Source: a virus | Length of the DNA: 30,194 nucleotides | Virus record (IMG/VR): IMGVR_UViG_3300044618_000514 | Span: 1-30,194 of that record | Strand: one strand, 5' to 3' | Shown: positions 1 through 30,194 of the stretch, piece after piece | How the letters are laid out: every line of letters begins with the position of its first letter | Numbering within the stretch: position 1 is the stretch's first letter | Notes under the pieces: generated by a model | The model's input: only the letters and a program-made list of their open reading frames with translations | What the model was told of the DNA's origin: nothing | The model's database searches: none | Translations under genes and position numbers: made by a program

Positions 1-249
1 CTCCCGCCGCTCACCGGCGCATTTTAGTTTCAAAATCGTCATAAAGGGGTCAAAACGGGCGCAAAACACGCAAATGCAATTTGTAAATGGGGATATACAT
101 GCATTTTTTTAAAATCGCATAGCGGCCCGTTTATCGCGTTTTGTATGGATTGACGCTATTTAATAGGCAATTGGTATTAATTCACAAATGCAAAACGGTG
201 CATTGTGCATGCTTTGGGGCATTGGGCGCGGTTTTCGGCCCGTTATGGC
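1..249. other. non-coding left margin
   Basis: No convincing ORF is visible on either strand. The stretch is rich in A/T runs alternating with GC-rich words such as GGGCGC and GGCCCG, like the block to its right. It lies downstream of the leftward HNH gene. In many cos-type phages HNH genes sit beside the packaging site and small terminase gene, so a cos or terminase region could lie here or just beyond the edge. That is inference from gene order; no cos-like motif was recognised. A weak sigma70-like pair (TTGACG at 150-155, TATTAA at 175-180) has a 19-nt spacer and no obvious gene to serve. Confidence 0.4.
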
Positions 250-705
250 TTAACGGGGTATCGCGCCGGGGTAATCTGCGCCCGAATAGTCAACGGGGGC
301 CGGTTCGGTGTAGTGTCTGAATATACCGCGCCGTTCTAGCGAACCCTTTACCGCATGACATGGGGCGCATAAGGTCTGAAACAAATTAAAACGAAAAGAA
401 TTAGGCCCGAATAATTTCCACGGGAAAACATGGTCTACATGTTCGCCGCTATTAATAACCCCCCGGCCCATGCATGCGGCGCATAAGGGGGCGCGGGTCA
501 ATTGGCCCGTTCTAATAATTTCCCATGCCCGGGTTTTATATGCGCGGTCCATGCTGCGCCGTTCGTTCGGTTCGGTTCTAACGGGGGCATGTTCGCTGCA
601 ATATATAGAACCCCGGATTGTCGGGGCCTTGCAATGGTATGCGGCGCATTGTGTCGGGGGCATTGTTGGCATGGTTTGCATCATATGCAAAATTTGCATA
701 ATCAC
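250..705 (-). CDS. HNH endonuclease
   Basis: A putative metal-dependent HNH nuclease of the kind that assists phage DNA packaging or acts as a free-standing nicking enzyme. The N-terminal half has a possible zinc knuckle (Cys20, Cys25, Cys36, His39, counted from the longest frame). The HNH core follows: Cys75-x2-Cys78, His89-Val-Asp91-His92, Asn107, then Cys113-x2-Cys116-His117. That is the usual beta-beta-alpha-metal pattern with two structural zinc-binding Cys pairs. The longest frame begins with GTG; several in-frame ATGs follow within 15 codons and none has a good Shine-Dalgarno, so the start is uncertain. It is transcribed away from the small rightward genes and shares their CCC/GGG-rich composition. 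Its place beside terminase genes is inferred only. Confidence 0.85.
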   Translation of the reverse strand: MIMQILHMMQTMPTMPPTQCAAYHCKAPTIRGSIYCSEHAPVRTEPNERRSMDRAYKTRAWEIIRTGQLTRAPLCAACMGRGVINSGEHVDHVFPWKLFGPNSFRFNLFQTLCAPCHAVKGSLERRGIFRHYTEPAPVDYSGADYPGAIPR

Positions 706-724
706 AATTATTTCAACAAATAGA

Positions 725-753
725 TTGTTATCCCCAGTTTTTTACTGTAATAT
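725..753 (+). promoter_or_regulatory. candidate sigma70 promoter for the small rightward genes
   Basis: TTGTTA at 725-730 and TAATAT at 748-753 are separated by 17 nt. They resemble the -35 and -10 consensus (TTGACA, TATAAT) and lie 45 nt upstream of the first rightward start codon at 798, in the divergent gap behind the HNH gene. It is the best-placed promoter for the whole 798-3348 operon. Confidence 0.5.
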
Positions 754-797
754 TCAAAACATGCACTGGGGGGTCCGGTGCAAATTAAGGGGAAAAC

Positions 798-1010
798 ATG
801 AAAACACTATCAAAAATTTTTTATATCTATTCTGATGCATGGGTGTCGGTGCTTATGTTCGCCGGTTTCATTGTCGAATTGGCATGTTCGTTTTTTGTGC
901 CAACACCAGTTTTGTATTTGACAATTCCCGCCGCTGTATTTTTTGGCATTGTGTCCGTATCAATGGCGCAATCCGTTTATGTTGACGCAAAAAAATCTAA
1001 TCTTATTTAA
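798..1010 (+). CDS. small membrane protein, unknown function
   Basis: 70 residues, first gene of the rightward cluster. ATG is preceded by a strong AAGGGG Shine-Dalgarno. Two hydrophobic stretches, about residues 16-34 and 38-58, suggest a two-pass inner-membrane protein with a charged tail ending in DAKKSNLI. I recognise no family. Position at the head of an early-looking cluster would fit a host-takeover or superinfection function, but nothing in the sequence shows that. The stop is followed after 10 nt by the next start, and the A-rich leader of the next gene begins at the stop codon. Confidence 0.65.
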   Translation: MKTLSKIFYIYSDAWVSVLMFAGFIVELACSFFVPTPVLYLTIPAAVFFGIVSVSMAQSVYVDAKKSNLI

Positions 1011-1020
1011 GGGGCAAAAA

Positions 1021-1218
1021 ATGAAACATTCGACATTTGTTAGCAATTTTTGGACATTGTCCGCAATTCGGGACGCATACACCGGCGCGGGTTTGCGTCA
1101 TGCTTTGCATTGGGCCGGTTATAAAACCCCGGCGCGTTTATCTAGCATGTATCTGCGCGGCGAACCCGCCGAATACATTTTGGCCGCATGTATCGCATGC
1201 GACACCGTGGGGGCATGA
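1021..1218 (+). CDS. small hypothetical protein
   Basis: 65 residues. The start at 1021 is chosen over the longer upstream frame because an AAGGGG ribosome-binding site sits just before it. The same leader, almost base for base, precedes the gene at 2772. The protein is mixed alpha-helical in character, with LSAIRDAYTGAGLRHALHWAG near the N-terminus and two close cysteines near the C-terminus (AACIACD). The region around residues 10-45 could form a short helix-turn-helix, which is only a guess. No family was recognised. The stop overlaps the region of the next start, so the two are probably translationally coupled. Confidence 0.55.
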   Translation: MKHSTFVSNFWTLSAIRDAYTGAGLRHALHWAGYKTPARLSSMYLRGEPAEYILAACIACDTVGA

Positions 1219-1219
1219 C

Positions 1220-1324
1220 ATGACCGAATTTCAAAACACTATTGCAGATATATGCTGCGCCGTTATTTGCGGCGCATTGTTAACCGTGGGCGCATTGGCC
1301 TATTTTGACATTTTATTTTTTTAA
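1220..1324 (+). CDS. 34-residue membrane peptide
   Basis: The ATG at 1220 lies one base after the previous stop and has a G-rich tract (GTGGGGG) 7-13 nt upstream. The product is 34 residues with one strong hydrophobic segment from about residue 11 to the end (DICCAVICGALLTVGALAYF), including three cysteines, so it is a probable single-pass membrane peptide. The longer frame starting at 1037 merely overlaps the previous gene. The stop at 1322-1324 merges into the AAGGGGG ribosome-binding site of the next gene. Function unknown. Confidence 0.5.
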   Translation: MTEFQNTIADICCAVICGALLTVGALAYFDILFF

Positions 1325-1334
1325 GGGGGAAAAC

Positions 1335-1892
1335 ATGGGACGAACCGCTATACATGACACCGGCGAATCAATCGGCGCAATTTGTACCCGCGAATTTTGC
1401 GCGGACAATCCGGGGGTTATCAAATTTTCAATTGTCGACCAATCGACCCGTGGCAATACATGGTACGCAATTGGGCGCATTGATAGGCCGAACGAAAACC
1501 CCGTTTTTTACGGTGTCATATGGTTAGTAAACCGCCGCCGGGGTGAATTTATTTATAAGGATATGTCAGAGGATTGCGGCCCTTATTATTATGATTGCCC
1601 GGCCCGTTTATTGGACCAATTAGACAAATTGGCCCCTAATGCGCCCGAATCGGCCCTTAATTGGCGCGCAAAATGCCGGGCCAATATTGCAGCAAAACGC
1701 AAACCGAAAACAATTATAAAACCCGGCGACATTGTCAAATTTTCACCCAATGGGGCCGAATTCAAATTATTAGAACCCGCCGGGCCGCGCCGTGGTTGGC
1801 ATGTTCAATTATTGGGCGCGGTCGGGTCAACGGTTCGGTCCATTTATCGGGCCAATTCGCGACAAATTAGTCAATGCATTGTTATTCAATAA
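1335..1892 (+). CDS. DUF6927-like protein
   Basis: 185 residues, started at 1335 because AAGGGGG lies 7 nt upstream; the frame is open 10 codons further but without a ribosome-binding site. The core reads as YKDMSEDCGPYYYDCP at about residues 83-98, followed by an NWRAKCRAN motif near residue 124. From memory this matches a family of unknown function, DUF6927, found on phages and plasmids, where a KDMDE..GPYY..CP signature precedes a WR.RCR segment. A basic linker (about 125-140) leads to a C-terminal beta-rich domain with KPGDIVKF near its start, resembling a small SH3-like or KOW-like barrel. Family assignment is moderately secure; role unknown. Confidence 0.65.
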   Translation: MGRTAIHDTGESIGAICTREFCADNPGVIKFSIVDQSTRGNTWYAIGRIDRPNENPVFYGVIWLVNRRRGEFIYKDMSEDCGPYYYDCPARLLDQLDKLAPNAPESALNWRAKCRANIAAKRKPKTIIKPGDIVKFSPNGAEFKLLEPAGPRRGWHVQLLGAVGSTVRSIYRANSRQISQCIVIQ

Positions 1893-1902
1893 GGGGGAAC
1901 AA

Positions 1903-2022
1903 ATGACAAATGAACAAATATGCGAACTATACGCGCGCAAATTGAACATGACGCTGCGCGAATTGTCCGCAATCACTGGGAAAACAATTCCCGAACTAAA
2001 AAAAATACTCTTAAATAATTGA
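1903..2022 (+). CDS. 39-residue putative helix-turn-helix peptide
   Basis: An AAGGGGG ribosome-binding site 7 nt before the ATG at 1903 fixes the start. The product is short and charged. Residues about 14-36 (MTLRELSAITGKTIPELKKI) have the spacing of a minimal helix-turn-helix with Ala-x3-Gly-x-x-Ile in the turn region. That would suit a small DNA-binding regulator, but 39 residues is short even for a mini-repressor, so the assignment is tentative. Codon use and leader match the neighbouring genes. Confidence 0.5.
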   Translation: MTNEQICELYARKLNMTLRELSAITGKTIPELKKILLNN

Positions 2023-2035
2023 AAGTAAATAAAAC

Positions 2036-2761
2036 ATGACAAAACAAAACAATTTTACGATGTCCCCCGTTGCATACGGTTTGCGGGTTCACTTTGTCCC
2101 GGTTTCAAGCAATGTCAAAACCGGACCAATCCCCGTTACCTATAGCGAACGGTCAACATGCCCCCTATCATGCCCCCATTACCGGGCCGATTGTTATGCA
2201 GAGGATTACTTTGTCCGCATGACATGGGACAAAGTACCAATGCGCGGCGGCGACTGGGGGGACTTATTAATGCATGTTTCAGGTTTACCCGCCGGTCAAT
2301 TATGGCGACACAATGTTGCGGGTGACTTACCCGGCGAAAATGAAACAGTCGACCCCGTTTTATTGGGTCAATTGGTTGACGCGAACATTGGAAAACGGGG
2401 CTTCACTTACACGCATAAGCATACCCCGGACGCTCTGCAATGGGTGAAACATGCGAACGAATGGGGTTTTACGGTCAATTTAAGCGCGGACGATGCCGGG
2501 CATGCGGACGAATTAGCGGACACCGGCGCGGGTCCCGTTGTTTGCATTGTCCCCAGTGATACACCAGAAAAAACGCAAACCCCAGCGGGTCGACCGATTG
2601 TTATTTGTCCGGCGCAAACCCATGACGGGGTGACATGTGCATCATGCGGATTGTGTCAACGGGTAAACCGGTCGGTAATTGTAGGTTTTCGGGCGCATGG
2701 GACCCGTGCAAAGCTTACCAATGTAACGGCGCGGCGCGTCATTCCAATTGTAAAAATTTAA
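2036..2761 (+). CDS. DUF7227-like protein with clustered cysteines
   Basis: 241 residues. From memory it belongs to a phage and plasmid family of unknown function now called DUF7227. Conserved-looking blocks are: VPVSSNVKTGPIPVT at about 21-35; Cys42-x3-Cys46-x6-Cys53 followed by YAE; GQLWRHNVAGDLPGE near 90; KRGFTYTHK near 118; FTVNLSADDAGHAD near 145; and a C-terminal CxxCGLC segment near 200 followed by VIVGFRAHG. The two cysteine clusters suggest a zinc or iron-sulfur site. The CYAE word also occurs in DUF5131 proteins, which look radical-SAM-like; shared ancestry is inference. Unlike its neighbours it has a weak ribosome-binding site (GAAAG about 12 nt upstream). Confidence 0.7.
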   Translation: MTKQNNFTMSPVAYGLRVHFVPVSSNVKTGPIPVTYSERSTCPLSCPHYRADCYAEDYFVRMTWDKVPMRGGDWGDLLMHVSGLPAGQLWRHNVAGDLPGENETVDPVLLGQLVDANIGKRGFTYTHKHTPDALQWVKHANEWGFTVNLSADDAGHADELADTGAGPVVCIVPSDTPEKTQTPAGRPIVICPAQTHDGVTCASCGLCQRVNRSVIVGFRAHGTRAKLTNVTARRVIPIVKI

Positions 2762-2771
2762 GGGGCAAAAA

Positions 2772-3095
2772 ATGAAACACTATCCAGTAATGAATTATTC
2801 GGTATGGAATGAGGACGGGAAAACCTATAAAGAATTTGACGATGTCGCATTTGAAGGCCCGTGCAAAGTGATTGCAGATAAAACACAATTTTTTGGGGGC
2901 AAAAAATCAAAACCTTATGAGGGTGAATTGATTGTTAACCCGACATGGGCGCAATTGTTTATTGAAGCAATGAAACAGCAGCAGCAAACCTTAGATTTTC
3001 ATCATTCATTTTTAGAAGGGGCAGAAATTACCGCTACAGTAAAAAACGGCGGGTTAACAATGGTTCAATTTATTCGTTTACATTTGGGGTCATAA
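2772..3095 (+). CDS. hypothetical protein
   Basis: 107 residues. The AAGGGG leader overlaps the previous stop codon and is nearly identical to that of the gene at 1021, including the first codons (ATGAAACA). The N-terminal half is acidic and beta-strand-like (VWNEDGKTYKEFDDVAF). A GGKKSKPYEGE segment around 43-53 and a QQQQ run near residue 70 precede a helical C-terminus. No family was recognised. The next start codon begins 2 nt after its stop codon. Confidence 0.6.
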   Translation: MKHYPVMNYSVWNEDGKTYKEFDDVAFEGPCKVIADKTQFFGGKKSKPYEGELIVNPTWAQLFIEAMKQQQQTLDFHHSFLEGAEITATVKNGGLTMVQFIRLHLGS

Positions 3096-3096
3096 C

Positions 3097-3348
3097 ATGG
3101 GACATTTTGCAGCATTAGATATTGAAAACCGCGAACGGGCCGAATGGGTCGAATTTATAACCAATGCGCCCCTAGAATGCGGGACCATTGGGGTTTGCTT
3201 AGACGATACCCGAAACCCGCCAAAATTTTACGAATTTGACGGTTATTGGGACATGAAAACCGTTGACCTAGTGTTGATTGATTCTAAAAACCCGCGCCGC
3301 ATGTATACCCGCCGGGTCCCTATTGAACTATTTTGGCCCCTAACCTAA
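3097..3348 (+). CDS. hypothetical protein, last gene of the rightward cluster
   Basis: 83 residues, ATG one base after the previous stop, with GGGG about 9 nt upstream lying inside the preceding gene. The protein is acidic and tryptophan-rich, with two Trp-containing strands (EWVEF and YWDM) and a basic RRMYTRR patch near the C-terminus. No conserved domain was recognised. It is followed within 20 nt by a strong intrinsic terminator, which marks it as the end of the operon. Composition is the same CCC/GGC-rich style as its upstream neighbours. Confidence 0.55.
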   Translation: MGHFAALDIENRERAEWVEFITNAPLECGTIGVCLDDTRNPPKFYEFDGYWDMKTVDLVLIDSKNPRRMYTRRVPIELFWPLT

Positions 3349-3364
3349 CCCGGTAAACCTAAGC

Positions 3365-3391
3365 AATCCCGGCCCCGTGCTGGGATTTTTT
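3365..3391 (+). terminator. intrinsic terminator closing the rightward cluster
   Basis: A 9-bp stem (3365-3373 with 3379-3387, AATCCCGGC against GCTGGGATT, one G-T wobble) encloses the 5-nt loop CCCGT and runs into TTTTTT at 3386-3391. Stem, loop and U-tract are all canonical, and it lies 17 nt after the stop codon at 3348. Confidence 0.85.
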
Positions 3392-3406
3392 GGGTTTGCT
3401 AAGTTG

Positions 3407-3418
3407 GTAAGCGCTTAC
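3407..3418. repeat. 12-bp perfect palindrome GTAAGCGCTTAC
   Basis: The half-site GTAAGC is followed directly by its complement GCTTAC. The right half continues as TTC, and GCGCTTACTTC is repeated at 3710-3720. This is a typical size for a dimeric repressor or initiator site. Confidence 0.7.
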
Positions 3419-3712
3419 TTCAAAACCGTTTTAATGCGGTTTTGTGCATTGGGTCCAATGGTCCGGACAATGAAACCGGCGCAGCATGGGGCGCATTGTG
3501 GCCCCGGTGGAATTGTCAAAACCTAGGGTTTGCGGCGGGTTTTGTGGTGTTTTTGGTTTGCGGGTTTTAATCGCGTTTTGCGCCGTTTTTTGGTTTGCAT
3601 GCTATCCATGCACCAATACCCAAAAAATCGCGTTTTAACGGCGTTTTTGGCCCATTGTTAAGCCTAATTTTGGGGTTAAAACGGCGACAAAAAACCAAAA
3701 ACGAAGTGGGCG

Positions 3713-3747
3713 CTTACTTCGGAAAAGTGAAGTAAGTACTCACTTAC
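3713..3747. repeat. overlapping inverted repeats of the CTTACTTC family
   Basis: CTTACTTC (3713-3720) pairs with GAAGTAAG (3729-3736) around an 8-nt loop. Overlapping this, GTAAGT (3732-3737) pairs with ACTTAC (3742-3747) around a 4-nt loop. The two hairpins share GTAAG and are mutually exclusive. No U-tract follows, so a terminator is unlikely; a protein-binding site or origin element is more plausible. Confidence 0.6.
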
Positions 3748-3802
3748 AGGGGTAGAAAATCCCTATAGCCACCTACGCATTCTTAAAAAAAAAATTTAAA
3801 GC

Positions 3803-3830
3803 AAAAAAATTGCCCAGACAAGCCGGGCAA
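3803..3830 (-). terminator. intrinsic terminator closing the leftward early operon
   Basis: On the minus strand an 8-bp stem (TTGCCCGG against CTGGGCAA with one G-T wobble, 3830-3823 with 3817-3810) has the loop CTTGT and is followed by TTTTTTT (3809-3803). It lies 30 nt after the last leftward stop codon at 3861. An A-run on the 5' side of the stem gives the usual symmetrical layout. Confidence 0.85.
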
Positions 3831-3860
3831 AAAAGGATTTAACTAGCAACCGCAAAAATC

Positions 3861-4073
3861 CTATGAAAATTTTCGCATAGCTTTACGAAATTTCCCAGTA
3901 ATATTTGCAGATTTGTCGCCACTTTCTGAAATATCTACAGCAATTACCAAATTGCTCTCACCTTTGTAGCCAGAAGCGTAAGCCGCCCTAGCAACTGCCA
4001 GCGCTTTAGCCTTACTGTCAAATGGTCCCTTAGAACCCCAGAACCAGCCTGACTGACGCTTAACGAGTGGCAT
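3861..4073 (-). CDS. hypothetical protein, last gene of the early operon
   Basis: 70 residues when started at 4073, where ATG overlaps the upstream stop in TAATG; the longer frame to 4112 lies inside the upstream gene. The segment SGWFWGSKGPFDSKAKALAVARAAYASGYKGE (stated here in parts: SGWFWGSKGPF then SKAKALAVARAAYASG) has an aromatic turn followed by an amphipathic helix. The tail is basic (KFRKAMRKF). It looks like a small folded, possibly nucleic-acid-binding protein. No family was recognised. The terminator at 3803-3830 follows it. Confidence 0.6.
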   Translation of the reverse strand: MPLVKRQSGWFWGSKGPFDSKAKALAVARAAYASGYKGESNLVIAVDISESGDKSANITGKFRKAMRKFS

Positions 4074-4462
4074 TATTTCAGGAATTTCAGCTTGTACATG
4101 GTGGAATCGCACAGGGCTGCAATCTCATCTGCAATGTTTTGCATTTCAGAATCCTGTGGGAAGCCGGGCAGTTGACGGTAGTAGGCCAATTGCTCACTGA
4201 CATAGGCAACAAGCTCCAGACCATTTTTCCCCAGAAAAAGTGCCTTTTCCGCGAAAATTATTTTCGAGTATTTGCCTTGGTATGCCTCGATGAAGCTGTC
4301 AGCTAAGTCATCAATGCCGTCATAGAAATCGCCTAACGCCATGTGCTGGGAGAAGCTATCGGTAGTCAGATGGTGAATATGCCCTGCTGTTACAGCGTTA
4401 AGCATACACATAGCAAAGTCGCCCATTACATTGGCTTGTGCTTCATTGACTGTGAACTTCAT
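4073..4462 (-). CDS. DUF5856-like helical protein
   Basis: 129 residues, almost wholly alpha-helical, with an AAGGAG ribosome-binding site 8 nt upstream. HIHHLTTDSFSQHMALGDFYDGIDDLADSFIE (in parts: HIHHLTTDSFSQH near 28-40, then ALGDFYDGIDD) resembles the phage family DUF5856. Those proteins recall ferritin or Dps-like four-helix bundles, with regularly spaced His, Glu and Asp. Whether it binds metal is not shown. Family assignment is from memory and moderately secure. It sits near the end of the early operon, after the recombination genes. Confidence 0.6.
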   Translation of the reverse strand: MKFTVNEAQANVMGDFAMCMLNAVTAGHIHHLTTDSFSQHMALGDFYDGIDDLADSFIEAYQGKYSKIIFAEKALFLGKNGLELVAYVSEQLAYYRQLPGFPQDSEMQNIADEIAALCDSTMYKLKFLK

Positions 4463-4487
4463 GGCATTCTCCTTTGGCCCGATTCTA

Positions 4488-4709
4488 CTAGATGTCTGCC
4501 ATTCCGGACATTAGTTTTTCGTGGTGCTTAGTGATTTCCATCTCAAGGTCAACAATTTGTTGTGTCAATAAACAACCGAATATGTCAACTCCAGCACAAA
4601 TAATTTCCATGACTTCAATTTCAAAGTCATCAGGTTCGCCATTAATCTCATAACGAACAGTCACACATTCGCGCCCATCACCAATAAGCGTTTGATATTC
4701 TCTTGTCAT
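4488..4709 (-). CDS. small conserved-looking phage protein
   Basis: 73 residues from ATG 4709, which overlaps the upstream stop as ATGA and has GGAG 6 nt before it. The product is acidic, with a beta-strand-rich N-terminus (REYQTLIGDG, VTVRYEINGE, DFEIEVMEI) and a helical C-terminal third ending in a histidine pair (TKHHEKL). No family was recognised. The longer frame to 4727 is only an extension into the upstream nuclease gene. Confidence 0.6.
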   Translation of the reverse strand: MTREYQTLIGDGRECVTVRYEINGEPDDFEIEVMEIICAGVDIFGCLLTQQIVDLEMEITKHHEKLMSGMADI

Positions 4710-4981
4710 ATTTTCTCCAATGCCCAATTAAGCAGTTCTTGTTGTGTCACTCCATAGTACTTAACAAATCCCTTGCTGCCAAGTCCATGAAAGCCTTTAT
4801 TGCCCCGATGGTGGTCTACACACAACGGTATCAATGTTTTGTAGTCGCCCTTACCCCATCCACCCTCACGCAAATGATGAAGCTCGACAGGACCGGGTTC
4901 GTGGTCGCCGTGTAGGTGATGGCATAGCGCACAGCCTAACTGCGCCAGCTTGCCCTTATGAATAATCTCGGCGGTCTTCAA
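4706..4981 (-). CDS. Ref-like HNH nuclease (RecA-dependent nuclease family)
   Basis: 91 residues. It resembles the P1 Ref / RecA_dep_nuc family, which cut DNA within RecA-made displacement loops. Key residues are Cys17-x2-Cys20, the His35-His36 pair in VELHHLREGG, Cys54-x2-His57-His58, and FHGLG-x-KGF followed by YYG.T.QELL at the end. The start is taken as TTG at 4981: GGAG lies 6 nt upstream, and the frame further up lies inside ninB. The gene overlaps ninB by 26 nt, so the two are likely coupled and work in recombination. The longer open frame to 5071 is not needed for the domain. Confidence 0.75.
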   Translation of the reverse strand: MKTAEIIHKGKLAQLGCALCHHLHGDHEPGPVELHHLREGGWGKGDYKTLIPLCVDHHRGNKGFHGLGSKGFVKYYGVTQQELLNWALEKI

Positions 4982-5279
4982 TGGTGACTCCGTTGTTTGC
5001 TGCCCAACATAGCAGCCACTCGACAAAGCTGATGCCCTGCTCTTTGGTAAACCGTCTGGACTGCATGCCAAGCTGGACTATGCGTTCACCATCAAGGCTA
5101 GGCGCAAGCTTGCTGATGTTTGTTTGCTTTTCCTCGCTGGCCCACTGGTCAATCAGGAATCGCTTCCATGATTCAGCGTTCCAGCGGGAGCCTAAATGCT
5201 GTGCCTGTTTAGCAATCTGCCCAATGATGGCGTGGTAAAGCTTCTCTTGGTCGCGAGACTTAGGCGCTTCTGTTTGCAT
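4956..5279 (-). CDS. ninB: NinB-like recombination protein
   Basis: 107 residues, close to the size of the lambda NinB/Orf family. Orf binds single-stranded DNA and SSB and helps load recombinase, replacing RecFOR. Recognisable features are the N-terminal RDQEKLYHAI helix, W..ESWKRFLI near 37-44, APSLDGERIV near 63 and the C-terminal FVEWLLCWAANNGVTI. These follow the family order (WK..L, then DG, then a terminal helix with GV). It overlaps the VRR-NUC gene upstream by 20 nt and the Ref-like nuclease downstream by 26 nt, forming a three-gene recombination group. Confidence 0.8.
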   Translation of the reverse strand: MQTEAPKSRDQEKLYHAIIGQIAKQAQHLGSRWNAESWKRFLIDQWASEEKQTNISKLAPSLDGERIVQLGMQSRRFTKEQGISFVEWLLCWAANNGVTIEDRRDYS

Positions 5280-5541
5280 TTATTGCTCCAATCGCTCTTA
5301 AAGCGGCTTCAGGACCATCAACACGGCATAGAGTGCCACCGAACCAATTGTTAAAAAAGTCTTCCTGTAGAGCCGTTAAACGCTTCCTAGGACCTACTTT
5401 GATTTCCATCAGGTAAGTATGGTTACGAAATCCAACAAGCAAATCCACAGGTAGGCCAATAATCCACACAGTTGCACCAGCGGAACGAAGCGCACTGACA
5501 ACTGCTTCTTGATTTGCGTCAACACGGGCGGCCCTCCTCAT
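5260..5541 (-). CDS. VRR-NUC type nuclease (PD-(D/E)XK fold)
   Basis: 93 residues. The motif is Asp33 in LPVDLLVG, then Glu46-Ile-Lys48 in YLMEIKVG, then R.RLTALQ..FF..W, the usual arrangement in minimal phage VRR-NUC proteins. Some act as Holliday-junction resolvases or flap nucleases. Its place directly upstream of ninB agrees with a resolvase role in phage recombination (inference). ATG 5541 overlaps the stop of the 27-residue peptide gene as ATGA; GAGG-like sequence lies after, not before, the start, so translation is probably coupled. Confidence 0.82.
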   Translation of the reverse strand: MRRAARVDANQEAVVSALRSAGATVWIIGLPVDLLVGFRNHTYLMEIKVGPRKRLTALQEDFFNNWFGGTLCRVDGPEAALRAIGAINANRSA

Positions 5542-5621
5542 GCGTAACCCCTAACAATCCAAATGATGCATGACCAAAAAGAGACCAAGCACACCAGTAT
5601 GAAGCCCCATGACTTGCTCAT
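5538..5621 (-). CDS. 27-residue membrane peptide
   Basis: A short ORF filling the gap between the glutaredoxin and VRR-NUC genes. Both ends overlap the neighbours in ATGA: its start shares bases with the glutaredoxin stop (5620-5618), and its stop with the nuclease start (5541). The peptide has a hydrophobic core (WGFILVCLVSFWSCIIWIV) with a short positive N-terminus (MSKS) and a C-terminal RGYA. It is a probable single-pass membrane peptide. The double overlap is the main reason to believe it is translated. Function unknown. Confidence 0.55.
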   Translation of the reverse strand: MSKSWGFILVCLVSFWSCIIWIVRGYA

Positions 5622-5851
5622 AAGCCTAACTGCTTCAAAGCAGCCTGTAAGCCAGCCAATCCACCGACACGCTGTTCATTGATGAATACCTGTGGCATTT
5701 GCCGGGCATCAGGAAATTCTTTGATGAGGTTTTCCCAGCGACTGCCAAGCTCCACATCAATCTCAAGGTAATCTAGACCTTTAGAAGCAAGCAGTTGTTT
5801 TGCCGCAACACAATTTGGGCAGTTGCTTTTTGTGTACATGTTAATGTTCAT
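5618..5851 (-). CDS. glutaredoxin
   Basis: 77 residues. A thioredoxin-fold redox protein with the CPNC active site at Cys11-Cys14, the MPQVFI cis-proline strand near 52 and the GG.AGL motif near 63. These are the glutathione-binding landmarks of NrdH/GrxC-like proteins. The start at 5851 has a Shine-Dalgarno (AAGGGA) upstream and overlaps the previous stop as ATGA; the longer open frame reads into the upstream gene. Phage glutaredoxins usually reduce ribonucleotide reductase, but no reductase gene is in this window, so the partner may be the host enzyme or lie outside. Confidence 0.88.
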   Translation of the reverse strand: MNINMYTKSNCPNCVAAKQLLASKGLDYLEIDVELGSRWENLIKEFPDARQMPQVFINEQRVGGLAGLQAALKQLGL

Positions 5852-6066
5852 TCCAATTTCCCTTCGCGCATGTCGCGCATGTATTGTCTTATCCGCATCG
5901 GAGCGCCCGGTCCATACAGGCGTTCCGTCCTTTCTATTGCTTGGTTGACCCAAGTCTTATCTTTGTTCCATTGAAAGGTGCGAAACAACATACGAGCTTC
6001 GCCCATTTCCAGTACTCTCCTGTCTGGCAGTACATCGTCCTTTTTACGATACTTTTTCGGCAGCAT
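5848..6066 (-). CDS. small basic hypothetical protein
   Basis: 72 residues, strongly charged and helical, with a basic N-terminus (LPKKYRKKDD). A conserved-looking middle reads GEARMLFRTFQWN..KTWVNQAIE, then GAPMRIRQYMRDM. Proteins of this type, with an EAR...FR.........F motif and a closing R.YM..M, recur in phage early regions without known function. The start at 6066 overlaps the upstream gene by 23 nt. An internal ATG (MGEARM) could be used instead. Nucleic-acid binding is plausible from the charge only. Confidence 0.6.
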   Translation of the reverse strand: MLPKKYRKKDDVLPDRRVLEMGEARMLFRTFQWNKDKTWVNQAIERTERLYGPGAPMRIRQYMRDMREGKLE

Positions 6067-6229
6067 TTAAAACCCACATCTTTTTGTCTTTCTTAATTTT
6101 CTCATTTGTGGACAGATGTGCCAATACGCTGTGGACCTGTCGCCATGTCCAACCAGTAATTTCTAGCATCTCTTGGCGGGTAAGGCCGCCATGCTCAAGC
6201 AGCTTTAGCATTGCGTAAGTTCTAGTCAT
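6044..6229 (-). CDS. winged-helix DNA-binding protein
   Basis: 61 residues, essentially one winged helix-turn-helix: TYAMLKLLEHGG, then LTRQEMLEITGWTWRQVHSVLAHL with the recognition helix near 27-38, then a basic wing (KIKKDKKMWVL). It looks like a small MarR- or LexA-like half, too short for a sensor domain. ATG 6229 overlaps the upstream stop as ATGA. It may regulate the operon or take part in replication initiation. No signal in the sequence decides between these. Confidence 0.7.
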   Translation of the reverse strand: MTRTYAMLKLLEHGGLTRQEMLEITGWTWRQVHSVLAHLSTNEKIKKDKKMWVLNAAEKVS

Positions 6230-6417
6230 TTTTTCCCACCATCAATTCTGTTTTGTTTTAGATGTACACCAGTAATTCGCTTTAGCCAGCAGGACTGACA
6301 GTTCCATTTGTGACCCATATCAATCCCACCTTCTGGCGGTTTGTCAGTTTGGCATTTAGTGCAAAATTTAAATTGGTTTGCTGAGTCTGTAGCGCCCATG
6401 TCGATTGGCGGCATCAT
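6226..6417 (-). CDS. small zinc-ribbon protein
   Basis: 63 residues. Two Cys pairs, FCTKCQTDK and NCQSCWLKR, about 18 residues apart, form a zinc ribbon, followed by a basic tail ending DGGKK. Similar phage proteins are annotated only as zinc-ribbon or DksA-like. GAGG lies about 12 nt before the start, and a second in-frame ATG follows at once, so the product may lack one Met. The start overlaps the stop of the proline-rich 31-residue ORF. Confidence 0.65.
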   Translation of the reverse strand: MMPPIDMGATDSANQFKFCTKCQTDKPPEGGIDMGHKWNCQSCWLKRITGVHLKQNRIDGGKK

Positions 6418-6509
6418 AGTGGCGCATCCTCATAGTTTTCAGGGTTGAACTTAGGCTGCTTATTGCCTGTGTCTTTAGGGTTTGGAAAGGGTGGGAAAGG
6501 CCAGTTCAT
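6414..6509 (-). CDS. 31-residue proline-rich peptide
   Basis: An excellent AAGGAG lies 6 nt before the ATG at 6509. The start overlaps the stop of the DUF1376 gene as ATGA, and the stop overlaps the following start. The peptide begins MNWPFPPFPNP and ends in an acidic NYEDAPL. No fold is expected. The short acidic C-terminus with Pro near the end faintly recalls SSB-type tails, which could be a docking peptide; this is speculation. The ribosome-binding site and double overlap support translation. Confidence 0.55.
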   Translation of the reverse strand: MNWPFPPFPNPKDTGNKQPKFNPENYEDAPL

Positions 6510-7255
6510 GCTTTTCTCCTTAGTTCTGCCATCTTTGCTAGTTCGGCAAGGGTGGGTGGTCTGGTTATGCGTTCATCAGCCTTAATCTTTTCCAATGCTG
6601 CGTCTGGCTCATTTGACGGTGGAACTGTGAGCCTGATGTTGTCAGCAGGGTTTAGCTTTGGCGCTTTCTGATTGCGGACCCAGTTTCTCCATGTGGCTTG
6701 CCAATCAAGCTTCAAGCCATCCTTGCCCGGCTTGGCACACCAAAAGTCTTTGAACTGGTCTGCAACCTGTTTGGCATTGAGGTCTGGCCTTTCCTTGTTT
6801 GCCCAGTACTCCCATTCATCTGGAAGAATCCAATCATTGGCGAGGCGTGAGCCGCGCTGTGACTTCAATACTGTGTCTTGTGTCTTGTGTATTGTGTCTT
6901 GTGTAGCATTGCCTTCGGATTGCGTTCGCAATGCGTTCGCATTCTTGCCCCATCTAGCTTTAGCAGAAGCACTGGCTTTCTCAGATTTCTCGCCAATCTT
7001 AAGCATTTCTTCTACAGCCCGAGCATTTATCCATCCGTCCGCTGTGCGTTCGAAATACTCTTGCAATACGGACGCAATGCAATCGCTATGCGAACGCATA
7101 CGAATCTGTCTTGCTATTTCATCGACATCAAGTGGTAATGGCTTCTCATGGAGATAGCACCAATCAAGCATTCTTCTGAATGCAAGGTCTTCCATTTCGG
7201 AAAGGTGCGAAGTGTGACTTTGGTAGTCACCAATATTAAATTGGTAGTAATGCAT
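6506..7255 (-). CDS. DUF1376 replication protein
   Basis: 249 residues from ATG 7255, preceded by CGGGGCTGG. The N-terminal DUF1376 domain (about 1-75) shows MHYYQFNIGDYQSHTSHLS, the LAFRRMLDWCYLHEKPLP strand-helix and the WINARAVEEM closing strand. A Ser/Ala/Gln-rich linker follows at about 80-135. The C-terminal domain ends in DFWCAK..KDGLKLDWQATWRNWVRNQ, the usual last motif of phage replisome organisers. Such proteins probably bind the origin and load helicase, like lambda O. It is the best candidate for this phage's initiator; no helicase or polymerase gene is in the window. Confidence 0.8.
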   Translation of the reverse strand: MHYYQFNIGDYQSHTSHLSEMEDLAFRRMLDWCYLHEKPLPLDVDEIARQIRMRSHSDCIASVLQEYFERTADGWINARAVEEMLKIGEKSEKASASAKARWGKNANALRTQSEGNATQDTIHKTQDTVLKSQRGSRLANDWILPDEWEYWANKERPDLNAKQVADQFKDFWCAKPGKDGLKLDWQATWRNWVRNQKAPKLNPADNIRLTVPPSNEPDAALEKIKADERITRPPTLAELAKMAELRRKA

Positions 7256-7316
7256 ATCCAGCCCCGAGTTACACCCCAAAAAAGAAACGCACCGGCAGCG
7301 GGGGTGGGTCGCGTTC

Positions 7317-7337
7317 GATTGGGTAATTAGTCCAATC
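7317..7337. repeat. inverted repeat GATTGG/CCAATC
   Basis: A 6-bp perfect inverted repeat with a 9-nt loop lies in the 100-nt gap (7256-7355) before the DUF1376 gene. It is flanked by C-rich and G-rich tracts. No U-tract follows on either strand, so an operator or leader structure is more likely than a terminator. Confidence 0.35.
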
Positions 7338-7355
7338 TAGCCGGGGTTTCAAAAA

Positions 7356-7553
7356 TTATACTTTACTTGGCGACCTTCTCAAGTCCTGTCGTTTTTGTGC
7401 AACATGTCCTAAATGAAAGTAGTTGCAGTGCGGACATTTGTAGATTGACAAGCCAGTCTCCCTGCGTCTACTGCTAATCATTTCAGCAGCCTGATATGTA
7501 GGGTATTTAAACTTTCCCAAACACTGGGACTCTTTGTCTGTTGTGTATGTCAT
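7356..7553 (-). CDS. small zinc-binding protein
   Basis: 65 residues with a treble-clef-like signature: QCLGKFKYPTYQAAE, then a basic RRRETG turn, YKCPHCNYFHLGH, and a basic tail (KRQDLRRSPSK). Four potential ligands sit in CPHC.YFHLGH (two Cys, two His). Proteins of this shape are common in phage early operons and are probably DNA- or RNA-binding. ATG 7553 overlaps the upstream stop as ATGA, so coupling is likely. The 100-nt gap that follows is the largest in the operon. Confidence 0.65.
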   Translation of the reverse strand: MTYTTDKESQCLGKFKYPTYQAAEMISSRRRETGLSIYKCPHCNYFHLGHVAQKRQDLRRSPSKV

Positions 7554-7948
7554 GCTTTCCCGTAAACATTTATGTCAGCAAGCTTCTGGAGCTTCTCATT
7601 GCTTCGCATTTCAAGCAGCCTTAATGTTGACATCATATTTGCTTTTTCTTGTTTTGTAAAAATGCTTGATGGTAGCGTGATGTCCCAAGGGTCATATTTC
7701 TTTTTTTCTTGCACATTTAACTGCACTTCACGAAGCTTGTAAAAAGGAACATCTTTAGTTTCTTTGCCAAATGTTCTTTTCTCTTTGTGTGAGAACTCAA
7801 TCAAACCTTCTTCTTCTAGCTCATCGCGTATCTTTTTTACATCGACATCTTTGTAGTGCCATCTGATTGCATCACGCAATTTACGATGTGATTGTGGGCC
7901 AGCTTCTAACTTGGCAAGATACATTTGCTTGGCGTAGTAGTGTGACAA
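7550..7948 (-). CDS. hypothetical DNA-binding-like protein, first gene of the early operon
   Basis: 132 residues with TTG start at 7948, chosen because AAAGGAG lies 6 nt upstream; the frame is open to 8005 but that extension has no ribosome-binding site. Residues about 17-45 (SHRKLRDAIRWHY, then KKIRDELEEEGLIEF) look like a winged helix, followed by a basic beta wing (HKEKRTF). The C-terminal half is helical and charged (MMSTLRLLEMRSNEKLQKLAD). It could be an early regulator. A divergent promoter region lies behind it. Confidence 0.6.
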   Translation of the reverse strand: MSHYYAKQMYLAKLEAGPQSHRKLRDAIRWHYKDVDVKKIRDELEEEGLIEFSHKEKRTFGKETKDVPFYKLREVQLNVQEKKKYDPWDITLPSSIFTKQEKANMMSTLRLLEMRSNEKLQKLADINVYGKA

Positions 7949-8021
7949 TGAAATCTCCTTTGTGTTAAGGGAGCGAAGAATACCAGAGTTGCAAAAAATC
8001 AACACAACAATAAAAAAATAA

Positions 8022-8049
8022 TTTACATCTGTTAAAAATTTGATACAGT
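8022..8049 (+). promoter_or_regulatory. candidate sigma70 promoter for the second rightward operon
   Basis: TTTACA at 8022-8027 and TACAGT at 8044-8049 are separated by 16 nt in an AT-rich gap between divergent genes, 31 nt before the ATG at 8080. Both hexamers match the consensus at four or five positions. No clear leftward promoter was recognised in the same gap. Confidence 0.5.
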
Positions 8050-8079
8050 GTCAGTTCTTTAACCACAGGAGATGTCCTT

Positions 8080-8238
8080 ATGCAAACACAAGAACTGCGC
8101 CGCAAAGCGCGTTGCCTTTACAACAACAGCTTAGTTCCACAAGCTGTTAATCAATACAACCAACGCAAGTGGGTACGCTCTGTACTTCAGCTTGGCGACA
8201 AATGGTTGCTTGCAAAACAAGTTAAGCGGATTGCGTAA
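8080..8238 (+). CDS. 52-residue basic hypothetical protein
   Basis: The ATG at 8080 follows an AGGAG ribosome-binding site by 8 nt. The product is basic (MQTQELRRKARCLYNN, then QRKWVRSVLQLGDKWLLAKQVKR), helical and rich in Arg, Lys and Trp. It is plausibly a nucleic-acid-binding peptide. Small proteins of similar appearance head replication operons in other phages, from memory. The stop overlaps the next start as TAATG. First gene after the candidate promoter. Confidence 0.65.
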   Translation: MQTQELRRKARCLYNNSLVPQAVNQYNQRKWVRSVLQLGDKWLLAKQVKRIA

Positions 8239-8387
8239 TGCCACAGTTGATTGGCTTATTATGCTTTGCCGCATGGCTCACACACATATTCACATGCTTC
8301 GCCGAAGGTCTATGGGGCTTTCTGATTGCCGGAGCATTGCTATTCCCTATCGGGATACTTCACGGTTTTTACATTTGGTTTAGATGA
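8238..8387 (+). CDS. 49-residue two-pass membrane protein
   Basis: The start overlaps the previous stop in TAATG. The sequence is almost entirely hydrophobic: residues about 3-18 (QLIGLLCFAAWLTHIF) and 26-46 (WGFLIAGALLFPIGILHG) form two membrane spans joined by a short acidic turn (CFAEG). No family was recognised. It is likely co-translated with the 52-residue protein. A membrane peptide in a replication operon could be a superinfection or anchoring factor; there is no evidence for either. Confidence 0.6.
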   Translation: MPQLIGLLCFAAWLTHIFTCFAEGLWGFLIAGALLFPIGILHGFYIWFR

Positions 8388-8435
8388 GGCGTTCAGCAAG
8401 CCTTTTAATTGCTGTTTTTTTAACTGGAGAATGAA

Positions 8436-9062
8436 ATGGGATTTATTGCAAAAGATAGCGGTGGCGATGGTAACTTCAAAAAAGTTCCACCGGGCGTTTA
8501 TGTGGCTAGATGCTACTCACTCATTGACATGGGTACGCAAGTATCTGATGGTCAATATGGCGCTAAAGAACAACACAAGATTCGTATTGGATTTGAAATC
8601 TTTGGCGAGGATGACAATGGGCAACCACTGACCATCGACATGGACGGCAAAGAAATGCCTTTGACTATCAGCAAGACATACACACTGTCATTGCATGAGA
8701 AGGCTGGCCTTCGTAAAGACCTAGCTGCATGGCGTGGTCGTGACTTCACAGAAGAAGAAGCTAAAGCATTTGATGTGTCTAAGCTTGTTAACGCTTACTG
8801 CATGGTCAATGTCACAACTAGCGAAAACAATGGCAAGACATACACAAACATTGCTGGCATTACACCTCTTCCACAAGCGTTAAAAAATGCTAAACCAGCG
8901 CCTGTGCATGAGCCTGTCATGTTTGACTTGGACCAGCCTAACTGGGAAGTCTTTCAAAACTTCCATGAGAAGCTTCAAGAGTACATCAAGAAGTCTCCAG
9001 AATTTGCAGAAGCAATCAGCATGGCTGGAAGCAACGCACCTATGGAAGACGCGCCCTTCTAA
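8436..9062 (+). CDS. probable phage single-stranded DNA-binding protein
   Basis: 208 residues, GGAG 7 nt before the ATG. The N-terminal domain (about 1-135) reads as a string of beta strands: GVYVARCYSLIDMGTQ, QHKIRIGFEIFGE, MPLTISKTYTLSL, then LVNAYCMVNVTTSENNGKTYTNIAGI. That fits an OB fold. The last residues, MEDAPF, resemble the acidic -PF tip by which bacterial SSB recruits partners. Similar genes next to Gp157 are annotated as ssDNA-binding or recombination proteins. The stop overlaps the gp157 start. Function is inferred from fold appearance, tail and neighbours. Confidence 0.6.
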   Translation: MGFIAKDSGGDGNFKKVPPGVYVARCYSLIDMGTQVSDGQYGAKEQHKIRIGFEIFGEDDNGQPLTIDMDGKEMPLTISKTYTLSLHEKAGLRKDLAAWRGRDFTEEEAKAFDVSKLVNAYCMVNVTTSENNGKTYTNIAGITPLPQALKNAKPAPVHEPVMFDLDQPNWEVFQNFHEKLQEYIKKSPEFAEAISMAGSNAPMEDAPF

Positions 9063-9550
9063 TGACAAGCCTCTACCAACTCTCACACGATTTTCGCAAC
9101 CAGCTTGACGAACTCTTTGACGAGAATGGGGAGGCAACTCCCGCCTTTGAGGAGTTCCGTGTCCAGCTTGGCAACAAGATTAATCAAGTCGCTGCTTATG
9201 TACTTAACTGCGAATCTGATGCTGACCAATGCAAGCAAGCAATTGAACGCATACAGGCCCGTAGAAAAGCGTATGAGCGTAAAGTTGAAAGACTGAAGGG
9301 CTACCTAGCCGAGAACATGAAAGTGGCTGGAATCAGTGAAATTAAAGCTGTGGACAGTTCTTTTGTTGTCAAGCTTTATCCTGACCGTGATGAGTCTGTA
9401 CAGATTGATGACGGTATTGCTTTTCCTATTGAGCTTTGCAATGTAAAGCCACCGGAGCCAAGCAAGCTCAAAATCAAAGCTGCCATCCTTGCCGGAGAGC
9501 CAATAATCGGCGCAAGGATAATCACAAAAGATAGGCTAGTTATAAAATAA
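9062..9550 (+). CDS. siphovirus Gp157-family protein
   Basis: 162 residues, ATG at 9062 sharing a base with the previous stop (TAATG). The family layout is clear: MTSLYQLSHDF start, a long coiled coil (about 45-100, with AIERIQARRKAYERKVERLKGYLAENM), then a beta domain with F.VKL...ESVQIDDG...P, KPPEPSKLKIKAAILAGEPIIGARI near the end. Gp157 was first linked to phage resistance in Streptococcus thermophilus; elsewhere it sits in recombination or replication operons beside ssDNA-binding proteins, as here. A role in DNA metabolism is likely; mechanism unknown. Confidence 0.85.
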   Translation: MTSLYQLSHDFRNQLDELFDENGEATPAFEEFRVQLGNKINQVAAYVLNCESDADQCKQAIERIQARRKAYERKVERLKGYLAENMKVAGISEIKAVDSSFVVKLYPDRDESVQIDDGIAFPIELCNVKPPEPSKLKIKAAILAGEPIIGARIITKDRLVIK

Positions 9551-9617
9551 TTTTTGGGGGGAAAGCTGGCTAAACTTTCTAAGCTTGCGGACAAACGGTG
9601 AGTACCCCCACCTACAT

Positions 9618-9986
9618 ATGCAAAACACAATGCGTAATCCATATGCAGCACATGTGGACTTTAGAGATTTTGTAGGGCTTATCCCAGACAACCCATTATT
9701 TCTACCTAGCAATGTAGACATGATGGCTGAACGACATGGTCACTTTTTCATTGGAGAATGGAAAAAACCTAATGAAGGTGTCAGCAAAGGTCAGCAATTA
9801 CTTTTACAGGCATTGGCTAGAACACCTAAATTTACAGTCTTACTGATTAACGGAACAACCGATGGACCACAAACATGGGTCGGAGATTCGTTTAAGTTAG
9901 ATGAGAATCTTGAGGGAACAAAGGTCGGCAGAAACTTACAGGAACTGCAAGCCTATTATCAAAACTGGTACAAAAACATACGATAG
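9618..9986 (+). CDS. PD-(D/E)XK-like nuclease candidate
   Basis: 122 residues from ATG 9618. Asp34 in PSNVDMMAE and Glu47-Trp-Lys49 in FFIGEWKKP form a D-x12-ExK motif. A conserved-looking Gln (VSKGQQLLLQAL) and a strand FTVLLING follow, as in small PD-(D/E)XK nucleases such as VRR-NUC or resolvases. The family itself was not recognised, so this rests on motif and fold order. The start is uncertain: the frame is open to a TTG at 9585, and neither site has a good Shine-Dalgarno. A 67-nt gap separates it from gp157. Confidence 0.5.
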   Translation: MQNTMRNPYAAHVDFRDFVGLIPDNPLFLPSNVDMMAERHGHFFIGEWKKPNEGVSKGQQLLLQALARTPKFTVLLINGTTDGPQTWVGDSFKLDENLEGTKVGRNLQELQAYYQNWYKNIR

Positions 9987-9993
9987 GAAACAT

Positions 9994-10296
9994 ATGTCAT
10001 ACGCTGATGTAGAAATGAAAATTATCCAATGGTCCGAAGCCAGACGGATTATCCCCAATAGCACTCCAGAGACTCAATTGCTCAAAGCAATGTCTGAGCT
10101 TGGTGAACTGGCTGATGCCACCATTAAGCATGACCTAGGACACATTGTTGATGGCGTAGGTGATGTAATGGTCTGCCTGATTAACTATTGCGCTTTACAG
10201 GACATCAACCTAGTAAGCTGCATGGAATACGCATACAGCACCATTAAGGACCGCAAAGGCACACTGCTGCCTAATGGTGTGTTCGTCAAGGAGTAA
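9994..10296 (+). CDS. MazG-like nucleotide pyrophosphohydrolase
   Basis: 100 residues from ATG 9994, with AGGAAA 6 nt upstream. It belongs to the all-alpha NTP pyrophosphatase group, which hydrolyses nucleoside triphosphates (often dCTP, dUTP or alarmones) to monophosphate. The metal-binding motif is Glu35-x2-Glu38 in SELGELADA and Asp53-Gly-Val-Gly-Asp57 in VDGVGDVMV, followed by a helix and the KDRKGTLLPNG tail. In many phage MazG proteins the second motif starts with Glu; here it is DGVGD. The stop overlaps the converging lysozyme gene by 11 nt, with no terminator seen between them. Confidence 0.78.
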   Translation: MSYADVEMKIIQWSEARRIIPNSTPETQLLKAMSELGELADATIKHDLGHIVDGVGDVMVCLINYCALQDINLVSCMEYAYSTIKDRKGTLLPNGVFVKE

Positions 10297-10792
10297 GGAA
10301 CAAAGCTACTTCAGCTTTTCTCCGTTTAACGAGGCCCGGCAGTTCCTTGCCGCCTCCCTTTGTCCATTGCATAAAAGCTTCAGCAGCAGCTTCCCATTCT
10401 TGCCGGTTAATTTTCATCCGAATAGTAGACCGCTGAAAATTGCCCAGTCCGGCATTGTAGGCAAATGAGACACACGCATCGAAAGCCCCTTGACGATTAA
10501 GTAAAGTGGGAGCAAGTCTAAGAACACCCCGTTCAAAACTCGCGACATCATCAGCGAATAGTTTTTCGATTTCTTCTTTTGTCCAGACACGCTTGTCCTC
10601 CTGTCTTAATGGGTACTCACTTCGGAGCATCCCGGTATAACCTTCTTTTCTGACCACGGGTAATCTAATCTGGTCCTGATACAAAACATGCCCGTAACCG
10701 ATTGTCCAGATGTGAGCAGGGCATAAGTACGGCAAAGTCTTATAGCCCTCATACCGGTGCATCAAATCAGCGCCAGCTTTGCTCAATTTCAT
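10286..10792 (-). CDS. endolysin, GH24 lysozyme
   Basis: 168 residues. A T4/P22-type lysozyme that cuts peptidoglycan glycan strands. The catalytic triad spacing E-x8-(D/C)-x5-T is kept: Glu15 (RYEGYK), Cys24 in YLCPAHIWTIGYGH, Thr30. The usual Asp is a Cys, as in many natural phage lysozymes (CPAG..TIGYG type); T4 lysozyme with Cys at this site is known to stay active. The substrate-binding domain has AFDACVSFAYNAG and the C-terminal GLVKRRKAEVALF. There is no N-terminal signal-arrest segment, so export relies on the holin. ATG overlaps the holin stop as ATGA. Confidence 0.92.
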   Translation of the reverse strand: MKLSKAGADLMHRYEGYKTLPYLCPAHIWTIGYGHVLYQDQIRLPVVRKEGYTGMLRSEYPLRQEDKRVWTKEEIEKLFADDVASFERGVLRLAPTLLNRQGAFDACVSFAYNAGLGNFQRSTIRMKINRQEWEAAAEAFMQWTKGGGKELPGLVKRRKAEVALFLTP

Positions 10793-11292
10793 TTCTTAGC
10801 CCATCCGCGAGAGCCGAACCAGTAGCCAACAATAGCGCCCAGCATAGCCATTTCATCGCTAGAGAAAATGATGTCAGCAACACGAATCAAATCATCAACA
10901 TTATTAATTAAGCCCGGCTGCGTATAAGCAAACCAAGCAATTGATGCATTGATAGCGCACAACTCAATGATAAAGATGTAAGTGACTGTAGGTCTTACAG
11001 TGCCGACATAACTAGACACCCAGCCAGCAGCTTTAGCCAACACAGCTTTGTCGTGGTCATACGCTGCCACGGTCATTTCTGCATCGGTCTGCATGGAAAT
11101 CTGGTCTGTACGCAACTCTTCAATCTTTTGCTGGGCAGCAAAGCCCTGTGCAATCATCTGAAGTTCTTTTTCAGTCTGTACACGGGCAAGAGCTAACTCA
11201 TGCGCTTGGTCAGATTTATTCTGAAAGTATTCCAGCAGCTTTGGCAAGCCAGAGATGAGCAAGCCACCTAGTGTTGAAAATAGTGAAAGCAT
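10789..11292 (-). CDS. holin, GTA_holin_3TM-like
   Basis: 167 residues. Matches in layout the '3TM holin' family (PF11351): a short N-terminal hydrophobic segment (GGLLISGLPKLLEYF, about 9-23), a long charged coiled coil (25-95), then KSS/YVGTVRPTVTYIFIIELCAINASIAWF (about 97-124) containing the RPTVTY signature. A last membrane segment (MAMLGAIVGYWFGSRG, about 148-163) follows. Such holins are common next to lysozyme genes in marine and freshwater phages. ATG at 11292 shares a base with the upstream stop (TAATG), and its stop overlaps the lysozyme start. Confidence 0.85.
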   Translation of the reverse strand: MLSLFSTLGGLLISGLPKLLEYFQNKSDQAHELALARVQTEKELQMIAQGFAAQQKIEELRTDQISMQTDAEMTVAAYDHDKAVLAKAAGWVSSYVGTVRPTVTYIFIIELCAINASIAWFAYTQPGLINNVDDLIRVADIIFSSDEMAMLGAIVGYWFGSRGWAKK

Positions 11293-11441
11293 TACAGTCC
11301 AATCATTCCTAGTAGTTTATTGACAATCTTGTCTGACAAACTGTCTGGCAAGAACTTCAGTAGCCCCAAGACATACCACGCAATGCACATGCGGATAAAT
11401 ATCTTGAGGAAAAAATCAAATTGCTTTTGGTACTCATTCAT
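11292..11441 (-). CDS. 49-residue membrane protein of the lysis block
   Basis: Begins at ATG 11441, a few bases after a GAG; ends in TAATG joined to the holin start. The N-terminus is amphipathic (MNEYQKQFDFFLKIF), then one membrane span (about 11-31, IFIRMCIAWYVLGLLKFL), then PDSLSDKIVNKLLGMIGL. Single-pass size and location beside holin and lysozyme suggest a holin-like or lysis-modulating role. No family was recognised, and position is the only functional evidence. Confidence 0.6.
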   Translation of the reverse strand: MNEYQKQFDFFLKIFIRMCIAWYVLGLLKFLPDSLSDKIVNKLLGMIGL

Positions 11442-11523
11442 TACTCAAACATGAATGAACAACTATCCAAAAAAAATAGTTCAAAGGAACCGCAGACCAA
11501 AGCAATACATCAAAGTATGTCAT
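11434..11523 (-). CDS. 29-residue hydrophobic peptide
   Basis: ATG 11523 overlaps the upstream stop as ATGA, with GGAAGG about 8 nt before it. The stop TGA lies 8 nt inside the next gene. The peptide is almost wholly hydrophobic (FDVLLWSAVPLNYFFWIVVHS) with a short polar end (CLSNE). The double overlap, ribosome-binding site and lysis neighbourhood make translation likely. It may be a tiny membrane-active peptide. Function is unproven. Confidence 0.5.
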   Translation of the reverse strand: MTYFDVLLWSAVPLNYFFWIVVHSCLSNE

Positions 11524-12020
11524 CGACCACACCTTCCTTTAACGCACAACTCACCTATTTCGGCAATACCCCAGCCTACTGCACCTAAGAACATCACAAG
11601 AATCACAATGCCAAAAGCCCATGCCAACTGTTCGGCTTCGTCTTCTTTTTTCTTTTTTTCAGCAGCTTTTAAATCTGCCATCTCTTTGGCATCATCTCTA
11701 TCCATTTCAGCTTGACGAGCCTTTGCTGCATTCCAGACATCAATCCGTCCGGTCTGCATAAAGAGCATCTTTAACTGCTCCTCAAACCGCTTGGCCTCAT
11801 CAAGCGCCATCTCAATCTGTAATGCTGCACCAAGGTTAGATTTACCCCCAGTACGCTTTGCCTGAAGCATTGCCTTAGTAGCAGTGCTTTGAGCATCAAA
11901 CATCCGGGAGATTGAAGGAGCCAATCCAGCTAGGTCAGTTGCAACCTTGCTTGCTTTCTTAACAACACTGATTGCTGTTTGCAATCCTTCTAGTGCCGTG
12001 ATTGGGTCTATTGGAATCAT
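11520..12020 (-). CDS. coiled-coil protein with C-terminal membrane anchor
   Basis: 166 residues from ATG 12020, where the upstream stop overlaps as ATGA and GGTAG lies upstream; the frame is open to 12041. Three parts: a helical N-terminal region (PIDPITALEGLQTAISVVKKAS, about 2-45), a long charged coiled coil with a KKKK run (about 55-130), and one membrane span (LAWAFGIVILVMFLGAVGWGIAEI, about 131-154), ending in a short Cys-containing basic tail. Topology resembles lysis accessory or Rz-like i-spanin proteins turned tail-first, but no spanin signature is visible. Occurs in the lysis block; role unknown. Confidence 0.6.
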   Translation of the reverse strand: MIPIDPITALEGLQTAISVVKKASKVATDLAGLAPSISRMFDAQSTATKAMLQAKRTGGKSNLGAALQIEMALDEAKRFEEQLKMLFMQTGRIDVWNAAKARQAEMDRDDAKEMADLKAAEKKKKEDEAEQLAWAFGIVILVMFLGAVGWGIAEIGELCVKGRCGR

Positions 12021-12160
12021 TTCCGCTCTACCTTTTTCCATTCAAGACATATAACTTTTCTGTTATATACATCACCCGTCCATGTCCAACGGATGCAACG
12101 ATATTCTGTCTTGTCAGAAGCTAGTGTTGCAGAAAAAAATAAAAGTAAAAGCCACCGCAT
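12017..12160 (-). CDS. 47-residue secreted peptide
   Basis: A short ORF in the gap between the small XhlA-like gene and the coiled-coil gene. It has a clear signal peptide: MRWLLLLFFSATLAS followed by a charged mature part (DKTEYRCIRWTWTGDVYN, then VICLEWKKVERK) with two cysteines about 16 apart that could form a disulfide. Length of the mature part is about 32 residues. The stop overlaps the next start as ATGA. Proteins with the W-T-W-T-G-D-V-x-N-R-K-V-x-C pattern are familiar from other aquatic phages by memory only. A periplasmic role in lysis, for example as an o-spanin partner, is possible; no lipobox is seen. Confidence 0.6.
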   Translation of the reverse strand: MRWLLLLFFSATLASDKTEYRCIRWTWTGDVYNRKVICLEWKKVERK

Positions 12161-12173
12161 GATGGCTTCATAT

Positions 12174-12335
12174 TTATTTGATATGCACTACAGAGGAATA
12201 AATTACGCCAGCCATACCGATAAGCATGGCCCCGCAAGCTTTAATAATAATACCTTCTAGGCGCTTAATTCTTGCACATAGCATCTCATAACGCAGTGTG
12301 CAGATTTCTTCATGGGCTTCCAGTGCTGTTGGCAT
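12174..12335 (-). CDS. small coiled-coil membrane protein, XhlA-like
   Basis: 53 residues from ATG 12335, with AAGG 9 nt upstream; the start lies 26 nt inside the end of the glycosyltransferase gene. A charged helix (TALEAHEEICTLRYEMLCARIKRLEGI in parts: EAHEEICTLRYEM, then ARIKRLEG) is followed by a single membrane span (IIIKACGAMLIGMAGVIYSSVV, about 28-49). Helix-then-anchor is the layout of XhlA-type haemolysin/holin-accessory proteins. Sequence identity to XhlA is not obvious, so the assignment is by layout and position at the head of the lysis block. Confidence 0.6.
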   Translation of the reverse strand: MPTALEAHEEICTLRYEMLCARIKRLEGIIIKACGAMLIGMAGVIYSSVVHIK

Positions 12336-13422
12336 TTTCGACCTTATCAAAGGTTTTAAAGTCTCCAGACATCCATGCACGATTGTTTATAAGACGCTGG
12401 TCATTAGGTGCTAATTCTATAGCTTTCTCAAGCAATTCGCCAGCCTCTTTTGTCAGTCCCATATGCCAAGCAGCTATGGAAGCTAGGTCATAAGGCTTCT
12501 CGCCCCAGACGCTTGGGTCCATTGTGTACACCAGTGCTTTGTCTTTAATTTGCAGGGCAGATTTAGCTGCTGAATAGCATTCAACCCAGTTAGATTGCAT
12601 GTAGGCAAACATAGCCAATTCAACCCAAGGTTCTCTAGTGCCGGGCGCTTCAGCCACAGCCAACCTGTACCACTTATGAGCCTCCCAATGCTGGCCTAAA
12701 TGCTCATGTGCTTTGCCCAATAACCGCATGGCATAGCACCTTTCGTTTTGCCAGTTAGCTTCAGGCATAGCAAGGTACTTTGTTAGGGCAACAATAGCGT
12801 CCTGCCAACGATAGTAGAAAGTTAATTCACGGGCATGATAGAAAGCATTACGGGGGCATCTAGGGTCTTCTGCCACAGCCAACTCTAGCAATGGCATGTA
12901 CTGACCACGGGACTTAGTGCTGTCTGGCAAATGCTGAACAAGCAGCATGTCCGTGTGAGCATAAATTTCATTGGTCCTGTTGTCTGGCCTTGGGTACTCA
13001 TGGACTGGGTGATGCCAGTGGTAACCAGTACGGTGGTGAATCTTTTCGTAGAAGAAACTAATGCCACAACCCCAATCAAACTTGTAGCGCAGCCGTGTAG
13101 TGTTCTCTTGCCAGACACGCTCAATTTCTTCACGCCAGCCCGGCATCAATACTTCATCAAGGTCAAGTGAGATGCAGACATCAAAGTCGCCGGGAATGAG
13201 ATTTAAAGCTGTATCACGGGCTTTGTCAAACCGCCAAGGCTTAACAGCAATGTTGTAAACAACTACGCCATTTTGTAGCGCAAGCTCTACAGTCTTATCC
13301 GTAGAGCCTGTATCAGCAATCAAGATTAGGTCGGCATCTTTTGCCGAATCGCAGAATCTATTTACAAATTGTTCTTCGTTTTTGCTAATTGCATAAACCG
13401 CTATCTTTAATTTTTTTGTCAT
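12310..13422 (-). CDS. family 2 glycosyltransferase with TPR repeats
   Basis: 370 residues; AAGGAC 7 nt before ATG. The N-terminal domain (about 1-210) is a GT-A fold: AISKNEEQFVNRF, then LILIADTGSTDKTVE, and the metal-binding Asp87-Leu-Asp89 in SLDLDEVL. WGCGISFFYEKIHHR and HHPVHEY follow as in TPR-linked family 2 enzymes. From about 175 to 360 there are TPR-like repeats (HARELTFYYRWQDAIVALTKYL, LGKAHEHLGQHWEAHKWY, LAMFAYMQSNWVECYSAAKSAL, AAWHMGLTKEAGELLEKAI). Sandwiched between fibre and lysis genes, it may glycosylate a virion or host surface molecule. Acceptor and sugar are unknown. Confidence 0.88.
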   Translation of the reverse strand: MTKKLKIAVYAISKNEEQFVNRFCDSAKDADLILIADTGSTDKTVELALQNGVVVYNIAVKPWRFDKARDTALNLIPGDFDVCISLDLDEVLMPGWREEIERVWQENTTRLRYKFDWGCGISFFYEKIHHRTGYHWHHPVHEYPRPDNRTNEIYAHTDMLLVQHLPDSTKSRGQYMPLLELAVAEDPRCPRNAFYHARELTFYYRWQDAIVALTKYLAMPEANWQNERCYAMRLLGKAHEHLGQHWEAHKWYRLAVAEAPGTREPWVELAMFAYMQSNWVECYSAAKSALQIKDKALVYTMDPSVWGEKPYDLASIAAWHMGLTKEAGELLEKAIELAPNDQRLINNRAWMSGDFKTFDKVENANSTGSP

Positions 13423-13453
13423 ATCTTGTCCTTGTTAAATATTTGTATTGTAT

Positions 13454-15577
13454 TTAGTATGCAGGGAATTGGCTAGTTGGTGGAGTGAAATTAGCTGTAT
13501 ATCGAGCTACACCTTTAGTGATGCGTAAGTCATCTATGTAGCCGTTTAAATTGTTTGCAGGGTCAGGAGTTCCAGAAATCCAATAAGTACCAATACCAAG
13601 AGGTGCGCTTGTACCATAATTGTTTGAATCTGCATAAGTTGACCCGGATTGGTTGCCGTTAACAAACAATCTTGTTGAACCCGATGCCCGGCACAAAGCA
13701 ATGTGATACCAAATCCCTGTGCTTAATGTTGCACCAACAATTCTGTCAGCGTTTGCCGTGTAATATCTTAATGTTGTACTAAGATAAAGATGCGGATTTG
13801 TACTGCTTGCAGATGTTAAATTACTAAAAATAGATTGCAGTGCTGTGCTATTTAAATACAGCCAAAATTCAATAGTAAAGTCGCCAGTGCCATAACCATA
13901 ACTAACATTGGTTGGTTGAACAACATAATCACCCGTCCCATCACAATATATTGAGCTAGTACCATATTTAAATACGCTTGTACTAATCTGAGCGTTACCT
14001 ACGGTTTGCAAGTTGTTCATCATGGCACTATCAAAAATGCCTGAATTAGTGAAATTTGCTAAGAACGATGTCGTTGCAATTGCAGTTGGAGGTGTTGTTG
14101 GCGGTATAAATGCAGATGTGTAAACAGCGGTTTTAGCAATACGAAGACCGGCAATATAGCCATTGAGCTTTTGAATGCCACGCTCACCCATGCCGTCCCA
14201 TGCGCCAATAAACAAATCATGGCTTCCGTAAGCTGTTGCACTTGGAACGGTTGCCGTACCAATCAATGCACCATTAATAAAAGCGTATGCGGTGGTTCCT
14301 GATTTGACCATTGCAATATGCTGCCACATGCCTTTAGTTAATCCGTTAGCTTTTTCAATTGTTACGGTATTTGTGTATGTACCCTGTGGCGCATAAGGCT
14401 TAAAAACAATGTATCCAGAACCATCTGCTGGATTTTCAATACCGAAACCACCGGAATAATAGTTTGCGTATGAATAATTGTATTTAGTAACTATACCGTT
14501 TGACCAGCTTTGTGTTGCAAAAGAAATTGGATAATACCAAAACTCAAGCGTATAGTTGCCAGAGCCAAAATCAAACGCTGCTGTGGATGTTGGAACGCTT
14601 AAATAAGTAGAGCCGTCAAAATAACTTGAGCCACCGATTGCTGCCGCATCATATGCAGTGGTAGGACTAAACGGACTAAATCTTTGTACTGTTGGCGAGC
14701 CATTTAAGGAGCAAGTAAACGCATTTGCACTGCTGTCAATAAACCTGTTGGCTTGGCAAGTCAACAAAGATGTGTTTGTAATTGCTGTTAGCGGTGTTGT
14801 GCTTGGCGTGAAATTGCTTGTGTAAAGTGCTGTGCCTTTTACAACACGAACATTTGATACATATCCAGCAATATAATTTACATTAAAAATTTGACCAACC
14901 GATAAAGCGGCAGAGGAATTGGCAATGTTTCCTGTATATGTATTGCCTTCTTGAACACCATTAACATATAGTTTCATTGATGTACCAGCAGTACCACTTG
15001 CAGCAACATGATACCAAACACCGGGAACAATTGTTGTTGTGCCAAGAAGCCCAAGCGTATCACCAGCAGTATATAAACGAATTACCCCGCCAGTTAATTG
15101 AAGTGTCCATCCTGTAGAACCACTTCCGTATGTTCCCATAATGCATCTATCGCCAGATACAGTGTCAAAATTTACCCACGCTTCAATTGTAAATGCCGAG
15201 CTTGCCAAACTAAAAGCCGCATTGTTTGCAAAACTTAAAGATTGAGCGCCATTAAAGTAATTGCTCCAGTTTGCGCCATAAGGCGACCAAGTGCCTTGAG
15301 TGACTGCGCCATTTCGGTTGATGGTTGAGTTGTTTGTTGACGAATCTAAAAATGTATTGTTTTGCGCCCCATTAACTCCATTGCCATTAAGCAGCGCAGT
15401 AACATATTTAAAGTATTGGTCTGTTGGAAGAATTCCTGCTGTAGGCCACAAATTTTGTTTTGCCCAATATGCTTGTTCTGCAAGTGTCCAAACACCAGAC
15501 GCAGAACTAGTTTGCGTGTTGCCAGCGGGTATTACTGGATTTTTTGTGATTAGACCACCGGGATATTGTTTAGACAT
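13454..15577 (-). CDS. tail fibre with three LamG-like domains
   Basis: 707 residues. An N-terminal anchor (MSKQYPGGLIT, then GVWTLAEQAYWAKQNLWP at about 27-45) resembles those of the genes at 17953 and 16853. Three laminin-G/concanavalin-like jelly-roll domains follow, at about 100-265, 300-500 and 520-700. Each has FTIEAWV/TLEFWYY/FTIEFWLYLN, a W.H.A strand, a Val-Asn-Gly or Phe-Ile-Asn-Gly turn and a closing GYI/V..(L/V)R(I/V).K..A.YT..F.P. The fold binds carbohydrate, so this is a probable receptor-binding fibre. Lengths and repeat order look complete. The start shares a base with the upstream stop. Confidence 0.85.
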   Translation of the reverse strand: MSKQYPGGLITKNPVIPAGNTQTSSASGVWTLAEQAYWAKQNLWPTAGILPTDQYFKYVTALLNGNGVNGAQNNTFLDSSTNNSTINRNGAVTQGTWSPYGANWSNYFNGAQSLSFANNAAFSLASSAFTIEAWVNFDTVSGDRCIMGTYGSGSTGWTLQLTGGVIRLYTAGDTLGLLGTTTIVPGVWYHVAASGTAGTSMKLYVNGVQEGNTYTGNIANSSAALSVGQIFNVNYIAGYVSNVRVVKGTALYTSNFTPSTTPLTAITNTSLLTCQANRFIDSSANAFTCSLNGSPTVQRFSPFSPTTAYDAAAIGGSSYFDGSTYLSVPTSTAAFDFGSGNYTLEFWYYPISFATQSWSNGIVTKYNYSYANYYSGGFGIENPADGSGYIVFKPYAPQGTYTNTVTIEKANGLTKGMWQHIAMVKSGTTAYAFINGALIGTATVPSATAYGSHDLFIGAWDGMGERGIQKLNGYIAGLRIAKTAVYTSAFIPPTTPPTAIATTSFLANFTNSGIFDSAMMNNLQTVGNAQISTSVFKYGTSSIYCDGTGDYVVQPTNVSYGYGTGDFTIEFWLYLNSTALQSIFSNLTSASSTNPHLYLSTTLRYYTANADRIVGATLSTGIWYHIALCRASGSTRLFVNGNQSGSTYADSNNYGTSAPLGIGTYWISGTPDPANNLNGYIDDLRITKGVARYTANFTPPTSQFPAY

Positions 15578-15948
15578 TACATAGCTCCATTAATTGAGTC
15601 AGCACCAACAATGATACTTCCAGAATCATTAGAACTTATTTCAATTGTTATTGGATTAAAGTTTACTGTTGTTCCGCTGCCATCAGTAACCCACAAACAA
15701 GTTTCTTCATTTAAAGTCCAAGAGTCATCTAACTTAGGTGGAATAAAAGCATCACGCTCTGCATCATAAATAAAGCCAATACCAGCATAATTTTTACGCA
15801 GTGGTCTGCCTTCTGGATGCTGCCCACCACGGGTGTTGTAAGAAGTCTGAATCCATCCTGTACCAAATAAACCAGAATCAATTACATCTTGTTCTGCAAC
15901 AATAATTTGCGTAACAATGCCATTTTCTATTTTTGCGTAATGACTCAT
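15577..15948 (-). CDS. virion-associated or fibre-associated hypothetical protein
   Basis: 123 residues from ATG 15948, chosen because GAGG lies about 9 nt upstream. The sequence MSHYAKIENGIVTQIIVAEQDVI, GWIQTSYNTRGGQHPEGRPLRKNYAGIGFIYDAERDAFIPPKL (quoted in parts: MSHYAKIENGIVTQIIV, then RKNYAGIGFIYD) is a pattern seen often in aquatic phage proteins, where a K..NG.V...V....D start precedes R.N.AGIG..YD...D.FI.P. It is beta-rich and probably a fibre-tip or attachment adaptor. No enzymatic motif is visible. The downstream fibre starts at its stop codon. Confidence 0.65.
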   Translation of the reverse strand: MSHYAKIENGIVTQIIVAEQDVIDSGLFGTGWIQTSYNTRGGQHPEGRPLRKNYAGIGFIYDAERDAFIPPKLDDSWTLNEETCLWVTDGSGTTVNFNPITIEISSNDSGSIIVGADSINGAM

Positions 15949-15956
15949 GTCTAACC

Positions 15957-16853
15957 TCAAAATGTAATTGAGCCAGAAGATGTGAATGTATAAATTGTTC
16001 TACCGTCTGATGTTGTAATTGTTGGAGAACCCGTTGTAGAGGAAGCAGCTTGTGACGCTGAAATAATAACTACACCAGAACCACCATTGCCACCGGCTAT
16101 TGTGCCACTACCTTCAACAAACGAAATAGCGCCGCCACCACCACCACCAGTATTTGCTGTACCTGTATTACCCGCATTTCTTGTGCCATTTGCACCTGCG
16201 CCGCCACCACCAGTCGCGGTTCCTCCAGTTGTAAAACCGCCACCGCCGCCACCACCAGCCCTAGTTACTGATGTGCCTGTAATAGATGAAGCAGTACCAG
16301 CGCCGCCAGCACCACCATTATTTGTACCTGAATTGGCATTGCCACCAACTGCACTTGAACCACCACCACCCGCGCCATTTGATGCAACGCCAGTGCCACC
16401 ATTATTACCTTGTGACGGTGTTGTTGCCGGTGTATTACCAGCCGCACCCGCTAAAGTTGTTGGATATGATGTACCGCCACCACCAGAACCTCCCGTAGCA
16501 GGGCCATAAAAAGTTCCACCACTATTTCTGCCGCCACCATAACCGCCGCCAGTAGCTGTAAAAGTAGAAAATACAGAATTAGAACCTGATGTGCTGCCAC
16601 CTACCGCTCCGCTACCGCCAGCGCCAATTGTTATCGTGTAGCTTGTTCCAATAGTTACAACAAAGTTAGCCCCTGATATGTAACCCCCAGCACCGCCACC
16701 GCCGCCAGCAACACCATTTCCATTTGCAGGACCACCTCCACCACCACCAGCAACAACAATGTAATCAATATTTACTGGTGCATTAGGCCAAGTGTTTGCC
16801 GCTTTAGCTTGCATCTGCTGACGAGTAGTCCATATTCCAGTGTAATTAGGCAT
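15957..16853 (-). CDS. glycine-rich fibre protein
   Basis: 298 residues. The short N-terminal anchor (GIWTTRQQMQAKAANTWP) is followed by a beta-rich entry (NIDYIVVAGGGGGG) and a glycine-rich body (about 35-265) of GGGG, GAGG and SGG clusters, closing with GGSGVVIISAS and ITFTSSGSITF-like strands. This is the Gly_rich_2 type: polyglycine-II-like sheets or loops displayed on a beta frame, as in some phage adhesins. The V-V-A-G-G-G-G entry and GGNGGSGVVII exit are the landmarks. The start overlaps the preceding stop as TAATG. Likely a receptor-binding or tip-decorating protein. Confidence 0.75.
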   Translation of the reverse strand: MPNYTGIWTTRQQMQAKAANTWPNAPVNIDYIVVAGGGGGGPANGNGVAGGGGGAGGYISGANFVVTIGTSYTITIGAGGSGAVGGSTSGSNSVFSTFTATGGGYGGGRNSGGTFYGPATGGSGGGGTSYPTTLAGAAGNTPATTPSQGNNGGTGVASNGAGGGGSSAVGGNANSGTNNGGAGGAGTASSITGTSVTRAGGGGGGGFTTGGTATGGGGAGANGTRNAGNTGTANTGGGGGGAISFVEGSGTIAGGNGGSGVVIISASQAASSTTGSPTITTSDGRTIYTFTSSGSITF

Positions 16854-17953
16854 TACAAGTCACCTGTATTTGTTGATGGAAATGCTCTGGTTGTTCCGGG
16901 CCAAATAATACGAACGGCTCCTCCACCGCCAGCACCACTGGCTGCTTGAGAACCACCGCCACCACCTCCACCGCCATAAGCGCCACCATAAGCGCCGGGT
17001 GAAGAACCATCATTTCTACCGCCACCAGTGCCGCCACTAGTACCACCAACAATAGCTGCGCCACCGCCACCAGCGCCGCAGTAGCCATTACCGCCAGAGT
17101 AACCCGCTAGGCCGCCAGCACCGCCACTTCCAATAGAGTTGCCAGCGCCACCGCCACCACCGCCTGAGTATTGGTCTGCACCGCCATAACCGCCACCTTG
17201 ACCCGGCGAAGTACCACTTCCGGGAGAGCCTCCAAAACCATCATAGTAACCATTACCACCTCTACCACCGCTAAGAATGGTAGCTCCAACACCATAAGTT
17301 GCACCCGGGCCACCTTCATTACCACCCGCCGCAAAGCCACCACCAGCTATAACAATTGTGCCAAATGATGAATTGCCACCATTTCCTGCTGTGCCGCCTC
17401 GGTTTGCTCTAGCGCCTCCAGCACCCACAGTAATTGTGTAAGAAGAACCCGGAGTTACGGAAATATTGTTTGTATAGACTTGAGCGCCACCGCCACCAGC
17501 ATTAGCTCCAGCATTTACTTGGCCCAAACCACCACCACCGCCACCAACGCAAACAACAGAAACGCTTGTTACATTTTCAGGAACAGTCCATGTATAAGTA
17601 CCAGCAGTTGTGTATGCAACTTGACCAATTGCAGCCGGAGTAACACTATTGCTTGATGAACTTGGATAACTATTGCCATAGGAATTATTTGCATACACAA
17701 CAAATGTATATGCAGTCCCATTTGCTAATCCACTTACCGTTACAGGCGAAGAACTTCCTGTCCCAACAAAACCGCCCGGTGAAGAAACAACTGTATAACT
17801 TGTAATAGCTGACCCACCAATGTTAGATGGTGCAGTAAAAGTTACAGAAGCACTTGCATTAGCGCCAGTTGCCGTACCAATAGTTGGCGCATCAGGAGCC
17901 AATAAACCATTATAGGAAGCGGTAATAAAACCGCCTTCATAGCGGCTTGACAT
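16853..17953 (-). CDS. fibronectin-III plus glycine-rich fibre protein
   Basis: 366 residues. The anchor MSSRYEGGFIT at the N-terminus resembles that of the LamG fibre. Residues about 18-108 form one fibronectin type III domain (DAPTIGTATGANASASVTFTA, YTVVSSPGG, VSGLANGTAYTFVVYA). From about 115 a beta entry (AYTTAGTYTWTVPENVTSVSVVCVGGGGGG) leads to a glycine-rich Gly_rich_2 body to residue 350, ending AVRIIWPGTTRAF. Similar to the next gene but longer. The start overlaps the preceding stop as TAATG. A probable surface adhesin of the tail. Confidence 0.78.
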   Translation of the reverse strand: MSSRYEGGFITASYNGLLAPDAPTIGTATGANASASVTFTAPSNIGGSAITSYTVVSSPGGFVGTGSSSPVTVSGLANGTAYTFVVYANNSYGNSYPSSSSNSVTPAAIGQVAYTTAGTYTWTVPENVTSVSVVCVGGGGGGLGQVNAGANAGGGGAQVYTNNISVTPGSSYTITVGAGGARANRGGTAGNGGNSSFGTIVIAGGGFAAGGNEGGPGATYGVGATILSGGRGGNGYYDGFGGSPGSGTSPGQGGGYGGADQYSGGGGGGAGNSIGSGGAGGLAGYSGGNGYCGAGGGGAAIVGGTSGGTGGGRNDGSSPGAYGGAYGGGGGGGGSQAASGAGGGGAVRIIWPGTTRAFPSTNTGDL

Positions 17954-18348
17954 TAGCTCATATCCTCATAAGAAATGCTATAAGTAATGCCGCTGGCTGT
18001 GCCTGAAGTCACAGTAATTGATGTTCCTTCTTGCAGATATATTGCAGTCGTTTTATCAACAACAATTAAAGACGCTGAAATAGGAACAGACACAGTAGAT
18101 ATGATTGGGAACGCTGTACCGCCTGATGGTGCAGAGCCTTGAGCCACAGCGCCGTTGGTGTAGATTGAAACTGTTGCATTGACTGCCGCAGAGCCATTGA
18201 CATTAGCAGCCACAATCTGATTAATTTTAAAAACCTTACCGGAGGAAGCGCCATTAGCCAGCAATACCACGGCAGTTGTACCTGATGGTGTCAAGTATGT
18301 AGTTGTGCCGTATGCAGCAGTTGCGTTTAATAAATTCGGATTTGCCAT
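17953..18348 (-). CDS. beta-sandwich fibre-associated protein
   Basis: 131 residues, AAGGAA upstream of ATG 18348. Beta-rich, with low charge and many Ala, Val, Thr and Gly: TAVVLLANGASSGKVFKINQIVAANVNG near 27-54 and a closing TGISYSISYEDMS-like end. It looks like a compact Ig- or jelly-roll-like module attached to fibres. Similar short proteins accompany collagen-like and glycine-rich fibres in other phages, from memory. Role in trimer capping or assembly is inference. Confidence 0.6.
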   Translation of the reverse strand: MANPNLLNATAAYGTTTYLTPSGTTAVVLLANGASSGKVFKINQIVAANVNGSAAVNATVSIYTNGAVAQGSAPSGGTAFPIISTVSVPISASLIVVDKTTAIYLQEGTSITVTSGTASGITYSISYEDMS

Positions 18349-18357
18349 TTCGTTTCC

Positions 18358-20604
18358 TTACAGGCCAAATATTAATGAGATTACTGTAGCTTTTTTCTGG
18401 GTTACGCCAGAAGGGTCAATAGGGCCTGTTGGTCCAGTTGGTCCATTACTACCAGTAGGTCCAGCAACTGTACTAGCCGCGCCAGTTGGGCCGGTAGGTC
18501 CGACATTACCTTGAACACCTTGAATACCCTGAACGCCTTGTGGTCCAGTAGGACCAACATCACCCTGAATACCCTGTGAACCAGTAGGTCCTGTTGGGCC
18601 GACAGCACCAGTTGCACCTGTGCTGCCTGTCGGTCCTGTTGGGCCAACATCACCTTGAACACCCTGTGCGCCAGTTGGGCCTGTAGGACCTTGTGCGCCT
18701 GTTGTTCCAGTAGGACCTGTGGGACCTGTATCTCCAACATTTCCTTGTGGACCTGTAGGGCCAGTTTCGCCTTGGATACCTTGAACGCCTTGAATGCCCT
18801 GTGCGCCTGTAGGACCGGTGGGGCCTACATTCCCTTGGATACCTTGTGCGCCAGTTGGTCCGGTGGGGCCAGTAGAGCCGACATCACCAGTAGAACCTGT
18901 TGGTCCAGTAGGTCCAGCAACGCCTTGAATGCCTTGGGGTCCTGTAGGTCCGACAGCGCCTGTAGAACCGGTAGGTCCTGTGGGTCCGACATCACCTTGA
19001 ATGCCTTGCGTACCTTGTGGTCCTGTTGGACCTACTTCGCCCTGAATACCTTGAATGCCTTGGATACCCTGAATGCCCTGTGGACCTGTTGGGCCAACAT
19101 CACCTTGAATACCTGTTGGGCCTGTTGCACCTTGTGGGCCTGTAGGTCCTGCAACCGTAGAATCAGCACCAGTAGGACCTGTAGGGCCTGTAACACCAGT
19201 TGGTCCAACTAAACCAATTGACTGAATCACCACAATCAAATTGTGATTGTTTGCAAAACCAGTTGTACCTGTACCGCTAGATGTATTTAAAGTAACGGGA
19301 CAAGTTATGGATGTGTTTGGTACTACTGTTGAATCAGCAGACAAAACCCATTTTTGGTAATTGTTTGAATTGCTTGCATCTTGCAATACAACACTGTCAC
19401 CAGTTTTCAAAATGCCTAAGAACAAATCAACATCAATGTTGTTGCTTGTTAAGTGACTAAAAACAAGTTCTGTTGCTGAAGTTTGTGTAGCGTTATTCCA
19501 ATACACATGACCCGCTGTCGGTGTACCCGATGTTTGCGTTGTATCTGCATCATATTGATAGAACGATGAAGATTGACCATCCGCGCCCTGTGCGCCGGTT
19601 GGGCCTGTTGGACCAGCAACAGTTGAATCAGCGCCCGTTGGACCTGTCGGGCCAGTAGCGCCAGTATTTCCTGTTGCGCCTGTAGGTCCTGTAGGACCAG
19701 TTGCACCAGTATCTCCTTGAACACCTTGAGAGCCAGTAGGTCCGACATCGCCTTGTGCGCCTTGAATACCTTGCAAGCCTTGTGCGCCAGTAGGTCCAGT
19801 TGGTCCTGCAACAGTAGAGTCTGCGCCTGTGGGGCCAGTAGGTCCAGTATTGCCAATCCCACCGGTAGAACCTGTAGGTCCTGTTGGGCCAGCAGCGCCA
19901 GTATCACCTGTTGCACCTGTTGGGCCAGTAGCGCCATTTGCACCGGCTATGCCTGTAGGACCCGTAGGACCGGCAGCACCTGTATTACCTGTATCGCCTT
20001 GAATGCCTTGTGGGCCGGTAGGGCCAATATTTCCTTGGCTTCCTTGAGCGCCTGTTGGACCAGCATTGCCTTGAATACCTTGTGCGCCAGTTGGTCCGGT
20101 GGGTCCAACTACAGTTGAGTCAGCACCTGTCGGGCCTGTCGGGCCAGCGTTACCTTGATTTCCTTGTGCGCCAGTAGGACCAGTAACACCAGTATTACCT
20201 TGACTACCTTGAGGTCCAGTAGGTCCAGTTTCACCTTGAATGCCTTGGACACCTTGTATGCCTTGAACGCCTTGAGGTCCAGTTGGGCCTAAATTACCTT
20301 GGTCACCTTGATTGCCAGTAGGTCCCGTTGGACCAGTAGGGCCAGCAACAGTTGAATCTGCACCTGTTGGACCTGTGGCTCCAGTGGGGCCGGTAGGACC
20401 AGTTGGGCCAGCAACAGTAGAAGCTGCGCCTGTAGCGCCTGTGGCTCCTGTAGGGCCTGTAGGACCGTTTGCTGGGCCAGTTGGACCCGTAGGTCCGGCA
20501 ACGCCAGAAACGCCCCTATCAATTGTTAAATCAATTCTTGGCTGCGGTACAACCTGAAGGTTTACATTGTTGCCATCAATAACATTGACTTTGATGTTGC
20601 TCAT
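18358..20604 (-). CDS. collagen-like tail fibre
   Basis: 748 residues. After an N-terminal beta segment ([19 protein letters not shown], about 1-33) come two long Gly-x-y regions (about 35-340 and 465-735) built of [17 protein letters not shown] and GAQGIQGN units, with recurring [14 protein letters not shown] breaks. Between them is a non-collagen island (about 341-465, [12 protein letters not shown]...VYWNNATQ...NLIVVIQ). Bacterial-type collagen triple helices need no hydroxyproline; Thr in position y is frequent here. It should form a long thin trimeric stalk. The C-terminus is short ([14 protein letters not shown]) with no obvious foldon. Start overlaps the preceding stop as ATGA. Confidence 0.88.
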
Positions 20605-21089
20605 ACCACCACCACGCCATCAGAACGAACCAAGAACAACAGGAAAATTACACTGTCATCAGCGGGTGTTGAACCTGAAGCGGGGAAGCTAACCATAATG
20701 CGACCAGAAAAACCAACTGGGTCTGTGGCATTAATTTCAAGCTCTGGGTCACTGTTAATCAAATCCCAAGCATCAGAATCAATTACTAATGTGCATGTTC
20801 CGGCTGCGCCATTTACATTGGTCACAGTCAAGGGGATTGGAGTGGGTGTAGGTGTGTAGTCTGAAATATCAAAAGTCAGACCATTACGGGTATCCACAAT
20901 GTTGGAAAGCTGTCTACGAACGATGGTTGCATCAATCGTTGCGCCTGTCAAATTAACAGGAGTTGTAGTGCCGCCAATAGTGAAAGTCAGATTCCAGTAA
21001 GTCTTCTGGTTCCAGACTAATTCACCCGCAAGAATTGGGTTGTCGAATCCGCTGACTTGTGCAAGCGTATTCTTATTAAAGATTGCCAT
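20601..21089 (-). CDS. baseplate/fibre adaptor-like beta protein
   Basis: 162 residues, AGGGA upstream of ATG. The first half reads as an Ig-like beta sandwich ([35 protein letters not shown]), then a proline-rich [10 protein letters not shown] strand, then [13 protein letters not shown] and a closing [16 protein letters not shown]. This recalls the N-terminal domain of BppU-like baseplate proteins and other phage fibre adaptors, with TGATI.A..VR as the landmark. Placed between the J-like tip gene and the collagen fibre, it may connect the two. Assignment is by appearance and place. Confidence 0.55.
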
Positions 21090-21160
21090 GACAGTTCCCT
21101 GTACTCAGCTAGAACATCCGTGATTCCCACGGGCCAATGGTGTATTGTCGTGTAAAGATT

Positions 21161-21457
21161 CTAGCCTCTGGCCCGAATTGCGTCAATGGCTGTCCACAAA
21201 CTATCTGTCGTAATTGCACCGCTTGTGGAAGCAATCAAATCAGTATAGTCTGTAATTGCCGGGCTTAAGACAATATTTGTCATTGATTGAATATTGGCAG
21301 GAGCATCAGCAATGATGTAAGTTTGAAATTGCTGTGGAAAAGTAAAAACAAAAGTCCCATCAACCATGTTTCCTGTGCCAACTAAAACACGGACATAGTA
21401 GCCAATGTTGTGGTCGTAGGATTGGATTTCTTCATTTTGTCCGTTAACTGTTCTCAT
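21161..21457 (-). CDS. hypothetical tail-region protein
   Basis: 98 residues with AAGGAA 8 nt before ATG. A beta-rich N-terminus (YYVRVLVGTGNMVDGTFVFTFPQQFQTYII) is followed by a helical end. The layout DGTFVF.FPQQF.TY.I looks like a small carbohydrate-binding or beta-sandwich module. No family was recognised. It is the first small gene after the J-like gene, and a 71-nt gap (21090-21160) follows it, the largest in this part of the operon. That gap contains a CCGTG-GGAAT-CACGG hairpin of unknown use. Confidence 0.5.
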   Translation of the reverse strand: MRTVNGQNEEIQSYDHNIGYYVRVLVGTGNMVDGTFVFTFPQQFQTYIIADAPANIQSMTNIVLSPAITDYTDLIASTSGAITTDSLWTAIDAIRARG

Positions 21458-21466
21458 AATTTTTCC

Positions 21467-24400
21467 TTATACATAGCCGGGCAAGTAAACTGTGCCACCA
21501 TCATTTGTTGAAATCAAAATCCAAGCCGCACGATTTACAGGGTCAGTTGGAGCGCCTGTGTTATTGACATAGTAAATATATTTGCCGTTTGTTGTGCCAC
21601 TTGCAATTTGAACAAAAGCACTAGATTCTTTACCATTCAAATACTGAACATTCAGATTGTTAACCAATGAAGTATTAGCATTGTAAATTGTGCCACCACT
21701 GACTTCAAGAGCGACAGTAGCGCCACCGGAGGCCAAAGCAAGTACACCGGCCCTTGCGCCACTTGCAGTTGCAGAACCAGCCACACCAGCACCACCAGTT
21801 CCACCAGAAACACCACCAACACCGCGACCTAATGCGCCATCGCCATACGCATAAACACCAAAGTTTGCTGCGCTTCCTGTGTTTACTTTTAACGCTGTTG
21901 TAACCACTCCAACAGCATTTGTTCCCGTAAATTCTGCTGCACCATTGCCATAGAAGTTACCAGTCACAGTTAAAGCAGAACCATTCCATTGCAATGATTG
22001 AGTACTAGAACCAATGCTGAACTTATAGGTGGTGCTGTCATAACCTAAGAAAAAGCCAGTCCCTGTAGCATAGGCAGTTTGACCGCCCATGATTTTTCCA
22101 GCAGAACCAATTGTCAATGTACCATCAACACTTAATGAGCCAGTGTTAACTGCAACAGCAGATAGTTGACCAACTTTCAGACTGCTGATGTAAGGCGTTC
22201 CCCATGAAGTTTGATTTGTTGCTGGGTTGTAAATACCATCTGACTGATATAAAGAATTGGTACTAGATGGGTCTGGGTCAGAAGCTCCCCATGTTGCAGA
22301 AAATCCCCAAGTAGATAGTGATTGTCCGCTTGATGGATAAGATGCGCTTCCGCTAGTTGTAATAGTTCCGCTTACTGGAGAAGGATTATTAGGAACTCGC
22401 GCAAAACACAAACGAGAAGAAAGCCCATCGCCACCAGCATATCCCGCTGAAAGAATGCTTGCTGTTGTCCAGTTAATCGTTGATGTAGAAACTGTGGCTG
22501 AATCAACTAAATTAACTCTAGCTGCCCACAATGTATAACCGGGTGTTGATGAGCTTGGTGATGTAGACCAACCTGATGGTACTGGCGTAAATGAACCAGA
22601 AGACCATGTGTAAGTAGATGTTCCACTGATTGTTGGAATGGTTGCAGCCCATTGATAAACAACAGGAGTGGCTGTTTGAACGCCAGAACTACCTGTTGGA
22701 CCAGTTGCACCATTTTGCGAAAAAGCTGAAACTGTATAACCAGATGTCCATGAAACAATAGTTGTTGTTGCAGAGGCAACATCAGTAACTTGAATAGATG
22801 CAAACCAAAGCTGAAGGCCCGGTGTTCCGGGATTGGACGGTAATGTTGTTGACCATCCATTACCACCTGTATAAGATGAGCTTGCGCCAGTTGCCCAAGT
22901 ATAGACAGAGTTGCCAGATGGGTTGCCCGGAATAGAAGGTGACCATTGATATAAATAAGCTGTTGCGTATTTGTTTGCAGCAGTGCCGGTTGAACCAGTC
23001 GCCCCAGTTGGACCAGATGCACCAGATGTACCAGTTGGACCAGTTGGACCAGTTGTAGAAGAGCCTGTAGGACCAGTAGGTCCAGCATTTGCCGTAGGCG
23101 ACCAAGTAAATGATGCGCTAGTTGCACTCTTTGTTGAACGAGCTAAATTATTACCAACAATATATGAAAAGTAATAAGTAGCAGTAGTGCTTGCACCCGT
23201 AGGCAAAACTTGATTTTGGAATGTGTAGTAACTGCTAGGTGTTACAGGCTCACCATCAATCCGACCCGCTACAGCAAACAGCGTCCAATCAGTGGAGCTA
23301 GGTGTTGCTGAAGTTGTGTAATAAAGCTCACTATAAGTTACTCGACCAACAGCAGGAATAGAAATCTGCACATTGAAGTTAGGAATAGCACTAGAAGGAT
23401 TGCTAGATGTAATCGTAGGAGCCGACAGTGGACTAAAGTAACTTACGCTTGGAAGATTGCTATTGGCAACAGGAGCAAACTGAAAAATATCTCCATTGTC
23501 ATAAATCTGAGCGTTGTATTCACTAAGCTCTAACTTAGCACCAAGAGTTCCATCTGGTAATGAAGCTTCGTTAACCTTCATCACACGGAATAATTTATTT
23601 GTCCATCCGTAATCAGCATTGGTTACTGAAACAACAGCGCCAGCGTCAACTTGAATGCCGTAATATGTTGTGCTGAAAGAAACAATTAAATCTTCACGGG
23701 ATTGCTCAAGCAAACGATTAGCAAGGTATTGCGCTTGAACGGAATCGTTAACCAAGTCATAAGTAATTGAATACTTGTTGACAGGCTCATTTGGATATAA
23801 CAACCCAGTAGGTGTTTCAATATTAATAAAGTTTGCTTGGTCACGATTCTCTTTAAATGGGAATCTTGCCTCAACTTGATTAATTGAAGATGTAAGGTCT
23901 GTAGCACTTACTCGAATGTCTCCAATGATGTTGTCATCATCAAAAGCATATGCAGTTGTTTCAGCTTTATTAATAACAACAGACCATTTGCCAAGTGCTG
24001 CGTTATATGTCATCCATGAATCGCATGCAGACATGATGCGGTCAATGTTAGACAGCACTGATTGACCAGCATCTAATACGCCATTAATGCGGTATCGTGG
24101 TTGACTTGAAGCAACACCACTACTATTGGTAAATGGAACAGTCGCATCGCTGTACGCATTCAATGTTGAAACAACTGAGCTATCAACAAAATCAGCATCA
24201 ACAGCACCACCATAAAGTGGGTTAGTAATGTAGTCGTACCAAACATCACCGGGCTTTGCCGCACCAGTGCTATTTAAATAATGGCTTACATGGAATGTGA
24301 TTGGAGACAAACCAGTTGTACCAGCATCTTGGTTGTAAGCAATACGCACAATACAGAAGGCAGTTCCGTTCATACGGCGACTAGGATTCACGCCATTGTA

Positions 24401-25234
24401 TGCACCAGAAATCCATTGCAGTTCTGTAGGAATTCCTGATGGCTCACTTGGCCCCATAACCTCCCAAGGATAGCTCGCAGTATTAAAACGAGTAACAGTA
24501 CCAGCTTGGTTTGATGTGTACAAGTGAAGTTGAAGTCTTGCTCTGTCAGCAATCTTTGTATCAATATTGCCTGAATCATCTGTCAACGCAATAACAGTAG
24601 GGCCGTAATCAGAGAATCGCAAAATAAAAGTAGCGCCTGTACCAGAGCCGCCAGACACAGTAGCGCAGTTTAATGGATTATTGCCATATGTATACGAGCC
24701 AGCAGTAGAAACAGAAACACCTGTGATAACACCACCAGAAACGCTTGTAACAGTTAATTGCGTGGCAGTCGTAGGTAAGCCGCCAAGTACAGTTAAAACA
24801 TTGCCTACAGCGTATCCTGTGCCACCGTTAAATACTACTGCGCTAATGACACTACCGCTTGCTGCAAAAGTAATCAGGCGGTCGCCATAATACATTTGCG
24901 AACAGTCATAAGAAAATTGACCATTAGGGCTAATGCTTGAGACTGCCAAAACATCAAACATTGTTTGCTGGTCATCGCTCAAAACAGCATCAACAAAAGT
25001 ACCGCCCATAAAAGCATCGCCATAAGCAATTGGCAAAGCATTTACGCCACTAGGTGGAATCTGCTGACGAACACCCATGTCCTGTTGGTTTTCAGGATTG
25101 TCGGCAAATGTACGAGAAATAATCTGAGAAACCGCAAAGTTAACAGCAAAGGCCGCAGCAGTTAATGCATAAGAAGCTGCAACACCAGCCGCTGTAGTGC
25201 CAGCAGCCGCAGCCACAATCATCGTTCCGACCAT
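21467..25234 (-). CDS. tip attachment protein J-like, host specificity
   Basis: 1255 residues, AAGGAA upstream of ATG. Residues 1-40 are hydrophobic (VAASYALTAAAFAVNFAVSQI), like lambda gpI ends or other tail-tip assembly proteins, so I- and J-type parts may be fused. About 45-600 is the J-type core: GMR-like MGVRQQIPPSGVNALPIAYG, later YPWEVMGPSEPSGIP, DDDNIIGDIRVSATDLTSSINQVEARF and LANRLLEQSREDL.VSFSTTYYGIQVDAGAVVSVTN. About 610-700 looks Fn3-like. Then a GPTGPTG collagen stretch (about 715-755), repeated beta modules (WSPSIPG...YTWATG; YQWAATIP...YTWSSG), and a C-terminal domain with VDGTLTIGSAGKI. It should form the tail tip and bind the receptor. Confidence 0.82.
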   Translation of the reverse strand: MVGTMIVAAAAGTTAAGVAASYALTAAAFAVNFAVSQIISRTFADNPENQQDMGVRQQIPPSGVNALPIAYGDAFMGGTFVDAVLSDDQQTMFDVLAVSSISPNGQFSYDCSQMYYGDRLITFAASGSVISAVVFNGGTGYAVGNVLTVLGGLPTTATQLTVTSVSGGVITGVSVSTAGSYTYGNNPLNCATVSGGSGTGATFILRFSDYGPTVIALTDDSGNIDTKIADRARLQLHLYTSNQAGTVTRFNTASYPWEVMGPSEPSGIPTELQWISGAYNGVNPSRRMNGTAFCIVRIAYNQDAGTTGLSPITFHVSHYLNSTGAAKPGDVWYDYITNPLYGGAVDADFVDSSVVSTLNAYSDATVPFTNSSGVASSQPRYRINGVLDAGQSVLSNIDRIMSACDSWMTYNAALGKWSVVINKAETTAYAFDDDNIIGDIRVSATDLTSSINQVEARFPFKENRDQANFINIETPTGLLYPNEPVNKYSITYDLVNDSVQAQYLANRLLEQSREDLIVSFSTTYYGIQVDAGAVVSVTNADYGWTNKLFRVMKVNEASLPDGTLGAKLELSEYNAQIYDNGDIFQFAPVANSNLPSVSYFSPLSAPTITSSNPSSAIPNFNVQISIPAVGRVTYSELYYTTSATPSSTDWTLFAVAGRIDGEPVTPSSYYTFQNQVLPTGASTTATYYFSYIVGNNLARSTKSATSASFTWSPTANAGPTGPTGSSTTGPTGPTGTSGASGPTGATGSTGTAANKYATAYLYQWSPSIPGNPSGNSVYTWATGASSSYTGGNGWSTTLPSNPGTPGLQLWFASIQVTDVASATTTIVSWTSGYTVSAFSQNGATGPTGSSGVQTATPVVYQWAATIPTISGTSTYTWSSGSFTPVPSGWSTSPSSSTPGYTLWAARVNLVDSATVSTSTINWTTASILSAGYAGGDGLSSRLCFARVPNNPSPVSGTITTSGSASYPSSGQSLSTWGFSATWGASDPDPSSTNSLYQSDGIYNPATNQTSWGTPYISSLKVGQLSAVAVNTGSLSVDGTLTIGSAGKIMGGQTAYATGTGFFLGYDSTTYKFSIGSSTQSLQWNGSALTVTGNFYGNGAAEFTGTNAVGVVTTALKVNTGSAANFGVYAYGDGALGRGVGGVSGGTGGAGVAGSATASGARAGVLALASGGATVALEVSGGTIYNANTSLVNNLNVQYLNGKESSAFVQIASGTTNGKYIYYVNNTGAPTDPVNRAAWILISTNDGGTVYLPGYV

Positions 25235-25236
25235 TT

Positions 25237-25683
25237 TTATTCCTTCACAAAACTTGCAGTTACTGCTTCGTAATTTCTTTTAGTGTAATCAATCCAAGGA
25301 CCTTTGGAAGATATTGAAGTCACTATCAGATTCACATCACCACGCTCTAACATTTCCGTTCCTGTACGGTCAAATGCTTTCCACAATCTACCACCTAATG
25401 TGCCATCGCGGTATTCAGGTTCAACCCACCACAATAGCTCATGTAATTCTTTAACTTTAGGACACCATACATTGTTTTGTTTAACAGCAATGATGGCTCC
25501 TCTTAAATCTTTATCAATGTAGATAAACCCTTTTCCCTGCATGATGCTGAACAATAGCTGCTCAACATGCGCTGGATTATGGTTTTCTTGTTTGCCAAGT
25601 ATTTTGATTGGATTCTCATAAGCATAAGCTTCAACAATCTCAAGCAATCTTGGAATGTCATATCTTGTCGCTAGTCTTATCAT
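25237..25683 (-). CDS. GNAT acetyltransferase
   Basis: 148 residues from ATG 25683, one base after the upstream stop; the frame is open to a GTG at 25710 without a ribosome-binding site. The GNAT order is visible: IRLATRYDIPRLLEIVEAYA, strand GFIYIDKDLRGAIIAVKQNN, LHELLWWVEPEYRDGTLGGRLWKAFDRTGTEML (motif A with R-D-G-T-L-G-G, the acetyl-CoA loop near 95-100), then NLIVTSISSKG and a final NYEAVTASFVKE. GNATs appear in some phage tail operons and may modify virion or host proteins. It occupies the place where lambda has the K peptidase; no NlpC/P60 motif is present. Confidence 0.8.
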   Translation of the reverse strand: MIRLATRYDIPRLLEIVEAYAYENPIKILGKQENHNPAHVEQLLFSIMQGKGFIYIDKDLRGAIIAVKQNNVWCPKVKELHELLWWVEPEYRDGTLGGRLWKAFDRTGTEMLERGDVNLIVTSISSKGPWIDYTKRNYEAVTASFVKE

Positions 25684-25684
25684 T

Positions 25685-26335
25685 TTAAAAATTAGTTTCT
25701 GTTGATACACCTGTTGTTGTTATAGTTGTTTCACTTGCTTGGGTTTGCTTTTGTGGAGGCTTACCAAAGTCAAAGTATTGATTTGATATTTCAGAAACAC
25801 GATTCATTGATGTGTCAGCAGGGTAAGTAAATTGCCAATTACTTTTATTTGTCTTCATGCCAGACAATCTATTCTCTAAGATTCGGCGCATAGAAGAGCA
25901 AGCAATATTACAAGTTGCTACCCTTGTTCTAAGCTGAGTATTGAAGTCTTCAGAAATAGAAACGCCACTGATAATACCTTGATAGCGTTTAAAGAATTGA
26001 GTTGTTGGGCTTGTCAGGATTTGATTGTTTGAGTCTAAGAAGCCACGCCAAACTTCTACCAAAGAGCCTTTAATTTCATTACCAAGAATGATGCCAATAT
26101 TAACTGGGTCAATACCTGTCAAAGAAATTGTCATGTCATCTGAAGTAGCCTTGATGTCACGCTGGACATCACCAACATTGAGCAAAGCACCAAGATTAGA
26201 AAAAGTAATCCCATCAACAGTGACAGGTGCGCCAGCATTGCAAAATGTATAAACATCTTCAGCAGTGCCAACAGTGAGCCTGACAAATTCTGCATGGATA
26301 ATTTGTGGGCCGTTAACCGCATAAATAGTTGTCAT
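25685..26335 (-). CDS. minor tail protein, L-like position
   Basis: 216 residues; ATG overlaps the preceding stop as ATGA. Beta-rich in the first 140 residues: VRLTVGTAEDVYTFCNAGAPV, TFSNLGALLNVGDVQRDIKATSDDMTISLTGID, then SLVEVWRGFLDSNNQI and FFKRYQGIISGVSI. A CNIACSS cysteine pair is near 143 and a charged, Gln-rich tail ends it. The FSNLGALLNVGDVQRDIKAT.D.MTISLTG pattern is that of DUF2163/gpL-like tail hub proteins seen after the tape measure. Lambda gpL holds an iron-sulfur cluster; here only two close cysteines plus one near residue 32 are present, so a cluster is doubtful. Confidence 0.6.
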   Translation of the reverse strand: MTTIYAVNGPQIIHAEFVRLTVGTAEDVYTFCNAGAPVTVDGITFSNLGALLNVGDVQRDIKATSDDMTISLTGIDPVNIGIILGNEIKGSLVEVWRGFLDSNNQILTSPTTQFFKRYQGIISGVSISEDFNTQLRTRVATCNIACSSMRRILENRLSGMKTNKSNWQFTYPADTSMNRVSEISNQYFDFGKPPQKQTQASETTITTTGVSTETNF

Positions 26336-26928
26336 GTTATGTATTCCCTAAAAACAAATGGCGCATCCCATTGAACATACGCCCCATCAGTCATGGGGTT
26401 AAGTGTATATGTTGGGCAGGATTCTGCAACAACAGTAAACGAACAAGAATTGCCCATATAGACAATTAAACCAGATGCTGGCGTACCAATCAAAGGTCTG
26501 TGAATAGTAACTACAGAACCAGCAGAGTCTGCGGTTATCTTATAGGTATACCCGGCAATCATAATAAAGTCACCAGCTTTAAATGTTCCATTGGAATTTA
26601 AATTTAAAGTTTGTGTATTAGGTGTCGGTGTGCCGTTCAAAGTAGCTGCCGTTGCAGTTCCTTGCATTTTAGTAAACCAAGAAAGATTAGCACTATTAAA
26701 AATAATAGTCTCTGGCAACTGCCTATCTTTGTTGTCAATACTTTGAATGACATCACGGACTTGTGGGTAATACAAATATTCATGCGGCTGAACAGTAAAT
26801 ACCCAAGGCACAGCCGTCAGATATTGAGCCACAGTGATGTAACCAGACCTAGCTACCTGTTGACCAATAGTACGGCGGTTGTTAACCGTCATGGATTGCT
26901 GAATTTCAAAGATGGTTTGGAAGCTCAT
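26332..26928 (-). CDS. minor tail protein, M-like position (possible distal tail protein)
   Basis: 198 residues; ATG overlaps the tape-measure stop as ATGA. N-terminal helix-strand segment (FQTIFEIQQSMTVNNRRTIGQQVARSGYITVAQ), then VPWVFTVQPHEYLYYPQVRDVIQSID, and a middle beta domain (NLNSNGTFKAGDFIMIAGYTYKIT, DSAGSVVTIHRPL) resembling an inserted barrel. It closes with VQWDAPFVFREYIT. Place immediately after the tape measure is that of lambda gpM or a distal tail (Dit) protein in other siphoviruses. Sequence family was not recognised with certainty. Confidence 0.6.
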   Translation of the reverse strand: MSFQTIFEIQQSMTVNNRRTIGQQVARSGYITVAQYLTAVPWVFTVQPHEYLYYPQVRDVIQSIDNKDRQLPETIIFNSANLSWFTKMQGTATAATLNGTPTPNTQTLNLNSNGTFKAGDFIMIAGYTYKITADSAGSVVTIHRPLIGTPASGLIVYMGNSCSFTVVAESCPTYTLNPMTDGAYVQWDAPFVFREYIT

Positions 26929-29321
26929 GCTCGGCCCCTGTTAACTGCTAATGATTTACCAGCATATTGATTTGCAGCCCAAATTGCATTAGAACTGCCA
27001 AGTAGACGGTCCTCAAATGATTTGGTATCAATTGCGTTGATGTAATTGTTGGTGACATTTGTAGTGCTGCCCATATTTGACAAAGCGTGATTTGGGATAA
27101 TAGTTCCTGCTGTTTTTGGAATAAACAATTCTGGACCACGCTCACCAACTACGCTTACTTTGCCAACTGGAGGTTCACCACCATCCGCATAACCTCCACC
27201 GGGTTGCATTGGTATGGTTGTATTAGCATTACTAGGAACACCAAGATTCATAAACATACGAAGGAAAGACAATGCTGCGGCCTTCATTTGAATGGCAATC
27301 AAATCTTGAATAACGCTACGGGCAAAATCTTTCATTGAAAGCTTACCTGTCTTGACAAATCTATCAATAGCGGAACCCATATTCCCCCATACGCTATCAA
27401 AAACCTGTGCAGTCTTTTTCATTGAATCTTGTATTTCAACATTAAATTCTTCTAATTTTTGTTGTTGCCTCAGATTGTCAAGAATAACTTCATTGCCGCC
27501 AGCTTTATCTTTTTCTCTTTTATATTTCAAAGCAATTTCTGCAAGTTGTATTTCTTTTTCTGAAGCATACAACATTCTGTTTCTTAGTTCTAAAGATTCT
27601 TTATCTTGCTCTAAAGCATTTGTTTTTTCTTTCGCATTAAATTCAGCAGTCGCTTTCATTTGAGCAAACTGATTTTCCATGTCTTTCAGTCTTTGCTCTT
27701 CAGCATTTTGTTCAGCAATTTCAGCGGCTCTAGCTTTAGATTTAATAGCGGTAATTTTTGCAGCGCCTTCTTGTGCAATTGCAATAATTTTTTGCTCATA
27801 AATTTGTTGGTTCTGTACGGCAAATTTCCCAAACTCTTGTTGATTTTTTTCTTTCATTTCAGCATAAGCTTCATCGGCTTTCTTACTGATTTCAAGATTA
27901 GCTTTTTCAATTTCGTTAGCGCTTCTCACTGAAATTGCATATTCAGCAGCAGCTTTGGCTTTTGCTAATTCACTAGCCTTTTGAATACGAGTTCCATTGT
28001 TTTCAGCGTAATCTTCAATCTTTGCTTTACTATCACCAACATCACGAGCAGCAGCAGAACGAGCCTTCAAACGCTCAGTCTCAAGTAAAGCTTCTCTTTG
28101 GTCTTTTAAAGATTGAAGCTGTTTCTTTTGCTCTTGCTCAAATTTGCTTCCACCTGTATTTTTTCCAAGAGCGTCTTGAACAGTTTTAATTTGCCTATCA
28201 AGTTGGGCGATAACTTGGTCAGTGGTTTCTGGCTTGCCAATGTCTTTCAACATATTCCAGAAGCCACTTAAGCTGTTAGTCAAACTTTCCCAAGCTTTTT
28301 CCAATGTACCAAGCTCACGGCGTTGTGCAGCCAATTGAGTGTTTAATGCAATAGAAGCAACCTTTGCTGCCTCTTGTTTTTTACCAGCTTTCTCAAACGC
28401 TTCAATTTGTTTGTATTGCTCAAGAGTCAGAAAGTTCATTTCCTTATTCAAGGAACGAGCGCCTGAAGCAGTTCCATCCAAGCCTGTCATAAGCTTGTCA
28501 GCAGCGGTTTTAGCGTCTACGCCAGCAATCTGAGCATAGGTAATGATTGATTGCGTTACGGCACTAATAGAAGTTTCTGTGAATTTACCGGAAGCCACCA
28601 CCGCATTCAATGCGTCTTTAGTCATGCCAAGTGAGGCATGTGTCCTATTGCTTAATTCATCAGATAACTTATAAAACTTTTCTGTTGTAATACCAGCAAA
28701 GTTGCCAGTCAAAGTTAATGTGTCTTTTAACTTATCAAACTCATCTCGACCAGAATAAGCAGCATAAGCAACAGCGCCAAGAGCGCCAGCAAAACCACCA
28801 GCAATAACTCTTGTTAAAGTAAACAAAGAGCCAATAGCTTTTAGAGCATTACCAACACCACCCATCACATCCTTCAATTGACCACCCTGTTGAATAACAG
28901 CAATCAATGGGTTTTGGCCTGAAGCAAGCTGAGTAAACAAGTCAGTGGTTTGATAGGTCAACTGAATTTTCTGTTGCTCATTCATCTTAAATTGAGCAGC
29001 AGTAGCATTCTTTGTAGCGGCTGCAACCTTGTCATAAGCAGCGGCCCTTTCAAGCAATTGCTGCTTCATTTCCTTAGTCGCATTCATAAAGCGACCGGAA
29101 CTTATTTCACGCTCAATTAACTGAACCTTTGTAAGGGTTTTCCCGTAGTCTTCAGCAGCAAGCTTTAGCGCGGCAGATTCTTTTAAAGCGGCCTGTGAAT
29201 CTCTCTTAATTGCGTCTTTTAGCTTTCTATTTTCGGAAATAGCTTTGTCAACTTGAGCGGTAAATTCAGCCGTGTCAAGTCCAAGAACAACGCCTAATCG
29301 GGCAATATTTTGTGAAGCCAT
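26925..29321 (-). CDS. tail tape measure protein
   Basis: 798 residues; AGAGG lies before ATG 29321, which overlaps the upstream stop as TAATG. The N-terminal half has a long coiled coil and then the TMP_2 signature LTYQTTDLFTQLASGQNPLI with VIQQGGQLKD (about 121-151), followed by a hydrophobic stretch (about 153-189). The middle (about 390-640) is charged coiled coil rich in Lys, Glu and Ala. The C-terminus matches the lambda gpH C-terminal domain (WGNMGSAIDRFVKTGKLSM, then DFARSVIQDLIAIQMKA). At about 1.5 angstrom per residue, an expected tail of roughly 120 nm is inferred. Confidence 0.93.
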   Translation of the reverse strand: MASQNIARLGVVLGLDTAEFTAQVDKAISENRKLKDAIKRDSQAALKESAALKLAAEDYGKTLTKVQLIEREISSGRFMNATKEMKQQLLERAAAYDKVAAATKNATAAQFKMNEQQKIQLTYQTTDLFTQLASGQNPLIAVIQQGGQLKDVMGGVGNALKAIGSLFTLTRVIAGGFAGALGAVAYAAYSGRDEFDKLKDTLTLTGNFAGITTEKFYKLSDELSNRTHASLGMTKDALNAVVASGKFTETSISAVTQSIITYAQIAGVDAKTAADKLMTGLDGTASGARSLNKEMNFLTLEQYKQIEAFEKAGKKQEAAKVASIALNTQLAAQRRELGTLEKAWESLTNSLSGFWNMLKDIGKPETTDQVIAQLDRQIKTVQDALGKNTGGSKFEQEQKKQLQSLKDQREALLETERLKARSAAARDVGDSKAKIEDYAENNGTRIQKASELAKAKAAAEYAISVRSANEIEKANLEISKKADEAYAEMKEKNQQEFGKFAVQNQQIYEQKIIAIAQEGAAKITAIKSKARAAEIAEQNAEEQRLKDMENQFAQMKATAEFNAKEKTNALEQDKESLELRNRMLYASEKEIQLAEIALKYKREKDKAGGNEVILDNLRQQQKLEEFNVEIQDSMKKTAQVFDSVWGNMGSAIDRFVKTGKLSMKDFARSVIQDLIAIQMKAAALSFLRMFMNLGVPSNANTTIPMQPGGGYADGGEPPVGKVSVVGERGPELFIPKTAGTIIPNHALSNMGSTTNVTNNYINAIDTKSFEDRLLGSSNAIWAANQYAGKSLAVNRGRA

Positions 29322-29812
29322 TATTTCCTCTTTCTAGCCAGCTTTGCAGCGTAATCAGGGATGCGAGAAGCCAATTGAGATTTTAGAACATTGAGTACTG
29401 CTCCGGCGTTTTCTTGTAATGCTGGACGCAAAAAAGGATGCGCTGAAATTTTAGATGTACCAAATTCTTGAGCTAAAGAAACAGCACTTTTCTTTACAGA
29501 AACAACAGCAATGGCTGCATCTGTTTCATTGACATATTCGCTTCGTCTATCTTTTTCACTAGGAATACGAGCATCCAACCTAATGGTATCTCGCATGTGA
29601 AAAGGATTGTTTGCATCTCTAGGCTTGTCGCCTACAGGCGCTCTGGTTTGAGCAGTATTAAAAACAGATTCCATAGCTATTTTGGCTGATGGAACCAATG
29701 TGTTTCTAGCTACTAAATCACCCCGAAAGCCTTCAGCAATTGCTTTTAACTGCTGTTCAAACTCATCAAACCCTTCCAGTTCAAAGGTCAGCTTTTCAGG
29801 GGTATAGGCCAT
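29321..29812 (-). CDS. HK97 gp10-like tail completion protein
   Basis: 163 residues. FELEGFDEFEQQLKAIAEGF start, then ARNTLVPSAKIAMESVFNTAQTRAPVGDK, DTIRLDARI, a YVNETDAAIAVVSVKKSAVSLAQEFGTSKISAHPFLRPALQENAG block and a basic C-terminus (AKLARKRK). The AxxxAPV...G.LR..I and EFGT....HPFLRPA motifs are those of the HK97 gp10 / lambda Z neighbour family that finishes the head-tail joint. It usually lies before the major tail protein; here it is between the chaperone and the tape measure, an unusual order. The stop overlaps the tape-measure start. Confidence 0.85.
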   Translation of the reverse strand: MAYTPEKLTFELEGFDEFEQQLKAIAEGFRGDLVARNTLVPSAKIAMESVFNTAQTRAPVGDKPRDANNPFHMRDTIRLDARIPSEKDRRSEYVNETDAAIAVVSVKKSAVSLAQEFGTSKISAHPFLRPALQENAGAVLNVLKSQLASRIPDYAAKLARKRK

Positions 29813-29813
29813 T

Positions 29814-30158
29814 TCACACTTTCAAGAATGCCTCCGAACCCGGCATCATGCTAATAAAGGCTGAAAGCTTGTTGTTCACTTCTGCTTTCATCTCTTCCTC
29901 AGTAGGAGGCGGGACAATATATTCATGCGTAGAAGGCAAGACATCTTTCATTTCAAATGGCTTTGCCGTCTTCACTATTTTCGAGTTTAAATTGCCGGTG
30001 GTCAAGGAGCTTAAAGCCAACAAAACAGCTTTATTGCCTATCATCCCATCGGACAACATAATCTCTATGTTGACCATATCATCCAGCGGTACATTATCAG
30101 GACACCCCCCGTGGGCATAGATATATGCCCGGGCTTGAAGGTGGATGTCCTTGATTAG
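29814..30158 (-). CDS. tail assembly chaperone, frameshifted C-terminal (GT) part
   Basis: 114 residues when read from the slip site: LIKDIHLQARAYIYAHGG, then DNVPLDDMVNIEIMLSDG, then VLLALSSLTTGNLNS and a proline-acidic segment PPPTEEEMKAEV. The frame has no ATG, GTG or TTG before the ATG at 30077 and no good ribosome-binding site there. It is preceded in the -1 relation by the short frame ending at 30155. It is therefore best read as the T-part of a G-GT pair that coats the tape measure protein during tail assembly. The stop lies 1 nt before the gp10-like start. Free translation from 30077 (87 residues) cannot be excluded. Confidence 0.7.
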   Translation of the reverse strand, partial: LIKDIHLQARAYIYAHGGCPDNVPLDDMVNIEIMLSDGMIGNKAVLLALSSLTTGNLNSKIVKTAKPFEMKDVLPSTHEYIVPPPTEEEMKAEVNNKLSAFISMMPGSEAFLKV

Positions 30159-30164
30159 TTTTTT
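30100..30164 (-). promoter_or_regulatory. programmed -1 ribosomal frameshift signal
   Basis: Slippery heptamer A AAA AAC at 30164-30158 in the frame of the partial G gene (codons AGA AAA AAC TAA). A 7-nt spacer (30157-30151) includes the zero-frame stop. Then comes a stem of GGACATCCACC (30150-30140) with GGGGGGTGTCC (30110-30100), ten pairs counting one U-G wobble and one A-G mismatch. Nested inside it is a perfect 7-bp hairpin GGGCATA-TATC-TATGCCC (30130-30113). Heptamer, spacing and hairpin all fit known -1 signals. Confidence 0.85.
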
Positions 30165-30194
30165 CTGGAATCCTTATATCCGGGCTGAATAGCT
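30155..30194 (-). CDS. tail assembly chaperone G, C-terminal end, gene cut by window edge
   Basis: Only the last 12 residues are inside the window (AIQPGYKDSRKN, then TAA at 30157-30155). This is the one frame that runs from the edge to a slippery site with a stop immediately after it. The remainder of the gene lies to the right, outside the window. Assignment follows from the frameshift signal and from position ahead of the tape measure; the sequence itself is too short to recognise. Confidence 0.55.
   Translation of the reverse strand, partial: AIQPGYKDSRKN

Follow-up and report, generated by a model that had tools for sequence, protein, structure and literature searches.

Does the aberrant composition of a gene block at one phage genome end record its origin in another replicon, or is it kept in place by a constraint that still acts? 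The question is raised by the left end of a 30,194-nt stretch of DNA (the window, analysed over its full length) from a phage referred to here as W; loci of its relatives carry L numbers. An initial annotation had taken this block for a self-contained module imported from another phage or a plasmid, still bearing the composition of its donor.

Composition of the word-poor block

From the contig start to approximately position 3705, AG and CT together occur at 0.32 of expectation. Taken separately, the rho values are 0.32 (AG) and 0.36 (CT) in the block versus 1.07 and 0.86 outside. The block lies at z -10.8 relative to 106 control windows of 3 kb from the flank, the lowest of which has a value of 0.762. 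This depletion, the main feature of the locus, was missing from the initial annotation, whose other compositional observations were borne out. CCC/GGG (54.1 versus 15.4 per kb), GGGG/CCCC (17.9 versus 2.2), GCGC (12.0 versus 3.9) and CATG (12.3 versus 3.6) are all denser in positions 1-3750 than in the rest. Proline is encoded in the DUF7227 gene by CCC (9), CCA (5) and CCG (4) and never by CCT, versus CCA (100), CCT (87), CCG (22) and CCC (21) in eight tail and structural genes. GATC and ACGT are indeed missing from the block, where a Markov model predicts 2.9 and 5.5, and both counts are also zero in the rest of the window (expectation 59.6 and 36.4).

The depletion affects both strands and extends into the spacer past the terminator. 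It amounts to 0.31, 0.27 and 0.38 in the three codon phases and 0.30 in noncoding DNA, the untranscribed spacer being depleted as much as all three phases. As the depletion is the same in noncoding DNA and in each codon phase, the effect acts at the DNA level and codon or translation bias is excluded as its cause; a phase-independent depletion was likewise found for CG in L095 and for AG in L119. Avoidance at the RNA level is disfavoured, since the depletion of CT is close to that of AG on the sense strand and the post-terminator spacer is affected. In L119, L113 and L128, sense-strand AG is the lower of the two. Avoidance of palindromic restriction sites is excluded as the cause in the block, as CATG, GGCC and GCGC are enriched there.

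Organization of the genome-end cassette

The features of the locus are collected in Table 1. The element at the outer edge is probably a cos genome end: 10 of the 28 contigs that bear it start ≤ 2 nt from CTCC, the remaining 18 (L002 among them) read through with GCGCCTG immediately upstream, and the core CCCCGCGCCTG/CTCC is identical across all composition classes. Six of the 28 sites, with < 900 nt downstream, were left unclassed, and the cassette start was placed by hand in L095, L109, L112, L113 and L117, where the element is poorly matched. In all 61 of the 61 loci where a large terminase was found, its gene lies 1.9-4.4 kb upstream of DUF7227 and is read from the other strand. The word-poor segment makes up about 9.7% of the phage genome of ~38 kb.

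Table 1. Features of the cassette and its inner border in the window
Feature	Position	Strand	Remarks
Conserved genome-end element (putative cos side)	1-38	+	CTCC, 17 variable bases, TTTTAGTTTCAAAATCG
AG/CT-poor segment	11-3705		rho 0.32; maximal-segment scan and profiles
HNH endonuclease gene	250-705	-	phrog_144, E 4.4e-22; adjoins genome end, divergent from other genes
Small ORF, 70 aa	798-1010	+	No family at meaningful score
Small ORF, 65 aa	1021-1218	+	No family match
Small ORF, 34 aa	1220-1324	+	No family match
DUF6927-like / phrog_21047 gene, 185 aa	1335-1892	+	phrog_21047, E 3.1e-15
39-aa gene	1903-2022	+	Restricted to AG-poor cassettes (7/8, versus 0/17 others)
DUF7227 gene (PF23872), 241 aa	2036-2761	+	E 6.6e-80; invariant Cys clusters
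ORF, 107 aa	2772-3095	+	No family match
Last cassette gene, 83 aa	3097-3348	+	Common to AG-poor and CG-poor cassettes (15/25)
Terminator-like hairpin	3365-3387	+	Strong; closes plus operon
Noncoding tail between convergent terminators	3388-3705		Still AG/CT-poor (3400-3700: 0.27)
GTNAGYRCTYAC-type palindrome, three copies	3407-3418, 3706-3717, 3732-3743		Span 3407-3743
Terminator-like hairpin of convergent minus operon	3810-3830	-	Inner edge
phrog_858 gene	4073-4462	-	First conserved flank gene; used to locate the same slot in relatives

Of the signals that the initial annotation had assigned to the block, the terminator and the ribosome-binding style were recovered, the latter as AAGGGG-type sites upstream of 5 of the 8 plus-strand genes. 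The proposed promoter was not, as the block holds 7 promoter-like sites versus 8.6 expected from shuffles. The GTNAGYRCTYAC-type palindromes are possible operators or iterons; L096 and L111 have similar copies at their inner edges.

The Pfam HNH match of the first gene product (21.1 bits) falls just under the cut-off of 21.4, and a homologue is present in 24 of 25 compared cassettes; the HNH tree has long branches and weak inner support. Searched against PADLOC, a defence-gene set, the HNH protein gave a weak PtuB match alone (E 0.0059); the cassette yielded no match to any known anti-defence family. The DUF6927 (PF21992) match is also just under its Pfam cut-off (25.3 bits versus 27; E 1.5e-5), and a scan of viral contigs for DUF6927-like relatives returned three loci from one clade.

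The DUF7227 match is well over its cut-off (268 bits versus 27; profile positions 2-219 of 223). Its invariant cysteines C42, C46 and C53 form a CX3CX6C motif and C191, C201, C204 and C207 a second cluster, whereas the canonical radical SAM motif CX3CX2C is absent from the invariant columns (protein alignments exclude L042 and L039, whose frame is interrupted by a stop). A structure model (pTM 0.84) gave no Foldseek match at E ≤ 0.001; its fold list is headed by radical-SAM-like barrels (QueE, Z 5.6; PFL activase, Z 5.5), with scores below the tool's telling level. DUF7227 is a phage gene, with 186 carriers among 50,697 phage records, and hardly a plasmid gene, with 2 among 72,556 plasmid records; three loci were found in 84,980 species genomes. 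Its occurrence on both phages and plasmids, as given in the initial annotation, holds for phages but scarcely for plasmids, and a plasmid origin of the cassette is unsupported. A literature search of PMC, a weak basis for null results as preprints and most subscription papers lie outside it, returned no paper on DUF7227 and none describing such local dinucleotide avoidance in phages.

Exchange, alternative classes and maintenance

In the same slot, close relatives carry cassettes that are either CG-poor (0.24-0.35) or mildly biased. The words avoided are AG/CT in the AG-poor class and CG plus AAC in the CG-poor one; the mild class is slightly low in CCA/CAG, with no single clear avoided word, and carries oriented GGCAGGC arrays, the classes differing in enriched as well as depleted words. 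L007 and L117 are intermediate, and from some tables L001, L085-L090 and L094 or L002 were dropped as duplicates. These discrete classes share one slot in phages whose neighbour genes are 93-96% identical. When classes are compared (L111 with L110, L108 with L107, W with L095 and with L096), DNA similarity runs through the flanks, breaks off at the genome-end element or close to it, and returns at the convergence point. This supports exchange of the cassette as a whole, and the view of it as a self-contained module stands.

Cassettes hold the HNH gene plus DUF7227 or GP88 (gene-content table without L101 and L104, whose cassettes are too short). AG-poor cassettes may carry either, and GP88 occurs in CG-poor ones too; DUF7227 is excluded as the cause of AG poverty, as L113 and L119, which carry GP88, are equally AG-poor without it. 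The GP88 of L119 found no match in the phage collection searched. The avoided word is not fixed by gene content, because L099 is CG-poor and L098 CG-normal despite 80% identical HNH proteins. Position is likewise insufficient as the whole cause, because the dip is often slight or absent at DUF7227 loci that share the terminase-divergent layout (for example L042, 1.11; L024, 0.99; L034/L035, 0.97). The segment has sharp edges and its length tracks the cassette (about 2.9-4.0 kb) rather than a fixed distance. GATC is avoided in the flanks of W (AG-poor) and of L095 and L096 (CG-poor), and ACGT also in W and L096; these phages therefore perhaps share a host, although their cassette classes differ.

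Block and flanks stay together in relatives at ~79% identity. W, L003, L004 and L005 have co-diverged (0.795-0.802 in the block, 0.775-0.786 in the flank) with AG/CT still excluded, and the same block with the same sharp two-part composition is found in L003, L004, L005 and L020 after 11-31% divergence. No drift of the block towards the rest of the genome was seen in the relatives examined. The initial annotation had named relatives with the same block at uniform composition as evidence against import; relatives do carry the same block, in the two-part composition described above, and this counts against import.

Relative to a chance expectation calculated without codon constraints, AG/CT gains reach 0.34-0.54 in six block comparisons versus 1.02-1.26 in four flank comparisons. 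CG gains reach 0.27-0.42 in four CG-poor cassette pairs and 0.53-0.90, thus also below 1, in their flanks. AG/CT losses run through every substitution type, among them Leu and Ser codons exchanged in two steps, with AG replaced by CG, AA, TT, GG, AT and others. Removal is strongest for GAG, CAG and AAG and hardly affects TAG, and substitution rates are alike in block and flank. The rarity of gains and the variety of losses suggest that selection keeps new AG/CT out of the block. Both the anatomy of the cassette and the maintenance of the avoidance are well supported.

Possible causes of the avoidance

We tentatively favour, as the most likely explanation though at less than even confidence, a genome-end cassette that is exchanged as a unit and whose lack of AG/CT reflects a constraint still acting, imposed by defence at the leading end. 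The cassette contains small genes and DUF7227 in a plus-strand operon, with the HNH gene running divergently; the putative cos end is its outer border and the convergent terminators are its inner one. The lack of AG/CT would be a present constraint on double-stranded DNA instead of a fading donor signature, with purifying selection purging new AG/CT; related phages hold alternative cassettes with other avoided words. In lambda and HK97, the genome end opposite the terminase goes in first; by analogy, the cassette is probably the first DNA into the cell, and its operon would therefore have to come through intact and be expressed while the remaining genome is still unprotected. It may thus have shed short words read by a defence system or nuclease that meets incoming DNA. 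No defence is known to read AG, VAG or CG, and the reading is further weakened by the difference in class between W and L095/L096, which perhaps share a host, and by the DUF7227 loci with little or no dip. A more specific form, possible but doubtful, invokes two-step entry or a privileged leading segment, with discrete alleles (no VAG; no CG and AAC; few CCA/CAG) because a nuclease of the host or of a rival phage reads words of 2-3 bases.

Known systems offer partial parallels. Animal viruses avoid CpG and UpA genome-wide at the RNA level; there too selection acts on a dinucleotide instead of a long site, whereas avoidance in the cassette is local, double-stranded and allele-specific. Phage T5 enters in two steps, and its first-step region lacks whole restriction sites. 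Like the cassette, this pre-early region is a genome-end operon with unknown early genes and fewer DNA words than the remainder. Unlike it, the cassette avoids a dinucleotide, has alleles that avoid other words and would enter first only by analogy, and GATC and ACGT are missing from the whole window and not from the block specifically. According to the available text of PMC9345386, the first-step DNA carries restriction insensitivity and spans the first 7.9% of the T5 genome, a fraction similar to that of the cassette. The available text of PMC11541004 describes plasmid leading regions as anti-defence islands; conjugative leading regions resemble the cassette as modular sets of variable small genes at the first-entering end, although the cassette's entry order is a prediction and none of its genes was recognised as a known anti-defence gene.

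Alternatively, cassettes could be drawn from a shared pool in which each class keeps the composition of its usual genomes, with no constraint in the present phage. Whole-unit exchange, the coincidence of exchange edges with compositional edges and the class-specific enriched words, such as the GGCAGGC arrays, are consistent with this. The co-divergence of block and flank in W, L003, L004 and L005 with AG/CT still excluded, the lack of an AG-poor replicon among the screened loci and the homologous L098/L099 genes in different classes make it rather unlikely. Improbable, on related grounds, is the unblended import first proposed: the composition does look foreign and its edges are sharp, but it is maintained in noncoding DNA and over at least four diverged relatives. 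Import is disfavoured because these relatives keep the block composition and new AG/CT is excluded there, and no donor with genome-wide AG/CT poverty was seen among the loci examined. The import reading is thus partly supported, being right on the module and wrong on the unblended donor signature. Locally biased mutation near the terminus would account for the equal effect on coding and noncoding sites; it is very improbable given the similar substitution rates in block and flank, the many replacements of AG and the differing classes among near-identical phages.

Two further explanations place the nuclease within the phage. If the terminase and HNH protein cut cos only once the head has almost filled, the tenth of the genome that is packaged last might shed words resembling the nick site, the word following the nuclease. 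The available text of PMC10448857 reports that the HNH protein of HK97 works with the terminase in cos cleavage. As in HK97-type ends, the HNH gene lies beside the putative cos end, with the terminase on the other side; unlike in HK97, it sits inside an exchangeable word-poor unit. The near-constant presence of HNH, the segment's share of about a tenth of the 38-kb genome and the CAG and GAG words within the core CCTG/CTCC also agree with such self-avoidance. It is nevertheless unlikely, as the segment length follows the cassette, the core is invariant across classes and L099 and L098 differ in class with similar HNH proteins. Self-immunity, by which the cassette encodes an enzyme, DUF7227/GP88 or HNH, that modifies or cuts DNA at a short word avoided by its own operon, fits the Cys-cluster protein or HNH in every fully read cassette and the radical-SAM-like barrels heading the DUF7227 fold list. 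We consider it quite unlikely, as AG-poor cassettes contain either DUF7227 or GP88, CG-poor ones contain GP88 too, and the words are retained in the remaining phage genome.

If defence avoidance at the leading end is the cause, genome-end word avoidance would be a readable fossil of the first DNA-reading defence that the phage meets. If selection holds, something in the cell reads the terminal tenth of the phage genome unlike the remainder, and the AG-poor, CG-poor and mild alleles, carried by phages that are otherwise near-identical, offer a natural comparison for finding the agent. Nor is recent transfer a safe conclusion from the foreign-looking composition of a phage block.

AG and CT depletion at the left end

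Across the first 3.7 kb of the window, AG is reduced to 0.32 and CT to 0.36 of the base-composition expectation (1.07 and 0.86 elsewhere). In 106 flank windows of 3 kb, AG/CT averages 0.968 (sd 0.060) and never falls below 0.762, which puts the block at z = -10.8. The compositionally odd left-end block described in the initial annotation is thus borne out, with a contrast far exceeding what codon use alone reveals. L002, another contig from this phage, carries an identical stretch with normal sequence on either side. The preceding base matters: the loss is strong for GAG, CAG and AAG but mild for TAG. Since the depletion is equal in the codon phases (0.31, 0.27 and 0.38), extends to noncoding DNA (0.30), including the spacer past the operon's terminator, and is present on both strands and in both gene orientations, the effect is at the level of DNA, not of codons and most likely not of transcripts. 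Not one GATC or ACGT occurs anywhere in the window (1-30,194; about 62 and 42 expected), and several six-base palindromes including GGCGCC (0 of 24), TGCGCA and GGGCCC are absent from the window and the unique part of L002.

In 80 viral loci obtained by a DUF7227 search, AG/CT is lowest at the DUF7227 gene and is back up by about 2 kb to either side. The depth of this dip is graded, from 0.18 to >1 over the 1.2 kb upstream of the gene; among named phages it is absent in Pakpunavirus PAK_P1, weak in Curvibacter phage P26059A and moderate in DSL-LC05. The large terminase lies on the opposite strand, 1.9-4.4 kb upstream of DUF7227, in all 61 loci where a terminase was found. Some loci (L042, L024, L034 and L035 among them) share this layout without the dip, so layout alone is insufficient.

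The DUF7227 protein has two groups of invariant Cys, and its model (pTM 0.84) predicts a TIM-like barrel. Radical SAM enzymes head its structural list (Z 5.6 and 5.5) and its model has no significant Foldseek match, which makes a radical SAM relationship only a lead; its Cys spacing, CX3CX6C, differs from the canonical motif. Family searches left most other cassette proteins without a family.

Coordinates of features in the window and related loci
Feature	Locus	Position	Remark
Conserved element	window	1-38	outer edge of block
Maximal AG/CT-poor segment	window	11-3705	
HNH gene	window	250-705 (-)	
DUF7227 gene	window	2036-2761 (+)	
Inner-edge repeats	window	3407-3743	GTNAGYRCTNAC-type palindromes
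Inner-edge repeats	L096	7720-7962	GTNAGYRCTNAC-type palindromes
Flank gene	window	4073-4462 (-)	
Orphan C5-cytosine methyltransferase gene	L002	7124-7867	beside putative genome end, terminase side
HNH remnant	L113	10277-10459	at contig end; orientation opposite to other cassettes

Alternative cassettes beside a putative genome end

The block's outer edge carries a conserved element (CTCC, 17 bases, then TTTTAGTTTCAAA). A pattern scan gave 47 stretches, or 48 places counting the window, of which 28 were genuine by context and 20, without the expected context, were set aside. Contigs begin ≤2 nt from CTCC at 10 of the 28; the remaining 18 read through, with GCGCCTG upstream. Because assemblies from independent samples stop at one base, the element is probably a physical genome end (cos). 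On the far side of the element, L002 carries, in order, the C5-methyltransferase gene, the small and large terminase genes and portal.

Using the flank gene as starting point, 27 loci were fetched. The slot beside it is AG-poor in this phage (L094), L097, L113, L115 and L119, with GP88 in place of DUF7227 in L113 and L119. It is CG-poor in L095, L096, L099, L102, L105, L108, L109 and L111 (observed/expected 0.24-0.35; flanks 0.70-0.83), where AAC and GAAC are low too, and only mildly biased (CCA, CAG, CTC) in eight further loci. Regardless of cassette length, AG-poor and CG-poor segments begin close to the element and stop 300-610 bases short of the flank gene, whose residues are 96% (L095) and 93% (L096) shared with this phage. 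Downstream sequence was long enough to class 22 of the element sites: 5 are AG-poor (AG/CT 0.28-0.34, two being this phage), 5 CG-poor, 7 mild and 5 intermediate (0.60-0.71). GATC is absent from the intermediate cassettes L143 and L131 (about 20 and 22 expected from their flanks, which retain it). Noncoding tails of the mild class (L110, L107 and others) carry dense oriented GGCAGGC words, all 93 copies of GGCAGG in seven 450-nt tails lying on one strand; the tails of AG-poor and CG-poor cassettes each have a word set of their own.

In comparisons between classes, DNA similarity spans the flanks, ends near the element and restarts at the inner edge, the pattern of a cassette exchanged as a unit. 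HNH is present in 24/25 cassettes and the cassette's last gene, a different one, in 15/25; a 39-aa gene is found in 7/8 AG-poor cassettes and 0/17 others. Gene content does not fix class, since the HNH of L099 (CG-poor) is 80% identical to that of L098 (CG-normal), their homologous DNA holding 15 versus 35 CG. The inner-edge palindromes, retained despite containing AG/CT, could be operators, iterons or a site that stops entry.

Word avoidance and possible roles of the cassette

Relative to the same changes placed at random, codon constraints ignored, AG/CT-creating substitutions occur at 0.34-0.54 of the expected rate in AG-poor cassette alignments and at 1.02-1.26 in four matched flanks. Identity between the window and L004 is similar in block (0.795) and flank (0.775). 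The CG result is less clean, as creation ratios are 0.27-0.42 in CG-poor cassettes and 0.53-0.90 in flanks. At positions where AG-normal copies of DUF7227 carry AG/CT, the AG-poor copies show CG, AA, TT, GG, AT and others, including two-change codon swaps (CTG to TTA, AGC to TCA). These varied replacements and low creation ratios favour selection, judged from alignments under that codon-free null, and make mutation bias a very unlikely cause.

Lambda-like phages package the terminase end first and inject the opposite end first. By this rule the cassette would be leading DNA, a reading we hold tentatively, at somewhat below an even chance. Against it, we know of no agent that reads words so short, and phages of different class avoid GATC alike in their flanks and thus possibly share a host. 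That cassettes come from a pool with a composition of its own seems unlikely, and avoidance of pseudo-nick sites of a packaging nuclease quite unlikely; self-immunity to an enzyme of the cassette is improbable, and unblended import very improbable. For the cassette, possibly leading DNA, the closest precedents are plasmid leading regions (PMC11541004) and phage T5, whose leading 7.9% goes in by itself and carries insensitivity to restriction (PMC9345386).
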